DNA of 58,919 nt from a virus. The notes under the pieces were generated by a model. The model was not told where the DNA came from. It saw nothing but the letters and a program-made list of their open reading frames with translations, and searched no databases. The stretch's first letter is position 1. Every line of letters starts with the position of its first letter. This document shows, piece after piece, positions 1 through 58,919 of the stretch. The DNA lies in IMG/VR virus record IMGVR_UViG_3300042288_000398, positions 1 through 58,919 of that record. One strand, given 5' to 3'. Position numbers and translations under genes: made by a program.

Positions 1-465
1 TAGGTTGTTGATCTTGCCAGCAGTACCCTGTACATAGTATGTAAGAGTTGTTCCACCATTGTTAATTACAACGGTTCCAATTGCTGTTGTCTTTGTGTAG
101 ACAAAGAATGTTGCAGTTGTTCCAGTACCTGTTGCAATTGTCAAAGATGATGATCCTGACGATGCTCCGACTGGTGCTGCTGATGTGTGTAGTGCTGATA
201 CGATTGTTGCGTTAGTTGCTACTGCAGAAACTGATGTTCCTGCCGCTACTGTTGCCACAAAGCGTAATGCATCTGCTGCATCGATTGTATTGTCTGCTGG
301 GACTGGTAATGTGGCAGGGGTAGCAATTACACCATTAGTTGTGTTTGCTGTTCCATCTAGCGTTACCGCTACTGTCATTACTGTAGCATTTGCAGGTGCT
401 ACGGCGACCATGCCCAAAGTCATGGCTGCAACCATGGCTAGTGCGATTTTCTTAAATGACTTCAT
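1..465 (-). CDS. exported Ala/Thr-rich protein, 3' end outside window
   Basis: The start is the ATG at 465-463, preceded by AGGAGA about 9 nt upstream; 155 codons are open to the window edge. Residues 1-26 form a clear Sec signal peptide: Lys-rich N-terminus, hydrophobic core and an APANA cleavage site. The mature part is rich in Ala, Thr, Val and Ser, with alternating short hydrophobic stretches that suggest a beta-sheet surface protein. I do not recognise a family. It is one of four Sec-exported proteins in the first 9 kb, so a role at the host envelope is likely but inferred. The remainder, including any anchor or binding domain, is not visible. Confidence 0.75.
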   Translation of the reverse strand, partial: MKSFKKIALAMVAAMTLGMVAVAPANATVMTVAVTLDGTANTTNGVIATPATLPVPADNTIDAADALRFVATVAAGTSVSAVATNATIVSALHTSAAPVGASSGSSSLTIATGTGTTATFFVYTKTTAIGTVVINNGGTTLTYYVQGTAGKINNL

Positions 466-513
466 TTAATTTATTCTCCTTATTTCTTCTGACTCTTATT
501 TGATATCAGAAAT

Positions 514-684
514 CTAGTGTAATTCATGTACTTTTACATGAAACGAGCAGGGATCCCCGCCCTCTTCCCATTCTTGCATTTCTTCGTCTGACATTGGTGG
601 ACCATCGTGTGTGTCACAAAACACATCAGATATCCATCCTCTATCATAACCATTTTTTAGCCATATCTCAAACTCTAAATCCAT
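514..684 (-). CDS. small acidic protein, unknown function (56 aa)
   Basis: ATG at 684-682 with GAGGAG about 9 nt upstream. That ribosome site lies inside the last codons of the thioredoxin gene, and the two genes overlap by 10 bases (675-684) in different frames. The 56-residue product is acidic, with an MSDEEMQEWEEGGDPC segment, two Cys and several His. No domain is recognised. The overlap and ribosome site point to a real, translationally coupled gene. It is the last gene seen in this operon before the leader of the exported protein. Confidence 0.7.
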   Translation of the reverse strand: MDLEFEIWLKNGYDRGWISDVFCDTHDGPPMSDEEMQEWEEGGDPCSFHVKVHELH

Positions 685-977
685 TCGGAAATCTCCTCAA
701 TAAATTTATGTTTTGGCATAGCTCCCTTAGTTCTCTTTACCTCTTTACCGTCTTTAAAAACAATAACAGTAGGCAAAGAAATGACATTGTATTTATCTGC
801 ACTGAATGTATTTTCATCTGCATCTATCTTTCCTATCCACACATTGTATTCTGATGCTACTTCATCAAGTATGGGAGAAAATCTTTTGCATGGACTACAC
901 CATTCAGCCCAAAAATCTACAAGGACAACATGATGAGATCCAATAACTTCATCGAAATTACTGTCAGTTACAATCAT
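675..977 (-). CDS. thioredoxin-like disulfide reductase
   Basis: A complete 100-residue single thioredoxin fold. The active site is WCSPC (C27 and C30), a variant of the usual WCGPC, and the cis-proline loop is SLPT (P69). The conserved VDFWAEWC strand-helix context is present. Thioredoxins reduce disulfides in cytosolic proteins, and in phages they can serve as a polymerase processivity factor or electron donor. There is no signal peptide, so it acts in the cytoplasm. The start overlaps the stop of the preceding gene as TAATG. No thioredoxin reductase is visible, so host reductant would be needed. Family assignment is firm; its target is unknown. Confidence 0.93.
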   Translation of the reverse strand: MIVTDSNFDEVIGSHHVVLVDFWAEWCSPCKRFSPILDEVASEYNVWIGKIDADENTFSADKYNVISLPTVIVFKDGKEVKRTKGAMPKHKFIEEISEWI

Positions 978-1183
978 TACTTATCCTTTAGCGCCTCTGC
1001 TGCTTCATTGAAGCGTATCATAAAATTTTGGATTACCCAAAATGTTGTTTCACCAGCATTCTTGGCCATGGCCTCAGACGCCTCTGGTGTTATATCTTCT
1101 TGTGCCAAACCATTATACCATTTCTGATACAGTTCTTGGCCAAGATCCTTAATTATTCCGTCCAGCACTGTGATTTCAGCCAT
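977..1183 (-). CDS. small helical protein, unknown (68 aa)
   Basis: I choose the ATG at 1183, which overlaps the last 8 bases of the subtilase gene (AATGGCTGA), over a longer reading from 1219 that would run 44 bases into that gene. The product (MAEITVLDGIIKDLG at the start, ending ALKDK) is mostly predicted helix, with Trp residues and no transmembrane segment or Cys. No family is recognised. It is coupled to the subtilase upstream and to thioredoxin downstream (TAATG overlap), so the three genes share one message. Confidence 0.7.
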   Translation of the reverse strand: MAEITVLDGIIKDLGQELYQKWYNGLAQEDITPEASEAMAKNAGETTFWVIQNFMIRFNEAAEALKDK

Positions 1184-2348
1184 TAAGTTTTGCCATCCAA
1201 GCTGCTTTAGTTGCTGCAAGCTTATCTTGGGCTAACTTTAAATCAATTGCATACTGCTTTTCTGCTTCTGCAATACCAGCATCAACCTCTAGCTTTAACG
1301 CTGCTGCTCGTGCAGCCTTTGCATCTGCTAGTGCCTTTGCATCTGCTAGTGCCTTTGCATCTGCTAGTGCCTTTGCATCTGCTAGTGCCTTTGCTGCTGC
1401 TTCTGCTGATACAGAATTTGTAGGGCTAGCACTTACTGAATTAGAAAAAGTGATTAGTTTTTTGAATGTTCCTTGTCTTCCAACTGTATTAACTGAGTTA
1501 GCCTTCATTATATTAATTAGATTACTGCCAGATTGACCAGAAGTTGACATAATGCTTAGATATGTTGCTGCAGCAACTTGAGTTGCAGATGAAGTTCCAG
1601 CAATATTTTTAGAAATATTTCCTGGCCCAACCGCTGAAAGATTTCCAAGCGCAAAGAAATCAAGTCGTGCTGAATCATTATTACTGTATGATGCGATTTC
1701 ACCAATTTGATCCACGGCACCGACAGAAACTACTTCTTCAATGCACGATGGCCAATCAATTCGTGAATAGTCGCGGTTATTTCCTACCGCAGAAAAAACT
1801 GGGATGGACATAGAGTTTAACTGCTGAACTGCAGAAATTGTTCTTGGGAATGTTGGACAATATTGTGTGCCAGATTTACCAAGCAGACCGCTGCTGCCCT
1901 GTGAAAGAGAAACAGCCTTAACATTATACTTAACTGCATTGTCTCTTAGCCAAAAAAGTGCTGCAGAAATTGTTGATTCACCAGTTGGCTTTCTTAGTCC
2001 AGCAGGTGTATTTCCAATAATCTTAATAAACAAAATCTTAATGTTAGGGTTAGACTGCACAGCAGTAGTTGCCATAAATGTTCCGTGATCAAAACCATTC
2101 TTGGTAATTAATGCATTTGGCATTGATGCTGATCCTGGGCCCTCTTGAAAATTCGTTCCATTTGGGCATAGTGACCACTCAAGGATGCAAACCTCTCCGA
2201 CAATTTTGCCTTGCAGAGAAGGAACTGATGTGTCAATTGCTGTGTCTAGAATAGCTAGAACTGGTGCGTCTGTACCAGATGCCTGTGAAATTGCAACAGG
2301 TGATAGAAGTGATAAAGTAAGTACCGCCGTGATTAGTTTATTTTTCAT
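1176..2348 (-). CDS. exported subtilisin-like serine protease (S8 family)
   Basis: 390 residues. A Sec signal peptide covers residues 1 to about 24. A catalytic domain follows (about 28-275) with the S8 triad in order: D35 in AILDTAID, H88 in FDHGTFMA and S253 in AGTSSATQ, plus oxyanion N190 in AVGN. The motifs look intact, so the enzyme should be active. Residues about 308-390 are an Ala/Lys-rich helical tail containing four ADAKAL hexads from an 18-base DNA repeat. Secretion implies action outside the membrane, for example on surface proteins. A promoter places the transcript start at the ATG, predicting a leaderless message. A secreted protease is unusual phage cargo; its substrate is unknown. 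Confidence 0.9.
   Translation of the reverse strand: MKNKLITAVLTLSLLSPVAISQASGTDAPVLAILDTAIDTSVPSLQGKIVGEVCILEWSLCPNGTNFQEGPGSASMPNALITKNGFDHGTFMATTAVQSNPNIKILFIKIIGNTPAGLRKPTGESTISAALFWLRDNAVKYNVKAVSLSQGSSGLLGKSGTQYCPTFPRTISAVQQLNSMSIPVFSAVGNNRDYSRIDWPSCIEEVVSVGAVDQIGEIASYSNNDSARLDFFALGNLSAVGPGNISKNIAGTSSATQVAAATYLSIMSTSGQSGSNLINIMKANSVNTVGRQGTFKKLITFSNSVSASPTNSVSAEAAAKALADAKALADAKALADAKALADAKAARAAALKLEVDAGIAEAEKQYAIDLKLAQDKLAATKAAWMAKLNG
1321..1392 (-). repeat. four tandem 18-base repeats in the subtilase tail
   Basis: Four exact copies of an 18-base unit (plus strand gcatctgctagtgccttt) at 1321-1338, 1339-1356, 1357-1374 and 1375-1392. On the coding strand each adds a six-residue ADAKAL unit to the helical C-terminal tail. 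The copies are identical at DNA level, which suggests recent expansion by slippage. Copy number may differ between related phages without breaking the frame. Confidence 0.95.
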
Positions 2349-2354
2349 ATCTTA

Positions 2355-2382
2355 AGTATACTAAATAAGATAGGGTTGTCAA
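2355..2382 (-). promoter_or_regulatory. promoter for the subtilase, predicted leaderless start
   Basis: -35 TTGACA (2382-2377), a 16-base spacer and -10 TATACT (2360-2355). The -10 is followed by six bases and then the ATG at 2348, so transcription would begin at or next to the start codon. No Shine-Dalgarno sequence precedes the ATG. The -35 contains the TGA stop of the small upstream gene. Confidence 0.8.
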
Positions 2383-2531
2383 GGCTTTTGCTTATACCAT
2401 TTCCCAGAGTCCAAATTATTTGTTGTTTTGCCCTCGATAATATCATTAACTAAAAGTATTAGAATATCAGTAAGTGCACTAAGGTCTTCAACCCTAGACT
2501 CAAGCTGCTTAATCTTTTTAGAGTTCCTCAA
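2379..2531 (-). CDS. small coiled-coil protein (50 aa), TTG start
   Basis: The TTG start at 2531 is chosen because AGGAG lies 5 bases upstream, inside the end of the previous gene (overlap 2518-2531). The 50-residue product begins with a basic segment and continues as an amphipathic helix with heptad-like Leu/Ile spacing, IKQLESRVEDLSALTD, typical of a short coiled coil. No family is recognised. Its stop codon lies within the -35 box of the subtilase promoter. Confidence 0.7.
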   Translation of the reverse strand: MRNSKKIKQLESRVEDLSALTDILILLVNDIIEGKTTNNLDSGKWYKQKP

Positions 2532-2889
2532 TGTTGCTCCTATCTATTGGTGTCGGGGCTGTTGCAAGGCTCCCGCAGCTTAGGCATTCCATGTCTAAGA
2601 AATAGCTTGCTATCTCATATTCTGAGAATACAACTTTTACTAGCCAAACTTCAGATCCACACAGACAAACATGTGTTGGAGTTCCCCTTAGATCCATGGC
2701 CTTATTATAGTCTACTGGAGGAATGTATCTGGGATCACTCTCTGCTATCACCCTTATCATATCCTGAACGGCTTCTTCATACTTATCAATATAGTAAACT
2801 CCAACCTTAAACCTTTTAAAAAAAAGAACAAGGAAAAATGAGGTTAGTATTAATGCAATTGATATGGATACTGCTAGGGCTATTCTCAT
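2518..2889 (-). CDS. membrane-anchored zinc-ribbon-like protein
   Basis: 123 residues. One N-terminal transmembrane helix (about 2-24, ALAVSISIALILTSFFLVLFF) is followed by a basic FKR, predicting a cytoplasmic C-terminal domain. That domain has CLC (about 75-77) and CLSC (about 102-105) pairs, which together could bind one zinc. No known family is recognised. A TATAAT box six bases before the ATG predicts a leaderless message. The next gene overlaps its end. Confidence 0.75.
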   Translation of the reverse strand: MRIALAVSISIALILTSFFLVLFFKRFKVGVYYIDKYEEAVQDMIRVIAESDPRYIPPVDYNKAMDLRGTPTHVCLCGSEVWLVKVVFSEYEIASYFLDMECLSCGSLATAPTPIDRSNIEEL

Positions 2890-2895
2890 ATCTAA

Positions 2896-2924
2896 ATTAT
2901 ACCTTAAACTTGAATATATGTATA
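2896..2924 (-). promoter_or_regulatory. promoter for the membrane zinc-ribbon gene, leaderless layout
   Basis: -10 TATAAT (2901-2896) lies six bases upstream of the ATG at 2889. A weak -35, TATACA (2924-2919), sits 17 bases further up. No Shine-Dalgarno sequence is visible before this ATG, consistent with leaderless translation. Confidence 0.6.
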
Positions 2925-3461
2925 GGGGGCTGAAACGCTCATATTAAATGCTGTTGCTGCTTCTAATGCTAATTTTAATCTTAGCTTAGGATTTTTTTGA
3001 TTTTTAGTTGCATACAAAGCTCCAAGTGCTATCTGACCACCGCTTCCTTCTGCCATATAATTAACTATATTTTCTCCTACATGAAAATCTTCATCTATTG
3101 TAAATATTCTTCCTTCAACGCCTACTATAAAAATTCCGCCACTGTCTTCTTCAGAAGAAGATCCTATGCTACCGTACCCGTGATCTTTAAACGCAACCTT
3201 TACTGAATCTATAAACTTGGTTCTCATAAACTTATCTAAACCAGAGTTTGTTTTAGTTGGCGTATATTTTGGTGGGGTCCACATGTATTGCAGAATTTGT
3301 CCCATTCTAAATGAATCTGTAAACGCAATTCCATACTGACCAACTTTAAAACATTTTGGTTCTTTTCTTGCAAGGATCCATCCAGTTTTATCGTCTGAAG
3401 CTGCATGGTCGGAACCCATGTAAACGCTTCCATTTTGGGCTATAGCAACTATACATGTCAT
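2904..3461 (-). CDS. proteasome-superfamily Ntn hydrolase
   Basis: 185 residues beginning MTCIVAIAQNG. Removal of Met would expose an N-terminal Thr nucleophile. D18 in MGSDHA and K33 in ARKEPK fall at the spacing expected for the proteasome beta/HslV catalytic Asp17 and Lys33. A late SGGQIALGAL segment resembles the conserved Gly-rich loop of beta subunits. The family comprises self-compartmentalised peptidases, often oligomeric, but oligomerisation and the partner ATPase are not visible here. It may act on host or phage proteins in the cytoplasm. It has its own promoter with a predicted leaderless start. Superfamily confidence is good; activity is inferred. Confidence 0.85.
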   Translation of the reverse strand: MTCIVAIAQNGSVYMGSDHAASDDKTGWILARKEPKCFKVGQYGIAFTDSFRMGQILQYMWTPPKYTPTKTNSGLDKFMRTKFIDSVKVAFKDHGYGSIGSSSEEDSGGIFIVGVEGRIFTIDEDFHVGENIVNYMAEGSGGQIALGALYATKNQKNPKLRLKLALEAATAFNMSVSAPYTYIQV

Positions 3462-3467
3462 GATTTC

Positions 3468-3496
3468 AGTATACTATTTTAAAAATTATTTGTCTA
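3468..3496 (-). promoter_or_regulatory. promoter for the Ntn hydrolase, leaderless layout
   Basis: -35 TAGACA (3496-3491), a 17-base spacer and -10 TATACT (3473-3468), then six bases to the ATG at 3461. The same TAGACA-17-TATACT combination recurs at 30138-30166. The -35 overlaps the 3' end of the preceding gene. Confidence 0.75.
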
Positions 3497-3811
3497 TTCG
3501 TGCTCTAAATTCATATCAATATGCATATCCATGTGGTCTATCATTGATAATGATCTATCTAGGTCAGCCTTAACAGATATTAATTCTTGCAATGCTTCGT
3601 AATATTTCTGCTTCCATTCATCTAAATCTTTTTCTAATTTATATAGCTTTATTTGAAGATCTTTTAGCTCTAAAAGAAGTCCATCATGCATTTTTTCAGC
3701 CTGTCTTATTTGCTCCTTTTTCTTTTCTTTTTTATAGTTAAAGAGCACACCAACTAAACCGCTGGAAACAGAGGCAATTATTGTTATAATTATTTGAGTA
3801 GTAGTAAACAT
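3494..3811 (-). CDS. membrane-anchored coiled-coil protein
   Basis: 105 residues: a short N-terminus, one transmembrane helix (about 7-25, IIITIIASVSSGLVGVLF), then a Lys-rich linker and a long charged coiled coil (about 28-92, LLLELKDLQIKLYKLEKDLDEW). The architecture resembles inner-membrane spanin-like or anti-holin-like proteins, but Gram-positive phages need no spanin and it lies outside the lysis cassette. Function unknown. Two TATAAT boxes lie just upstream. Confidence 0.75.
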   Translation of the reverse strand: MFTTTQIIITIIASVSSGLVGVLFNYKKEKKKEQIRQAEKMHDGLLLELKDLQIKLYKLEKDLDEWKQKYYEALQELISVKADLDRSLSMIDHMDMHIDMNLEHE

Positions 3812-3821
3812 TATTACATAA

Positions 3822-3838
3822 TTATACCGTAATTATAC
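3822..3838 (-). promoter_or_regulatory. tandem -10-like boxes upstream of the coiled-coil gene
   Basis: Two TATAAT hexamers about 12 bases apart lie between the previous stop and the ATG at 3811; the nearer one is 9 bases from the ATG. No good -35 is seen. This may give a very short or absent leader. It is weaker support than the other promoters here. Confidence 0.4.
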
Positions 3839-4069
3839 TAATAATTCAGAAGCCTTTATATCTTCTCCGTGATATCTTTTCTTTGAAATATAGTCTTTTA
3901 CTGTGTCGTGTCCGTATTGTCTTCCAGTAAGGATAACAACCCATCTTGGCTCAAGCTTGTTTAAAATACATGTTTCACATAACAAAAGATTTATTGGTAA
4001 AAGGGTAGACCTTTTTAGTGAAAGGCTAGCCTTAGTCTTATTACAAGAATAACATAAAACTTTTTCCAT
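3833..4069 (-). CDS. small zinc-finger protein, unknown
   Basis: 78 residues with two CxxC pairs, CYSC (6-9) and CETC (about 31-34), likely one zinc site. Next comes a basic C-terminal segment with an EPRWVVILTGR motif and a KRYHG turn. I recognise the pattern as one that recurs in actinobacterial phages but cannot give a function. The start overlaps the stop of the preceding gene at 4069, indicating coupled translation. Confidence 0.75.
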   Translation of the reverse strand: MEKVLCYSCNKTKASLSLKRSTLLPINLLLCETCILNKLEPRWVVILTGRQYGHDTVKDYISKKRYHGEDIKASELLV

Positions 4070-4263
4070 TAGTTCTCTCCATAATTATTAATTATAATTT
4101 CATCTGAAATGATAAAATCGCTATTGTCAAATGGCTCTACGACTTCCTCGAAGCCGTCATGATACCTTATTGTAGACATAAATGCACCCTCAGACACTAT
4201 TACGCCATACTTTTGTTCTGGGATGATGAATACTTTTGTTGCAAGTTCATCTCGTTCTTCCAC
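4069..4263 (-). CDS. small acidic protein, unknown (GTG start)
   Basis: I place the start at the GTG at 4263, nine bases after GGAGG (4277-4273). The longer ATG reading from 4296 lacks a ribosome site and would overlap the preceding gene by 50 bases. The 64-residue product is acidic and rich in predicted beta strand (KVFIIPEQKYGVIV). No family is recognised. Confidence 0.65.
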   Translation of the reverse strand: MEERDELATKVFIIPEQKYGVIVSEGAFMSTIRYHDGFEEVVEPFDNSDFIISDEIIINNYGEN

Positions 4264-4570
4264 CTGGCTTTCCCTCCAACTCGACTCGTACCCCATATGA
4301 TTCTAGGATCCTTTTAACCATTTCGATATAATCTATAACTCTCATTCTCATACTGCCATCGTACTGTGAAAAATTGTTTTCATATAACCTTATTGCTAAA
4401 AATTCAGGATACTTTATTATATCCATCTGTAAGTCGTGTGCAGGGCTTTTAAGCTCTCTCACTTTTTGTGCCATTTCCTTTGTATAAAAAACTGGTTTAT
4501 TTGCTTCTCCAGTCCATTCATTAATACCATATTTAAAATGATCTTTATCTTTATTTATAAAGTTGGCCAT
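4247..4570 (-). CDS. protein of unknown function (107 aa)
   Basis: 107 residues, predicted helical, no Cys and no membrane segment. It contains a QMDIIKYPEFLAIRLYENNFSQ stretch of the type seen in phage DNA-module accessory proteins, but I cannot name a family. It starts one base after the WhiB stop and ends inside the next gene. It probably belongs to the WhiB operon. Confidence 0.65.
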   Translation of the reverse strand: MANFINKDKDHFKYGINEWTGEANKPVFYTKEMAQKVRELKSPAHDLQMDIIKYPEFLAIRLYENNFSQYDGSMRMRVIDYIEMVKRILESYGVRVELEGKPGGRTR

Positions 4571-4882
4571 TTAAACACCATGTTTTTTCTTTAATGTTCT
4601 TACCACTTCTTTCGTTTTGTGAGAATTTTTTGATTTATCTGGGCTTCCAGCACTTAGATAAACTCCTCCCCAAACTCCGTAGTTGTCTGACTCAGTTCCA
4701 TAGCTATAACACATTGCTATTACTGGACAAGAAATGCATGCCTGATCTATACTTTTTGCTACGTTTACATCCGATTCATACAACTCAAAAAATAAATTAG
4801 TATCCATGCCTAAGCACAGAGCAAGGTCTTTCCATTCAAAATTATCTTCGTCTATACCTAGACTATTTAAAAAATTTGACAT
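4571..4882 (-). CDS. WhiB-like iron-sulfur transcription factor
   Basis: 103 residues with the four WhiB cysteines C23, C49, C52 and C58 (C-x25-C-x2-C-x5-C). These are followed by the GVWGG turn at 69-73 and a basic C-terminal tail, RTLKKKHGV. WhiB proteins are essentially restricted to Actinobacteria and their phages. They bind a [4Fe-4S] cluster and act on the RNA polymerase primary sigma factor. A phage copy could redirect host transcription or silence host WhiB targets. It overlaps the preceding gene by 20 bases. This is the strongest host indicator in the window. Confidence 0.92.
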   Translation of the reverse strand: MSNFLNSLGIDEDNFEWKDLALCLGMDTNLFFELYESDVNVAKSIDQACISCPVIAMCYSYGTESDNYGVWGGVYLSAGSPDKSKNSHKTKEVVRTLKKKHGV

Positions 4883-5093
4883 ATTTTAATGGCACTTTCC
4901 AAACTCCGTCTTTATTGACTGAAAATTTTTCTGCCACTCCCCAGCTATTTTTAAACATACCTTTAGAGCTTGTAAAACCAGAACTATCTTTTTGCCAAAC
5001 AACTAAAGAATAGTTGTCCCAAAATGCAGATATGTTTTTATGCTTATTTTTTTTGATTAGAACTTCTACCCCAAGCTCTGTTAAGTTTAGCAA
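4863..5093 (-). CDS. small basic protein, unknown (TTG start)
   Basis: The TTG start at 5093 is supported by AGGAAG 4-5 bases upstream. 76 residues, Lys-rich, with several Trp and predicted beta strands (SLVVWQKDSSGF). No family is recognised. The gene begins 17 bases after the tRNA-Leu 3' end, so it may be read through from the tRNA promoter. It overlaps the WhiB start. Confidence 0.6.
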   Translation of the reverse strand: MLNLTELGVEVLIKKNKHKNISAFWDNYSLVVWQKDSSGFTSSKGMFKNSWGVAEKFSVNKDGVWKVPLKYVKFFK

Positions 5094-5109
5094 TATACTT
5101 CCTGTTCAG

Positions 5110-5193
5110 TACCCATAGTCGGATTTGAACCGACACTCCAGTGTTGGAGGCAAATTTTAAGTCTGCTGCGTCTGCCGATTCCGCCATACGGGC
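5110..5193 (-). tRNA. tRNA-Leu (anticodon UAA)
   Basis: An 84-base cloverleaf. Acceptor stem GCCCGTA/TATGGGT has two G-U pairs and discriminator A. The anticodon loop is CTTAAAA with anticodon TAA, and the long variable arm typical of tRNA-Leu is present. The T arm contains GGTTCAAATCC. CCA is not encoded. It reads UUA, a frequent codon in this AT-rich genome. A near-consensus promoter lies directly upstream. Confidence 0.92.
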
Positions 5194-5207
5194 ATGGTGC
5201 TAATACT

Positions 5208-5236
5208 ATTATACTAGCACAATTCGGACATGTCAA
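5208..5236 (-). promoter_or_regulatory. near-consensus promoter for tRNA-Leu
   Basis: -35 TTGACA (5236-5231), a 17-base spacer and -10 TATAAT (5213-5208): a perfect match to the housekeeping sigma consensus. The start would fall near 5201, a few bases before the tRNA 5' end at 5193. The -35 contains the TGA stop of the small gene ending at 5233. Confidence 0.85.
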
Positions 5237-5379
5237 CTACTTTTAGCTATTTTTATTATTTTTACACTTTTTATTTCATCGTCTACATTGAATATATCTG
5301 AAATATAATCTTTGGCATCTGCCTCTGAAAAGGCATCAACGCTAGCCAATACCTCTATTTTAACGATGTAGGTATTCAC
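5233..5379 (-). CDS. small protein with beta-alpha-beta pattern (48 aa), GTG start
   Basis: The GTG at 5379 directly follows the endolysin stop; an in-frame stop lies immediately before it, so no earlier start is possible. 48 residues alternate strand (TYIVKIEVLA), helix (AFSEADAKDYISDIF) and strand (IKSVKIIKIAK), as in ferredoxin-like folds. Function unknown. Too short for ordinary gene finding, but it fills the gap between endolysin and tRNA promoter exactly. Confidence 0.65.
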   Translation of the reverse strand: MNTYIVKIEVLASVDAFSEADAKDYISDIFNVDDEIKSVKIIKIAKSS

Positions 5380-6009
5380 CTATTTAGAAACCTTGTAGCC
5401 TTTTTTAGTCAAAAGGTCTATCGCTTCTTTTACTTTAGGGTCTATTTTTGCGGGTATCTTTTGTGAAGTATCTTTTGATGCCGACGCTTTTTTTGCTGGA
5501 GTGGCTGAAGCACCAAACTTTGGTCTTCCAAATCCAACAATAGATATTAGAACTCCAGCTTTATTTTTCTTATATGCACGAAGCTGCTTGCATACTTCTC
5601 CGCCATTTCTTTGGCTTCCAGACTTTTTTGAAGATGTGTTTCCTTCTATACACCAAACAGTTCCATCCTCATTGTCTTTAACAACAATACCTACGTGAGA
5701 AATTCTATCGACGCCATCTGAAGGGAAATCAAAATACGCTATATCTCCTGGCTCTGGATCTGCAACATCTACATCAATCCAAGCACCAGCTTTCTTAAAT
5801 GCTGCTGCACCTCCTGGTGTGTAAACAGTATTAGGAATCTTTACGCCAGATTCTGACCCGCACCAGTTTACGAAACTTCCGCACCATGGTTGGAAGTTTG
5901 CTTTCATAAAAGCACCGTATTTAGTTTCGTTGTCTTTAGGACCTTCAATAGTTCCTATCTCTGCTGTAGCAACTTCTATTAGACGAGCTGCTGTACCTTG
6001 TTCTGCCAT
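5380..6009 (-). CDS. endolysin with CHAP peptidase domain
   Basis: 209 residues. The CHAP domain (about 8-160) has C43 in PWCGSFVNW, H105 in RISHVGIV and E122/N124 in CIEGNTS as the likely catalytic set. A PGDIAYFDF strand lies between them. CHAP enzymes cut peptidoglycan peptide or amide bonds. The C-terminal part is a Pro/Ala/Lys/Ser linker and a short module ending KEAIDLLTKKGYKVSK, which may bind the wall. There is no signal peptide, so release depends on a holin. It overlaps the upstream holin-like gene by one base. Confidence 0.9.
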   Translation of the reverse strand: MAEQGTAARLIEVATAEIGTIEGPKDNETKYGAFMKANFQPWCGSFVNWCGSESGVKIPNTVYTPGGAAAFKKAGAWIDVDVADPEPGDIAYFDFPSDGVDRISHVGIVVKDNEDGTVWCIEGNTSSKKSGSQRNGGEVCKQLRAYKKNKAGVLISIVGFGRPKFGASATPAKKASASKDTSQKIPAKIDPKVKEAIDLLTKKGYKVSK

Positions 6010-6419
6010 TAGTCTTTATCCCAATCTAGATCAACTGGTTGCTCTTCTGGCATTGCGCCATCTGGCTTTGCTGCCAAACGAGCTGCTGTTGCATCAATTT
6101 CTGCTTCTAATTTTTTATCCGCTTGCGTATTCTTTGCGTCTACCTCTTTGTTTGCTATCTGTGCTGCCATAATGTCTTTAGCGCCTGAGTTACCAATCAA
6201 AATTCCAGCAAGCGTTCCTGTAATAAATGTTGCAATGCTACCTAAAACATTAAAGAACATTTTGTCATTTTCTGATTGAGCTCCAATAGGCTGTGTTACG
6301 AACAACAATCCATATATGATTCCAAGCGCTGTCATAAATAGAATGCTTCCAAGTGTTATTCCTAGAATAAACTTTAAACGAGCATCTAGATCTGCAGGCG
6401 TTAGCTTTTGTTTAGCCAT
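6009..6419 (-). CDS. holin-like membrane protein with two transmembrane helices
   Basis: 136 residues. Two hydrophobic helices (about 17-43, FILGITLGSILFMTALGI, and about 58-77, VLGSIATFITGTLAGILIG) are followed by a long charged tail (about 85-136) rich in Ala, Lys, Asp and Glu. The size, topology and position immediately before the endolysin fit a holin that permeabilises the membrane at lysis. It overlaps the lipoprotein gene by 8 bases. Confidence 0.75.
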   Translation of the reverse strand: MAKQKLTPADLDARLKFILGITLGSILFMTALGIIYGLLFVTQPIGAQSENDKMFFNVLGSIATFITGTLAGILIGNSGAKDIMAAQIANKEVDAKNTQADKKLEAEIDATAARLAAKPDGAMPEEQPVDLDWDKD

Positions 6420-6627
6420 TTGTTATTTCCTGTTCTGGTGTGGTAGGTGTAATCTCTATTACATCTTTTGTACAAGTTTGTGAAGCTTCACATTCTGGAG
6501 GATTACATTCTGCAATTTCCCAATTTTTAGGATCTTGGCATGGGTAGCGATATCTGTTTAAAGAATCACATCCAGTTAATGATACCATTAATAGGCCAGC
6601 CAAAGCAATAGAAACTATTTTCCTCAT
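6412..6627 (-). CDS. small lipoprotein in the lysis cassette
   Basis: 71 residues from the ATG at 6627. A lipoprotein signal peptide is followed by an LTGC lipobox (Cys about residue 20). The mature part has about five more Cys, which may form disulfides, and a Thr/Pro/Glu-rich end. It would be anchored on the outer face of the membrane. Phage lipoproteins can block superinfection or assist lysis; neither is shown here. The start is set by the signal peptide and by a TATAAT box six bases upstream; longer readings overlap the holin-like gene. Confidence 0.8.
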   Translation of the reverse strand: MRKIVSIALAGLLMVSLTGCDSLNRYRYPCQDPKNWEIAECNPPECEASQTCTKDVIEITPTTPEQEITNG

Positions 6628-6633
6628 AGTATA

Positions 6634-6639
6634 ATTATA
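6634..6639 (-). promoter_or_regulatory. -10 box before the lipoprotein gene, leaderless layout
   Basis: TATAAT (6639-6634) is followed by six bases and the ATG at 6627, the same spacing as at 2348, 2889, 3461, 15220 and 24134. No convincing -35 is present. No ribosome site lies at the usual distance. It would be an internal promoter in the lysis operon. Confidence 0.5.
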
Positions 6640-6644
6640 CACTA

Positions 6645-6839
6645 TTAGTCCTCTTTTCGTAGTGGTATGGTTAGAAGCCATATTGCTGTGGCAATCAAAG
6701 TGGCGACTCCAACTACCTGCTGAGCTGATCCAGTTAGGGTTAGCCAAGCAATAAAGAATCCTAATAGGGTGAATATTTGGGCTATACTTTCCTTGATTAC
6801 TTCCCATATATATTTAAATAGGGCCTTGATTATTTTCAT
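6645..6839 (-). CDS. small holin-like membrane protein (64 aa)
   Basis: 64 residues with a strong ribosome site, AGGAGG, five bases before the ATG. An N-terminal amphipathic segment (KALFKYIWEVIKES) is followed by two hydrophobic helices (about 19-36 and 41-57). It ends with a basic PLRKED. This is typical of a short holin or antiholin. With the larger two-helix protein nearby, the pair may form a holin/antiholin set. Confidence 0.7.
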   Translation of the reverse strand: MKIIKALFKYIWEVIKESIAQIFTLLGFFIAWLTLTGSAQQVVGVATLIATAIWLLTIPLRKED

Positions 6840-8959
6840 TATATCCTCCTAGTCATTGCAGCTGCAATAATATTTGATGCGATAATTACTGGTATTACAA
6901 CTTCCTGCGCTTTTTCTCTTTGGTCATCTGTCATATCTTTACCCCATTCTGAAGGTTTTAAAATTTTTTCAAAATCTATATCCAATATAGCCCCTATTGG
7001 ATCCGCCAAAAATGCTTCTGTTTGAACCTCTGTTGTTGCATCTGCTAAAGTATACGGCATATTCGCATCTCCTGCTGACGCTGCTCTATCTTCAAATTCT
7101 ACAAATGCCGTGGCCAATTCTGGATTGCTTTTCATTGCTTCAGCAATTGCTGATACATCTGAAGATTTAATTCCAAGGTTTTCTGCAACCTCAGATTTTG
7201 CTTCTTTTGTTAAAGCAGTTAATGTTTGGCTAATTGCAGAAACTTGTTCAGGACTTAGTATAACTAATTTATTATCTTTACTTGTTAAATTAGCTATGAC
7301 CCCAGAAAGATCTTCTGATGTTCCAGTTCCCTTTTCAGGAATAAGCGCTGCTAATTCTTCATCTTTAATTTCAACATTGTCTGTGGGCTCGTCTGTTGGT
7401 TCATCTGTTGGTTCAGATGTAGGCTCGTCTGTAGGCTCTGGTGTTGGTTTATCTGTTGGTTCAGATGTAGGCTCGTCTGTGGGCTCGTCTGTTGGTTCAG
7501 ATGTGGGTTCAGATGTAGGCTCGTCTGTAGGCTCTGGTGTTGGTTCATCTGTTGGTTCAGATGTGGGTTCAGATGTAGGCTCGTCTGTAGGCTCTGGTGT
7601 TGGTTCATCTGTTGGTTCAGATGTAGGCTCGTCTGTAGGCTCTGGTGTTGGTTCTGGTGTTGGCTGATTTGCTGCAGCGTTTGCTGCTGCTTGTGCAATT
7701 GCGGCGTTTAATTCTCTTTCAGATTGTTCAAAATAATAGTTCCATGCATCTTCAATAGCAGAATTTAAATCAATTATAGATTGATCATATGTGTTTATTC
7801 TATTATTTTTTAATTCTAAAGCAGATGTTAGGTTTTGTTGTGCAATTGTTAGGTTTTGGCTTGCTGTTGTAAGGCTTGATGTGAGATTTTGCAAGGCTTG
7901 AACTTCTTGATTATAAACATTTAGTTTGTCATTATATACTGCTAATTTATTATTATAGTTTGTTTGTGCTATAGCTTGTCCTGCAACAGCATCATTGTAA
8001 GCATTTATCTGTGCTTGAGTTGGTACTGATCCAGAAGAAAATGTATTAAGATTACAGCTAAAATTTTGTCCCCAGACTCTTGGATTTCCAGCATAATCAC
8101 ATCCTGCTCCAGTCCATCCACCAGGTATAGCCCAGCCAAGATGATAGGAACCTGGTCCTCCACCGTTATACCACCATATTTCTACATCTAAAGTTTTGTC
8201 TTCACTAACATCATATACGGGAGAGTAATCGCTCCAAGTTGTCCCTTGCTCTACCCAGTTATCAACAGCAAGTTGCCCGTCAACATACATTCTAAAACCA
8301 TCATCTGTATATCCTGCAAAGTAGGTTTGTGTAAACCATGAAGGGACTGTTATCTGTCCAGTAAATTTAACTATAAGGTTTTCATATCTATTTCCGCACA
8401 CTGGAAGACTCATATGGCTTGAGTTCCAGGTGCCAGAACAAAGAACAGATCCTGGGGTAGCAACATTGCCCTGCCTAACAAGAGTATAAACAGTGTATGC
8501 CAAACCTGTTCCTCCAGCACTCTGCATACTTGATTGAGTAGTTTGAACATTAATATTGGCTATGCTGAGTGCATCTTGAGCATCATTCTTTTCTTCAAGA
8601 GCGTTGTCTTTATGTTCAAGGGCCAAGGCTACTGTGACTGTCTGGCCATCTACATTTGACTGAGCAAGGTTTTTAGCTTCCAGTGCTGCGGATTCTGCAT
8701 TTACTGCATCTTCGTGGGCATCATAGGAATCATCTCTAAGCTCCAAAGCATTTGTGGCATATGTAAATTTATTTTCTGCTATGTCTATAAGATCTATAAA
8801 ATCATCTTGATAAACTAAATTAGATACCTTACTATTAAGCTCTTCTATTTCTTGAGCGGCTAGGCTAAGTGGATCATCTCCGTGGGCAGGAGTAAGAAAT
8901 ACCCATCCAAACATTAAAATGGTGGCTAATGATAATCTCCATGCTTTAGTCCTAGTCAA
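6839..8959 (-). CDS. large exported PA14-domain protein with Pro-Thr repeat stalk
   Basis: 706 residues from a TTG at 8959, six bases after AGGAG. Signal peptide about 1-27 (AHG end). A helical coiled-coil region covers about 30-145. A PA14-like domain covers about 150-290 (TQTYFAGYTDDGFRMYVDG, then VDNWVEQG and WWYNGGG). PA14 domains bind glycans. A second coiled coil spans about 315-430, a PTDEPTSEPT-type repeat stalk about 433-527, and a C-terminal domain ends in a hydrophobic helix and TRRI, probably a membrane anchor. It would be a cell-surface glycan-binding protein or part of lysis or exclusion. The downstream holin-like gene abuts it. Confidence 0.8.
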   Translation of the reverse strand: MTRTKAWRLSLATILMFGWVFLTPAHGDDPLSLAAQEIEELNSKVSNLVYQDDFIDLIDIAENKFTYATNALELRDDSYDAHEDAVNAESAALEAKNLAQSNVDGQTVTVALALEHKDNALEEKNDAQDALSIANINVQTTQSSMQSAGGTGLAYTVYTLVRQGNVATPGSVLCSGTWNSSHMSLPVCGNRYENLIVKFTGQITVPSWFTQTYFAGYTDDGFRMYVDGQLAVDNWVEQGTTWSDYSPVYDVSEDKTLDVEIWWYNGGGPGSYHLGWAIPGGWTGAGCDYAGNPRVWGQNFSCNLNTFSSGSVPTQAQINAYNDAVAGQAIAQTNYNNKLAVYNDKLNVYNQEVQALQNLTSSLTTASQNLTIAQQNLTSALELKNNRINTYDQSIIDLNSAIEDAWNYYFEQSERELNAAIAQAAANAAANQPTPEPTPEPTDEPTSEPTDEPTPEPTDEPTSEPTSEPTDEPTPEPTDEPTSEPTSEPTDEPTDEPTSEPTDKPTPEPTDEPTSEPTDEPTDEPTDNVEIKDEELAALIPEKGTGTSEDLSGVIANLTSKDNKLVILSPEQVSAISQTLTALTKEAKSEVAENLGIKSSDVSAIAEAMKSNPELATAFVEFEDRAASAGDANMPYTLADATTEVQTEAFLADPIGAILDIDFEKILKPSEWGKDMTDDQREKAQEVVIPVIIASNIIAAAMTRRI
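7380..7666 (-). repeat. tandem Pro-Thr-Glu/Asp/Ser repeats at DNA level
   Basis: About 290 bases built from 12-base units encoding EPTD, EPTS and EPTP tetrapeptides (plus-strand ggctcgtctgta and ggttcagatgtg types). They are arranged in larger near-identical blocks, for example the segments beginning near 7505 and 7565. Such arrays vary in length by slippage while keeping frame. They form a stiff stalk in the surface protein. Open frames on the plus strand here are by-products of the repeat. Confidence 0.9.
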
Positions 8960-8973
8960 TTATAACTCCTACA

Positions 8974-8988
8974 TAACAAATTTTGTTA
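8974..8988. promoter_or_regulatory. 15-base palindrome in the leader of the PA14 gene
   Basis: An inverted repeat with arms taacaaa/tttgtta around one central base. It lies between a TATAAT box (9001-8996) and the AGGAG ribosome site of the gene starting at 8959. It could be an operator or an mRNA hairpin. No binding protein is evident. Confidence 0.5.
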
Positions 8989-9010
8989 CATAGTAATTAT
9001 ACCACTTTAA

Positions 9011-9199
9011 CTATTTAGGATTGTCGGTTTTATAAAACCCGTTTCCCTTAAATTGTATGCCAAAAGAGCTGAAGTGTCTTGTCATTATGGACTCACATTC
9101 AGCGCATGTGTATCCTGGATCATCTTCTGAAATTGAACGGGTTACTGAAAGTATTGCATGTGCATCATCGTAAGAACATTTATATTCATATACTGGCAT
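9011..9199 (-). CDS. FmdB-type zinc-ribbon protein
   Basis: 62 residues starting MPVYEYKC, with a later CAEC pair. This is the FmdB/CxxC zinc-ribbon pattern (Tyr-Glu-Tyr-Lys-Cys at the N-terminus and a second CxxC about 25 residues on). It is a small putative regulatory zinc ribbon of unknown partner. The first site here is a single Cys followed by SYDD, so the zinc ligand set is incomplete compared with the usual CxxC. Its ATG overlaps the DUF2061 stop. Confidence 0.75.
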   Translation of the reverse strand: MPVYEYKCSYDDAHAILSVTRSISEDDPGYTCAECESIMTRHFSSFGIQFKGNGFYKTDNPK

Positions 9200-9402
9200 T
9201 ACTTTCTACCCCACTTAACTTTATTCCACCCACGCTCATGAAAATAATAAAGAATAGTTTTTGTAAATACCTCAAAGCTTGCGATTGCACCTGCTGTAAC
9301 TGGCTCTTTGGTTATGGCCCATGATATAACAAATGTGTCTGCTGTGCCTATGACACGCCATGTAATTGCTTTTAATGCTGATCTTTGTTTAGTTACATTC
9401 AT
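9199..9402 (-). CDS. DUF2061 membrane protein
   Basis: 67 residues from the ATG at 9402, which overlaps the preceding small gene as ATGA. The pattern is RSALKAITWRVIGTADTF, a hydrophobic region, AGAIASFEVFTKTILYYFHERGWNKVKWGR: the DUF2061 family signature, with two short membrane helices. The family is common in marine phages and bacteria; its function is unknown. A GTG three codons upstream is a less likely start. Confidence 0.85.
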   Translation of the reverse strand: MNVTKQRSALKAITWRVIGTADTFVISWAITKEPVTAGAIASFEVFTKTILYYFHERGWNKVKWGRK

Positions 9403-9500
9403 GATGGCCACTCAATGTTGTTTGGCTTAGCTATGAAGCTCCAAACTTTAGATACCCATCTCTTTACGTTTTTGTGTAGCCGAGATCGCTTCAATTTCAT
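9399..9500 (-). CDS. overlapping basic microprotein (33 aa)
   Basis: ATG at 9500 lies in the last part of the adenylyltransferase gene in another frame and runs past its stop. It ends with TGA overlapping the DUF2061 ATG (ATGA). The product is MKLKRSRLHKNVKRW at the start and NNIEWPS at the end, strongly basic then amphipathic. Support: it bridges an otherwise untranslated 45-base gap with the same stop/start overlap used elsewhere. Against: half of it overlaps another gene and its ribosome site (GGGAG) is too close. Confidence 0.4.
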   Translation of the reverse strand: MKLKRSRLHKNVKRWVSKVWSFIAKPNNIEWPS

Positions 9501-10203
9501 CTCCCAACTTTACTTGCTCAATCTTGTATCCCACATCTCTTCCATATACAATGTTAGTAATATTAGGCATCTTGATAACCATTGCTTTGTCCATTACTGG
9601 ATCTTTAGCAATATACTCTTTAACCTGATTAAAATCAAGCGGATCTTTTTCGCTGGTCTTATATGTATTTCTAACACCTAGCATTACTTGATACGTTCTA
9701 TTTCCCGCCTCTTCATACAGGGCATGATGTCCTTCATGCCATGGCTGGTAGCGACCAAGCATCAATGTAGTTGGCTGTCTCCAATCGTGCAATTGAAAAT
9801 CGACACAGGCTATTCTAGCTGCAACATCATATTCTGTCATGTCATCAAACATTAAATCTGGATTTGCTGGTGTTTCCCACATTGCGGTTGTATCTGGGAA
9901 GTCTCTGACTGGTTTTCTGTTCATCCAAACAACTTTGTCTGGGTTTCCAAAAGATGCTCTTGTTTCTGCTGTTGGGTTAACAAAATCTACAACAACATGA
10001 TAACCTTGATTTGAAAGTAGCCTTGATAGTGCTCCCATTCTGCGAGCCTGTTCCAGTCTGTCTTCTGGGCTAAACCCTAGATCTTTATTTAGTTCTGCTC
10101 TTACTGCGTCTGCATTTAAATGAACAGCGTTTATTCTATCTGCCAGCTCTTTTGCAAATGTAGTCTTGCCAGCTCCTGGTAGCCCTATAACTTGTATAAT
10201 CAT
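9448..10203 (-). CDS. fused APS-kinase-like / nucleotidyltransferase enzyme
   Basis: 251 residues in two domains. The N-terminal P-loop kinase (about 1-105) has GLPGAGKT at 7-14, and the LNADAVRAELNKDLGFS and DRLEQARRMG segments follow the adenylylsulfate-kinase pattern. The C-terminal domain (about 145-251) has GRYQPWHEGHH (H156 and H159 of the HxGH motif) and ISATQKR at 240-246. These mark the cytidylyltransferase/NMN-adenylyltransferase superfamily. It could act in NAD salvage or nucleotide-sugar or sulfate metabolism. The substrate is not determined. AAGGA precedes the ATG. Confidence 0.8.
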   Translation of the reverse strand: MIIQVIGLPGAGKTTFAKELADRINAVHLNADAVRAELNKDLGFSPEDRLEQARRMGALSRLLSNQGYHVVVDFVNPTAETRASFGNPDKVVWMNRKPVRDFPDTTAMWETPANPDLMFDDMTEYDVAARIACVDFQLHDWRQPTTLMLGRYQPWHEGHHALYEEAGNRTYQVMLGVRNTYKTSEKDPLDFNQVKEYIAKDPVMDKAMVIKMPNITNIVYGRDVGYKIEQVKLGDEIEAISATQKRKEMGI

Positions 10204-10222
10204 TTTTATCCTTAATGTTTGG

Positions 10223-10263
10223 TGAGCAGTTTTAACACATGCTCAGGTGTAGGCGATCACCTG
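10223..10263 (-). other. two overlapping inverted repeats in the leader of the kinase fusion gene
   Basis: CAGGTG/CACCTG arms (10263-10258 with 10249-10244, 8-base loop) and TGAGCA/TGCTCA arms (10245-10240 with 10228-10223, 11-base loop). They share bases 10244-10245, so the outer pairs compete. The element lies between the Hsp20 stop and the ribosome site of the next gene. It has no U-run. It may be a leader structure or processing site; no known riboswitch class fits. Confidence 0.45.
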
Positions 10264-10264
10264 A

Positions 10265-10681
10265 TTATTTAATTTTTAGAATTTTTGGTTGTTTTTCTTT
10301 TGGTAGGTTTCGAACAACACGAATATTTAACATGCCATCCTTTAGCTCTACACTAGAAACTTCCATGTATTCACTTAGTTCAAATATTCGTGTGAACTTA
10401 CGTGCAGCAATTCCCTTATGGACAACTTCTGCGTCTGTTACTTCTGTAATTTCACCTGTAATCCAAAGACTGCCGTCTTCGATTGATACAGTTAAATCTT
10501 CTCTTGTGAATCCAGCAACTGCCAGCGTTAACTGATAGTTGTCTTCGTCTAGCTTTAGCAAATCGTACGGCGGGAATGCAGTATTATTTACCTTACTAAG
10601 ACTATTGAAACGCTCCAACTCTCTGTTGAAGCCAATAAAAAATGGATCCTTAAATAGATCCATAGCAAATTGTGTTACCAT
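10265..10681 (-). CDS. small heat shock protein (Hsp20/alpha-crystallin)
   Basis: 138 residues: a short N-terminal arm (MDLFKDPFFIGFNREL), an alpha-crystallin domain (about 38-130) with YQLTLAVAGFTREDLTVSIEDGSLWITG, and a C-terminal PKILKIK tail containing the I-x-I-like anchor. These are ATP-independent holdase chaperones; T4-like and cyanophages carry relatives that protect proteins during infection. AAGGAG precedes the ATG by a good spacing. The leader begins with a stable hairpin, and there is a dedicated promoter. Confidence 0.95.
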   Translation of the reverse strand: MVTQFAMDLFKDPFFIGFNRELERFNSLSKVNNTAFPPYDLLKLDEDNYQLTLAVAGFTREDLTVSIEDGSLWITGEITEVTDAEVVHKGIAARKFTRIFELSEYMEVSSVELKDGMLNIRVVRNLPKEKQPKILKIK

Positions 10682-10704
10682 TTTATTCTCCTTTTAAGCA
10701 AGTA

Positions 10705-10737
10705 ATTTAGTCGCCCCCATTTGGCAGGCGACTAAAT
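10705..10737 (-). other. 11-bp hairpin at the 5' end of the Hsp20 message
   Basis: Perfect arms atttagtcgcc (10705-10715) and ggcgactaaat (10727-10737) with an 11-base loop. The predicted transcript start (about 10732) lies inside the outer arm, so the hairpin sits at the extreme 5' end of the mRNA, ahead of the AAGGAG site. Possible roles are 5'-end stabilisation or temperature-dependent control. It has no U tract, so it is not a simple terminator. Confidence 0.65.
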
Positions 10738-10738
10738 A

Positions 10739-10768
10739 ATTATACCATTTACTTGGATAGTTATGCAA
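10739..10768 (-). promoter_or_regulatory. promoter for Hsp20
   Basis: -35 TTGCAT (10768-10763), an 18-base spacer and -10 TATAAT (10744-10739). It lies directly after the nuclease stop at 10769. It predicts a leader of about 50 bases containing the hairpin. Confidence 0.7.
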
Positions 10769-11176
10769 CTATTTTTTTGATTTGGCCCTTTGTTTTGCTA
10801 AAGCGCTAAAATCTTTTACCTTTGTTTCTCCCATATAGCCCCAAGCGTATCCGTCGTCTATCATTTTTTGATTGATAGACACATCAGATCCATCTAGGAA
10901 TACCCAGCCTAAAATTCGACCATATTTTTCTGAAGAGTCCATCTTTTCTGTTTTTATTACAACAGTCTTTGCTGCTTCAATTGCGCTTTTTAAATATGCC
11001 TTAGACTCAAGCCCTAATGATTTTTCAAGCTTATCTGATGTTCTGCTTTCTGGCGTATCAATACCAGCCAATCGAACTCTAGAACTAAATGAAATATCAA
11101 ACCCAAGATCTATATCGACATCTATAGTGTCTCCATCAACAATTTTGCTAACCTTTTTTACATAATATTCAAACAT
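10769..11176 (-). CDS. thermonuclease-like (SNase) nuclease
   Basis: 135 residues with the staphylococcal-nuclease OB-fold core: IVDGDTIDVDIDLGF, VRLAGIDTPE (R35, D40, E43) and KYGRILGWVF (R87). These are the catalytic and calcium-binding residues of the family. It cleaves DNA or RNA. No signal peptide is seen, so a cytosolic role such as host nucleic acid breakdown or phage DNA processing is likely. Its start lies three bases after the preceding oxygenase stop. Confidence 0.9.
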   Translation of the reverse strand: MFEYYVKKVSKIVDGDTIDVDIDLGFDISFSSRVRLAGIDTPESRTSDKLEKSLGLESKAYLKSAIEAAKTVVIKTEKMDSSEKYGRILGWVFLDGSDVSINQKMIDDGYAWGYMGETKVKDFSALAKQRAKSKK

Positions 11177-11179
11177 GAT

Positions 11180-11791
11180 TTACTCCGCAGGGTTTTCATA
11201 TAAATATGCAGAGGTTACAAATCTTTCCCCTGAGATAAGAGTTTTAACGCCATGCTCTGACATGCTAGGGAATACTAATACTGAGCCTGCCTCTGGTTTC
11301 ACAATTAAATCTAAATCAGGAAATTCTAATTCCCCGCCCTCAAAGTCTTCATTGAACCATAAAAGTGCTGTGAAAGAAGGAACAATACCAACTCCGCCAT
11401 CTCCATGCGGAAGCATGAAAGAGCCCTCTGTGTATTTTCTTACAACTATATTTTTTTGGTCTATCCAAGTACGTTCTGGCATTTCATTGACATCTATATT
11501 ATTTTCAACTGGTGATGCAATATTTAAAGAAAGTCTTTCTTTATTTTTCCCAACATAATCTTCAAATACATTTTTAAATATATCCATCAAATCAGAATAA
11601 TTATTTGTATCTGGCCAAACAATTACAGCAGATCCTTTAATTCCACTATGGCCTTCTGTGCCATCTGGATTTAAGCCATTTGTATATTCGAACCAATTAG
11701 CCTGGCCTTGTATCCTTTTTAACAAAGCATTAATGTTTGGATTTACATTTTTATAATACCAAATATCTTCTGTCAACTTAACGTGGTTCAT
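11180..11791 (-). CDS. 2-oxoglutarate/Fe(II) dioxygenase (first of three)
   Basis: 203 residues from the ATG at 11791, preceded by GGGAG; an upstream ATG at 11836 lacks a site. The iron triad is H129-x-D131 in LPHGDGG and H180 in SEHGVK; R190 in SGERFVTSAYL likely binds 2-oxoglutarate. This is the prolyl-hydroxylase-like double-stranded beta-helix pattern. The substrate is unknown; phage members have been proposed to act on proteins or nucleic acids. A TATAAT box lies in the leader near 11858. Confidence 0.88.
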   Translation of the reverse strand: MNHVKLTEDIWYYKNVNPNINALLKRIQGQANWFEYTNGLNPDGTEGHSGIKGSAVIVWPDTNNYSDLMDIFKNVFEDYVGKNKERLSLNIASPVENNIDVNEMPERTWIDQKNIVVRKYTEGSFMLPHGDGGVGIVPSFTALLWFNEDFEGGELEFPDLDLIVKPEAGSVLVFPSMSEHGVKTLISGERFVTSAYLYENPAE

Positions 11792-11888
11792 TTTTTCTCC
11801 CTTAAAATAATTAAACAAAATTTTACATCTACCCAATTAAGGGACGGATAGTCCTATTATACTATAACATTAGGCTATCTTATATTAA

Positions 11889-11963
11889 GTGCCCTTGGAA
11901 GGAATCGAACCTCCGACACGCAGGGTAGAAACCTGCTGCTCTATCCCCTGAGCTACAAAGGCA
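11889..11963 (-). tRNA. tRNA-Arg (anticodon UCU)
   Basis: A 75-base cloverleaf: acceptor TGCCTTT/AAGGGCA, anticodon stem GCAGG/CCTGC and loop TTTCTAC with anticodon TCT. The T arm is GGAGG TTCGATT CCTTC, with one G-U pair. It reads AGA (and AGG), common in AT-rich phage genes. CCA is not encoded. It is co-transcribed with the neighbouring tRNA three bases upstream. Confidence 0.92.
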
Positions 11964-11966
11964 TCG

Positions 11967-12040
11967 TGTGCCAGGTAGGACTTGAACCTACGATTACCGA
12001 ATTATGAGTTCGGGGCTTTAACCAACTAAGCTACTGGCAC
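11967..12040 (-). tRNA. tRNA with CAU anticodon, probably tRNA-Ile2 (or elongator Met)
   Basis: A 74-base cloverleaf: perfect acceptor GTGCCAG/CTGGCAC, discriminator A, anticodon stem CCGAA/TTCGG and loop CTCATAA. The CAT anticodon could be Met or lysidine-modified Ile2. C4-G69 and C5-G68 in the acceptor, and GGTTCAAGTCC in the T arm, match E. coli tRNA-Ile2 better than tRNA-Met. I therefore favour Ile2, which would read AUA. CCA is not encoded. Confidence 0.88.
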
Positions 12041-12049
12041 CTAAGCTTA

Positions 12050-12077
12050 ATTGTACTATATTAGTTCTGGGTGTCAA
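12050..12077 (-). promoter_or_regulatory. promoter for the tRNA pair
   Basis: -35 TTGACA (12077-12072), a 16-base spacer and -10 TACAAT (12055-12050), just upstream of the tRNA 5' end at 12040. The -35 lies within the last codons of the zinc protein gene ending at 12061. The same TTGACA-16-TACAAT arrangement occurs at 29463-29490. Confidence 0.75.
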
Positions 12078-12297
12078 TAGACGACTCTACTATACTCTGA
12101 ACGTATTCTGAGAAGTGTTTGCGTACACTTCCAGCTGGCCTAGAGCCATAAGAATCCCATATCCTCTTGTACTCAATAACATTATAGTATGTTGTTGGAC
12201 ACATAATGATATTATTATACTCTTTCATTTTTGTGGGCAAGGGAACATGCTTTGTACAGCATTTACATTCTTTTGCTTTTTCTTGATACTCGCTCAT
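12061..12297 (-). CDS. small Cys-containing protein, unknown
   Basis: 78 residues with CKCC (about 11-14) and a later Cys in IIMCPTTYYN, a possible metal site. A PAGSVRKHFSEYVQ segment follows. AGGAGA precedes the ATG, which overlaps the TerL stop by four bases. No family is recognised. Position suggests a packaging-module accessory gene. Confidence 0.7.
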   Translation of the reverse strand: MSEYQEKAKECKCCTKHVPLPTKMKEYNNIIMCPTTYYNVIEYKRIWDSYGSRPAGSVRKHFSEYVQSIVESSIDTQN

Positions 12298-14099
12298 ATT
12301 ATCTCCATGCTTTCTATAGATCTAGCTAAACTTTCAGGCATTCTAGGTGCACGAATCATATTCTGAACATACTCTACTTCGCCATCGTTGCCGTTTGCAA
12401 AGTCGTTATCGTAGCTCATTGATTCATAGTCGTGTATTTTTATCTCTTCATCTCTTTTTATTCTGCTTCTGCTTATAGAGTTATAAACTGCTCCGCATAC
12501 AGCGTCCGCTAAGTCTTTGGATCCTTTTCTCGGGTGGTCAACTTTATCTCTCATAATTCTTAGCTGAAGCAATTCATCAATTAAGAGCGGTATATGTGGT
12601 CCAGATAGCCTTTCTTCTAGAACAACCATTGCCATATCATCATAATGTTTTTTTGCAACTGAAAGAATTTCTGTATTAATTCCATATGTTTTTAACTGCT
12701 GCATCATATCATGAGAGTTCCATCTATCAAAGGTGCAAACCTTTATATTGAATCCTCTAGTTTTTAAAGAAAGTATATAGTCTTTTACTTCTGTAAAGTC
12801 TACAGACTTATCTGGAGTAGGTGTCCAAAATCTAACCGCATCTATTTCTACAATTGGTGCTGGCTGGTTGTAGGTATCTGTTACTTTTATATCAACCCAT
12901 TTATTTACGTGACCCATGGCAACTGCACAGTGGTCATGCTTTTGAGCTAAATCCACATGTATAAAATAATCTTTTCCTTCTTCTGGCTTAAACCATTCTT
13001 CTAATCTTCCAAAAGAATCTACTGCTAGGTGAGCTTTATTAAACGCCTTCTCTATCTTGTCTCTTGATTTGAAAAATGCGTCAACTGCGTCAGTTGGCAT
13101 ACATGCAAATCTTCCTAGTGCGTCTTGTGGATTTTTGTGAAAAGCAACAGTAAAATCTGTTATCTTTTTTGTAGGATTTACTTCCCAAGTAGGCCTTTTT
13201 AAAGCAAAAACTCTTGGGTAAACATAAGAAACAATATGGTCTTCTTCCCATGAAACCTCAAATTCGTTTCCTGCTGTTCCGTTTGGAAGATCCTGGTCTA
13301 GCTTTAGTATCTCTGTTCTAATAATTGTTTCTTTTTCTGCAATAACTGATTGATAAAACTTTTGTATTGGATCGTTTTTAAATCTTGGAAATGACAGCAG
13401 GATAACCTTTCCAAAGTCTGGGAAGCGTGAGTCTACTGAAGCACGATACATATCATATATAGCATCTGCTGTTTTAGCCTGATCGTGGCCGCTTGTATTT
13501 TCTGTTGCGAAGCCTGATATCTCATCAAGTATTACTACAAGAACATTGTACCCCTCCCATGCCTCTCTTTCGGAGTGACCAGAGTGTACAGTAATTGATT
13601 TATCAAATTTAATTTCTGACGCTTTATCTGTATACTTGCCAGCAAACCACGGAGAAACTTCAATTCTCATCTTAAAGCCTTTAAAGAAAACATTATTTGC
13701 TTGCTGTGAGTTTATAGCAATGTTTAGGATATCAATTGCATCTCTAGGTGGCTTTCCATAATAAGCTGCTGGATCCTTTAAGCATAAAAGTAAGTAAACT
13801 ATATATGCAACTGCAATAGTTGATGAGTAGTCTTTACCAGACCCTTTGCCTAACTGTGCAATAACTTCAACACAGGTTTGTTTAAACATTTTCTTGCCGA
13901 GCTCTTCCCCATATAATTTTATTAGAGTAGACTCTTTGTAAATCTGAGAGCTTCGCTCTATTAATGTATATTGATTTTCTGAAAGTGGTGGAAGACCTAG
14001 GTAGTCTGGGCTAGTTACAAATGTCTGTAGGTCTACTGGGCGCTCTTCAAACTCTTCACCATCTAAAATTTCTATAAAATCTGAAAAATCAAGTGGCAT
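12294..14099 (-). CDS. terL: terminase large subunit
   Basis: 601 residues. The N-terminal packaging ATPase has Walker A QLGKGSGKD (82-90) and Walker B VLVVILDE (186-193). The C-terminal RNase H-like nuclease has HVDLAQKHDH (D383) and a later FDRWNSHD acidic segment. It translocates DNA into the prohead through the portal and cuts concatemers. The gene follows a small-terminase candidate and a 2-oxoglutarate oxygenase, not the portal, which lies more than 42 kb away in this window. Both enzyme halves look intact. Confidence 0.93.
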   Translation of the reverse strand: MPLDFSDFIEILDGEEFEERPVDLQTFVTSPDYLGLPPLSENQYTLIERSSQIYKESTLIKLYGEELGKKMFKQTCVEVIAQLGKGSGKDYSSTIAVAYIVYLLLCLKDPAAYYGKPPRDAIDILNIAINSQQANNVFFKGFKMRIEVSPWFAGKYTDKASEIKFDKSITVHSGHSEREAWEGYNVLVVILDEISGFATENTSGHDQAKTADAIYDMYRASVDSRFPDFGKVILLSFPRFKNDPIQKFYQSVIAEKETIIRTEILKLDQDLPNGTAGNEFEVSWEEDHIVSYVYPRVFALKRPTWEVNPTKKITDFTVAFHKNPQDALGRFACMPTDAVDAFFKSRDKIEKAFNKAHLAVDSFGRLEEWFKPEEGKDYFIHVDLAQKHDHCAVAMGHVNKWVDIKVTDTYNQPAPIVEIDAVRFWTPTPDKSVDFTEVKDYILSLKTRGFNIKVCTFDRWNSHDMMQQLKTYGINTEILSVAKKHYDDMAMVVLEERLSGPHIPLLIDELLQLRIMRDKVDHPRKGSKDLADAVCGAVYNSISRSRIKRDEEIKIHDYESMSYDNDFANGNDGEVEYVQNMIRAPRMPESLARSIESMEII

Positions 14100-14688
14100 A
14101 GTTAAACCCTTTTGGAACTTTTATTTTTTTAAAAATTTTATTTGAATGAAAATATCTTATATCGCTTTTTAATTCTTTGACTTCATGAAAGCATATATCT
14201 TCGGCGCTATGTATAATCAAATCTCCTTTTTTTGGGCTGTAGGATACTCCTTGATTGATATAGCTAATCTCTGCGCCATCGAAATCATTAAAGTACAATA
14301 CAATACCAGCAACGGTATCTTCAGCTAAATCAAATTCTTCTAGATCTTTTGCAATCTTGCTTGCTTCTCTTGCAGGCAAAGAGTCATGGTTATCGGAGTG
14401 CGGGGCCCCTCTGTATCCTTTTCTCATTACAGATACACCACGATCTGAGCCGAGGTAGTATCCATCTTCAAGCAAGCTGATTACCCTGTTGTCTACCTCA
14501 ATAATTTTTTCTAGCCAAACAACAGACCTTTCGTAGAATGTTATTGTTTCATTTTTATTAGTCCACCAATTATCTTCTGATATACTTTCTGACTCTAACA
14601 CTATTTGATTACAGTCATCATCAGATACAAAACCATGAAAAACATATGAGTCTTTACATAACTCCACGAAGCCACTCTTATCAAACAT
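14089..14688 (-). CDS. 2-oxoglutarate/Fe(II) dioxygenase (second of three)
   Basis: 199 residues. H97-x-D99 in APHSDNHD and H168 in ICFHEVKELKSDIRYF form the iron triad, with R178 as the likely 2-oxoglutarate ligand. IVLYFNDFDGAEI matches the strand preceding the distal His in prolyl-4-hydroxylase-like proteins. It lies between the terminase small and large subunit genes and overlaps both, so it is expressed with packaging proteins. A role on capsid or terminase proteins is possible but not shown. Confidence 0.82.
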   Translation of the reverse strand: MFDKSGFVELCKDSYVFHGFVSDDDCNQIVLESESISEDNWWTNKNETITFYERSVVWLEKIIEVDNRVISLLEDGYYLGSDRGVSVMRKGYRGAPHSDNHDSLPAREASKIAKDLEEFDLAEDTVAGIVLYFNDFDGAEISYINQGVSYSPKKGDLIIHSAEDICFHEVKELKSDIRYFHSNKIFKKIKVPKGFNYAT

Positions 14689-15220
14689 CTGAAGTTTTTT
14701 CTAAAATTATAATTGGCTCTACAATACCAGTTATTTGAGAAAGCCTTTTTGCTACTTCTATTTTACAATGGTTGCAGCTTGAAGTAACTTCTTTTAATAT
14801 GCCAACAAGCATCTCTTGCTTTCTTTCTGTTTCCAATATCTGAGATGCCATTTCATTATTTTCAAGTACGCCGACTGACTGAAGCATAGCAATTCTTTTT
14901 GTCTCTATGTCTGCAATAAGCTTAAGTGTTCCAGACTTAACGTTTAGTTGCCCTTGTGTATCTGCATCCTCAACCGTTTTCCATGCTTCTTTAATTAACA
15001 TATCATAATGTTGATCTGCTCCCAGCAAAGCCTCTCTGGCCCTGTCCCTAACATTTGTATCATTATGGACAATAGACTTCCACTCATCTATATGCTCAAG
15101 AACTTCTTTACGGGTAAGCCCAGTAATAGATGCTATTTGGGTGGCAGAATTACCCTTTAATAGCTCAGAAACGACTCTGTTCATTTTGTCGAATTGTACT
15201 GCTGGCTCTATTTCGCTCAT
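14681..15220 (-). CDS. probable terminase small subunit
   Basis: 179 residues. An N-terminal helix-turn-helix (about 10-50, SATQIASITGLTRKEVLEHIDEW) is followed by a helical region and a Cys pair in SSCNHC. The fold order (DNA-binding HTH then oligomerisation helices) and position just upstream of TerL fit a small terminase that recognises the packaging site. No sequence match could be tested. It has its own promoter with a predicted leaderless start. Confidence 0.75.
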   Translation of the reverse strand: MSEIEPAVQFDKMNRVVSELLKGNSATQIASITGLTRKEVLEHIDEWKSIVHNDTNVRDRAREALLGADQHYDMLIKEAWKTVEDADTQGQLNVKSGTLKLIADIETKRIAMLQSVGVLENNEMASQILETERKQEMLVGILKEVTSSCNHCKIEVAKRLSQITGIVEPIIILEKTSDV

Positions 15221-15226
15221 AAAATA

Positions 15227-15255
15227 ATTATACTTCTAGTCAACTAAAAAGTCAA
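15227..15255 (-). promoter_or_regulatory. promoter for the terminase operon, leaderless layout
   Basis: -35 TTGACT (15255-15250), a 17-base spacer and -10 TATAAT (15232-15227), then six bases to the ATG at 15220. The first base of the -35 follows the TAA stop of the HTH gene. No ribosome site is present before the ATG. Confidence 0.8.
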
Positions 15256-15402
15256 TTAGCGTTTGATCTTTAGTTTAAATTTATCTATATATCTCTGTAT
15301 AGTCATGTGTGACACAGAGCACTCTGTGGCTATTTCGACTATTGTTTTTTTCTGTACAACGTATCTATTGTATAGCCAGTCTTTATTTTGGTATAATTTC
15401 AT
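15256..15402 (-). CDS. small helix-turn-helix protein (48 aa)
   Basis: ATG at 15402 overlaps the RuvC-like stop as ATGA. The product contains KDWLYNRYVVQKKTIVEIATECSVS then MTIQRYIDKFKLKIKR: a homeodomain-like HTH of the type found at the end of phage HNH proteins and in recombinases. It likely binds DNA. It sits directly upstream of the terminase promoter, so local regulation is possible. Confidence 0.75.
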   Translation of the reverse strand: MKLYQNKDWLYNRYVVQKKTIVEIATECSVSHMTIQRYIDKFKLKIKR

Positions 15403-15965
15403 CTTTTTGTTAGCACCTGATTTGAATAATGTGCAATACCAAATGCATCTGCAACATCAAAATCATCTAATAAAATTGAATATTTTTTATTAAAGTAGTC
15501 TGCAGTTCTTTGCTTTCTCATATTCCTTAGCTGATTCTTGTACCAAGAGTCTGCGTAGCCTGGATTTTTTATTCTTATCCCAGCCTTTTCTTCTTTTGTA
15601 GGATTTTTATTTCCTATATAAGACTGCCAGGCACTTGGAGATATTGTTATAACTTCAGCACCAGTAGACATTAGCTCTGCAATAACAACACCATATACAT
15701 ATGAAAGCTTAATAACAGCATCCGCTGATCTAACAAGAACTGCACCCTCTACTACGATATAGTCTGCCTTGAGCTCATCAAGCATGGCTGAAGTCTTTAC
15801 CTTGGCATCATATATCTTTTGATATATGTCGTTGCCAACAATATTAAATTTTCCCCACTTTAGTGGTATGTCGTTTTCCATTAGGCAGAAGGCTACGGAG
15901 TTTGTAGACGCATCTATGCCTAATACCCTATTAGCTTTTGTTTTTACAAGGCTAGCCAATGTCAT
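15399..15965 (-). CDS. RuvC-like Holliday junction resolvase
   Basis: 188 residues with an RNase H-like fold. Catalytic acids: D18 in LGIDAST, E72 in IVVEGA, and D170/D173 in DVADAFGIAHY. The mid-region TISPSAWQSYIG and KNPTKEEK match RuvC-like phage proteins. It resolves branched DNA before packaging, consistent with its place just upstream of the terminase genes. The start overlaps the preceding gene by 14 bases. Confidence 0.88.
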   Translation of the reverse strand: MTLASLVKTKANRVLGIDASTNSVAFCLMENDIPLKWGKFNIVGNDIYQKIYDAKVKTSAMLDELKADYIVVEGAVLVRSADAVIKLSYVYGVVIAELMSTGAEVITISPSAWQSYIGNKNPTKEEKAGIRIKNPGYADSWYKNQLRNMRKQRTADYFNKKYSILLDDFDVADAFGIAHYSNQVLTKR

Positions 15966-16230
15966 CTATGATGCCCATCAAATCTTTTTTAAACTTTGAG
16001 TCCTTAGACTTTATACATTTGGCACAGTAAGGCTGGTCATTGTATCTACTTAAAAAACCACTGCAGCCCTTGCATTTTCTGGGCGCACCATTTTTAATTG
16101 CTTTTTTTTCGTAATACTTTTCCATTATTCTTTTATTAGTTGACACTCTACAGCATTCATCTGAACAGTATTTTTGGTTATGAGTTTTTGCAATAAATTC
16201 TTTTTTACATTCTGAATTTAAACACACCAT
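15952..16230 (-). CDS. double zinc-ribbon protein (92 aa)
   Basis: The start is the ATG at 16230 overlapping the nuclease stop (TAATG); a longer reading is unlikely. CLNSEC and CSDECC form a first zinc site of the type seen in HNH-like proteins, and CKGC and CAKC form a second. Between them is a Lys/Tyr-rich helix. No catalytic His-Asn-His residues are seen, so it is probably a nucleic-acid-binding protein. Confidence 0.75.
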   Translation of the reverse strand: MVCLNSECKKEFIAKTHNQKYCSDECCRVSTNKRIMEKYYEKKAIKNGAPRKCKGCSGFLSRYNDQPYCAKCIKSKDSKFKKDLMGIIDDIG

Positions 16231-17018
16231 TACTTTACTACCTTCATTAGATCTATTGTTATGTCCCCAGGGTCTGATCCCTTTGCCCAGCATTCCTTTT
16301 TAACAGGACAATATGTGCAAGGTAGCTTGTACTTAGTTGCGCCTTCTGGTCTAGTAGGAAGAGATCCGTTTTGGAAATTATCCCAGACATCTCTCATCCA
16401 CTGAAAAGCATCCTCAATAATCTTTTTGTTTTTATCGTTCATAGAAATTGGTATTATTAATACCTCTTGGGTATTCTTATTTTCATACAAGAAGAAGCCT
16501 TCTTTGGCATTCTTCAGCTTCATATATGTAAGTAGCTGCAGCATATGGTTGGGGGAAGACTTCATCTCTGCTTGTCTTGTATCCCACACCTCTTGTTTAG
16601 CTGTTTTAATTTCACCTATAACGGTCTCACCATCATACTCCATAATCAAGTCTATAAATCCACGGATCGGAGGATACTCGTTAATTATTTCTTCTTCTTC
16701 TGCCCGCCATTCAGGCATAGTCTTAATTAAATTCTGTAATCTTTCATGTGCTTGCGTTCCCTGTGCCATGTTGGCCACAGCAACTGCGTCATTATCATCA
16801 ATAAAAACTGCACCAGTAAATGCCATGTACCAATATCTTGGACAGGTGCCATGGCCATATCCTAATGAGCTTGGACTAAAAGATTTCTTTGTGGTATCCC
16901 CATCTGGACGTTTAGTATTTCTGTATGACTCGTCAAGAAGTTGTGCAAATTTTTCTGGGTCAAAGAAGTTGCCGATATGCTTTTTAAATTTTAAATTCTT
17001 TACAATATCTCTAGCCAT
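16230..17018 (-). CDS. Cas4-like PD-(D/E)xK exonuclease with iron-sulfur cysteines
   Basis: 262 residues. H91, D123 in RGFIDLIM, and E136-x-K138 in VIGEIKTAK form the nuclease site, with Q in the following helix (MLQLLTYMKL). Four Cys, C59 (GTCPRYW) and C234/C237/C243 (CTYCPVKKEC), match the Fe-S cluster of the Cas4/AddB/RecB-like family. It likely resects DNA ends for recombination with RecA. No CRISPR array or Cas1/2 is present, so adaptation is not its job here. Confidence 0.88.
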   Translation of the reverse strand: MARDIVKNLKFKKHIGNFFDPEKFAQLLDESYRNTKRPDGDTTKKSFSPSSLGYGHGTCPRYWYMAFTGAVFIDDNDAVAVANMAQGTQAHERLQNLIKTMPEWRAEEEEIINEYPPIRGFIDLIMEYDGETVIGEIKTAKQEVWDTRQAEMKSSPNHMLQLLTYMKLKNAKEGFFLYENKNTQEVLIIPISMNDKNKKIIEDAFQWMRDVWDNFQNGSLPTRPEGATKYKLPCTYCPVKKECWAKGSDPGDITIDLMKVVK

Positions 17019-17414
17019 TTATGAATTGTACCTAACGACATACTTAAGTGCATCTACAAGTTTGTCTATGGACTCCTTTAATGAATAGTAAATATTCTTT
17101 TTATTATTGTTAGCTGTGCCAGCTTTATCTTTAGCAATAGTTGAATAAACGGAAGCAAGCACAGCAAATTTAGTTGACATTGCTTGCAGCTCCATAATTA
17201 AATGTGGTGCTTTTGCAGATGGTACATCTGGATTCATCAATAGCTTTACTACTATAGCAAGGGCTTTATCTAGATGATCATCTTGCATAAAATCATGCAA
17301 GTCATTAAACTCAGTTATATCACTTATAAGCTGCAACGTATTTTTATCTTCCACTTTATCCAACCATTCTTTATTATTAAAACCCAGCCCAGTGCTGATA
17401 TTACTCGTTCTCAT
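17019..17414 (-). CDS. helical protein of unknown function in the recombination module
   Basis: 131 residues, nearly all predicted helix, no Cys. It begins immediately upstream of the Cas4-like gene (one base gap) and overlaps the preceding gene by 14 bases. Segments such as HLIMELQAMSTKFAVLASVYSTIAK suggest an oligomerising helical bundle. I do not recognise a family. An accessory to recombination or DNA end processing is inferred only from context. Confidence 0.65.
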   Translation of the reverse strand: MRTSNISTGLGFNNKEWLDKVEDKNTLQLISDITEFNDLHDFMQDDHLDKALAIVVKLLMNPDVPSAKAPHLIMELQAMSTKFAVLASVYSTIAKDKAGTANNNKKNIYYSLKESIDKLVDALKYVVRYNS

Positions 17415-18090
17415 ACTTTACGTGTAAATTTATGCTATCTACTTCGTGCTTGCCAATGCTCTCGCCCCTATGGTTTATTGCTTTTTTATACATTCTGGGT
17501 CTTATTCCTTGAGAGTTTAAATCCTTTAGGTATTCCATGTACTCTGTGCTATCTTGAATACTCTCAAATGGCCAAACTACATTTTTAATATTAATGACAG
17601 AATCCTGTATAGATGCAAGTGATATCGGGAGTATGCAAGCTATATTTGTTCCAGCTGGCACAAAATATTCTTTATCTGGCGTGTCAAGCTTCCAAACAAC
17701 AGAAAATGTTCCAGTAAATACAGAGGTAGAAAGTATTGTGCTTAGAACCTCTGCACCTTCTATTTTTTCATTTGGCACAGTCATTGTTACTATGCTTGTG
17801 TTCTCATCTGTTTTTAAAATAAGATTTGTTACAAAGCTTACTGTGCCCTCTCCTCTGCCAACCCATATGCTTTCTTCACCTATAATCCCTCTTGCCCCAT
17901 CTTCTCTTGATCCATCCCAAATAAAAGATATGTCGTGATCAAAATATATTCCATACCCTAAAGTATTTGCCATGCCGATTGGGTGGCAGTTATATGTATA
18001 AGAATGCATCCAATCTCTTTTGATTGGAAGTGGTCTTATTTTTGCCGTTGGCTTTAATGGATTGTCTATGTAAGCATCTATGTTATGCAT
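17401..18090 (-). CDS. DUF6065-like protein
   Basis: 229 residues. The segment YNCHPIGMANTLGYGIYF near residue 32, followed by ISFIWDG and later PAGTNIACILPI, resembles the DUF6065 family, beta-rich proteins found in phages and bacteria with unknown function. No catalytic site is obvious. It overlaps the resolvase-like gene by eight bases. Confidence 0.6.
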   Translation of the reverse strand: MHNIDAYIDNPLKPTAKIRPLPIKRDWMHSYTYNCHPIGMANTLGYGIYFDHDISFIWDGSREDGARGIIGEESIWVGRGEGTVSFVTNLILKTDENTSIVTMTVPNEKIEGAEVLSTILSTSVFTGTFSVVWKLDTPDKEYFVPAGTNIACILPISLASIQDSVINIKNVVWPFESIQDSTEYMEYLKDLNSQGIRPRMYKKAINHRGESIGKHEVDSINLHVKYENE

Positions 18091-18388
18091 TATTGTCCTC
18101 CCAGAATCTAATGAGCTCTTCTAAAACTGCCCACTCTATTATACCAAGCCTTACTTTACTTTCTGATCCTATAATTATTTTTAGTGCTGGGTGCATGTCT
18201 CTATTTACCTTAAAGGTATCAGTGCATATTTTTGCCCAAACATCTTTGTTTAAAGTAAATGTAGAGCCAGCCTCTTTATAATCAACAAGGAATTGCTTCC
18301 ATTGAGCATCACCTTTCTGATAGTCCCCTCTTCCACTGTTCTTTTGAGCCTTTGCTCCATCTCTTTTTACTTCAGATCTTTCTGACAT
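18083..18388 (-). CDS. candidate PD-(D/E)xK Holliday junction resolvase
   Basis: 101 residues. A basic N-terminus and a GDYQKGDAQW segment, then FLVDYKEAGSTFTL where D-Y-K would be the (D/E)xK pair, are followed by helix, PALKIIIG strand and a RLGIIEWAVLEEL end. This order matches short archaeal-Hjc-like phage resolvases. If correct, the phage has two resolvases of different folds. Ribosome site AAAGGA precedes the ATG. Confidence 0.55.
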   Translation of the reverse strand: MSERSEVKRDGAKAQKNSGRGDYQKGDAQWKQFLVDYKEAGSTFTLNKDVWAKICTDTFKVNRDMHPALKIIIGSESKVRLGIIEWAVLEELIRFWEDNNA

Positions 18389-18389
18389 A

Positions 18390-19226
18390 TTATTCCTTTA
18401 CTTCTATTACATTAGATGGTATAGAAAGCTTTATAGTCTGCAAGTCTTTTTCAACATAAGATTCTTCTGTAGTAACATTAAGAAGGTGGTCCGACAACTC
18501 ATACTTTTTTGTCCATTCAACTTCACCAGAAACCTCAGAGTCAATAAATGCTCTTAGGAAGTATCTATCCGATTTACTAAATGGCTTTACCCCATGATAA
18601 AATGGCTCAGTTGAAGGCATAATTACTGCGTCGCCAGGCATTGGCTTATACATATATGTATTGTTTGAAATTGAATCGTAAACACATATCTCTCCGCCAT
18701 CATATTCATCGTTTAAATAAAAGTTAACTGTTGCAACGTGCCTATTTATTTTGGTTTCTCCAGGAACTGGAAGTTCATCTACATGATACTCCATTATCAG
18801 ACCAGAAGGATTAACCTTGCCTTGAGCTTTTACATCATATCTAAAAAAATCAATCCAGTATTTTTTATTAACATCTTTAAGTAAGCCCCAGTCTTTTATA
18901 AATGATGGCCAAATACCATTTTTTTCATCGAAATCACTTAAATAGTCTTCTCTTATAAATTTCATGCACCTGTTAATCTCAAGGATGTACTCTTTTTCTT
19001 TGTTAAGAAATACATCTGTTCCAGGGTCTATGCTTTCCAACAATGCGAAGTCTGCATCTCTTCTGTAACCTTGGCCGTACCAATCTCTCCAGTTATTAAA
19101 AAATGAAGGGTCTCTGTTTTCTTTAAGCAGATCTATTATTTCTTTGCTGTGTTTAAATATGTTTTTATATATAACAATTTGTGGAGCCACAATTATTTTT
19201 TTTACATCTTGAAATTCTAAATTCAT
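18390..19226 (-). CDS. 2-oxoglutarate/Fe(II) dioxygenase (third of three)
   Basis: 278 residues from the ATG at 19226 (a TTG nine bases upstream is less likely). H148-x-D150 in MEYHVDE and H211 in FYHGVKPF are the iron ligands, and R221 or R225 in SDRYFLRAF the 2-oxoglutarate ligand. VNFYLNDEYDGGEI and MPGDAVIMPS match the prolyl-4-hydroxylase-like core. The N-terminal 120 residues are family-specific. It follows a zinc ribbon and RecA. Substrate unknown. Confidence 0.85.
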   Translation of the reverse strand: MNLEFQDVKKIIVAPQIVIYKNIFKHSKEIIDLLKENRDPSFFNNWRDWYGQGYRRDADFALLESIDPGTDVFLNKEKEYILEINRCMKFIREDYLSDFDEKNGIWPSFIKDWGLLKDVNKKYWIDFFRYDVKAQGKVNPSGLIMEYHVDELPVPGETKINRHVATVNFYLNDEYDGGEICVYDSISNNTYMYKPMPGDAVIMPSTEPFYHGVKPFSKSDRYFLRAFIDSEVSGEVEWTKKYELSDHLLNVTTEESYVEKDLQTIKLSIPSNVIEVKE

Positions 19227-19227
19227 T

Positions 19228-19416
19228 TTAACCAACCTTTACTTCGTTAAGGTGTCCATCTGGACACTCCCAAGCAAGCACCATAGACTCTGAATCCCAA
19301 AACGACTCTTCAGAATTTTTATCGCATTTGAAACATGGCTTAGAGCCAACTATTACCTCTAAATTATTTTTTTTAGGCTGCTCTGGCTTATTAAAAAATT
19401 CATTAAGATTTGGCAT
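19228..19416 (-). CDS. small zinc-ribbon protein
   Basis: 62 residues. CFKC (about 28-31) and a later Cys in WECPDGH form a possible zinc site. The N-terminal NEFFNKPEQPKK resembles an interaction peptide. It overlaps the end of the RecA gene by 14 bases and abuts the oxygenase gene. No function is recognised. Confidence 0.7.
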   Translation of the reverse strand: MPNLNEFFNKPEQPKKNNLEVIVGSKPCFKCDKNSEESFWDSESMVLAWECPDGHLNEVKVG

Positions 19417-20407
19417 TTATTTCCTGAATAAGCTTTCCAGATACTTCTGGATTTTCTCTAAGGTATGCAACTGCTTTTGCTCTACCCTGGAATCTCTCAC
19501 CATTAATTGTATACCATGCTCCGCCCTTTTCTATTAGGCCATACATCTCTGCAACATCTAAAGTTTCTCCTATGCGATCAACGCCTAGGTTCTCTCCTTG
19601 GTAATAGAAGTCGTATTGTCCTGAAAGATTAGGGGGGCCGAGCTTGTTGTAATCAATAATCCAATTGACTGGCCTGCCAACTCTTTGTTCAATGATTTTG
19701 TCACCAACCGCAACACCAGCTTTAATAGCATTAGCTTCAGCTTCCGAAGACCATAACTTAATGACTGTGGAAGAGAAGAACTTAACTGCCATTCCTCCTG
19801 TCGGAATGTGGGAGGCATGCATAGATCCAAATTGATTTCTTTGCTGTGAGATGAGAACCAGTAATGTATTTTTGTTTGCATAGTTTAACATTTTGACTGC
19901 ATGAGTCATATCCTTTGCTTCTGCACCGATTTGCTTAGTGTCTTGCAAATCTTTCATTTCATTTCCGTCTTTTTCAAAATATATTCCAGGAAGTAAGGCT
20001 GAGATAGAATCTACAACAATAACATCCACTCCTGCTTCCATTAATTTAACGCCAACGTCTACCATATCATTAACAGTCTTAGCCTGAGAATAAATAAGAG
20101 AAGATGAATCTACTCCAAGCTGCTCTGCCCACTTCTGATCATAAGATGCTTCTGCATCAATCCAGGCACACGTCTTTCCTTCTTGTTGAGCCAATGCTAT
20201 CATTTGTAGACAGAATGAAGATTTACCAGCAGACTTGTTTCCCCATACAAGGACCTGTCTACCGTACCCAAGACCACCTTTTAGTGCTACGTTTAGACCG
20301 ATGCTTGGTGTCAATTGCTTGTGTACTTTTACATTTTGAGCCGATTGAACTCTTGCACGGGTCTTTGGGTCTAGCTTTGCCATTATATCTTCTAATGAAA
20401 TAGTCAT
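19403..20407 (-). CDS. RecA-like recombinase
   Basis: 334 residues. The core ATPase has Walker A GNKSAGKSS (56-64), a WIDAEASYD strand, Walker B VIVVDSISALLPG (about 128-140) and the LISQQRNQFG / TGGMAVKFFSS L2-region motifs of RecA. The C-terminal domain is short, and the acidic tail of bacterial RecA is missing. It forms filaments on ssDNA and catalyses strand exchange for repair, recombination-dependent replication or concatemer formation. It lies next to DnaE and nuclease genes and has its own promoter. Confidence 0.93.
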   Translation of the reverse strand: MTISLEDIMAKLDPKTRARVQSAQNVKVHKQLTPSIGLNVALKGGLGYGRQVLVWGNKSAGKSSFCLQMIALAQQEGKTCAWIDAEASYDQKWAEQLGVDSSSLIYSQAKTVNDMVDVGVKLMEAGVDVIVVDSISALLPGIYFEKDGNEMKDLQDTKQIGAEAKDMTHAVKMLNYANKNTLLVLISQQRNQFGSMHASHIPTGGMAVKFFSSTVIKLWSSEAEANAIKAGVAVGDKIIEQRVGRPVNWIIDYNKLGPPNLSGQYDFYYQGENLGVDRIGETLDVAEMYGLIEKGGAWYTINGERFQGRAKAVAYLRENPEVSGKLIQEINAKS

Positions 20408-20430
20408 ATTTAATCTTTCTTCTCTCTAAT

Positions 20431-20459
20431 AGTATAGCATTAAAATAAAGCTTTGTGAA
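20431..20459 (-). promoter_or_regulatory. promoter for recA
   Basis: -35 TTCACA (20459-20454), a 17-base spacer and -10 TATACT (20436-20431), giving a leader of about 17 bases with an AGAAAGA ribosome site before the ATG at 20407. Unlike several other promoters here, this one is leadered. Confidence 0.7.
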
Positions 20460-20464
20460 TCCTT

Positions 20465-20662
20465 TTAATCTTTTATTTTTAACTTAAATGTGAATGATTG
20501 ACTTGTTTCGTCATAATCAACTTGCAATTCTTTGTCTTCATTTTCTGCGTTTACTACTGTCATTATTGGTATAGATATCTCCCCTAATGTTTCTAGGGCA
20601 GCAACTAAAATTCTTGAAACATTTAGCTGTGCAAATACATCTTCAATTTTTGCTTCTGTCAT
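20465..20662 (-). CDS. small protein between polymerase and RecA, unknown
   Basis: 65 residues, acidic, with a helix (IEDVFAQLNVSRILVAALETLG) and two beta strands with alternating charge (ELQVDYDETSQSFTFKLKIKD). AAAGGA precedes the ATG, which overlaps the DnaE stop by four bases. No family is recognised. Context suggests a replication accessory. Confidence 0.65.
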   Translation of the reverse strand: MTEAKIEDVFAQLNVSRILVAALETLGEISIPIMTVVNAENEDKELQVDYDETSQSFTFKLKIKD

Positions 20663-23600
20663 TTTATTTCCTTTACGTTTAATGTTCCATCATCTAGTTT
20701 TGATAGAACCACCTTACATTTCATACCCTCACGCATTTTTGCTAAAGTCATCTTGTACATTGTTGGAAATGCAATTGCTCTAGTTAAAACTTTGTTCCTG
20801 TCAGAAAGAACTATGTGGCTCATTGTTTTCCCAGCCTTTGTTGTGTATGGGGTAAAATTAACTACAATATATTCATCTTCTTCTAGGTCATATTCTTTTC
20901 TATATAAATAGTCTACAAACATATCGTTAGACGACGGGTCAATTTCTGACACCTTAATGTATCTAGCAATTCTATTATCTCCAACTAAAATAAAATACAT
21001 CTGGCCAACTTCAATTTGAGTTTGTTCATTGTGAAATAGACCAATAGATCCAGTCTCATCGACAATCTCTACTCGTGCCCATCCAGTACCACGCTTGATA
21101 CCCTTTACCATTCCAAACATAACAAATGAACCAAGGTCGTCAAACTCTTCAATCGGCCTAGCCTGAGCCTTTACTCTTGGTGGGATCCCCTCTAAGTTAA
21201 ATGTAGGTATGCCCAGATACTCATAGTAGTTATCTTTTTCATTTCCGTTTCTTAAGTTATCTTTAAATGCTGCTGCTCCAATTGCATTTAGTGAACTTAT
21301 TGCTCTGCTATTTATACCACTGCCTTTAGCAGAAGCAATTGAAATAAAGTGTTCATAGCTCTTATAAGGCCTATGATCAATAATCTTATTTGAAATATTA
21401 TCTGATATAAATTTAACTTCAGAAAGCCCAAAGCGTATAGCGTTGTCTTGAAGAGAAAAATAAAGCTCTGATTCATTGATGTGCGGCAATAAAACTTTTA
21501 ATCCAAGTCTCTTCGACTCAATTAAATATTCCGTCCTAGCATCTTTATCGTTTTCGTTTTTAAGAATCGAAAACATAAACTCAAGTGGGTAATAAAACTT
21601 AAGCCAAGCAGTATAATAACTAAGCATAGAGTAAGCAACAGCATGGGAACGGTTAAAAGAATAACCAGCATGCGCTTCAAAATCGTGCCATAGCGCTTCT
21701 GCTTTTTTCTTAGTAATGTGTTCTGAAGCCCCAGTAACAAACCTATCTTTGAACTGGTCAAATTCTTTTGCATCTTTTTTCTTTCCAATAATCTTGCGGA
21801 CCTTATCAGCCTCTGCCCAAGTCATTCCACCCAAGTGTACGCATGCCTGCATAACTTGCTCTTGATATATAATAACACCATAAGTGTTCTCGGTAAATGG
21901 CTTCATGATTGTGTGCATATAATCTACAGCTTCATTGCCTTGCTTACGCTTGATATAGGCAGCCCCTACGGTATTCATGGCACCTGGCCTTACTAGTGCA
22001 TTAGATGCAACTAGATCTTCAAACTTGTCTGTTCCCATCTTAATAAGAAGGTTAGTGTATGGTGTTGCTTCAGCTTGGAATACTCCCTTAGTAAAGCCTT
22101 CGCTAAGCATCTTGTAAACTTCTGGATCATCAAGAGTTAAATCAGACAGCACTATATCCTTGCCAGTTCTAGATTTTATTGATTTAAGTGTATCTGAAAT
22201 AACGGATAGAGTTTTTAGTCCCAACGCATCTAGCTTGATGAGACCAATATCCGCAACAGTATCCATATCATAGGCAACTACAGGAATTCTTCCTGAAACT
22301 TTATCCTGTGCATCTTCTCTTGATTCAACGGGAGCAAACTTTCTAAGGTCATCTTTAGCTACAACAACTCCAGCTGCATGCACTCCAACAGATCTAATTC
22401 TTCCACGCAATCTATCTGCAAGCCAAACAACTTCTGGGTACTTGGCTCTAAACTCTTTTGTGTTTGGTGAAGAAACAAAGTCTTCAAAGGTGTCAATTGA
22501 TTTCATTGCACGATTAACTTCTTGCAGTGGAACCATAAAAATTCGTGCTGCATCTCGGATTACACCTTTATCTTTAAAATAAGTGTAAGTTGAAATAGAA
22601 GCAACGTGTTTAAATTTTTTCTTAAGGTATTCCTTTACCTCTTTACGACGACGATCTTCAAAGTCTGTATCGATATCTGGAAAGTCATTACGCTCTGGAT
22701 TAATAAATCTAAAAAACAAAAGGTCATATTTAATTGGATCTACATCAGTTATTCCTAATGCGTAACAAACTAAAGATCCTGCGGCAGAGCCACGGCCTGG
22801 ACCCACACGGATATCGTTTGTTTTAGCCCAATCAATCATGTCTGCAATCACTAAAAAATACGATGCAAAACTCTTAGATGCAATAACCGAAAGCTCTTCT
22901 TCTACTCTATCGATATATGCCTGATTATTTGAGAATCCAAGCTTATCTATTCCAGAATATGCCATCTCACGAAGCTTGTCGTCTGCATCTGTTTTTGGAA
23001 CTGGAAGCAGATCAAGTCCTTGATGGAAGTCGTAGTCTTCAATCTTATCTGCAATCTCCATTGTGTTTTCATATATGTCTGTGCGAGAAATTCCAGCAGC
23101 ATTAAAGTCTGCTTCAATCTCTTCTCTAGACTGAATGAAAAGGTTGTAATCCTGAAAAGAAATTCTGCGGTCTGGATATAGATAATTAAATCTTTCCATC
23201 ATGTCTTTAATGTTACGAGACATTTCAAAGTCTGATTCCTTATCAATCTTTGGAGATGTAGAAAGGATAAGTAGCGCTTCTTCTAACACCCTATCTTCTT
23301 CTTTAGCAAAGTGGGCATCTCCTGTTGCCACCGCCTTAATTTTTAATTCATCTGCCAACTCTAAGAGCTTGGCGTTTATTTCTGGCGGGTTGTGAGATTG
23401 AACCTCAATATAAAAATCTTCATTAAAAGTTTGTTTAAAATCTTTGAGTACAAGTTTTGCTTCTGAGAATTCTCCACGCTCAATAGCTTTGCTAATAAGG
23501 CCGTTGAGGCATCCAGACAAAACGATAACACCTTCAGCATATTCTTTTAAAACCTCTCTGTCGATACGTGGCTTGTGATAAAATCCCTCATTCCAAGCAA

Positions 23601-23928
23601 GCTCCTGAAGAATATTAATATTCTCCAACCCCTTTTTATTTTTCGCTAGCAAAATAATATGGTTATAGGCTTGGATAGATTTATCTGTTTTTGAAGATCT
23701 ATCAAACCTATCGGTTGGAGAAATGTACGCCTCAACACCAAGAATCGGCTTAATGCCAATTTCCTTTGCGGCAATCTGCATATCTCTGTGTGACGAGAGA
23801 GTACCATGGTCTGTGATTGCAATCGCAGTCTGCCCAGCATCTAACGCTGCTTGACATAATTCTTTAGGTGAATTTAGTCCATCCATTAATGAATAATAGG
23901 AGTGAACATGTAGGTGTGTAAAACTCAT
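20659..23928 (-). CDS. dnaE: DnaE-type DNA polymerase III alpha subunit
   Basis: 1089 residues from the ATG at 23928, overlapping the preceding stop as TAATG. The PHP domain has HLHVHSYYSLMDG and ITDHGTLS. The C-family polymerase core has GPGRGSAAGSLVCYALGI and the catalytic PDIDTDFEDRRR. The helix-hairpin-helix and OB domains follow (GSFVMFGMVKGIKRG). It is slightly shorter than host DnaE (about 1150) and ends after the OB region, with no obvious beta-clamp or tau-binding tail. It would be the phage replicase. No separate clamp or loader is visible here. Confidence 0.95.
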   Translation of the reverse strand: MSFTHLHVHSYYSLMDGLNSPKELCQAALDAGQTAIAITDHGTLSSHRDMQIAAKEIGIKPILGVEAYISPTDRFDRSSKTDKSIQAYNHIILLAKNKKGLENINILQELAWNEGFYHKPRIDREVLKEYAEGVIVLSGCLNGLISKAIERGEFSEAKLVLKDFKQTFNEDFYIEVQSHNPPEINAKLLELADELKIKAVATGDAHFAKEEDRVLEEALLILSTSPKIDKESDFEMSRNIKDMMERFNYLYPDRRISFQDYNLFIQSREEIEADFNAAGISRTDIYENTMEIADKIEDYDFHQGLDLLPVPKTDADDKLREMAYSGIDKLGFSNNQAYIDRVEEELSVIASKSFASYFLVIADMIDWAKTNDIRVGPGRGSAAGSLVCYALGITDVDPIKYDLLFFRFINPERNDFPDIDTDFEDRRRKEVKEYLKKKFKHVASISTYTYFKDKGVIRDAARIFMVPLQEVNRAMKSIDTFEDFVSSPNTKEFRAKYPEVVWLADRLRGRIRSVGVHAAGVVVAKDDLRKFAPVESREDAQDKVSGRIPVVAYDMDTVADIGLIKLDALGLKTLSVISDTLKSIKSRTGKDIVLSDLTLDDPEVYKMLSEGFTKGVFQAEATPYTNLLIKMGTDKFEDLVASNALVRPGAMNTVGAAYIKRKQGNEAVDYMHTIMKPFTENTYGVIIYQEQVMQACVHLGGMTWAEADKVRKIIGKKKDAKEFDQFKDRFVTGASEHITKKKAEALWHDFEAHAGYSFNRSHAVAYSMLSYYTAWLKFYYPLEFMFSILKNENDKDARTEYLIESKRLGLKVLLPHINESELYFSLQDNAIRFGLSEVKFISDNISNKIIDHRPYKSYEHFISIASAKGSGINSRAISSLNAIGAAAFKDNLRNGNEKDNYYEYLGIPTFNLEGIPPRVKAQARPIEEFDDLGSFVMFGMVKGIKRGTGWARVEIVDETGSIGLFHNEQTQIEVGQMYFILVGDNRIARYIKVSEIDPSSNDMFVDYLYRKEYDLEEDEYIVVNFTPYTTKAGKTMSHIVLSDRNKVLTRAIAFPTMYKMTLAKMREGMKCKVVLSKLDDGTLNVKEIK

Positions 23929-24134
23929 TAGTATCCGCCACAACATTCATTTCTAGTATGATAAAGTCTAATCTTTGTCAATGTTTTTTTATTTGGTGCG
24001 TAAAGATCTTCTTTGCAACAACCACATTTCATATGCCATTCTTTAGCAAAGAAATCGTAGACAGCGCCTACATAATTTTTGTACTTGTTATATACAAAAG
24101 TTTCAAACGGGTCTGGTATTTCGTAAGAAATCAT
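23928..24134 (-). CDS. small Cys-rich protein upstream of the polymerase
   Basis: 68 residues with CGCC (about 37-40) and CC near the C-terminus (NECCGGY), suggesting one zinc site. Aromatic-rich N-terminus (FVYNKYKNYVGAVYDFF). Its stop overlaps the DnaE start. A promoter with the leaderless layout precedes it, so this gene leads the polymerase message. Confidence 0.7.
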   Translation of the reverse strand: MISYEIPDPFETFVYNKYKNYVGAVYDFFAKEWHMKCGCCKEDLYAPNKKTLTKIRLYHTRNECCGGY

Positions 24135-24140
24135 ATTGCT

Positions 24141-24169
24141 ATTTTACTAAATAATGCAGGGGCAGTCAA
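24141..24169 (-). promoter_or_regulatory. promoter for the polymerase operon, leaderless layout
   Basis: -35 TTGACT (24169-24164), a 17-base spacer and -10 TAAAAT (24146-24141), then six bases to the ATG at 24134. The -35 lies across the loop of the hairpin at 24157-24182, so terminator and promoter overlap. Confidence 0.7.
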
Positions 24170-24182
24170 TAGACTGCCCCTG
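24157..24182 (-). terminator. hairpin after the ssDNA-binding protein gene
   Basis: Perfect 11-base arms caggggcagtc and gactgcccctg around a four-base loop, 11 bases past the stop at 24194. GC-rich, no U-run after it on the minus strand; actinobacterial terminators often lack one. The next promoter's -35 lies inside it. Confidence 0.7.
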
Positions 24183-24193
24183 ACAATAAATAG

Positions 24194-24871
24194 TTACCAG
24201 ACTAGGCTGCTGTCTGAGTCTGAAGAAGACGAAGACTCTTGACTTCCGCCTTCTCCGTTAAAGAACGCTTCTTGCTCTGTGTATGGCAGGTCACGGATTG
24301 CAGTTGTTTCTAAATCGTACAACTCAAGTGCTGATGAGTCGAATGGTGTTTCATCCTTAGCTAAAGGAATGATTGTGTAGCTTGTGTCTGTCTTAGTTCC
24401 AGTACGCTTAATGCGCCACATAAGATTTGTAATTGAGCCCATTTCTCCAGCATACTCAATTAGGGTTGGAGTAATAGTCTTTCCACTTGAACCCTGAGAA
24501 AGAATAGCTACGTAAGGCTCTTCTTTCCCGTCATCAATTAAGACATTCATGTAAAGTCTTGAACGACCCTTCCAGCCCGCCTTATAATCTTTGCGGTGTT
24601 GTTCGCAACCGTAGCATTTGCCTTGATCTTCCATTGAGCAAAGTGCCTTGCGCTTGTAATCTTTAGGGTTAGTGTGCTCTACGGCAATAAATCCCAAACC
24701 TTTTGACTCGTCATATGTAGGTGAGTCTGGGTCAAGCTCTTGCAAGAAACGAACCTTTACGCTCTCTGCATCTTCTAGCTTTGCCCAACGTGCTTTTGTT
24801 CCATCGCTTTCGCTATACGAAGGCTTATCCATTACTTGATTTAATCCTTTTAGTCCTTTTACAATACCCAC
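24194..24871 (-). CDS. gp32-like single-stranded DNA-binding protein
   Basis: 225 residues from a GTG at 24871 with GAGGA five bases upstream. A basic N-terminal region (KGLKGLNQVM) and an OB-like core follow. CSMEDQGKCYGCEQH gives a zinc-type Cys cluster as in T4 gp32-family proteins. The C-terminal acidic Ser/Asp tail ends in W, like the protein-interaction tails of SSBs. It would coat ssDNA and recruit the helicase, polymerase and RecA encoded nearby. Confidence 0.75.
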   Translation of the reverse strand: MGIVKGLKGLNQVMDKPSYSESDGTKARWAKLEDAESVKVRFLQELDPDSPTYDESKGLGFIAVEHTNPKDYKRKALCSMEDQGKCYGCEQHRKDYKAGWKGRSRLYMNVLIDDGKEEPYVAILSQGSSGKTITPTLIEYAGEMGSITNLMWRIKRTGTKTDTSYTIIPLAKDETPFDSSALELYDLETTAIRDLPYTEQEAFFNGEGGSQESSSSSDSDSSLVW

Positions 24872-24920
24872 CTGTATCCTCTTTTCTTATAGTTGATGGT
24901 ATAGATCCATCTGTCTGTTT

Positions 24921-24949
24921 AGTATATCATATCCAAGAACGATATTCAA
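24921..24949 (-). promoter_or_regulatory. candidate promoter for the ssDNA-binding protein gene
   Basis: -35 TTGAAT (24949-24944), a 17-base spacer and -10 TATACT (24926-24921), giving a leader of about 45 bases. The hexamers overlap the end of the primase gene. Confidence 0.5.
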
Positions 24950-25922
24950 TATCTGATACTGAATTTTTTACGCATGCTTTTATTTCTTCTTCAGTTAAAT
25001 CACCAGCATCTTTGGCTTTATTTGGATAAATTTCTTTATACCCAAATGAGGCCCAAGAAATATCTTTATTCCGTAACTTAGATGATATAGACCTGCCTAG
25101 TTCTCTTCCAGCCTCATCTGCATCTGTCATTATAATTATCTTGTTAAAGTATCTATTCAATAAAGACTGCTGTTCATTTGAGAGAAATCCTCCTAGCGTA
25201 GCAACAACGTTAGGAAATCCAGCCTGATGAATTCTTATTGCATCAAAATTAGATTCACATACTATTACCTGCTGGCCAATTTTTTTAGCCCTATGAATAT
25301 TAAAAAGTGTTTTGCTCTTTGGCAAGTTGGTACTATTTTTAAAAGTCTTTCCCTCAATAGATCTTCCAACTATACCAATAGGGATTGCATCTGGGCTATG
25401 AACAGGAGTGACTACCATATTCATTGATGAAGAATATCCAAGATTAAAATGTTTCATAGAGTCTATGTTAATTCCTCTAGACTCAAGGTAGCTTCTAGCA
25501 ATAGCACTGGATCCGAGATCTGAGTGAAGTCTATCTAGTGTCTCTTGAGAAAATTCTTGAAACACTGGCTTGTCAGAAAGTATATCTTCCATCATCTCGT
25601 CAAAATTATTAAGTGCTTCTGTTTCTTTATTTGCAATTAACCTTAGTGATTGAAAATCATTCTTGTGCATGGTTCTCTTAATTAATTCAATTAGTGTTCC
25701 AGTTTCTCCGCATGCTGGATTAAAGCAAATAAATGCACCAGATGTTTGACTTACGCTAAAGCTAGATGTATGTCTGTTGGAATGAAATGGGCAGTAGCAT
25801 AGGAAGTCATTACCTGTCTCACCAACAATGTTCAATCCAATTTCTTTTAGGATTGATTTGATATGACTTGGGGCATATTCCGTGGTATCAATTTGCTTTG
25901 AGTTATACCCTCTGATTGCCAT
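24927..25922 (-). CDS. DnaG-like primase
   Basis: 331 residues from the ATG at 25922, preceded by a purine-rich GAGGAAGG; a start at 25973 would lengthen the overlap with the preceding gene. The N-terminal zinc-binding domain has CYCPFH and CFNPACG of the CHC2 type. The TOPRIM domain has VIVCESNFDAIR and IIIMTDADEAG. The helicase-interaction C-terminal domain of host DnaG is largely absent. It synthesises RNA primers and works with the DnaB-like helicase encoded just upstream. Confidence 0.92.
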   Translation of the reverse strand: MAIRGYNSKQIDTTEYAPSHIKSILKEIGLNIVGETGNDFLCYCPFHSNRHTSSFSVSQTSGAFICFNPACGETGTLIELIKRTMHKNDFQSLRLIANKETEALNNFDEMMEDILSDKPVFQEFSQETLDRLHSDLGSSAIARSYLESRGINIDSMKHFNLGYSSSMNMVVTPVHSPDAIPIGIVGRSIEGKTFKNSTNLPKSKTLFNIHRAKKIGQQVIVCESNFDAIRIHQAGFPNVVATLGGFLSNEQQSLLNRYFNKIIIMTDADEAGRELGRSISSKLRNKDISWASFGYKEIYPNKAKDAGDLTEEEIKACVKNSVSDIEYRSWI

Positions 25923-26149
25923 GCCTTCCTCTTTCCTACATATACGCCATGGAGTGTCATTAGGAACTTCCATGTTTCACCAGTAAATTCAATTGAAAAT
26001 GCTGGGTCTATATCTAAAACTCTTACGTAACCTTTGCCACGCATGTCCTGTATAAGAAGATTTTCATATTGTGGTTTTAGACTTATGAGCTGTGCGTTGT
26101 CATAAAACTCAACTTCAATCTGAAATCTTTTAATTCTTTTGTGCGTCAT
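25847..26149 (-). CDS. small replication-module protein, unknown
   Basis: About 100 residues from the ATG at 26149, overlapping the helicase end by 20 bases and the primase start by 76. Beta-rich first half (RFQIEVEFYDNAQLISL, GYVRVLDIDP) and a basic tail. No family is recognised. The long overlap with the primase is unusual, but both frames read as normal protein sequence. Confidence 0.6.
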   Translation of the reverse strand: MTHKRIKRFQIEVEFYDNAQLISLKPQYENLLIQDMRGKGYVRVLDIDPAFSIEFTGETWKFLMTLHGVYVGKRKAWQSEGITQSKLIPRNMPQVISNQS

Positions 26150-27377
26150 TTTCAAACGGGTTTTCGTAAATCTCCTTAACGATACCTCTATTGATATCCC
26201 AGTCTAAGAATACTCCAAAGTCGTGGCCGTGTCTATTCTTTCTAGATACAACCTCGATCATATCCGTGCCCTTGTACTTATGAATAGCCATAGCCATATC
26301 AGCATCGTATTCAATTGCTTTTGACCATGCCACTTGACTCATCATTGGCGGATTATCCTGATCTGTAATATCATCTGCAGTTGCAGCAGTAATATCAATA
26401 ATAGGAATATTATTTCTGACCGCCAAGTTTTTAAACTCACGAGAGATATTCATATTACGCTCAGTAGGAGCTTTTGAATTATTATTGTCTGTAAACAACT
26501 GGTGATAATCTAAGATAACAATGTCTGGCTTATGCTGATCAATCTTTGCCTGAATAGCATTGGGAGTTACATTACCAGAGCCTTCATTAGAAACTAGAAT
26601 AAACTTGTTCTTGTCCGCAAACTTTTTGCCAGACCAACTTCTGAAATCATCAATGTTAATATCTCCCTTTGCAAAGTCACTGGCTTTAAATAAACCAGAC
26701 CCAAGCATAGTATAAATTCTGTCACGCATATTTTCTGGTGTCATTTCAAGAGAGACAATCATGGGCTTAAATCCCTGCTCCCAGGCCTTACAGGCTAGGT
26801 AAGAGGTGAACCATGTCTTACCCTTTCCTGGCCAGCCAATAGCGACTATAAGGTGCCCTGGAGCCATTCCAGTGGGGTATGCAAGGTCGATTGACTGAAA
26901 GCCAGTCTTAATCCCTGGAGATCCCCCCATCTCGGCTGTACGGACCTTCAGGGCCTCTAAATGCTTAATTGCGTTATCAGCATCTGTCACATCTAAGTCA
27001 CGGACATTATTAGTATATTTATTTAAGCTAGCAAGCTGTGACTGCAATTCGTTAATAACTCTGGAAGCAACATCTTCTTTTAGCATTGATCCACCACGAA
27101 TTAAAATGCTCTTTAGCTTGCTAGATAAAAATTCATTCTTAAGATTATCTAAATAGTAGGCAGTCTCAGCTGTTACATTTAGGTCTGGCTCGAAGTCTTT
27201 GAACTTCTCTTGCAGTATTCCTACTTCTGGAATACCCTTAAATTTGCTGTAATATGACTTTAAGCCTTCCCAAACATCTCCGTGTGAAGTAAATAGCTCA
27301 TCTACATTTTCAGCCATAACAACGCTGATGTCTTTATTCTTACAGATAGCAGAAATTAATGTTGCTTCGGTATTCAT
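26130..27377 (-). CDS. DnaB-like replicative helicase
   Basis: 415 residues. A short N-terminal helical domain (about 1-120) precedes a RecA-fold motor. Walker A is GWPGKGKTW (181-189), the VSLEMTPENMRDR segment matches motif H1a, and Walker B is IVILDYHQL. The C-terminal arginine-finger region contains VVSRKNRHG. It unwinds DNA 5' to 3' as a hexamer and couples to the primase. It overlaps neighbours on both sides by a few bases. Confidence 0.93.
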   Translation of the reverse strand: MNTEATLISAICKNKDISVVMAENVDELFTSHGDVWEGLKSYYSKFKGIPEVGILQEKFKDFEPDLNVTAETAYYLDNLKNEFLSSKLKSILIRGGSMLKEDVASRVINELQSQLASLNKYTNNVRDLDVTDADNAIKHLEALKVRTAEMGGSPGIKTGFQSIDLAYPTGMAPGHLIVAIGWPGKGKTWFTSYLACKAWEQGFKPMIVSLEMTPENMRDRIYTMLGSGLFKASDFAKGDINIDDFRSWSGKKFADKNKFILVSNEGSGNVTPNAIQAKIDQHKPDIVILDYHQLFTDNNNSKAPTERNMNISREFKNLAVRNNIPIIDITAATADDITDQDNPPMMSQVAWSKAIEYDADMAMAIHKYKGTDMIEVVSRKNRHGHDFGVFLDWDINRGIVKEIYENPFENDAQKN

Positions 27378-27694
27378 AGTCCGCCTTCCTCCACCATCTT
27401 CTTGGTATTCTCTCTCAATAAACGACGTGTCTCGATATCTTTTTGCAATTCAATTCTGGTTTGTTCCATTTTGTCAAAGTTATAATAGAAGAACTGCAAT
27501 GGGTGACCAAACTTTTCTAAAGAAAAATAATAGTTCATTAGATCAATTGCCTTATCCATTCCAACGCTATCTATGACATCTTGCATGGCCCACTTTTCTC
27601 TAAACTTATTTATGGTTGCAGGCTTCTTATACTTTTCAGTGTAAAGGTTTTGGTAAAGACTCATCAAAACATATGGCTCTTTATTATTTGCCAT
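27374..27694 (-). CDS. possible helicase-loading or replication accessory protein
   Basis: 106 residues, helical, basic at the N-terminus, with KPATINKFREKWAMQDVIDSVGMDKAIDLMNYYFSL. The order (small helical protein just before DnaB helicase) fits a loader or accessory, and helical DnaD-like proteins have similar length. No signature settles it. It overlaps the helicase ATG by four bases. Confidence 0.5.
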   Translation of the reverse strand: MANNKEPYVLMSLYQNLYTEKYKKPATINKFREKWAMQDVIDSVGMDKAIDLMNYYFSLEKFGHPLQFFYYNFDKMEQTRIELQKDIETRRLLRENTKKMVEEGGL

Positions 27695-27887
27695 TCTTAA
27701 GCTCTTCTTCTACCTCAGCAGTTTTTTGAATTAACTTTCCCTCAACAAATGCGTAAACTCTTTCTGTGGCAGCATCGACTGTCTCTCCCTGCCTAACATC
27801 ATCTTCAACCCCTACGCCAATTTTAATGCTCTCGTAGTTACCTAGATTTCTGGTAAAAGAAAGATCCACCTTGACCCTTGTTGTCAT
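27684..27887 (-). CDS. conserved small phage protein, unknown
   Basis: 67 residues beginning MTTRVKVDLSFTRNLGNYESIKI, with an acidic middle (GVEDDVRQGE) and a helical end (AFVEGKLIQKTAEVEEELK). I recognise the RNLGNYESIKI pattern as one that recurs in phage replication clusters, without assigned function. Its ATG overlaps the stop of the zinc finger gene (ATGA). Confidence 0.7.
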   Translation of the reverse strand: MTTRVKVDLSFTRNLGNYESIKIGVGVEDDVRQGETVDAATERVYAFVEGKLIQKTAEVEEELKNGK

Positions 27888-27994
27888 TTGTTGTGCTCCT
27901 TAATATGTCTATTCAATGTAAAGTGTGCAAAACCAGATCTTACCTCTATGTCTTTTTTACATATAGGACAAAAAATAGTTCTGTTGCTTGCCAT
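27884..27994 (-). CDS. single C2H2-type zinc finger microprotein (36 aa)
   Basis: ATG at 27994 overlaps the stop of the preceding gene (TAATG) and its TGA overlaps the next ATG. The product MASNRTIFCPICKKDIE has CPIC, and FTLNRHIKEHNK supplies two His four residues apart: a complete C2H2 finger and little else. It may bind nucleic acid or protein. The double overlap makes a chance frame unlikely. Confidence 0.7.
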   Translation of the reverse strand: MASNRTIFCPICKKDIEVRSGFAHFTLNRHIKEHNK

Positions 27995-28476
27995 TAATCC
28001 GCCTTCCAAACTGGTACGAACCCGCTATCTGTCTTAGTATACAATACAAAGCTGTGTTTGAGAAGAGCCAATAATTCTGCCTTTGATGGCATATTATTAG
28101 AATGACCAGAGTCTAAAATATATTGATGTAAATCTAATATATCTTCTTCGCTAAACATATACTTAGACCAGCCTTCTTTAGAAAGGCTTCCTATTGGATA
28201 TATTTTTTGAGGTGTCTTAATCTTTTCCTCTAATATATAATCCTGTATTGTCACTCTGTGCTTATTCAACATCTCTGCAACTTGTACAACGCTGTATGCG
28301 TTGCCCATATGCTTATTGACTTCTGAGTAAGGATACAGAACCCGTTTTGCATCTGGATAGCACCAAGCAATTACTTGGTCTTTGGCTCTTGATGAGCTAA
28401 TGACCTTATGTATTTTCCCGTTTAAGAAGAAATACCGTATCGCTTTAATTGATCTTCCTCTATCTTTTCCAGCCAT
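27994..28476 (-). CDS. DNA-binding protein with MerR-like helix-turn-helix
   Basis: 160 residues. The N-terminal beta segment (YFFLNGKIHKVISSSRAKDQVIAWCYPD) is followed by an excisionase/MerR-like HTH (YSVVQVAEMLNKHRVTIQDYILEEKI) and a helical C-terminus. It may regulate the replication operon or bind an origin. The ATG at 28476 gives a 55-base overlap with the preceding gene; a shorter start is possible but no ribosome site decides it. Confidence 0.65.
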   Translation of the reverse strand: MAGKDRGRSIKAIRYFFLNGKIHKVISSSRAKDQVIAWCYPDAKRVLYPYSEVNKHMGNAYSVVQVAEMLNKHRVTIQDYILEEKIKTPQKIYPIGSLSKEGWSKYMFSEEDILDLHQYILDSGHSNNMPSKAELLALLKHSFVLYTKTDSGFVPVWKAD

Positions 28477-28610
28477 TTGCCCAACTTGTTTGTATTTTTA
28501 TTCATCATCCAGCGCTTGCCGCACATGATGCAAAACAATTCCATATGTAGCTTCTGAGAAAAAACTCTATCTATAAATACTCTTCCGTTACATTTATTAC
28601 ATGTTATCAT
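28422..28610 (-). CDS. small zinc-ribbon protein
   Basis: 62 residues from the ATG at 28610 overlapping the phosphoesterase stop as ATGA. CNKC and CIMC pairs form one zinc site; a basic helical tail (KLGKWLEKIEEDQLKRYG) follows. No family is recognised. Confidence 0.75.
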   Translation of the reverse strand: MITCNKCNGRVFIDRVFSQKLHMELFCIMCGKRWMMNKNTNKLGKWLEKIEEDQLKRYGISS

Positions 28611-29407
28611 ACTTGAAATAACTTTCCATCCACAACGCATGAGTAATCTGGTGAAACATGTATCATTTGAATATGAGGATAATCATTAACAATATGTGCG
28701 ATGGCAAATCCTTTTTGCCAATCGTGATGTTGAGTGTACTTCATTCCTGGACCCTTTTCATCACACATGTGACCAATTTCATATCCACGAAGAGTTTCTC
28801 CCTCTCCATTATTTCTAAGCTCATAAGTTACCATATGGGAAGCAATTCTATGAGAGTGCCCACGAATCAAAGATACCTGCATATCTTCCATGTCTTTTCT
28901 AGCGGATCCAGTTGCTGCAATTGAAAGACCATGATGAACGTGAATATCTCCGAAGCGGCGTTTAGGAAGCTCGTCATAATAAATATATTCATATCCAAGT
29001 GAGTCTAGAGACCACAGAGCCTCTGGAGTTACTTCATTAATATAATCTGGAAGCTTAGCATCAACATAATTAAAGATACGTATATCGTGATTGCCTAAAG
29101 CAGAAAATAGCTGGGCGTTAGGAAGCATCTCTCTTGTCTTAGCATAAAAATCTCTAGCGCCTTTTGCCTCATGTCTCATCATCGGCACGATTAAATCTCT
29201 ACTATCATTCTTGTGAAGTTGCATAAACTCTGCTGAGCGGCCTTCTGTATACTTGCTATAACATGCTTGATCATCTGTATCACCAAGGTAGTCAACGACA
29301 TCTGGCTTAAACCATTTCATTACCTTAAACCAAAGCTCGATCATCTTGTCATCTTGATAAGGGAATTGCTGGTCCGAAGATAGCATCCACTTTAAATCGT
29401 TTGTCAT
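28607..29407 (-). CDS. calcineurin-like metallophosphoesterase
   Basis: 266 residues. Metal-binding blocks: SDQQ (D12; the usual DxH has Gln in place of His), YLGDTDD (42-46), ALGNHDIR (N106/H107), VHHG and RGHSHR. The substitution of the first His may change metal use. The family includes nucleases and phosphodiesterases; phage relatives often sit in replication clusters. The leader contains a perfect 22-base palindrome and a strong promoter. Confidence 0.85.
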   Translation of the reverse strand: MTNDLKWMLSSDQQFPYQDDKMIELWFKVMKWFKPDVVDYLGDTDDQACYSKYTEGRSAEFMQLHKNDSRDLIVPMMRHEAKGARDFYAKTREMLPNAQLFSALGNHDIRIFNYVDAKLPDYINEVTPEALWSLDSLGYEYIYYDELPKRRFGDIHVHHGLSIAATGSARKDMEDMQVSLIRGHSHRIASHMVTYELRNNGEGETLRGYEIGHMCDEKGPGMKYTQHHDWQKGFAIAHIVNDYPHIQMIHVSPDYSCVVDGKLFQV

Positions 29408-29426
29408 TATTTACCCTAATGTTAGT

Positions 29427-29448
29427 AGGCCATGAATATTCATGGCCT
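29427..29448. promoter_or_regulatory. perfect 22-base palindrome in the phosphoesterase leader
   Basis: The perfect palindrome aggccatgaatattcatggc continues to its final t at 29448, with no spacer. It lies between the transcription start (about 29455) and the ribosome site of the gene starting at 29407. A dimeric regulator operator or a restriction-type target are possible; as RNA it would form a hairpin. Confidence 0.7.
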
Positions 29449-29462
29449 TAGCGCTACATCAA

Positions 29463-29490
29463 ATTGTAGCATTATGTGTTATATTGTCAA
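29463..29490 (-). promoter_or_regulatory. promoter for the phosphoesterase/replication operon
   Basis: -35 TTGACA (29490-29485), a 16-base spacer and -10 TACAAT (29468-29463). The -10 overlaps a second small inverted repeat (gctaca/tgtagc, 29453-29470). Same arrangement as the tRNA promoter at 12050-12077. Confidence 0.75.
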
Positions 29491-29493
29491 TAC

Positions 29494-29967
29494 TTATTCT
29501 ATGAGTGATGGGTTACCGCCACCACCAGATCTTTGATAGCCTTGAGTTTGTGGTGCATCTACGGCAATCCATTGAACATAAACTTTTCCATTTCTTGTTG
29601 CGCCTACTGGCATCATTCTTACAGTAAACTCTGTTGCGCTTGCTGATGTTACAACTGGCATATATTTATGTGTTAAAAAGTTTTCCCCGCTTGGCTGCCA
29701 CACTGTACATGTTATGTTAGGTCTTGCAGAAAAAGTCTTTTTAAAAGGAATTGTGAGTTCTCCAGTGCCTGCTGTATTACAAGGAACTGAGGGTCTACCA
29801 GAATCAATTACTTGGCTTGCTCCAGGGGCTCCAGGGGCTCCAGGGGTTCCAGTAGTGCTACCTGCCATAGCATTAATTAGATTAATGTTTTCGGCCATAG
29901 CTTGAAGTAACTCTGATGTAATTGGATCACCAGGGTTAACATTCATATTTTTTAATTTTTCTGCCAT
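29494..29967 (-). CDS. tail tip/fibre protein with short collagen-like segment
   Basis: 157 residues. A helical N-terminus is followed by GTPGAPGAPGA (collagen-like), then a beta-rich domain (IPFKKTFSARPNITCTVW and TEFTVRMM) like the small jelly-roll domains found at phage fibre tips. Last in the tail cluster, so probably a receptor-contact protein. Gly-rich C-terminus. Confidence 0.65.
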   Translation of the reverse strand: MAEKLKNMNVNPGDPITSELLQAMAENINLINAMAGSTTGTPGAPGAPGASQVIDSGRPSVPCNTAGTGELTIPFKKTFSARPNITCTVWQPSGENFLTHKYMPVVTSASATEFTVRMMPVGATRNGKVYVQWIAVDAPQTQGYQRSGGGGNPSLIE

Positions 29968-29968
29968 T

Positions 29969-30115
29969 TTACTTCTCCTCTGACTCCTCAGTCATTTGTT
30001 CTTTTTGAAGCTGTGTTATTTCTGCACGAAGAATTGCAATATGCGTCTCATATTGTGAGACTAGGTCCCCAATTCTTTGCTGTAGTGCTGCTATTACCAA
30101 TTCTGCTTTATCCAT
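29969..30115 (-). CDS. small coiled-coil protein in the tail cluster (48 aa)
   Basis: ATG at 30115, preceded by AAGGAG. The product is a single amphipathic helix (LVIAALQQRIGDLVSQYETHIAILRAEITQLQ) with an acidic end. Likely a trimerising or chaperone-like helper for the adjacent fibre. Its stop is one base from the next start. Confidence 0.7.
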   Translation of the reverse strand: MDKAELVIAALQQRIGDLVSQYETHIAILRAEITQLQKEQMTEESEEK

Positions 30116-30137
30116 TATATCTCCTTGATAGATTTAC

Positions 30138-30166
30138 AGTATACCATTATGGTGTATTTGTGTCTA
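30138..30166 (-). promoter_or_regulatory. promoter for the fibre-tip genes
   Basis: -35 TAGACA (30166-30161), a 17-base spacer and -10 TATACT (30143-30138), identical in hexamers and spacing to the Ntn hydrolase promoter at 3468-3496. It gives a leadered message with AAGGAG before the ATG at 30115. Confidence 0.65.
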
Positions 30167-30350
30167 GCCCGTGAAGCTGTATATATGACTCGGTTGTCAT
30201 GTCTTCCATTGTTACTCCAGGGTGTCTTGTAAAGCTTTCAATTAGGCTAGCACCGCAATCTGGACATGTGCCATAAGCATTATTGGCATCAATTCTTTCT
30301 GCATACATTTCTTTATCATCTATACAGATTACGCAAAAAAACTTAATCAT
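30147..30350 (-). CDS. small zinc-ribbon protein
   Basis: 67 residues: CVIC (6-9) and CPDC (29-32), a classic two-knuckle zinc site, then a Thr-rich tail. It overlaps the end of the fibre gene by four bases. Function unknown. Confidence 0.7.
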   Translation of the reverse strand: MIKFFCVICIDDKEMYAERIDANNAYGTCPDCGASLIESFTRHPGVTMEDMTTESYIQLHGLDTNTP

Positions 30351-33115
30351 CTTGACTCCAATTCAAGAACTTTAGACTGAAGAGACACTATTTCTTGCTT
30401 CATTTCTTTAACTAACGGTATTAATAAAGCTGATATAAACCACGGATCTTTTAAGGATGTGGGTTGGCCATTTAAATTTCTTTGAACAAAATATCCAAGT
30501 CCAGCATCTTCTAGGTCCTCCACAATAAAACCAAACATCTGTGTTCCCTTAATAAGGTCATCAACTTCATCAGAATCAGTTTTATAGTTATAAAATGCTG
30601 GAGAAATATCTAGCACTCTATCATAGTATCTCTTTGGTGTATATGCTATGTTTTCTTTGAATCTTCTTGATGAGCTGTCAATAGTTCCGTTTCTAATCCA
30701 TCTAACATCTCTTGCTCTTAAATCGTTAGTAATTTCTGCAGCATATACTAAATTTCTGCTTGTATCTACAGCAATTCTGTTTACGTCATCCTTAGTGTTA
30801 ACTCTAAATGATGCATTGGCTGACCCGTATGGGTTTCCAATTCTCATTCCGTAGTCCCCGCTAGTTCCTCCAAGATCAATTGATCCAATCAAAACCTTGT
30901 TACCAAAAATAAGTCTTGGGTTTACGTCTAGCTTTGCAGTAAAATCTGTACCACCTGTTAGTGTAAAGCCACCAATAACTCCAGACGTTGCAGTTACTGC
31001 TCCAGTAAATGATCCTGTTGCTGCACTAAGCGTTCCAGCAAATGTCGCGGTTCCATCTGATAAAATTGAGAATGTTGGTACGCTGTTCTTGTATCCAAAA
31101 AGTCCAGTGCCAGTAAATTTTAATCCGCTATTTGCGGAACCACTAAATATTTCAAGTCCAGTTGCGTTTGCTGTAATTTTATTATCTACTGCGTTTTGAA
31201 CTATCAATGAAGATGCATTTAATTTAGTTCCCAGATCAGTTGTTTTTGCAAATGTCGTATCTCTTCTAGATGTCCAAGAGGATCCTGTCCATGTTTTTAA
31301 TTCATTTCCGCTTGCTGTAGATGTATCTATCCATATGTCTCCAACTCTATTAGCAGTAGGTGCGGTAGTTCCAACAAAAGTTGTGTTCTTTGTAGCTAAA
31401 CCAGTAGATATAGTTCCAACGCTATTAGATAATGTTGTGACGCTTGTGTTCAATGTTGAAACAGTGCCTTCTGCTGTAGTAAGCCTTGTATTTATTCCAG
31501 TTGTTGTTGCGGTGGTTGCATATCCGTCTACAGTTGTATTCGATCCAAGCACAGCACCAGCTGCATATAGCGTTCCATCTACTCCTACTCTAAACTTAGC
31601 ATTTGCATCTGGAGTGTTGTTTCCTGCCCACATAACAAAACTTCCAGAAGATTTCAGATAAACACTTTGAGCTGCTGTTGATCCAACTTGAATTTGTCCA
31701 GCACTATCTAGTATTATGTTATTTTTAGATAAGGTTGTATTTGTTATATTCCAGCTACCTATGCTTCCTGCATTTGCTGTAATTGTTCCGTTTGCTGCAG
31801 ACAAAGTCACTGAGTTGGTGCCATTTGCAACTTTAAGACCAGTTGAGTTTAGTGCAAATCCGTTGCCAGTTAGATTACCAGTGGCTGTATCAATTGTTCC
31901 GCTATATATTGCTGAGCCTTTCCCTCCACTTGGATTAGACATAAATATGTTTCCGCTAAATGTTCCGCCTTTTGCATTAATATCTCCATCTATAGTTAGC
32001 TTAGCCCCGTCCCACAAAAGATAATTTGAAGTTGGTCCACCAACTTTAAATAAAGCAGATTGGTTAGAGTCTATGTGCCAGTAGTTACTTGCATTAAATA
32101 ATAGTCCTCGTTTGCCAGTTTCTATTCCATATCCAAATTTAAAGGCAGTTGAATCTGCATCGCCAGCATTTGCTTTTGCTCTAAAAAATCCACTGACATC
32201 TACTGTGCTTGCAATATAAGGGGTTCCACCAACAGTAACATTTGTTCCAGCAACATAGCTAGACGATGTGTTGTTGTATTCATCATATGTTGCAACTGCT
32301 ATTTCATAAACCAAACCTGCACCTAATCCCGCAAGCCTGTATGAAGTTCCAGTTCCAGGAGAGTCCGCATATGAGTAGCTTGACTCTGGAGTAGTTATTG
32401 GCCTAAATCTTATTCTATATCCACGGATTCCACCTCCAGTAACTGCTGGCCATGATATGTTTGCGTATCCGTTAAATCCTACAATTCCTGTGGTGTCTAG
32501 TCCGCCAGATGTGTTTACAGAATCAACGTTTCCTGGACCAGTTACATCTACTACAATTGGGTCAGTTGCTTTAAATGGACCAGAGATAACGCTTTTTTTT
32601 CGATAGTCTTGATCTCTAGTATCTACACGTATCCATCTATTATTTGTATCAGATACTAATATTGTTGCAGAGTTACCATTTCCATTCCAAACTAAATATT
32701 CTTCTCCTGCAAATGCTCCAGTTAAGCTTTCGTATATTTGTATATCAATTAGCCATTTATTTTCAGGTAATGATTTATCAATTAGATCCCACTTAACTCC
32801 ATAAGATAATAGTCCAGGTGTTACAACTAAATTTGTGACTGGTCTAGTTAAATCAGGTGTCGCCAAAGTAAAAGTAAAGTTTGGAGAACTTGGTCCAACT
32901 ATTGTCTCTGAAGTGTTATCTGGATCTTCATACAAGTACGCAAAGGCCATCTTATAGACCGCACCTTGGACAACATTGAATCCTGATTTTTGTACTGTGA
33001 ATGAGCCTGGAGTTTTTTTATTTGCATTTGCTGCTGCATCCGCATCTGATCTCTCTTGGTCTGCTGGTATAGTCTCTCCGCCGCCATCATGAGCCTGAAT
33101 CCATCTGAATGACAT
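30347..33115 (-). CDS. tail fibre with fibronectin-III-like domains and S74 chaperone
   Basis: 922 residues. An N-terminal attachment segment is followed by two or three fibronectin-III-like domains (about 85-310, VTNLVVTPGLLSYGVKWDL and ISWPAVTGGGIRGYRI) and a long beta-repetitive stalk rich in Gly, Thr and Asn. The C-terminal S74 intramolecular chaperone begins near 830 (SSRRFKENIAY, then FGFIVEDLEDAGL) and ends in a coiled coil. S74 domains trimerise fibres and cleave themselves off at a Ser-Lys dyad. Probable host-recognition fibre. Confidence 0.88.
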   Translation of the reverse strand: MSFRWIQAHDGGGETIPADQERSDADAAANANKKTPGSFTVQKSGFNVVQGAVYKMAFAYLYEDPDNTSETIVGPSSPNFTFTLATPDLTRPVTNLVVTPGLLSYGVKWDLIDKSLPENKWLIDIQIYESLTGAFAGEEYLVWNGNGNSATILVSDTNNRWIRVDTRDQDYRKKSVISGPFKATDPIVVDVTGPGNVDSVNTSGGLDTTGIVGFNGYANISWPAVTGGGIRGYRIRFRPITTPESSYSYADSPGTGTSYRLAGLGAGLVYEIAVATYDEYNNTSSSYVAGTNVTVGGTPYIASTVDVSGFFRAKANAGDADSTAFKFGYGIETGKRGLLFNASNYWHIDSNQSALFKVGGPTSNYLLWDGAKLTIDGDINAKGGTFSGNIFMSNPSGGKGSAIYSGTIDTATGNLTGNGFALNSTGLKVANGTNSVTLSAANGTITANAGSIGSWNITNTTLSKNNIILDSAGQIQVGSTAAQSVYLKSSGSFVMWAGNNTPDANAKFRVGVDGTLYAAGAVLGSNTTVDGYATTATTTGINTRLTTAEGTVSTLNTSVTTLSNSVGTISTGLATKNTTFVGTTAPTANRVGDIWIDTSTASGNELKTWTGSSWTSRRDTTFAKTTDLGTKLNASSLIVQNAVDNKITANATGLEIFSGSANSGLKFTGTGLFGYKNSVPTFSILSDGTATFAGTLSAATGSFTGAVTATSGVIGGFTLTGGTDFTAKLDVNPRLIFGNKVLIGSIDLGGTSGDYGMRIGNPYGSANASFRVNTKDDVNRIAVDTSRNLVYAAEITNDLRARDVRWIRNGTIDSSSRRFKENIAYTPKRYYDRVLDISPAFYNYKTDSDEVDDLIKGTQMFGFIVEDLEDAGLGYFVQRNLNGQPTSLKDPWFISALLIPLVKEMKQEIVSLQSKVLELESR

Positions 33116-34002
33116 TATAGAAACCCTAAATTGATTTTATATTCTATGTCCATCTCTACTCCCAAAACCTTTACTATTGGGCTAGAAAGAACTGATCTGC
33201 TTATAAGTCCATACTGCGGATTATATCTATCGTCATCATTAAGTCTTAGTCCATCTAAAAGCACTGTCGTAGAGACAGAAGTTTTGGCTTTTGCTCCAAC
33301 CTCAATCTTTATTATGTTAGCAAAGTCTGTTGTTCCAGCTGAAGTAAATGCTGAGTTAAAAAGATTTGACAACTTAGTGGTTAATACCTTATGCCCAATA
33401 GACGTGGCTCCAGCAAATCTAACCTCTTTGTAATTAGAGGCGGAGCTATAAAATCTTGCGTAAACATAATCTAAGTTTAAATCAGATTGGTAAAATGCAA
33501 AACTTATGCTGTCATCTACACCGTATCCAGAAATATCAAATATAGTATCTAGGCTATACGATTTAGACCCACCGCTAACAGCAGATACGGTAAAAAATGA
33601 AGATCCTATTTTTGGAGTTGGAATTGAAACTGTTGTTGGTGGGTTACCAGCACTGTCAAGCCAAGAAGATGCATTCTCAAATGAAGATATATATTTTGAA
33701 GAGTAGTCTGTGTTTTGAGCAAAGGCTGTAGGAAAGATTCCAATTTCTGAAATAATGCCTTCTGTATCTGTTGGTAAAGTAGACTTATACACTACAGCAT
33801 AAGTTGTTTGGCCAGTAGAGGTATTTGTCTGTATGTCTATGCTTCCTAAACTTACTCCAGTTCTATAAAATTCAAATTCCAAGTCTGTGTCGTTTACGGT
33901 TGCTGGTGTTGAGCCTATGCCTATTGCAATATCTTTTTGATTAAAGTTAAGGCCATTTGCTAAGTAAGAAGTAATAAATCTTTTACCAAATTTTGTTATC
34001 AT
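33115..34002 (-). CDS. minor tail / baseplate protein
   Basis: 295 residues, beta-rich. The N-terminus MITKFGKRFITSYLANGL and DIAIGIGSTPAT resembles baseplate or tail-collar-like proteins that carry fibres. A central Ser/Thr-rich jelly-roll-like domain may bind sugars. Its ATG and stop overlap both neighbours. Function inferred from context and pattern. Confidence 0.6.
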   Translation of the reverse strand: MITKFGKRFITSYLANGLNFNQKDIAIGIGSTPATVNDTDLEFEFYRTGVSLGSIDIQTNTSTGQTTYAVVYKSTLPTDTEGIISEIGIFPTAFAQNTDYSSKYISSFENASSWLDSAGNPPTTVSIPTPKIGSSFFTVSAVSGGSKSYSLDTIFDISGYGVDDSISFAFYQSDLNLDYVYARFYSSASNYKEVRFAGATSIGHKVLTTKLSNLFNSAFTSAGTTDFANIIKIEVGAKAKTSVSTTVLLDGLRLNDDDRYNPQYGLISRSVLSSPIVKVLGVEMDIEYKINLGFL

Positions 34003-34379
34003 ATTATAATAGCCCCTTTTACAATATCTCCTACGCTGTTTTTTACTTCAAAGGTGACTCTGAGAAACCTATTGTTGTTTGAGTCATAGTATATTTCTGG
34101 GTCAGTAATTATTGATCCAGAAGAATATCGTTTGCCTGTTTTACCTATAAGAGTAATGTCTTCTAGATTTGGAGCCAGAACTGGTTCTGGCGGTGGCTCT
34201 GGAGGTCCATCAGAACCTTCTTCTGGAACATAAGTCTTATCTACCTGGTTTGTATATAGATTTACAAGATCGTATTGATCTGTTTTTAATATACCAATTA
34301 GGGGTGAGTCTAGTGGTAGCTGGACTTTGATTCCACCAGCTATTTGAGATTTTCCTATTTTAGGATTTTTTCTAACCAT
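33999..34379 (-). CDS. minor tail protein, unknown
   Basis: 126 residues with a Pro/Glu linker (EEGSDGPPEPPPEP) and a beta-rich C-terminus ending VKGAIII. It sits between the tail hub gene and the baseplate gene and overlaps the latter as ATGA. No family recognised. Confidence 0.55.
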   Translation of the reverse strand: MVRKNPKIGKSQIAGGIKVQLPLDSPLIGILKTDQYDLVNLYTNQVDKTYVPEEGSDGPPEPPPEPVLAPNLEDITLIGKTGKRYSSGSIITDPEIYYDSNNNRFLRVTFEVKNSVGDIVKGAIII

Positions 34380-34399
34380 ATAAAGATTCTACCATTTCA

Positions 34400-37300
34400 T
34401 TAAACATAAATCGACCTGCATGTTATTCTTGTAGATGGGTCAGAGCTATAGGCCTGCTCTATGTCCAAAACTATATACTTACCTGCCGTTTTGCCTGTAT
34501 CCTCTGTAGAATATACTAAGTTATTAGGATAAGATATTTCGACAATATCTCCTATTTCAAGTATTGGGTTGGGGAAAATATCAAGGGTCAGAACAATCTG
34601 TTGCTTTGACCACTGGGTTCTCATCCATTCAGATAATTTTTTTGCCTCTTCTTCTCTTTGTATCCATGTAGACTCAAAGGCTACTTGCTCATCATTTTTA
34701 GTTGAAGAAAAGTCTGGGTCTATGTACTCAAATGGATCCAGTGTTGTTATTGTTTCTCCGACAACAATAAAGCTTTTTTCTCCTCCGTCTGCTATATCAA
34801 CAAATGCTCCTGTGTTATTTAATATGTAGGCATCTATTCCAAACGAGGTTGCATCGTGCCCTATAAGTGTAACGTTTGGATTTAAAATTATTTGAGGATA
34901 TTTAACAAGACCTGGCCTTGTTGAATATTTAGTCGATATTTTTTTTATCTCTCTTGCCACTGGCCCAAATTCTTTTATCCATGGGGCTTTATAGGAAGAT
35001 TCGGCACCAGAAAAAACAAAATCTCCAAATAAGTTCTGCAAAGAGTTTGATGCTGAAATATATGAGCCATAGTTATCGTACGAGTTAGAAGAGTTAAATT
35101 CATTTTTAGTTAAAGAAGAGCAGTATGCATAGTCAAAGGCTGCCTCTCCTTCAATTCCAATAAGTGAGATCTTTGAGTTTATTGCTATAGGGGATTCATC
35201 AGTTGCCGTAATGAGTTGATTATTAAATTTAATTTTAAATATTTTTTTACCAGTTGTGGCCTTAGACACCTTAACGTCTATTCTATAAAATCTTCCTCCA
35301 GAAACTCCAGTAATTGAATTGTCTTCAGCTGTTTGTGTGTCTGTTACTTTTGATTCTTTACCGTCTACAAGTTTCCAAAGTTGCACATCTCTGTATCCCA
35401 ATCCTTTGGTTGCAACGTTCTGTGAAGTTGAAATTTTTAATATGTAGCCATTTAAATTACTAGCGTCCAGCCCTATGCCTAGTGCAGCAGATACCGCTTG
35501 CTCTCCAGTTACTCTTCCAAAAGAATTTCTTGCAAGCTTGAAAAACAATGCTGTTCCTACTGAAAAATATTCTTCTGTAGACATGTTAACGGTATCTGGA
35601 GTAATTGATGCACAATAATATTCTTTAGATGCTGGGGGGACAACAATGTGAAGTAGTGATCTTGACACTTCTACTTCTTTTACTATTGGGCCCTCTGATT
35701 GCTTTTCCTTCTGCTTTAATGTAAATACTGATTGATCTGCAACATTTGTTTTTGCAGAAAGATTTAACCTAGATCCAAACCATTCATTTTTTAACTTATC
35801 AATCTCTACTTTGTGCTCTTCTCCAACACCAACTCCCTTACCAGTAGCATTGAATGAATTTCTTTCTTTGATTCTATATCTTAGAGTTGATTTAAAAGAA
35901 CCCAGTACGCTTTCTCCCAACCACTTTGCTATATCTGAATCAGAAGTTATCCATTTATACTTGATTGTATTTGGCGCAGAAATTGGTTCATACTGAAATT
36001 CAATTGCATCGTATTTAATTATTTCATTATTTATTAAAAAATATCCAGACTTATTATAAAAAGATGTGTCGGCCAAAGAACTGTACACGCTTATTGGTGC
36101 AAGTGATACCACTCCTAATGGGGTGTCTTCTGTAACAGGTGGTGTTGCTAATAAAGTATTCTGTAAGGCGGCTGCACCAATTGCAGAAGGTGGAGAGACA
36201 TAAAGGTTGTCTGAAGAACCAGAGTAGTTTGTACTTATTATTGGTGAGTAAATTACTTTAACTGCTTTAACTGAAGGCACAGTTTCTTTATTCATAGAAA
36301 TTATATTAGGCAGATTTAATAATTTTTTTTCGCTTCTAAACTTAAAACTAGCTTCTCTTGTTTTATCAAATAGGTAGTCTCTGGGATAGAACTGAAGTAT
36401 GTCGTTGTTATCAAATGTAGCTATCATTTGAGTGTCTCTGCATAAATCCTGTATATGTTCCCAGACTGTCTTTGTGTCTTCTGTATACCAAAATAAAGGG
36501 ACTATGGTAGCTGTATCGGCTAAGTCTGTGCTATCTTTATTATATGTATTAAAATTATATGAATTAAATCCTATGCCGTCTAATAGCCTTCTAATAATAG
36601 CTTGTGATGGAGCATTTTGAATTACAATATCTGGAGCTAATATTTCTTGTAAAAATTTAGCTCCGTCTAGGCCTTGTATATCAATATCTCCAAACTCAGA
36701 TAACATGAAGGAGTCCATATAAAATACTCCCTGAAAAATCATGTCTGATCCTATTTTATTAAATGGCATTATCTTAACGTTTTTATACAAATTAATATTG
36801 TTTTTATTAAATGCCAAAGTTTTATCATACTCTACTCCCTTTTTATCAAATCCCTCCAGGGATAATGACAAAGCATTTGCTGTTACTGATCCTACTGGAA
36901 CAATTCCAGATGAGTCGTCGGAAGACATTTTTGAAGCCTGAAAAGAAATTACTCTGTCAGAAACATCCTGTATGTATCTTGCTCCTATTTCAATAACTCC
37001 TAGGTATGAGTTTGCCTTGCTAATTGTGTTTACTGTTACAGTAATGTTCTTAATATCTACTGGAACTGATGGCGTTGTAAATTTTGTAGTTGACCATGAA
37101 GATGGGCTTGACCATAGTCCTCCGTTATAATAAAGTTGAAATACTCCTGTATCACTACTCGATACAACTGTATTTGTAAATATAGTGGCTTCTACATCCT
37201 GATGGTTTTTTATTTTAATTGACCAACTGACTGGCTTTGAGTATGAAGTCTCAAATTTAACAACTATAGTATTTGCTACAGCTGTTTTTACTACTGGATA

Positions 37301-37732
37301 CTCTACAGTAATATTACAGTTAGGTAGAGAAAGGTTTTCTGCTGGGCCAGCCAAAAAGTATTTATACTGATTCTTTGCACTAGCAAAATAAAGTCTGGAA
37401 GGTAGCTCCTTTGAAACATTATATTTTGGTATGGCAACTGGTACCATTTTGTTTAATAAAAAATAGCCTATGCCTGCAGAAGAAGGTCTTCTTGGATCTA
37501 TTATATTTGTTAGCGGAAATAGTTTTTTATATGGGTAATATTCTTTTCCAGAAGTAGTAGTTTGTTTTATTTTAAGATCGCCTTCTGGATTTTCATCGGT
37601 TCCATTTGGCCCTCTTACTTTAGCACCTAAAATCAAATCGTTCATATTATATTCTAGCCAGCATCCGCCCGACATTGAATAGGATACAGACTGATTAATT
37701 AAATTTAAGGTTGATGGGCTTACGGTTTGCAT
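34400..37732 (-). CDS. large minor tail / hub protein
   Basis: 1110 residues from the ATG at 37732, overlapping the preceding stop (TAATG). Beta-rich throughout. It includes tail-hub-like segments: VSDRVISFQASK with DIQGLDGAKFLQEIL, and a C-terminal part ending LEIGDIVEISYPN and RITCRSIYV of the type seen in phage tail hub (gp27-like) proteins. Second-largest tail gene, directly after the small distal-tail-like gene. Probably forms the central tail tip. Confidence 0.75.
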   Translation of the reverse strand: MQTVSPSTLNLINQSVSYSMSGGCWLEYNMNDLILGAKVRGPNGTDENPEGDLKIKQTTTSGKEYYPYKKLFPLTNIIDPRRPSSAGIGYFLLNKMVPVAIPKYNVSKELPSRLYFASAKNQYKYFLAGPAENLSLPNCNITVEYPVVKTAVANTIVVKFETSYSKPVSWSIKIKNHQDVEATIFTNTVVSSSDTGVFQLYYNGGLWSSPSSWSTTKFTTPSVPVDIKNITVTVNTISKANSYLGVIEIGARYIQDVSDRVISFQASKMSSDDSSGIVPVGSVTANALSLSLEGFDKKGVEYDKTLAFNKNNINLYKNVKIMPFNKIGSDMIFQGVFYMDSFMLSEFGDIDIQGLDGAKFLQEILAPDIVIQNAPSQAIIRRLLDGIGFNSYNFNTYNKDSTDLADTATIVPLFWYTEDTKTVWEHIQDLCRDTQMIATFDNNDILQFYPRDYLFDKTREASFKFRSEKKLLNLPNIISMNKETVPSVKAVKVIYSPIISTNYSGSSDNLYVSPPSAIGAAALQNTLLATPPVTEDTPLGVVSLAPISVYSSLADTSFYNKSGYFLINNEIIKYDAIEFQYEPISAPNTIKYKWITSDSDIAKWLGESVLGSFKSTLRYRIKERNSFNATGKGVGVGEEHKVEIDKLKNEWFGSRLNLSAKTNVADQSVFTLKQKEKQSEGPIVKEVEVSRSLLHIVVPPASKEYYCASITPDTVNMSTEEYFSVGTALFFKLARNSFGRVTGEQAVSAALGIGLDASNLNGYILKISTSQNVATKGLGYRDVQLWKLVDGKESKVTDTQTAEDNSITGVSGGRFYRIDVKVSKATTGKKIFKIKFNNQLITATDESPIAINSKISLIGIEGEAAFDYAYCSSLTKNEFNSSNSYDNYGSYISASNSLQNLFGDFVFSGAESSYKAPWIKEFGPVAREIKKISTKYSTRPGLVKYPQIILNPNVTLIGHDATSFGIDAYILNNTGAFVDIADGGEKSFIVVGETITTLDPFEYIDPDFSSTKNDEQVAFESTWIQREEEAKKLSEWMRTQWSKQQIVLTLDIFPNPILEIGDIVEISYPNNLVYSTEDTGKTAGKYIVLDIEQAYSSDPSTRITCRSIYV

Positions 37733-38184
37733 TATACTTCTTCCAGTGCGATAGATAGGTCCCAAAATGCTTGTGCAGTGTCCGCCGCATTTTCTTTAAC
37801 ATTTCTTCTTACCATAGTTGCTGAGCATGAAGTAAATGAGGCAAGGAAAGTTTCTGTTCTTGTAGAATTATATGCAATTTTTACATTAAATGTGCCTTGT
37901 CCATGAGCACTTAAATAAAAGTTTTTTATATCTTCTGCTCCCCAGTATCCATCTACGGTCATAGAGGTGTATGAAGGGACCATGCTCCAGGAGGTAGAGA
38001 CTGTCTTCTTATCGGCTATAAACAGCTTTCTAAGGCTTCCATTGGCCATCCTAGAAGTCTTCTCGAACCTTTGTGTTTCTACTACTATGGGGCTTCTGTT
38101 ATGTTCAGTTAATGAATGGAAAACGCCAGCAGCGTCTTGCACAAACAAAGCTGCTCCTGCTGGTAAAACTAAAGCCGTTGCCAT
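37732..38184 (-). CDS. distal tail-like protein
   Basis: 150 residues, beta-rich, located between the tape measure gene and the tail hub, the usual place of a distal tail (Dit-like) or minor tail protein. It contains TSWSMVPSYTSMTVDGYWG and TETFLASFTSC strands. No signature proves the fold. Overlaps both neighbours by one base. Confidence 0.6.
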   Translation of the reverse strand: MATALVLPAGAALFVQDAAGVFHSLTEHNRSPIVVETQRFEKTSRMANGSLRKLFIADKKTVSTSWSMVPSYTSMTVDGYWGAEDIKNFYLSAHGQGTFNVKIAYNSTRTETFLASFTSCSATMVRRNVKENAADTAQAFWDLSIALEEV

Positions 38185-41100
38185 TATATATTCTTCCCCT
38201 GTCCAACCATTTTAACATTAACCTTAGCCTTTTGTCCAATAACTGCTTCTGCTTTGCGAACAATTATATTGGATAGGGCCTCTACATCCATTCCATCAGA
38301 TGCGTATATGTTTTGGTTAACAGTATAAGATGCTCCAGATGAACCTTCCCCTCTTATGCCAAATGAAGGTCTATCAAAATTATATCTAGGCATTGCCGCC
38401 TCTGGATTAAATGGATTCATTGTAGCAGGTATTATAGACTCATTTTTATGAATCAGAGCTAACATATCTTGTGGAACTACATTAATTCCATCTTTAAATT
38501 TAGGAACATTTAGTTTTCCATTACTAATATATCCGCCTGTAGCAGCGGATGTTGAATTATGTATAGCTGGCCAGATTCCTTCTAGCAGTGGTTTAAAAGA
38601 TTTTCCATATTTTTCATACTGCTCTATAAATCTTTCAAGAGTAGAAGGCAAAAATTCATCAAGAACTCCATGGGTTTTTATAAGTTCTGATTTTGGCAAT
38701 ATATTTTTTAATAGCTTTATACGGTTTTCTGGGTCTAGCGTGGCAACAACGGCATGGAATGTGTCGGAATTTGTTAGCTTTCCGCCAGTATGAACAATGG
38801 TGTCCATTAACCATTTTGGACCACCTTTGCCATTTACGGCAAATGCTTCGTTTAAATATTCTCCCTGGAATAATGATAGCCTGTCTATTAACGCTTTGCT
38901 AAGCCTTGCTACGCCTGGGACCCTTTCTCCAGCTAGCATATCCCTTGCTTCTTCTCTTGACATTTTTAAAACATCAATAAAATATTTTTCTACAGCCGCA
39001 TAACCCTTTTTGTTTTGTGACCATAGAGAAGGAGCTCCGCCTCGCATGTCCCATACCTTTGACATGTCTTCTGGGACTCTAAATAAAGTTTTCCATAACG
39101 ATCCGCCTTTTTCTGCATTTTTACCTACTGCATACTCTCTTGCCATTATTTTTTCTACAGTAGCAAATAAATCAAAATTAAATATGTTTCCGCTTAAAGA
39201 AACATTTTTAGAAGATGGAGTTAGTCTATTTAAAAGATCTTCTGGTAAGTTTCCTCCATGATAAAAATCTTGTTTAAAAAGTTCTTCTAATGAAAGGTCT
39301 AGCCCTAGGCCTGTGTCGGCTGTAGTTTTGCTCATATTCATCTTTTTTGCTGATCTTAGTGCTTGAATACTTCCTACGGGGGTATATCTGTAAAGAAAAT
39401 CAGATATCATTTTTGGTGAAAATTTTAAAAGTTTCTGTGAGATATTTTCTTTTGAGAACATTGAAGTTAATTTACCAACTCCATTTTTTAATGGAGTCAT
39501 GACTGGGTTTATAAATTTATTTTTCATTGCTGCTGCGGCCTCTCCCAATGCTTGCATGGGATGGAGTTTAGATGGAGGCAAGTTTGTAAACCAATCATCA
39601 TCATTTGCAGGCCCTGGTGGAGCACCTGATCCGCTTCGCCTTGGTGGAGGTGGCCTATTAACTATATCTTCAAAATAAGACTTTCCAGTTGTTGATGTAT
39701 AGTCAAAAGCATTTTTAAACTTGCGAATTAGACCTTCTGGTTTAAGGCCTATTGCTTTATATAAATTATTTTGAAGTGGCTTTACTTTACCTAAAGTGTT
39801 CCAGGTGACTAATTTTAACAGATCCTTTCCAAGAGACGGTATTTTGCTAAGCGCTCTAATTAAAGGTGCGCCAAGTGAAGATGACTGTTTTGCTACATTT
39901 GCTGTCGGATTTGCAAGTGCCGATCTGGCAGACCCCATTCCAAGAAAGTTGAGTGGGAAAAGTATTGAACTTAGAGTATCTCCTGATTCAGCCTGTCCAG
40001 CCATTTTTCTTAATATTGATCCAGCACCAAGAGCGTCTGCTTTGTTGTTTGATGTCATGAAAGATGGAAGCATTCCTGCTGCTTCTTTTTGAGATTTTGT
40101 TAGCTCTGATACATATCTTTGGAACCAATTTTGTTTTTCTGGAAGATTTCTTCCGTGCCTATGCCCAACTGGTCCACCCTTGTGGAACAACAGTGGGCCA
40201 AACCCATATGCACCGTTTCCAGAAAAGCCCATAGAGGCTCCAGATCCTGCTAAACGCATTGGATCTTTATCAATACCCATTCCTGGACCACGATATTTAC
40301 TTGGCTGCTCAGCCATCTGATGCCAGTAATCTGATTGTTGTGGTGTCTTTCCAGTAAATTTAAGTCCTGGAATTTCTGTTCCGCCCCAGATGTCTTTACC
40401 CTTTGAAGGATTGTATCTTAGCTCTCCCCACCTTCCAGTGCGTGGATCTCCAGTTGGCTTTCCGTTGCTCCAGTAATCTGGAAGATCAGGACGCCATGGG
40501 AAAAATGGAAGCTGCTGTTTTTGAGGCTTCTGTTTACCTACTGGGCCACCTTCTGCTCTTCTAAGGGCTTTGTGCAAAGAATCTACGGCGTCTGGTCCAC
40601 CAGCTGCATCTACAGCCTTTGCACTAAATACATATTCTCCATCTGAAAGCATTGCTGGAATTGAATCTGATGTTGCGGTACCTGGACCAGATACTTTTCC
40701 GCCTTCATGTAAAGCGGGGCCCTTTGGAGCTGGCCCAGTCCAAATTGGAGTTCCGCCAGTAGTATTTTGTCTATATCTTTGGCCATCAACTATAAATGTT
40801 TCTCCTGGCTGAAGGTCAAGTCTCTTTCTAATAGCGTCACGAGCTTGTGCATTCAGAACTTGTACTTTTTTGCCATCATACTCTTTAGTTTCTTTGCTGT
40901 CAGAATAATCACCAGTTACCTTAATGTTTTCTCTTAGTGCAGGTTTTCCATTTATTCCCTTGACTGCATCAACAACATCTTTTAGAGTTGCTCCGTCACC
41001 TAATGCTTTTACAAGAGCCGTATTTACTCCTGTAGCAGCACCAGATTTTGCTAGAAGCTCTAATGCGTTTTCATATGGGGCAATTGGAACCTTTTCTGTA

Positions 41101-44100
41101 ACCAACATGCTGCCATTATAATATGTTCTTTCTTTATACTTTGGCATCGCTGCGCCAGTAGCAGCTTGCATTGCAGCTACAAATCCAGCAGACGCTTCTT
41201 TATTTTTCTTTGCGTAAGCCTCAACCGTTAATCCTGCTGCTGCAGCATTTCCATATAAAGCAGTCATAGAATCATTTACTTTTTTAATTGCTGCTTGTTG
41301 CTTATCGTATCTATCTTTTAACTTATCTAAACTTTCTGCAGCAATTGCTGCTGCGTCTCCAAGCTTTTCTTGCTTGTTTGAAATAGCATCGGCGGCGGCC
41401 TTTAAAGGCTTAATTGCGGCTTCGGCAGCGGTATCTATTGCCTTCATCTGGGCATCTGTTTGCTGCTGTGAAGTTAGTGACTCTAAATCAATTCTTAGAC
41501 TTTGTGCCTTTTCCGTATCTCCGACTGCCTCTGCATTTTGTATCTCAAGTCTAACCTTTTCAATTTGTCTTCCAAGGTTTGCGTCCTCTTGTGCGGCAGA
41601 TAATGCTTTCTTTCTTGCCTCTGCAAGCTTATTTATAGCCTCTATTTGTTTATTAAGTGCTTTTAGTCTATCTCTATCAGATATTTGTTCTGCAACTGAT
41701 TGTCCCTTAAGAGCTTTTGTATAATTCTTAATTTGCTTTTCTAGTTTATCAAGTGATGCGTACTGATCTTTTAATATTCCAACTCTGTTTTTTGCAACCA
41801 CAGCATCAGATATTGCTGCAAACGAATCTGCAATAAGCTTTGTTTGAGCAGCATTTAATTGAGAAAGATCTCCATTAAATCCTTGGGCCTGTAATCTAAT
41901 CTTTTGCCATACGCTTACTACAGTATCAGATCCATTAATCATCTTCTTTACTTCTGGATTTGCTTTTGCCATTTCATCAACTGTTTCTTGAGTAATGGCT
42001 GTGCGAGCCTCGCCAGACCTGTTAATTTTGTCTAGCATTATCTTTTCGGCTTCTGCGTATGTTAGAAGCTCTTTTTTACCACTTACATCTTTTGCTACTT
42101 CTCTTGCTCTCTTGGCCATCAAATCATTTATAGCAGTTTCAGTTGCAGTCAAAGCTGTGTTTAGTGACATAGCTCTTTCTTTGCTGCCCTGATCTCTTGT
42201 GTCCGCTCCAAAACTTGTTACAGCAGAAACTGCAGCACTTTGTGGATCTGTAATATTTTTAAACTTTGCATTACCAATTGTTGCAGTAATTGATTGATCT
42301 TTTTTATTTGAAAGCTGAAGCATGGTGAAAACCTTTTTAGTTGCTTCATCTGCAGACATGCCAGCTGCAATTAAAGACTCTTTAATTCTACGAACAGCAT
42401 CTGGAACTTTTTCTGAAGGCTGTCTATCTAGAACTGCTATTTGCTCTGCAAATGTTTCTTTGACTTCCTTCTTAAGCTTTTTATACTCTGCAATTGTCAT
42501 CTGGAATGGGGTTCCGCCATCCTTCATACTTTCATATACAAGCTTATTTGCAGCAGCTAGATCTTCTGAGTCCTGAATAGTATCTTTTATCTTTGACCCG
42601 AAATCAGTAAATCTAAGACCAGCTTTTTTAGCAGCCTCTGCGGTTAAACCAAAACTTTGTATGTTAAGTTCTTGTCCTCGTTTATAGTGTCCCCACATTT
42701 TGTATGCAGCATATCCTGCTGCAGCAACTGCAGCTAATGGCGCAACCAAGCCTGCTACTCCAGCGGCTGTTGCTGCAAGTCCTGCTTTTACAGCTCCTGC
42801 TGCAACTGCTTTACCAGCCATTGATGTAACTAATTTTCCAGCGCCTTGCATAATAGCTGGACCAGCCATCGACCCAACCATTGAGCCCATCATCATTCCA
42901 TTTTGTCCACCAACAGCATTTCCTATTGCTCCACCTGCTGCCATTCCGCCGATTGTTCCAACTAGCATTCCGCCAGCGCCACTACCAAAAGGTCTATCTG
43001 GATCTGCTCCCATTCCCTTGCTCTTTAGGAATTGCAATGGGTGCATCATTGCTGCAGTTGTATATTTTGCATTTGTTGAAAATGCTGTGCCTGCTCGTTT
43101 TGCTTTGCTTACACCTGAATCTTCTCCGAACGCAGCTGGTCCATATGATTGCCCAACTCCAGCTGCGAGTGAGCCAGGAACACCATATGCTAATATTTGA
43201 GATCCGCCAGGGCTGTAAGTAGAAGTAAATCTTCTTACTGTCGAAGCAATTGAAGTTGAAGCTGCTGTAGATGTTGTTTTAATTGATGTTCCAAGTTTTT
43301 GAATACTTCCAGTTAATGCCATCATTGATGAATTAATTTCTGAGCCCATCATTCTGGCTCTAACAACTAATTTGTCGGATGAAATCTTTAGCCTACTAGC
43401 AATAGATCCTATTGCAGAATCTATAGCCTGGTTTGCTCTTTGAAGAGGCACTGATGGGACATAAGGCAATGATCCTTGAATAGTTGGAACGTTTGTTCTT
43501 ACCCCTCCATTTCCAATTATTGTTGTTGTTCCAACAGATAGTGGGCCAGGCTTAGGTGGTGTTCCAACAACTGGCATTGGAGTTCTAGATGCAGCAAGGT
43601 TATTTAAATAGAGCTGTCCCATAGCTCTTTGGCTTGGGTCTCCTGATTTTAAAAGACGCTTTGCATGCTCTTTAGATGTAATCTGACTAACATCAGTAAT
43701 CTTTTCACCATAAAAATCTTTACTTCGCTTAATTAATCCACCAAGTGCAAACTGTGGGATTATGTTGCCGCTTTGTAGCGGACTAAATATTTCTGGACCC
43801 TTTTCTCCAACTAAATAACTTTGACCTGGAGATACTGGTCCGCCCATTTCTCTTTCTCCGTCAATGCCGAATATCTTTTTCTTAAGCTCAGCTGTGATTG
43901 GAGTATCTTTTTTAGAGTCCCAATTTAAATATCTTCTTTTAAGTATGTCTCTATCAATTGGTGACAGCTGCTTAAAAGCAGATCTGTCTGAAATTAAGTC
44001 GCTTGCGGCTTTTCTAATAACAGCATCTAGTGAACTTGGCTCAAGCGCATTTCTTAAAGATCCGTCTGGACCCTTAACATATCCGTAAGGCTTTTCTTTA

Positions 44101-47100
44101 GCTAATGCTGCAGCGAATTTGTCATATAGAAGTTTTTGTGAATACGGTCTTAGTCCAGTACTTGCAAATAAAGTCTCTGCTGCTTTAATAGATAAAGAGC
44201 TAACTCCCCATGGAGCTGACTCATACATGCTAGGCTTTGGTGCACCTGTTGGCCCAAACCCTGCACCAATTCTTCTCATTGCTAATGACTTTAGAACATT
44301 TATTATTCCTCCGCCATTAAATCCATTAAGCGGAGTTTTAAATGAATTGTCGCTAAGAGATATAGCATGACCTCTCTGGCGTATTCTTAGCTCTGCTTCG
44401 TCTTTTAATTTCTTTAATGCTGCTGGTGTTAGTGCTTTAGGAGGAGAAACTTTTACAGCAGAGTGAATTCCATGAAACTCTTCCCAATTTACTCTTCTTC
44501 CTTCCTCTAATCTTTTTATCATTGCAGCATAAACTGCTGCCTCTGTTGGATTTAGGTCGCCAAACTTAGCAATTGTTTCTTTTAGTTTTGGAAGTACTTC
44601 ATCAATTTCATCAATCATTTTTTGATGATACTGTTGTGGCGTCATGCCTTTTGGAATATTAAGAGTTGCTTCTGCAAAGAATCTCTTAGCTCCGCCTTTT
44701 ACTCCAAGTAAATTGATCCGTGCCATCTCTTGCATAGACGGCATTTTGTCGATCCATTCTCCATCTTTCCATTCTCCATGGAATCTTCTCTTTCCAGAAG
44801 CTCTATCGTATACTCCATCTGTTCCTGTATCATTAACGTTTCTTCCAGATATGTTGTCTCTACTTAAATCTTTATCTCCTCTTAGGTTGGCAGCAACCAA
44901 TTGTTTAAAGTAAGCTTTTTCATCAAACACCCCACTTTGAGTAGCAAAGGCTTTATCGTAAGGAGATTCAAGAACAATAAGTTTTCTTCTGCCAGCTGGA
45001 TCTGTAGGGTCAATCATTGTTCTAATTTCTTGTGTAGGAGAGTGCATTTCATGCCCACCCCTTACAATCATTGTCGCACGTTGTTGTGAAAGGGCTGCGT
45101 CTTCATCCATTACTGGCTTAACAAATACTTTTGATCCGTCTGGCTTTATATATACTCCACCAATTCCTTCTACTGGGAAACTATGTCCAGTTGTAGGAGT
45201 ATCAAGCTTACCGAAATTAGTTGGTGGCATTGTTGAATATTTACCAGTTCTAACTCCAGCATCAATTTCTTCCATAGTAAGTCTAGCTTGTCTTTGTTTT
45301 TCTACCTGCTTAATACTTCTAGGCATTCCGAGGAATAATCTTCCGTAGTTAAACTTTCCAGGCTTTACTTTTCCTCCGACAATTCCGCCTGAATTTTTTC
45401 TCTCTACTACATTTCTTTGTAATTCTTTTAGTTTCGCAGCAGATCCTCCTGCTGAAACTATACTTGAATCAATAAGCGGTATAAATGAATCAAAGGTTAT
45501 GTCTCCCTTTTCATCTCCAATTTTCTTTGACTCTTTGCCCCTAAGAATAGCTTTAATCTTTTGGTCAATTTCTTTTTCTGTATCTGCCCATTTTTCTTGA
45601 GGAACTCCAGATTTACGCATCAGCCTATCGTACTTGCCAGTTCGACCCATGTTTCTATCTAAAAAGTCTTTAGCTAAAAGTGTGCCTTGGTTTGCCTGCA
45701 AGTTAGATTGAGCGTCATAGTCAACAGTGTATTTGCTAACATATCTCTTTCCATTTATTACAACCGCTCTTGTTAAATGTGTTGCATGTATAATCTTGTT
45801 AAGGTCAAGAGGAGGTAATTCATTCTCAGCTAGTTTTTTAGCTAGTGCTCCTTTATTAGACTCTAGGTGTCCTGCTTCTATTGCAAATGCGTCCCTTCCT
45901 CTTGGTGCACCTCTTTCAGCAGCTTTTTTTGTAGTTTCTATAGAAGCAGAAAATTCTTCTATAACTTTTGCTGCTTTTCTTCTTTCAGATGGAGATAATG
46001 ATCTCATGTAGTCATCTATAGCTGCATTTGTTGATGCGCCTCTAGTGACCCAAGTTCTTCCTCCATATGATCCTATAATTTGCGTATCTCTTCCACGTGG
46101 ATCTAGTCTTGTTTTATTTTTTTGCTCTGCAAGTTCAGCTACTCGTTTTCTATATTCAGATATCTTATCTTTAAAAAGTGGTCTTATAGTAAGTGCAGGA
46201 ACTCCATAACTAGATCTAGACAGCTTAATTTTTCCTCCAGCTGCATGCTGTGGAAGAGGAACTCCATTATTTGCTGCATCTACTGCTCTGAAAAGTTCTG
46301 GGTTATCTTGAATGCCTGGACCAAATACTGTTTCTTTTGGTGTAAGTAAAGCAGTTATGTTGCTTCCAGAATTATCATATGTAGATGGTGCAGCTGCAAC
46401 CAGTGGAGCATTTCTTGGATCCATTGATGCAGATTGGTTTAATACATATCCTCCTAGTGGAACATCTCCCATTCTGTCATCATATGTTATAGATGCTGGA
46501 CCAGTAACCTGAGTTTTATTTGGGCCAAACGATTCTATTTTTCCGCCAGTATTAAATCTAGGCTTTGTTGTATGAATACTATATCCAGCACCAGAAGTTC
46601 TAACTCCCAAACCTCTTGCAATTGCATCCACCATTTTTGCAGTTTCTGTTTTGTGGAAAAGCTCTTTCATATTAGACTTTCCAGTTGCGCTTACAACTGG
46701 CTGGCTAGTTAATGGTACTGTAGTTAAGCTAATAGTTCTTGCTTGAGCGGCGGCAACACCTTGTGCTGTTTGAACCATCATTGCTTCAACCTGAGCATTT
46801 AATGCAAATATTTTAGCTCTTGCGGCTTCTACAGTAATCTTTCCAGCCTGCAGTTGTTGAACTATCAATGCTGTTTCATCTGCAGCAAGGGTAGTTATTC
46901 TTGTCATTTGTGGTAGAAGTGCCTGGTAAGAATCTGCAAGCGATGCTGTTATTGTTCCTGTTGCAGCAACTTCTGTCTTAAGTATTGCTAATTCTGCCTT
47001 TGATTGCATAGCAATTGCTGCAGTCATTGAGTGCCACTTGGCAGCTTCTGATGCAACTATTCCATTAGAAACTCCATTGACTGCAGTAACTCCATGAATT

Positions 47101-49262
47101 CTTGGAAGATCCTCGTGCATATATGTTTGTGGTGAATTTGAAAGTCTTAGATTTACTGGCTTAGGACCAGGAACTGTAGAGAATATTGTTTCATCTGCTC
47201 TTTGTTGAGGAGTCTTAGATCCAGTTGGTATAACATGTGACATGTCTCTTGAGTATGGCCTACCTACAAGAGGATTGTCTTTGTCTACAATTCTTCCGCC
47301 GCCCGAAAGCACTGTGCTTCCTCCAACTGTAGAAATTCCATTGGATGTCGCAACTGTTGCGCTCATAGCACTTGCTTTTAATCTATCAAATGAGGCTGCT
47401 AAAGTAAGTACTGCATCTGAGAATGTAGCAGCCGCCTTAGTATCGCTATAGAATGACTGCTCTACAGTTTTAGCAGCAGCAGATGCTGCCATTAATTCTG
47501 GTGTTAATAATTTAAATCCAGTTCCGCCCTTACCAATATTTTTAAGAGCTAATACTCCCTTAATTATGTATCCAAAGAAGTTTGCAAGCACACCAGTAAG
47601 CATGATGATAGGACCAGCAATTGCTGTAAGCCCGCCAATAAATCCTAGTACTGCTTTAATTGGTGCTGGTAGATTCCCAATAAACTTTAAAATGCCATCA
47701 ATAGCATTTAATACAAATGCACCAATTTTTAAGAACTGATCTCCAACTACAGCCAGTTCTGCCTTAACAGATTCGAGTGCTCTTCTGTATTTACCAGATG
47801 CAGACTCTGTAAGCGCTGTTAATTCTCGTGCTGAAATTGCAGCTAAGTCTTGTGTACTTGCTTTCATCAAGTCTAAGACTTGAAGAGTCTGGCTTCCTTC
47901 TTTACCTAAGTTTTCGAATAAAGCATTTATTCTAGCAAACTGGAACTTTCCAAATAGCTGCTCAATTGCTCTTGCTCTTTGTAATGGCTCAAGTGAATCT
48001 AATGAATCCTTTAATGCCATTATTGTGCCAGTTAAATTTCCAGCATTTTTATTTACAATGCCAGATAAGTCTATGCCAAACCCCATGAACATTTCTTTTG
48101 CAACCTTTGTGGGGTTGATAACAGATGCTAAAGCAGACTTTAATGCGTTAGCACCTTCTGATGCATTAATTCCACCTTCACGCATAGCAGTTAAATAAAG
48201 TGCAAGGTCTTGTACATCTCCGCCCAAAGCCTGAACAACTGGTCCTGCTTTTGGAATAGCAGTTACTAAGTCATCTAGAGTAGTAGACGTCTGGTTTTCA
48301 ACTGCGTTCAAGAAGTCAATAGACTCAGCAAGCTCCATCGTATTTTGACCGAAGGCTGTCTGAATTGCAAGTGTGGCCTTCATGGCTTCTTGTCTATCTA
48401 CTTCACCAAGAATTGCAAGTCTAGTTGTTTGTCTTGTAGAGTCTATAAGATCTGCGCCTTGTTTTCCAGTTGCAGCAATATCTGCTGCTAAAGCGATAGT
48501 CTCTGTAAAGTTTGCTCCTAGTCCAGAAGCTAATTCTCTAGAAACTGCCATAACATCTTTGCGAACTTGAAGAAGATCAGCGCTTGATGTTGCAGTTAAT
48601 CCTCCGTAAACTTTTGTTAAGCGAGTTAATTCTTGATCTGCTTCTTTAAATGCTTTTGCTGCAGCCATACCAAATGCTGCTAAAGGAACTGTAAGACCAA
48701 CTGTTAGCTGTCTACCAGCCCACTGTGTATTCTTACCCCAGTTAATTAGCTGATTAGATCCATCCATCATAACCTTATTCATGATGGCTAGCTCTTGTCT
48801 TAGAAGCGCTGACTTATTCTTTGTAACGTCTAGTCCAGATTGAACCATTACGTTGTATTGCATTAATCCTTGTGCATTTTTACCAATAGGCTGAATTATT
48901 GCATTCTCAAGCATAACCTGCTGCTTGGCTAAATCTCTAACTAGTGAGCTAGTCTTTTGTGTATGACCTTGCCAAGTTCTAAAGTATTGGCCAAGCTTCA
49001 TTCTTCCGCTATCTAGGTTTTGACCAAACTTAGATACGTCTGAAGTTAATGTTACAAAGTGTCTAGAGAACTGACCAGTGGAGCGCATGGTTTCGTCAAA
49101 CTGACGATTCATGACTCCAACCTGGCTAGTCAGATTCTTATTTAAACCAATTGTTGTAGCTTGGAGTTTTAAGAGTTGCTGAGTAACCGCTTGTAACTGC
49201 GCTGTTAGGCTAGAAAAATTAGCCGTCGCAGTTATGTTGGTTACTATATTTTGATCTGCCAA
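38184..49262 (-). CDS. giant tape measure protein with embedded extra domains
   Basis: 3692 residues. The N-terminal 600 residues show the PhageMin_Tail core (QELTRLTKVYGG, IAATGKQGADLI, MREGGINASEGANALKSAL). Hydrophobic and Gly-zipper segments are at about 540-570 and 2090-2190 (GGAIGNAVGGQNGMMMGS). A DSIPAMLSDGEYVF motif common in tape measures is near 2870, and a C-terminal TVNQNIYASDG domain closes it. Length normally sets tail length; a pure helix this size would predict an exceptionally long tail, so some regions are probably globular inserts: a kinase-like segment (about 1360-1555) and an ART-like segment (about 3330-3415). See findings. Confidence 0.9.
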   Translation of the reverse strand: MADQNIVTNITATANFSSLTAQLQAVTQQLLKLQATTIGLNKNLTSQVGVMNRQFDETMRSTGQFSRHFVTLTSDVSKFGQNLDSGRMKLGQYFRTWQGHTQKTSSLVRDLAKQQVMLENAIIQPIGKNAQGLMQYNVMVQSGLDVTKNKSALLRQELAIMNKVMMDGSNQLINWGKNTQWAGRQLTVGLTVPLAAFGMAAAKAFKEADQELTRLTKVYGGLTATSSADLLQVRKDVMAVSRELASGLGANFTETIALAADIAATGKQGADLIDSTRQTTRLAILGEVDRQEAMKATLAIQTAFGQNTMELAESIDFLNAVENQTSTTLDDLVTAIPKAGPVVQALGGDVQDLALYLTAMREGGINASEGANALKSALASVINPTKVAKEMFMGFGIDLSGIVNKNAGNLTGTIMALKDSLDSLEPLQRARAIEQLFGKFQFARINALFENLGKEGSQTLQVLDLMKASTQDLAAISARELTALTESASGKYRRALESVKAELAVVGDQFLKIGAFVLNAIDGILKFIGNLPAPIKAVLGFIGGLTAIAGPIIMLTGVLANFFGYIIKGVLALKNIGKGGTGFKLLTPELMAASAAAKTVEQSFYSDTKAAATFSDAVLTLAASFDRLKASAMSATVATSNGISTVGGSTVLSGGGRIVDKDNPLVGRPYSRDMSHVIPTGSKTPQQRADETIFSTVPGPKPVNLRLSNSPQTYMHEDLPRIHGVTAVNGVSNGIVASEAAKWHSMTAAIAMQSKAELAILKTEVAATGTITASLADSYQALLPQMTRITTLAADETALIVQQLQAGKITVEAARAKIFALNAQVEAMMVQTAQGVAAAQARTISLTTVPLTSQPVVSATGKSNMKELFHKTETAKMVDAIARGLGVRTSGAGYSIHTTKPRFNTGGKIESFGPNKTQVTGPASITYDDRMGDVPLGGYVLNQSASMDPRNAPLVAAAPSTYDNSGSNITALLTPKETVFGPGIQDNPELFRAVDAANNGVPLPQHAAGGKIKLSRSSYGVPALTIRPLFKDKISEYRKRVAELAEQKNKTRLDPRGRDTQIIGSYGGRTWVTRGASTNAAIDDYMRSLSPSERRKAAKVIEEFSASIETTKKAAERGAPRGRDAFAIEAGHLESNKGALAKKLAENELPPLDLNKIIHATHLTRAVVINGKRYVSKYTVDYDAQSNLQANQGTLLAKDFLDRNMGRTGKYDRLMRKSGVPQEKWADTEKEIDQKIKAILRGKESKKIGDEKGDITFDSFIPLIDSSIVSAGGSAAKLKELQRNVVERKNSGGIVGGKVKPGKFNYGRLFLGMPRSIKQVEKQRQARLTMEEIDAGVRTGKYSTMPPTNFGKLDTPTTGHSFPVEGIGGVYIKPDGSKVFVKPVMDEDAALSQQRATMIVRGGHEMHSPTQEIRTMIDPTDPAGRRKLIVLESPYDKAFATQSGVFDEKAYFKQLVAANLRGDKDLSRDNISGRNVNDTGTDGVYDRASGKRRFHGEWKDGEWIDKMPSMQEMARINLLGVKGGAKRFFAEATLNIPKGMTPQQYHQKMIDEIDEVLPKLKETIAKFGDLNPTEAAVYAAMIKRLEEGRRVNWEEFHGIHSAVKVSPPKALTPAALKKLKDEAELRIRQRGHAISLSDNSFKTPLNGFNGGGIINVLKSLAMRRIGAGFGPTGAPKPSMYESAPWGVSSLSIKAAETLFASTGLRPYSQKLLYDKFAAALAKEKPYGYVKGPDGSLRNALEPSSLDAVIRKAASDLISDRSAFKQLSPIDRDILKRRYLNWDSKKDTPITAELKKKIFGIDGEREMGGPVSPGQSYLVGEKGPEIFSPLQSGNIIPQFALGGLIKRSKDFYGEKITDVSQITSKEHAKRLLKSGDPSQRAMGQLYLNNLAASRTPMPVVGTPPKPGPLSVGTTTIIGNGGVRTNVPTIQGSLPYVPSVPLQRANQAIDSAIGSIASRLKISSDKLVVRARMMGSEINSSMMALTGSIQKLGTSIKTTSTAASTSIASTVRRFTSTYSPGGSQILAYGVPGSLAAGVGQSYGPAAFGEDSGVSKAKRAGTAFSTNAKYTTAAMMHPLQFLKSKGMGADPDRPFGSGAGGMLVGTIGGMAAGGAIGNAVGGQNGMMMGSMVGSMAGPAIMQGAGKLVTSMAGKAVAAGAVKAGLAATAAGVAGLVAPLAAVAAAGYAAYKMWGHYKRGQELNIQSFGLTAEAAKKAGLRFTDFGSKIKDTIQDSEDLAAANKLVYESMKDGGTPFQMTIAEYKKLKKEVKETFAEQIAVLDRQPSEKVPDAVRRIKESLIAAGMSADEATKKVFTMLQLSNKKDQSITATIGNAKFKNITDPQSAAVSAVTSFGADTRDQGSKERAMSLNTALTATETAINDLMAKRAREVAKDVSGKKELLTYAEAEKIMLDKINRSGEARTAITQETVDEMAKANPEVKKMINGSDTVVSVWQKIRLQAQGFNGDLSQLNAAQTKLIADSFAAISDAVVAKNRVGILKDQYASLDKLEKQIKNYTKALKGQSVAEQISDRDRLKALNKQIEAINKLAEARKKALSAAQEDANLGRQIEKVRLEIQNAEAVGDTEKAQSLRIDLESLTSQQQTDAQMKAIDTAAEAAIKPLKAAADAISNKQEKLGDAAAIAAESLDKLKDRYDKQQAAIKKVNDSMTALYGNAAAAGLTVEAYAKKNKEASAGFVAAMQAATGAAMPKYKERTYYNGSMLVTEKVPIAPYENALELLAKSGAATGVNTALVKALGDGATLKDVVDAVKGINGKPALRENIKVTGDYSDSKETKEYDGKKVQVLNAQARDAIRKRLDLQPGETFIVDGQRYRQNTTGGTPIWTGPAPKGPALHEGGKVSGPGTATSDSIPAMLSDGEYVFSAKAVDAAGGPDAVDSLHKALRRAEGGPVGKQKPQKQQLPFFPWRPDLPDYWSNGKPTGDPRTGRWGELRYNPSKGKDIWGGTEIPGLKFTGKTPQQSDYWHQMAEQPSKYRGPGMGIDKDPMRLAGSGASMGFSGNGAYGFGPLLFHKGGPVGHRHGRNLPEKQNWFQRYVSELTKSQKEAAGMLPSFMTSNNKADALGAGSILRKMAGQAESGDTLSSILFPLNFLGMGSARSALANPTANVAKQSSSLGAPLIRALSKIPSLGKDLLKLVTWNTLGKVKPLQNNLYKAIGLKPEGLIRKFKNAFDYTSTTGKSYFEDIVNRPPPPRRSGSGAPPGPANDDDWFTNLPPSKLHPMQALGEAAAAMKNKFINPVMTPLKNGVGKLTSMFSKENISQKLLKFSPKMISDFLYRYTPVGSIQALRSAKKMNMSKTTADTGLGLDLSLEELFKQDFYHGGNLPEDLLNRLTPSSKNVSLSGNIFNFDLFATVEKIMAREYAVGKNAEKGGSLWKTLFRVPEDMSKVWDMRGGAPSLWSQNKKGYAAVEKYFIDVLKMSREEARDMLAGERVPGVARLSKALIDRLSLFQGEYLNEAFAVNGKGGPKWLMDTIVHTGGKLTNSDTFHAVVATLDPENRIKLLKNILPKSELIKTHGVLDEFLPSTLERFIEQYEKYGKSFKPLLEGIWPAIHNSTSAATGGYISNGKLNVPKFKDGINVVPQDMLALIHKNESIIPATMNPFNPEAAMPRYNFDRPSFGIRGEGSSGASYTVNQNIYASDGMDVEALSNIIVRKAEAVIGQKAKVNVKMVGQGKNI

Positions 49263-49265
49263 CTC

Positions 49266-49924
49266 TTACTCCTTTTTGTATCCGAGGCCAGCTCCGATAC
49301 CAAATCCTGCGTCTGATGCAAACTGACCTTGTAGCGAAACAACATCTGATGCATCTGCAGTAATTCCAAGTGCTTTTCTTTTTACATCTTCAAAGCTCTT
49401 GGGTCTTTCTTCTTCGCCGCCATCAAGGTCTACACCTTGTATTGCAGCTAAGAACTTTCTTTTTTCTGACTCAGACTTTTGCATAGATGTAAAAGTTTGA
49501 ATCAGTTCTGGCATTGAAAGATTATCTTCCAATTCCTCGTAATTCTTATAGTTTCCTATTAGAAATACTTCTCCTTCTAAGGCAGCTAGATCTAGTTCTG
49601 ACCAGCTAGAACCGCTGCTGCTAGCAAATTTGGATCGTCCATCTTAATGCCGCCGCATACTTCAAGGATACGATTAATTGTTGGTACATCTAATACGTCC
49701 TCGAATGCGTCTCTATCTGCAACTAATTCTGGAAGCTGCTTTTCTAGTGCTACTGCACAAGCATCAATAAGAATTGTTAAAGTTTCATCTTCTGTAGTTA
49801 CTTCTGCTGTCTTACTAATAGCAGCCATAAACTTTCTAAGCTCTTTAATTGTTAAAGGCTTTAGCTTTACGTTTGCCCCGTTTTGTAGCTGAATTTCTTC
49901 TACATCATATACTGTTGTTGCCAA
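49266..49924 (-). CDS. tail assembly chaperone, -1 frameshift product
   Basis: Translation starts at the TTG at 49924 and slips -1 at A AAT TTG (49631-49625). It then continues from 49625 in the other frame to 49266, giving about 219 residues. The extension reads ASSSGSSWSELDLAALEGEVFLIGNYKNYEELEDN and onwards, normal protein sequence with no start of its own except an internal TTG. This matches the G/GT arrangement immediately upstream of the tape measure in long-tailed phages. Both products would keep the tape measure soluble and guide tail tube assembly. Confidence 0.85.
49592..49924 (-). CDS. tail assembly chaperone, unshifted product
   Basis: 110 residues from the TTG at 49924, seven bases after AGGAGG. 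DVEEIQLQNGANVKLKPLTIKELRKFMAA is typical of short tail chaperones (gpG-like). It ends at a TAG shortly after the slippery site. It lies between the tail tube and tape measure genes. Confidence 0.85.
   Translation of the reverse strand: MATTVYDVEEIQLQNGANVKLKPLTIKELRKFMAAISKTAEVTTEDETLTILIDACAVALEKQLPELVADRDAFEDVLDVPTINRILEVCGGIKMDDPNLLAAAVLAGQN
49625..49631 (-). other. -1 ribosomal frameshift site (A AAT TTG)
   Basis: A perfect X XXY YYZ heptamer in the zero frame of the chaperone gene: the A is the third base of CCA, and AAT and TTG are codons 99 and 100. After a one-base slip, AAA and TTT still pair in the first two positions. The zero-frame TAG follows within 18 codons. It is in the expected gene position. 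Confidence 0.85.
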
Positions 49925-49944
49925 TTTAAATCCTCCTAGGATCT

Positions 49945-49973
49945 CGTCTTAATTATTGTATCATATCAGAAAT
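49945..49973 (-). promoter_or_regulatory. weak promoter candidate before the tail chaperone
   Basis: A TACAAT hexamer about 30 bases upstream of the TTG start, with TTGTAT about 17 bases further up. Located just after the strong terminator at 49987-50016, where a new promoter would be needed. The -35 match is poor. Confidence 0.4.
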
Positions 49974-49986
49974 ACCAATACAATAG

Positions 49987-50016
49987 CAAAACCCCCTAAT
50001 TTCTTAGGGGGTTTTG
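49987..50016 (-). terminator. strong intrinsic terminator after the tail tube gene
   Basis: 13-base perfect arms caaaaccccctaa and ttagggggttttg with a tetraloop (GAAA on the transcript) and a short T tract, 17 bases past the tail tube stop. It probably sets high tail-tube expression relative to the downstream genes. Confidence 0.9.
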
Positions 50017-50033
50017 TAATTAATTATTATTAA

Positions 50034-50798
50034 TTATACTGCTAGAACGCGGTCTACGATGAAACCATATTCTTGGCCGACCTTTGCGCCGTCTGGTAGC
50101 AAACGGAATGTAACTGGGAATGTTGATGCTGCGTTACGAGCCAAAGAGAACTGTGACTGTTGTACAGAAAGAACACGACGTGCATAGTATACACGCTCAG
50201 TTAGAGTTGCTTCAGATGTTGGTGCCTGACCTACTGCAATAAGTTGACGCTCTGTTGGCTGCTCACCAAGAGCTCCACCTGCAAGTCCAAGCTTGTCCTC
50301 TGCTGCTAAACCAGTAGCAACAGTCTGTCCTGTCATCTTAGGTACTAATGTGCTTGAACGCTGACCGAATACTGCTAGAACGTTCTCAAGAGTACCTTCT
50401 GCCATTTCTGTTGCGATCATAACTTCCATTGACTCCTTGAAAAGCTTTGCTGTATCAAGAAGCTGATCTACTGTTACTGAACCGTATGATGGGTTGTATG
50501 TAACCTGAAGACCGTTATTTGTAAAACCTACGTTGCGATAAAATGCACCCTTGTCATCAAGAGCTGGTGCTGTTGCGCCAGTTGCTGATGTTGCTACATC
50601 TACTGCATTCAAAGAATCAATGTATGATGTTGCTGACTTAAATGCTGGTACTGTCTTGTTCTTGTTTGCTGCAAAAGCATTAAGAACTCCTGCTTCAGCA
50701 TTTGGGACGTAATCTGAATCGGTAACATCTGTCACTGAAAGAAACAGTGGTGATGCACCAACAAGTATGTTTTTTGCATTACCTGTAATTTGTGCCAT
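50034..50798 (-). CDS. major tail protein (tail tube)
   Basis: 254 residues, beta-rich, with an N-terminal NAKNILVGASPLFLSVTD strand set and an ADKLGLAGGALGEQPTERQLIAVG loop typical of tube subunits. Located between tail terminator and chaperone genes and followed by a strong terminator, as expected for an abundant structural protein. GGAGG precedes the ATG. No signature was tested. Confidence 0.8.
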   Translation of the reverse strand: MAQITGNAKNILVGASPLFLSVTDVTDSDYVPNAEAGVLNAFAANKNKTVPAFKSATSYIDSLNAVDVATSATGATAPALDDKGAFYRNVGFTNNGLQVTYNPSYGSVTVDQLLDTAKLFKESMEVMIATEMAEGTLENVLAVFGQRSSTLVPKMTGQTVATGLAAEDKLGLAGGALGEQPTERQLIAVGQAPTSEATLTERVYYARRVLSVQQSQFSLARNAASTFPVTFRLLPDGAKVGQEYGFIVDRVLAV

Positions 50799-50918
50799 GT
50801 TGTAAAACCTCCATTAAATAAATATATATATATTGACTTGCTGTATAACTTTAAATTAAGCTGGCTAGGCTCTTTTCCTCTTGGTATAATTTTATCTTAC
50901 AATCAACTAAAAGGCAAA
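50799..50918. other. intergenic leader of the tail tube gene
   Basis: 120 bases without a gene, AT-rich with a (ta)n run near 50821-50834 and the GGAGG site near 50810. TATACA-like boxes are present but no clear -35/-10 pair. On the plus strand ttggtataat occurs near 50880, but no plus-strand gene follows. Confidence 0.4.
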
Positions 50919-51425
50919 CTAGTCAAATCTACCCTTTGGGCCAACTGTCCTAGAGTATTTGACCTCTATAATAACATCTGCCGCCAAGAAGCCTGCTAGC
51001 TCTGTAGATGGCTCTGTTGGGGACATCTCTAGTATAAGGGTGTTGTGGAATATGATCTTGTCTGTTGATCTTGATTTATTTAGGTCTCTGGCTGAATCGT
51101 CCATTCTTCTAAAAACATCCATCATCATGTTTCTGATTATATTGATTTCGGCAAAGTCCACTGAGTATATTGTAAAGGATATCTTCTCACAGCATATAAG
51201 CCAATTTTCTTCATAGGTGCTTCCAATCTTGTCATAAACAATATGGGTCTTGCCGCTTAAGAATTGATTCATTTCTGGAGCCTGCTGAACTGGAATAATT
51301 GGAATTATAGATTCGCCAAGATTATCGCTATAGTAAGCATTTTGATCAATTATGTTATTTGACAAAAGCTCTTGCCAAAGATGTTTTCTTATCTCGTACA
51401 TGGCGTCTATTCCATAATTAGTCAT
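50919..51425 (-). CDS. tail terminator / completion protein
   Basis: 168 residues with an alpha-beta pattern (DAMYEIRKHLWQELL, then IPIIPVQQAPE) and later IIRNMMMDVFRRMDD. Size and position, between a neck protein and the tail tube, fit the tail terminator that caps tube growth. No proof beyond context. Confidence 0.65.
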   Translation of the reverse strand: MTNYGIDAMYEIRKHLWQELLSNNIIDQNAYYSDNLGESIIPIIPVQQAPEMNQFLSGKTHIVYDKIGSTYEENWLICCEKISFTIYSVDFAEINIIRNMMMDVFRRMDDSARDLNKSRSTDKIIFHNTLILEMSPTEPSTELAGFLAADVIIEVKYSRTVGPKGRFD

Positions 51426-52219
51426 TAAAATACTCCTCCGAATTTTTCTGTTAGTGCCGCCTCGGCCTGTAGTCTAATTGTACCTGGACTAAAGGAATAA
51501 CGCACCTTGGCAATAGATGAAGGAACTTTCATCGCTCTTTCAAATTTAGCTCCGAATAGGTTCTGAAATCCAGACATCTTTATTGAGTTGCTAACCATTG
51601 GTCCGCTAAAATATCTACTATATGTTAAATCGAATTGATTTGTTGATGCTCTGCCTCCAGGGCTCTTTACTGTAACTGACTTACCCTTTGGCATAAAAAC
51701 CTTTTCTCCATCAATTTCAAAAACTAATCTCTCAGCAGATTTTGGTCTAATTACAACTGGCATTCCTTTTTCCATAACAGCTGCTTTTCTTTCAAAAACA
51801 TATCTACTTGTCTGCTCTCTATTTTTAGATGGGACCGAAGATTTTGAAATCTTAAACTCATAGTTAATTCTAAATGATAGCCCAACTCCGTCTAGCTGGT
51901 TTAATTTAAAAAGACGAGCAGTTGCTTGTCCTGTCTTATTCCACTCATATACATGATGTAATGACTTTGGCTTTGTTCTGGCTTGCGAATCAATAAACAA
52001 ACCAAAATCTTTTTCTATCTGATTAAATATTGTTGTCTTAAATAGTCTTTGAAATGCCTTATTGGATTCTAGTCTGGCTGCAACATTAGCCTGATAGTAA
52101 AGAAATGCAGATATCTGTGCCACATTGCTATCTCTTAAAACTCCTGCTTGAGGTGCACCTACCATCAATCTCTCTAGACCAGAAGAAGCTTGAAGTAATG
52201 CTACTCCACTAGTCTCCAA
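51425..52219 (-). CDS. neck / tail completion protein
   Basis: 264 residues from a TTG that overlaps the preceding gene by 11 bases. Mixed alpha/beta; it contains LHHVYEWNKTGQATARLF, resembling HK97 gp10-like head-tail joining proteins (YxWxxTGxxxxxLF). Position supports a neck role. Confidence 0.65.
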   Translation of the reverse strand: METSGVALLQASSGLERLMVGAPQAGVLRDSNVAQISAFLYYQANVAARLESNKAFQRLFKTTIFNQIEKDFGLFIDSQARTKPKSLHHVYEWNKTGQATARLFKLNQLDGVGLSFRINYEFKISKSSVPSKNREQTSRYVFERKAAVMEKGMPVVIRPKSAERLVFEIDGEKVFMPKGKSVTVKSPGGRASTNQFDLTYSRYFSGPMVSNSIKMSGFQNLFGAKFERAMKVPSSIAKVRYSFSPGTIRLQAEAALTEKFGGVF

Positions 52220-52637
52220 TTAACTGGCTCTCTGATCTTTTAGCAATTGAGTTGTAAGCCATTAAATTACCAAATGGGTCTGTTATTGGTGTTGAGCTTG
52301 TTATTTCAAATACTGTTGGAGTATCGTTTGGATAGTTCAATTCTATCCAAATTGGATTATTTGAGTTGTCTCTGATATTAGTTACTTTTTCTCTGTATGT
52401 CAATCTTGTTTCTGTTCTAATCTCAATAGTTTGATTGTCTACATACTTAACAGAGATTGCTCTATTGTCCCCGCCTCTGCTTGTAGCAGAGTTTGTTATT
52501 ATTCCTTTTGCAAAACAAGGTATAGTTCTTTGATATATCCAAGACTTTTTAATTGCACCAGTGTTTGGATCCTGATAATCATCTTGAGCATAAACATCTA
52601 TTTTCATGCTAAGAATAGAGTCTACGAGTCTGTTCAT
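52209..52637 (-). CDS. head-tail stopper-like protein
   Basis: 142 residues, beta-rich: MKIDVYAQDDYQDPNTGAIKKSW is like the start of head closure/stopper proteins, and KVTNIRDNSNNPIWIEL fits a beta-barrel. Located in the usual place between adaptor and neck genes. Confidence 0.65.
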   Translation of the reverse strand: MNRLVDSILSMKIDVYAQDDYQDPNTGAIKKSWIYQRTIPCFAKGIITNSATSRGGDNRAISVKYVDNQTIEIRTETRLTYREKVTNIRDNSNNPIWIELNYPNDTPTVFEITSSTPITDPFGNLMAYNSIAKRSESQLIGD

Positions 52638-53617
52638 TATATCAAAACCATAGTGCTTAAGACATACTCAGACAGAAGCTGATCAGCGTAATTGTTTCCA
52701 GTTCCGCTAAATGTTGCAGTGTCATATTCAAACTGCCAGTCAAATGTCTGTATGCTCTTTAAGTACTTGTTTCTCCAGTCTTTATCTTTAGAGAAGAAGT
52801 CTTTCATTAACTCTATGGTAGCTAACTCAACTTCATACGGTACTTGATCCCAGCCATATCTTCCTTCAATTCTATAAGCTCCACCATTTACAAAAGACCC
52901 ATTATTGTAGTCATTAATACTTGGAGGGACCATTCCGTTTGCTGTGTAAACTACATTATCTAATAAGCCAGACTTATTTACTTTTATTCCAAATCCACTA
53001 GAAGATATTTCTACTGGGACATTCCAATTATCAATATTATTTATTCTATCAATAAGAAGTATGTCGTTTAGATGTATGGAATGTATCTCATTTATTTTGT
53101 GTGGCAATGGGAGAATTTCTGATCCAGTTGCGTATATCACATTTACATCATCATATAGATAAAACTCTTGTCCAGTGTAGCTTTCAATAAGTTTTCTTGC
53201 ATATCTTTCTGCTGCTGCTAAATCTACAAATGTTTTGTAGTTGGGATCAGATTGATCAAAGCCAAACCCTAAAGCATCTGCAGCATTTGTTAAATCAACA
53301 TATGGCTTTACAACATCAAGAAGATGCTCTTTAACTACACTTTCTTCATCTACTTCATATTCCCAAACTAGCCTCAATGTCCTTGGTCTATTCGTTAAGG
53401 ATATTGGAGGGTATACCAAATATACGCCTCTATCTGTTTCTGCCTCTTCGGCAGTTTGGGTTAGAAGTAAAGTGTTTGGATTTATAGAAGGCTCTATTGA
53501 TGGATCATTTGTTACATCATAAAATTTAACAGTAGGCAAAGAGTCTGCTTGAGCTATCCCGCCCTTCCAAAATACTCTTTGCTTTACTGGTGAGTTTGTT
53601 CCTACTATAATTTCCAT
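52637..53617 (-). CDS. head-tail adaptor protein
   Basis: 326 residues. The N-terminal beta domain (PTVKFYDVTNDP) is followed by a helical connector part: YKTFVDLAAAERYARKLIESYTGQEF and PYEVELATIELMKDFF, the pattern of head completion proteins that dock under the portal. The extra N-terminal domain is larger than in simple adaptors. Confidence 0.7.
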   Translation of the reverse strand: MEIIVGTNSPVKQRVFWKGGIAQADSLPTVKFYDVTNDPSIEPSINPNTLLLTQTAEEAETDRGVYLVYPPISLTNRPRTLRLVWEYEVDEESVVKEHLLDVVKPYVDLTNAADALGFGFDQSDPNYKTFVDLAAAERYARKLIESYTGQEFYLYDDVNVIYATGSEILPLPHKINEIHSIHLNDILLIDRINNIDNWNVPVEISSSGFGIKVNKSGLLDNVVYTANGMVPPSINDYNNGSFVNGGAYRIEGRYGWDQVPYEVELATIELMKDFFSKDKDWRNKYLKSIQTFDWQFEYDTATFSGTGNNYADQLLSEYVLSTMVLI

Positions 53618-53632
53618 TTGTTGCGTTTAAGC

Positions 53633-54028
53633 TTAGCCGTAATATTCCTGAACTTCCTTTGGTGTGGCTAAACGAAAACCCTCCTCTTTATCAAAAATTT
53701 GTTGAGCTGAATCTTTGTGCATTGCTACAAACGGATGGGTCTGAGTAAATGTATGTCCCATAATATCATATCTATGGTTTGCTCTTGTCATCATAACTAA
53801 TACTGTATCCTCTGTGCGCTCTGCCTTTGGATCAAATACTGGTAGGACCTCAACCTCTTCTTTTGCATCTTCTACATCTTTAAGTGTTTTTTCATATACT
53901 GCATATGTAACACCTTCTTCTGCTAGTGCTGCAATTATATCCTGCTTGTTCTTAAGCCCGTCTGTTTCAACTGCAAACTCTTCTGCAATTGCCTTTAGAT
54001 CCGCGACCTTTAATGTGTCAAAAGACAT
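53633..54028 (-). CDS. SAP/HeH-like small protein beside the capsid
   Basis: 131 residues. The N-terminal helix-extended loop-helix (about 5-38, LKVADLKAIAEEFAVETDGLKNKQDIIAAL) resembles SAP/HeH motifs that bind nucleic acid. The C-terminal part (VLVMMTRANHRYDIMGHTF) is beta-rich. Common next to capsid genes; perhaps a head completion or DNA-interaction protein. AAAGGAG precedes the ATG. Confidence 0.7.
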   Translation of the reverse strand: MSFDTLKVADLKAIAEEFAVETDGLKNKQDIIAALAEEGVTYAVYEKTLKDVEDAKEEVEVLPVFDPKAERTEDTVLVMMTRANHRYDIMGHTFTQTHPFVAMHKDSAQQIFDKEEGFRLATPKEVQEYYG

Positions 54029-54055
54029 TTAATACTCCTTTTTCTAGGTAAAACC

Positions 54056-54061
54056 ATTATA
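54056..54061 (-). promoter_or_regulatory. -10 box after the capsid terminator
   Basis: TATAAT (54061-54056) about 28 bases before the ATG at 54028, with a weak TTTTCA at a 17-base spacing that overlaps the terminator tail. It could restart transcription for the head-tail genes. Confidence 0.45.
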
Positions 54062-54079
54062 GCATTGTATAATTAAAAT

Positions 54080-54111
54080 GAAAAGCCCCCAAATTTAATT
54101 GGGGGCTTTTC
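54080..54111 (-). terminator. intrinsic terminator after the capsid gene
   Basis: 13-base arms gaaaagcccccaa and ttgggggcttttc with a six-base loop and a T-rich tail (CATTTTAATT on the minus strand), 17 bases past the capsid stop. Same design as the terminator after the tail tube. Confidence 0.9.
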
Positions 54112-54127
54112 TGTGATTAATTCCTAA

Positions 54128-55177
54128 TTAGGAAGCAACCTTAACGTTCTTTACAACGACCCAAGCGTCTGCCTGCTCGATTTGAACGCCAACACGAGTA
54201 TACATTGTGTACTCGATTGAGTCCTTGCGTGGCCAGAAGAATCGGTAAACAGTTACGTCACGCTTAACACCAACAACAACGTTGTTAGGGAATGTTAAGT
54301 GAACATCTCCGTGTGATCCTGTAGCCTGTGCGTAATCGCCAGTCTGTGTCTCTGGAAGAAGTGGAACTTCAACGATTGGAATACCGAAAGCGTATGGAGC
54401 TACGTATCCTGCTGGTCCACCTAGAGGAGCTACATCTCCACGGATGATGCCTGAAGCAATATCCTGTGGGTTAACATTCTGGATGTTTTGTGATGTTGCG
54501 TATAGGTAATCCTGGATCAAGTTAGATCCTGCAAGGAAGCGTAGGTCTGTGCGACGCTGCTTGTACTTACGTGGAAGTGCCTTAAGTGCTGAGTTAAATA
54601 CAGCACGAGAAAGTCCTGCACCTGCTGCGTCTACGACGTGTGCATTTGCCTTGGCCTTCTTTACAACACCGTCAAATGCCTTGTAAAGAGCATCTGATGA
54701 AAGTGCTGTGTTACCGTTAAGTAGAACGTCTTCAATATCGTTACCAGCCTGAGTTGCCATCATACGTGCGATGTGGTCTTCTAGATCTGGACCTTCGATA
54801 TTGTCTTCTAGTGACTCTGTTGAGAGCTCCCAGTCAAGACGTAGCTTCTTTGTTGTGAGAGAGATCTTTGAGAATGTGACTGCTGCGTTTGTGCCAGTGT
54901 TGTCACCTTCTGTTGCGAGCTTCATAAGCTTCTCGCCTACTCCGACTCTATCAATTTCTGTTGTGTCAGACTTCATTCTAACTGTACGTGCGACTTTTCC
55001 GATTACGGTTGCGTCGAACATATAGTCTAGGAAACGAGCTGATTGCTCTGGGTTGAGAAGACCACCATTGCCATTTTCAGACGCAGTGTGAATTCCATCT
55101 CCACCAGTTGTTGATGCGAAAGTACCTGTAGCTGTTGTACCAGCTGCGATTGCTTTCTCTAATGTTTCATTACTCAT
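54128..55177 (-). CDS. major capsid protein (HK97 fold)
   Basis: 349 residues. The N-arm (about 1-45) is followed by NPEQSARFLDYMFDATVIGKVARTV, LRLDWELSTESLEDN with an E-loop-like region, then IARMMATQAGNDIEDVLLNG and a P-domain/A-domain pattern ending VGVQIEQADAWVVVKNVKVAS. These are typical of HK97-type capsids in actinobacterial phages. It follows the protease and is followed by a strong terminator, matching high expression. Confidence 0.9.
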   Translation of the reverse strand: MSNETLEKAIAAGTTATGTFASTTGGDGIHTASENGNGGLLNPEQSARFLDYMFDATVIGKVARTVRMKSDTTEIDRVGVGEKLMKLATEGDNTGTNAAVTFSKISLTTKKLRLDWELSTESLEDNIEGPDLEDHIARMMATQAGNDIEDVLLNGNTALSSDALYKAFDGVVKKAKANAHVVDAAGAGLSRAVFNSALKALPRKYKQRRTDLRFLAGSNLIQDYLYATSQNIQNVNPQDIASGIIRGDVAPLGGPAGYVAPYAFGIPIVEVPLLPETQTGDYAQATGSHGDVHLTFPNNVVVGVKRDVTVYRFFWPRKDSIEYTMYTRVGVQIEQADAWVVVKNVKVAS

Positions 55178-55192
55178 ATTATTTCACCTACC

Positions 55193-56560
55193 CTAGTTAA
55201 ATATTTCGTTTACGGAACCGAGGAAAGAACCGTTCCATTTTGATTTGTTTACTGCTTGTACCGCAGACCCGCCGAGGTCTGAGGACTTCTTAATTGCTGT
55301 ATCGCCTTCTACGGCATCTACACGCTTTTGAACACCATCAATGGTGCCCTTTATTTCTGTTACAGCTGCACTAAGTGCGCTGTGCTTTTCTGCTAATTCT
55401 GTGATTTGAGCATTTAAGCCCTTGCTAAAAGTCTCTACAGTTTCTTTGATTTCAGAAACCTGTAATGCATTTGCCTCTGTAGCCTTGCTAAGAGTATCTG
55501 CAAAGAATCCCTTTAGGTCTACTAACATTTTTGCAAAATCAGGCTCTTGTCCTTCAACTGCAGCTGACGCATCTGCGTCTACTGACTTAAAGACATCTAC
55601 AGAAGCAGAGTCTGCATCTTCTGCTTTAGCAGCTGGTGCATCTTCGACGGCCTTGACGTTAGTCTCAACCATGGTCTCTTCAACGACGACAACTTCTTCA
55701 GCAGCTGGTGCTTCTGCAACTGGTGCTTCTGCAACTACTGGATCTGTACCGTGTACGTTTAGTTTTTCCACTTCATTACCTCCTTGTGCGTTTGCCTGTT
55801 TTGCTATTGTTTGTGTTGCAGGCAACGTAACTCTTGACTTCTTGAATGAAGCAAGAACTTTATCTATCTCTTTTGATTTGTTTATGTCTGAGCTTTCAAC
55901 CCATCCAATTAGCGTAGCCTCTTTACCAGTAACTGGAGATGAGTATGTCTTGTCTGTCGAGATGAAAACAGAGTCGCTATCTTCGCAATAAAAAATATTT
56001 TCTGTGACAACATCTGCTGCCATTCCTTTAAAAATAAGTTGACCATTCATTTTTTCTATTGAAATAATATTGCACATTTCATTTGCTGGTGAATCTACAA
56101 TTGAAAGTTCTACTAAGTCATATTCTTTAATAAAACGAACAGACTCTCCTGTTGCCTTATTTATTTCATTATCTGAATCTTTAATCTTTCCGCCAATTGA
56201 AAAACCAGAAAGAGTTCCATCAAGAACCTTCTCCCAAGTATCCTGTGCGCCCTTTGATATGTATGAAGTTACATAAACTCCATTATAAAATTCTTTTGAT
56301 TTTTGATCGTAGTAAGTCTCTGGCTTAAATGAAACTACTTTGCCAACTGCAAGTGGCTGATGCATCTCTCTAAGATTTCCTCTAAATGCTTCAAATGCCT
56401 TTAGGCTTGCTTCTGCTGTTACGACGTCACCAGTTTGATCTACATTATCTAGAGTTGCAAATCCAGACACGGTTCTATTCTCCCTGTTTACTTTTGTAAA
56501 AGGAACAGATAAATGAAGGTTTTGGCCGTCAGAAGACCACTGACTTTTTTCTATGTTCAT
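55193..56560 (-). CDS. prohead protease fused to scaffold-like domain
   Basis: 455 residues. The N-terminal S78-type protease (about 1-175) has H67 in REMHQPL and S118 in GTLSGFSIGG, and the EYDLVELSIVDSPAN signature. A second segment (180-250) is beta-rich. The remainder is Ala/Glu/Val-rich with coiled coils (about 340-430), like an internal scaffold that would be cut out during head maturation. A single gene combining protease and scaffold is known in other phages. Confidence 0.88.
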   Translation of the reverse strand: MNIEKSQWSSDGQNLHLSVPFTKVNRENRTVSGFATLDNVDQTGDVVTAEASLKAFEAFRGNLREMHQPLAVGKVVSFKPETYYDQKSKEFYNGVYVTSYISKGAQDTWEKVLDGTLSGFSIGGKIKDSDNEINKATGESVRFIKEYDLVELSIVDSPANEMCNIISIEKMNGQLIFKGMAADVVTENIFYCEDSDSVFISTDKTYSSPVTGKEATLIGWVESSDINKSKEIDKVLASFKKSRVTLPATQTIAKQANAQGGNEVEKLNVHGTDPVVAEAPVAEAPAAEEVVVVEETMVETNVKAVEDAPAAKAEDADSASVDVFKSVDADASAAVEGQEPDFAKMLVDLKGFFADTLSKATEANALQVSEIKETVETFSKGLNAQITELAEKHSALSAAVTEIKGTIDGVQKRVDAVEGDTAIKKSSDLGGSAVQAVNKSKWNGSFLGSVNEIFN

Positions 56561-56613
56561 ATGCTTAATTTTATACTTATCTATCTAAAAAGGCAAATCG
56601 CAGTTGATTGGAT

Positions 56614-58197
56614 TTAGTCAACTCTGCTTCCGTCGCCTTTTGCATTTCTTCCTTCTCCGACTTTATCGGAAGAGGCTGCGGATCTTTCTGAATCTCTGGC
56701 TCTAGTTTTCCCAGCCGTTGCTTTTTGGTCAGCTGCCTGCTGAGGCCTTAGATCTACCATTTCATCTCCGCCTTCCACTGGAATCATACCTTTTTTAATT
56801 CTAACTTCATTAGGGGTAATTACCTGCATTCTAAGATATCTTTCATCTATTTGAGATTGCGTGTCTTCATCAGTTAATGTCAGCTCTTCGAATTTAATTT
56901 TTAGGGCGTCAGTCTTTTCTTCAATTATTGCATTAATTCTTTTTTCTAGTCTCATTTGTGCTGGACGACAAACCTGCTCTTTAAATGTTTTGTCTGCGTC
57001 TCTTGCAACCGCTAAATTAACTCCTTCTGGAGTTCCAATTTTATTAATTGGCACACGGTGAGCCAATAGTATTTCATCTCTATTAGATTGTCGATAAATA
57101 TTAAATGATGATTCTTGAGCTCCAGCTTCAACTGGCTCCATTTTAAATTCAACCTTGTTGTCTGGAGTATCCGCTGGAAGCGGGATATAAAGTGATCTAT
57201 GGTTTTTCCCCTTTAGTCCAACCTGGAAAAATTCTAGCAACTTTCTTTCTGACTCTGGAGAAAGTTTTGCTCCCTTTACTGTAATAATATATCTTGGTAC
57301 CGCTTTATTCTCAAAGTAATCTAGGTTATATCTTCCAGCAAATTCATTGCCAGCCAATGACATTTGTGCAGCAACAATATCTGGTATTCCATAATAGTTG
57401 TTCATCGGAGTATACTTCTTTAGATGAATGATTTCATTTGGACGATCCTCAACATCACCAATTGGGTTGGGTGTATCTAAATCTCCAAAGTTTCTAAAAA
57501 ATACAGCCTTGCCATAAAGCAGCTGCATGAATCCATCACGAAGTCTTCTTACTCTCATTGTCTTTGCTGGGATATGTCCAATATATCCTATATCTCCTGC
57601 TGTTGTTCTTCCAATTTCAATATAGCCATTACCTGTAGCTTCTAAATCAGTGTAAACTTTTATTAAAGTTTCAGTAAATGTATCTTCATCGTTAGTAGTG
57701 TCGAGCCACTCTTGTAGGTCCTGCTTTAACTTATTAAGCTTACGTCTAGCTCTTTCTAATTGCTTTGTATCTGTTATTGCGTCTATAGCATCATTAGTTT
57801 TTCTAGTTTCAGTAAATGAGTACCCTAGTCCAACTATATTTGCTACCTTTGCATTGATTGCAGCATAGTTATAAGTTGATACCTCATAAATTTGAGACAA
57901 ATACTCTAGGTTATATACTGGCTGCACAAGGTCGAACATAGCATATCCAGTTACAGCCTGCTGAAGAAGATTCTGTTGTGTTGCTGCACCATCTTTACCA
58001 GTAAATGATTTTGCAAAATCTCTGTTTACTTTTCTTTTAAAATTGGTGCCGAGCCCTCTTACTTTTTTAAGTTCATCTATTCCAATTGCAAACGGGTCAA
58101 CATGCTCTTTTTCTTTCTTAAATGAAAAAAGATCTGAGCTATTTTTTACTGATACCTCATATGTATCTTCTGGGCCATCTTCTAAGAATTGTGTCAT
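56614..58197 (-). CDS. portal protein
   Basis: 527 residues. YNYAAINAKVANIVGLGYSFTE, then a long helical clip/stem region, ENKAVPRYIITVKG, and NIYRQSNRDEILLAHRVPINKIG: the usual portal pattern. The C-terminus is Ser/Arg/Lys-rich and disordered. It forms the dodecameric DNA gate at the head vertex. The start overlaps the upstream gene by four bases. Confidence 0.9.
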   Translation of the reverse strand: MTQFLEDGPEDTYEVSVKNSSDLFSFKKEKEHVDPFAIGIDELKKVRGLGTNFKRKVNRDFAKSFTGKDGAATQQNLLQQAVTGYAMFDLVQPVYNLEYLSQIYEVSTYNYAAINAKVANIVGLGYSFTETRKTNDAIDAITDTKQLERARRKLNKLKQDLQEWLDTTNDEDTFTETLIKVYTDLEATGNGYIEIGRTTAGDIGYIGHIPAKTMRVRRLRDGFMQLLYGKAVFFRNFGDLDTPNPIGDVEDRPNEIIHLKKYTPMNNYYGIPDIVAAQMSLAGNEFAGRYNLDYFENKAVPRYIITVKGAKLSPESERKLLEFFQVGLKGKNHRSLYIPLPADTPDNKVEFKMEPVEAGAQESSFNIYRQSNRDEILLAHRVPINKIGTPEGVNLAVARDADKTFKEQVCRPAQMRLEKRINAIIEEKTDALKIKFEELTLTDEDTQSQIDERYLRMQVITPNEVRIKKGMIPVEGGDEMVDLRPQQAADQKATAGKTRARDSERSAASSDKVGEGRNAKGDGSRVD

Positions 58198-58532
58198 GTT
58201 ACTGATCCCCCTCGCAATACTGAATCTTTGTATTCGCCTATGTCAAGCGGGTCTGGTGTAAGTCCCCACTTAAGTCTTTGGTTTTGATATTCAAACTCTT
58301 CATCATCAATTTTTCTTCTTCCAGACAAAAACTTAGGCTGTCCCTCATAAATTCCATAGTGTCTTACTGCATCCGCCAGCAAAGCCATGCGGGCACGATT
58401 TCCTTTTTTAGAAGTTATTGAAAGAAAGTTGCCATCGTCGTCACCAATCCAGCGTCCGTCTGGCATTTCCCATACGTATATTCCGAGAGTGGTTTCCTCG
58501 ATTACCTGGCTTTTTTGGTTTAAGATGTCCAT
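58194..58532 (-). CDS. small protein upstream of portal, unknown
   Basis: 112 residues: a beta-rich N-terminus (LGIYVWEMPDGRWIGDDDGNFLSI), a helix (RMALLADAVRHYG) and a C-terminal segment of predicted extended structure. The pattern EMPDGRWIGDDDGNFL recurs next to portal genes in actinophages, function unknown. No ribosome site precedes the ATG, so coupling to an upstream frame is likely. Confidence 0.7.
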   Translation of the reverse strand: MDILNQKSQVIEETTLGIYVWEMPDGRWIGDDDGNFLSITSKKGNRARMALLADAVRHYGIYEGQPKFLSGRRKIDDEEFEYQNQRLKWGLTPDPLDIGEYKDSVLRGGSVT

Positions 58533-58617
58533 ATGTTAAACAGTTTATCATTATTCTTAGTAAAAGTCCAGTCTTGATGCCAGCCTGATACACTTTTGTT
58601 GCAAATTGTGCACCCTA

Positions 58618-58919
58618 CTAGTCAAATTGCCTTATGAAATATGGTGTTCCATCCTGACCATGGACACTTTCAGATATAGTTACTCCTGGGTCAGTTATAA
58701 CCTTTGAGTTATCTGAGCAATAAAGCCTGTAGTTAGTTATTGCTTCTGCGGATGTAAATGCTTTCTCGTAAAAAGCTATGTTGTTATATAGGTTTGAAGT
58801 TCCATATTCTGTATCTAATTGATTTTGATTAAACTTAATATTTAAGGCTGGCTGATTTAATACAATTATAATATGATGGGCAACATCATTTAGCAAAAAT
58901 GTCGATGCATTAGTCTCTG
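58618..58919 (-). CDS. LamG-like structural protein, 5' end outside window
   Basis: About 99 residues open to the right edge. The end has LYNNIAFYEKAFTSAEAITNYRLY, the last strand and helix pattern of LamG/concanavalin-like jelly-roll domains that bind glycans. It may be a decoration or fibre protein placed before the portal. The N-terminus and full size are not visible. Confidence 0.65.
   Translation of the reverse strand, partial: ETNASTFLLNDVAHHIIIVLNQPALNIKFNQNQLDTEYGTSNLYNNIAFYEKAFTSAEAITNYRLYCSDNSKVITDPGVTISESVHGQDGTPYFIRQFD

Follow-up and report, generated by a model that had tools for sequence, protein, structure and literature searches.

The window analysed here, a stretch of 58,919 nucleotides that spans positions 1 to 58,919 of the virus record IMGVR_UViG_3300042288_000398, encodes a subtilisin-family (S8) protease of 390 amino acids (positions 1176–2348, minus strand) that has neither the prodomain nor the nine-residue calcium loop of ordinary subtilisins. 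It is considered likely that the gene provides a working enzyme which is expressed from a leaderless mRNA, exported by the Sec pathway, able to fold by itself, and used to cut proteins at the cell surface or beyond it in lytic infection. A first-pass annotation of this DNA had recognized a secreted subtilisin with an intact triad, but three features escaped it: the absence of the prodomain and calcium loop, the predicted leaderless nature of the mRNA (both of which are new here), and a conserved helix at the C-terminus of the protein.

Identity and Conservation of the Protease

The open reading frame at 1176–2348 was matched by Peptidase_S8 (PF00082) in a Pfam profile search with an E-value of 1.3e-14 and a score of 54.6 bits (cut-off, 21.8), and its AlphaFold (AF2) model, which is of moderate quality (mean pLDDT, 77.8), presents the subtilisin fold; a Foldseek search with this model returned variants of subtilisin BPN′ with an E-value of 8.7e-16. 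The catalytic core comprises residues 29–300 (1449–2264, minus strand), and the Asp-His-Ser order of the S8 family together with the oxyanion Asn is kept throughout an alignment of 81 sequences. The individual residues, D35, H88, N190, and S253, were invariant in three sets of homologues (36, 81, and 77–79 sequences), save for one fragment among the 36 without D35, and four Cys residues (54, 61, 164, and 202) are likewise unchanged across the 81 aligned sequences. Purifying selection acts on the core, for which pairwise dN/dS values are 0.06–0.20 (median, 0.12). The earlier identification of a phage-encoded subtilisin with intact triad and oxyanion residues is thus borne out by profile, fold, and conservation, no loss of catalytic residues having been seen in the relatives.

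Residues 1–23 (MKNKLITAVLTLSLLSPVAISQA; 2280–2348, minus strand) constitute a predicted signal peptide. By rule-based criteria (a basic N-region, a hydrophobic core, and a small-x-Ala site) rather than a trained predictor, a Sec-type signal was recognized in 80/80 homologues, in agreement with the previous claim of a signal peptide, and export is predicted. At the start of the gene, ~60 nt (2289–2348, minus strand) are almost invariant, synonymous sites included (dS of ~0.05 vs. ~1 in the core), the cause of which is perhaps leaderless initiation or recombination. The notion that this segment is a repeated site was discarded, given its single occurrence in the window, and a search of Rfam near the protease gene returned tRNAs only.

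Absence of a Prodomain and of the Calcium-A Loop

The phage protease has in common with secreted true subtilisins (S8A) a Sec-type signal, the D-H-S triad, and the oxyanion Asn; unlike them, it lacks an I9 prodomain and the calcium-A site, its N-terminus is shorter, and its GTSMAxP and SLG motifs are altered. The residues that precede the catalytic Asp, signal included, number 32–38 in all 81 sequences compared to 46–200 in seven comparison S8 proteases, and there is therefore no room for a prodomain; an I9-type propeptide between the signal and the catalytic domain was found in none of the 81. The distance from the catalytic His (H88) to a lysine of the next strand (K109) is 21 residues in 81/81, as opposed to 30 in BPN′ (the comparison sequence was checked and is identical to PDB 1sbn) and 24–33 in the seven comparison proteases, which derive from Bacillus phages and plasmids. 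MAFFT and hhalign agree in placing a nine-residue gap in the phage protease at positions 77–85 of BPN′, between N100 and P101 (2046–2051, minus strand). In BPN′, calcium site A is made up of this loop together with Gln2 and Asp41. The site is not found in the phage proteins: the loop (75–83) is absent from 81/81, the position of Asp41 is never Asp in the 81 homologues, and the N-terminus is shorter than that of BPN′.

The top Foldseek matches were mostly engineered, loop-deleted forms of BPN′ (chains of 263–266 residues vs. 275), with a modest gap in E-value to the wild-type subtilisins. Removal of residues 75–83 makes the refolding of BPN′ greatly faster, the engineered Sbt-70 is able to fold without a prodomain, and an extra disulfide leads to faster folding of subtilisin (PMC4865297); SBT189 is another engineered subtilisin of the calcium-independent group (PMC7935941). 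With these calcium-independent forms of BPN′ (Δ75–83; Sbt-70, SBT189, and peptiligase), the phage protease shares the fold and the catalytic residues, and, as in Δ75–83 BPN′, the same surface loop is gone at the same length of nine residues, with prodomain-free folding to be expected; it differs from the engineered enzymes in being natural, in being 20–24% identical to them in structural alignments, and in having a signal peptide, four invariant Cys residues, and a helical tail. By analogy, the phage protease would fold unaided. Against this reading, some S8 groups, such as proteinase K, have a shortened loop and retain their prodomains.

The substrate-binding region is also modified. Within the motif GTSMA[ST]P around the catalytic Ser, G[TS]S is kept among the 81 homologues, Gln (73) or Ala (8) stands in place of the Pro, and the S1-wall residue L126 is Gln in the phage protease; because of these changes, cleavage specificity may be narrow. 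The position that forms the floor of the S1 pocket, G166 in BPN′ and D198 here, is Asp in 67/81 sequences and Ser in 14/81. Basic P1 residues are favoured by the G166D variant of BPN′. Since an Asp occupies the predicted S1 pocket, the protease is predicted to cut after Lys or Arg.

The C-Terminal Tail

Beyond the core, the protein has a linker that varies among relatives and, at its C-terminus, a conserved helix. The latter (residues 346–390, ~45 in number; 1179–1313, minus strand) forms the end of a predicted helix of 75 residues and was found in no other open reading frame of the window or of the 80 loci searched. The Ala-rich, helical linker of the window is encoded by a tandem repeat of 18 bp in 4.4 copies with 100% matches (1315–1394, minus strand); exact 18-bp repeats typify the clade of the window (24-bp in some relatives), and elsewhere the linker is often Pro-rich. 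Two of the sequences, L042 and L043, both from metagenome assemblies, match at every position over 1161 bp, and a single exact 18-bp unit is all that separates them; another pair, L049 and L050, is one 24-bp unit and six substitutions apart. The slippage-prone, four-copy repeat described earlier is exact in the window and varies in copy number among relatives, which supports a change in copy number by slippage with the caveat that metagenome assemblies are concerned. The tail is absent in 5/36 homologues, and hence any anchoring that it provides would not be essential.

Promoter and Predicted Leaderless Expression

Directly upstream of the protease ATG is the sequence TTGACA-16-TATACT, its −35 element at 2377–2382 and its −10 element at 2355–2360 (minus strand), the latter ending 6 nt before the ATG, and this would provide the gene with a promoter of its own. 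All 80 homologues have TTGA upstream; TANNNT precedes the ATG by 6 nt in 78 of them and by 7 nt in the other 2, and a Shine-Dalgarno-like motif was found upstream in 0/80. From these promoter-like signals, the mRNA is predicted to be leaderless; such mRNAs are common in actinobacteria, accounting for 22% of the expressed genes of M. tuberculosis (PMC3898074).

Two conserved genes upstream are predicted to be leaderless as well. One encodes an HslV-like protein (Ntn hydrolase; 2904–3461, minus strand; phrog_1040, 5e-19; 79/80 loci) and has TANNNT 4–7 nt before its ATG in 77/77 cases; the other encodes a protein of 123 amino acids (2518–2889, minus strand) and has it 4–6 nt before the ATG in 48/48, 47 of these at exactly 6 nt. 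Together with the protease gene, they are predicted to form a cluster of leaderless phage genes conserved in nearly all relatives. Close TANNNT signals were found at none of the endolysin, holin, helical, and Ig-like genes, and a scan of the window for the leaderless-promoter pattern gave 7 matches compared to 2.1 expected. In the window, the HslV-like, 123-residue, and protease genes are consecutive, each with a −10 element that ends 6 nt before the ATG and no Shine-Dalgarno sequence (2346–2360, 2887–2901, and 3459–3473, minus strand). A perfect TTGACA-17-TATAAT promoter is located just upstream of a tRNA-Leu gene (5208–5236, minus strand).

Genetic Context

Downstream of the protease gene, and with overlapping ends, are the genes for a helix-rich protein of 68 amino acids (977–1183, minus strand), which overlaps the protease stop codon in 79/79 relatives, and for a thioredoxin with a WCSPC active site and no signal peptide (675–977, minus strand; PF00085, E-value of 1.4e-27; 78/80 loci). 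A conserved protein of 56 amino acids belongs to the same cassette (514–684, minus strand; 78/80 loci). At one locus, L178 (4861–5260), the protease open reading frame is cleanly missing, and the protease promoter sits directly on the helical gene with that of thioredoxin behind; by eye, the first codons of the protease appear also to be fused to the helical gene. With the protease promoter placed to drive the helical gene in L178, a single transcription unit is supported, and the operon of protease, thioredoxin, and small helical protein proposed earlier is strengthened by both this fusion and the coupled starts (79/79). L178 also demonstrates that loss of the protease can occur. A function of the helical protein as an obligate chaperone or immunity partner of the protease was rejected, L178 having kept the one without the other.

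A second protein that looks exported, containing Ig-like domains along with a helix of ~100 residues, is cut by the end of the window (1–465, minus strand; 72/80 loci). In relatives it has about 330–390 amino acids, and its AF2 model gave Foldseek matches to Ig-like proteins; it was assigned to no Pfam family and had no match in annotated phages. This mosaic neighbour might mimic a host surface protein. Its long Ala-rich helix (window, 1–465; L037, 9884–11008) has a conserved end; a C-terminal anchor common to it and the protease was rejected when hhalign found no similarity. Other genes on the minus strand encode a large protein that combines a signal-like segment at its N-terminus, a PA14 domain, and a long Pro/Thr/Glu repeat array with periods of 48 bp and 12 bp (6839–8959), an HSP20 small heat-shock protein (10265–10681), and three 2OG-Fe(II) oxygenase-like proteins (11180–11836, 14089–14688, and 18390–19235), the second of which scored under the curated cut-off.

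The evolutionary distances of the protease track those of the upstream WhiB/HslV region (Spearman coefficients of 0.71–0.88), compared with coefficients of 0.21 for the downstream helical protein and 0.08 for the Ig-like protein, a contrast that hints at recombination around the 3′ end of the protease gene (1176–1183, minus strand).

Distribution, Lifestyle, and Host

A first scan of viral contigs yielded 35 loci, and an alignment-based scan raised the number of viral contigs with relatives to at least 380; 80 of these loci were retained. A second sample of 80 loci was picked by the upstream HslV-like gene to avoid selecting on the protease itself, and the protease was present in 78; one contig ends before the protease gene and the other, L178, has lost it. 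The view of the first-pass annotation that exported proteases are rarely carried by phages fails within this lineage, where the protease is nearly a core gene. Among 20 whole records, exactly one S8 gene was found in each of 18 relatives and none in the L178 record or in Streptomyces phage Circinus, figures that are informative for copy number alone given that most of the 18 were chosen for carrying the protease. Neither a tyrosine integrase nor a serine recombinase was detected in 17 relatives of near-genome size (97–120 kb), and the phages therefore look virulent; a lysogenic conversion gene (moron) was rejected on the same grounds and that of one copy per genome.

Two scans of species genomes from bacteria and archaea (84,980 in total), the first with a single protein and the second with an alignment, found no cellular relatives of the protease, where "virus-only" holds at the sensitivity of the short peptide patterns that seeded these scans and by which distant relatives could be missed. 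Recent acquisition from a host, a question raised previously, is thus not supported by any close cellular homologue. Annotated phages gave matches in Bacillus phages only (25–28% identity), and plasmids gave only distant S8 proteases (26–29%). The enzymes of these Bacillus phages (Goe3 group, SP-15) are also phage-borne, but they are of the intracellular type with no signal peptide and a full calcium loop (30 residues), and belong to other phage families; an assignment of the window protease to the intracellular serine proteases (ISP) was rejected as it has a signal peptide and lacks the full loop. The best PHROG match was phrog_3677 ("protease"; E-value of 3.8e-16 over residues 31–270), a profile of 1125 positions of which the S8 part alone matches, and the best viral structural match was A0A6J5NRV7, an AprE-like protein of an uncultured Caudovirales phage with 487 amino acids and 24% identity. 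A literature search, with most subscription journals outside its reach, returned no published report of this protease group.

The window represents one virus record, and the major capsid and portal proteins of its late region are 59 and 56% identical, respectively, to those of Stanwilliamsviridae Streptomyces phages. These structural genes, together with a WhiB gene in the window, lead us to infer an actinobacterial host. A separate S78-type capsid protease is encoded at 55193–56560; it fills the place of a capsid maturation protease, and this function was rejected for the S8 enzyme.

Proposed Role of the Protease

The protease gene is proposed to have a host-type promoter of its own, from which a leaderless mRNA would be made; the product would leave the presumed actinobacterial host by the Sec pathway and act, in the course of lytic infection, as a serine endopeptidase on proteins at the cell surface or beyond it. 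With no prodomain, and without the nine-residue high-affinity calcium loop that slows the unaided folding of ordinary subtilisin, the enzyme would be self-folding, and disulfides formed from the four invariant Cys residues, conceivably C54–C61 and C164–C202, probably give it stability instead. The long C-terminal helix and, in the clade of the window, the 18/24-bp repeat linker of changing length probably retain the catalytic domain at the envelope or make it part of an oligomer. It is tentatively suggested that the protease trims proteins which the host secretes or displays on its surface, the favoured benefit being control of superinfection.

An involvement in lysis, with the protease acting late to loosen the protein layers of the envelope or to activate or protect the endolysin for virion escape, is judged unlikely. 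A CHAP endolysin and a holin-like protein are encoded by the same strand ~3 kb upstream, but the lysis genes show no leaderless signals whereas the protease has its own host-type promoter, and the protease distances follow those of WhiB/HslV more than those of CHAP (0.33) or holin (0.36; fewer loci in these two). It is quite improbable that the protease serves as a maturase of phage surface proteins, processing the neighbouring Ig-like or PA14/PT-repeat protein. Both appear to be exported and are encoded nearby, and the Ig-like protein likewise ends in a long Ala-rich helix; however, the two C-terminal helices are without detectable homology, and the lack of co-variation of the Ig-like protein with the protease speaks against a dedicated pair. 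Very little credence is given to a virion-associated or structural role, in which the S8 protein would digest a barrier as the phage adsorbs: S8 domains are known in viral tail and baseplate proteins (BFVD matches), but this protease has a predicted signal peptide and its own promoter, sits outside the tail cluster, and has no counterpart in the related phage Circinus. Finally, nitrogen can limit plankton and an exported protease could free peptides, but the feeding of amino acids to the infected cell by extracellular proteolysis, as raised earlier, is scarcely credible for one single-domain enzyme of a virulent phage, with no recognizable set of peptide transporters or peptidases among its annotated neighbours, products that would diffuse off before lysis, a possibly narrow specificity, and a conserved tail that points to retention.

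It is possible, though somewhat less likely than not, that the enzyme belongs to a natural subtilisin lineage, so far virus-only, which dispensed with the prodomain and the calcium-A loop as engineers did, and which remodels the host surface in widespread virulent actinophages from a leaderless transcript made by host RNA polymerase.

Implications

The phage enzyme lends itself to testing why subtilisins depend on a prodomain, nature having apparently removed the loop that engineers did, and a small, chelator-resistant protease with no need for a propeptide is a possible product. The near-universal occurrence of a single protease gene in large, lytic, probably actinobacterial phages suggests that surface cutting is routine in their infections. 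If true, a common group of actinophages would regularly employ surface proteolysis when infecting, a step that has received hardly any consideration so far.
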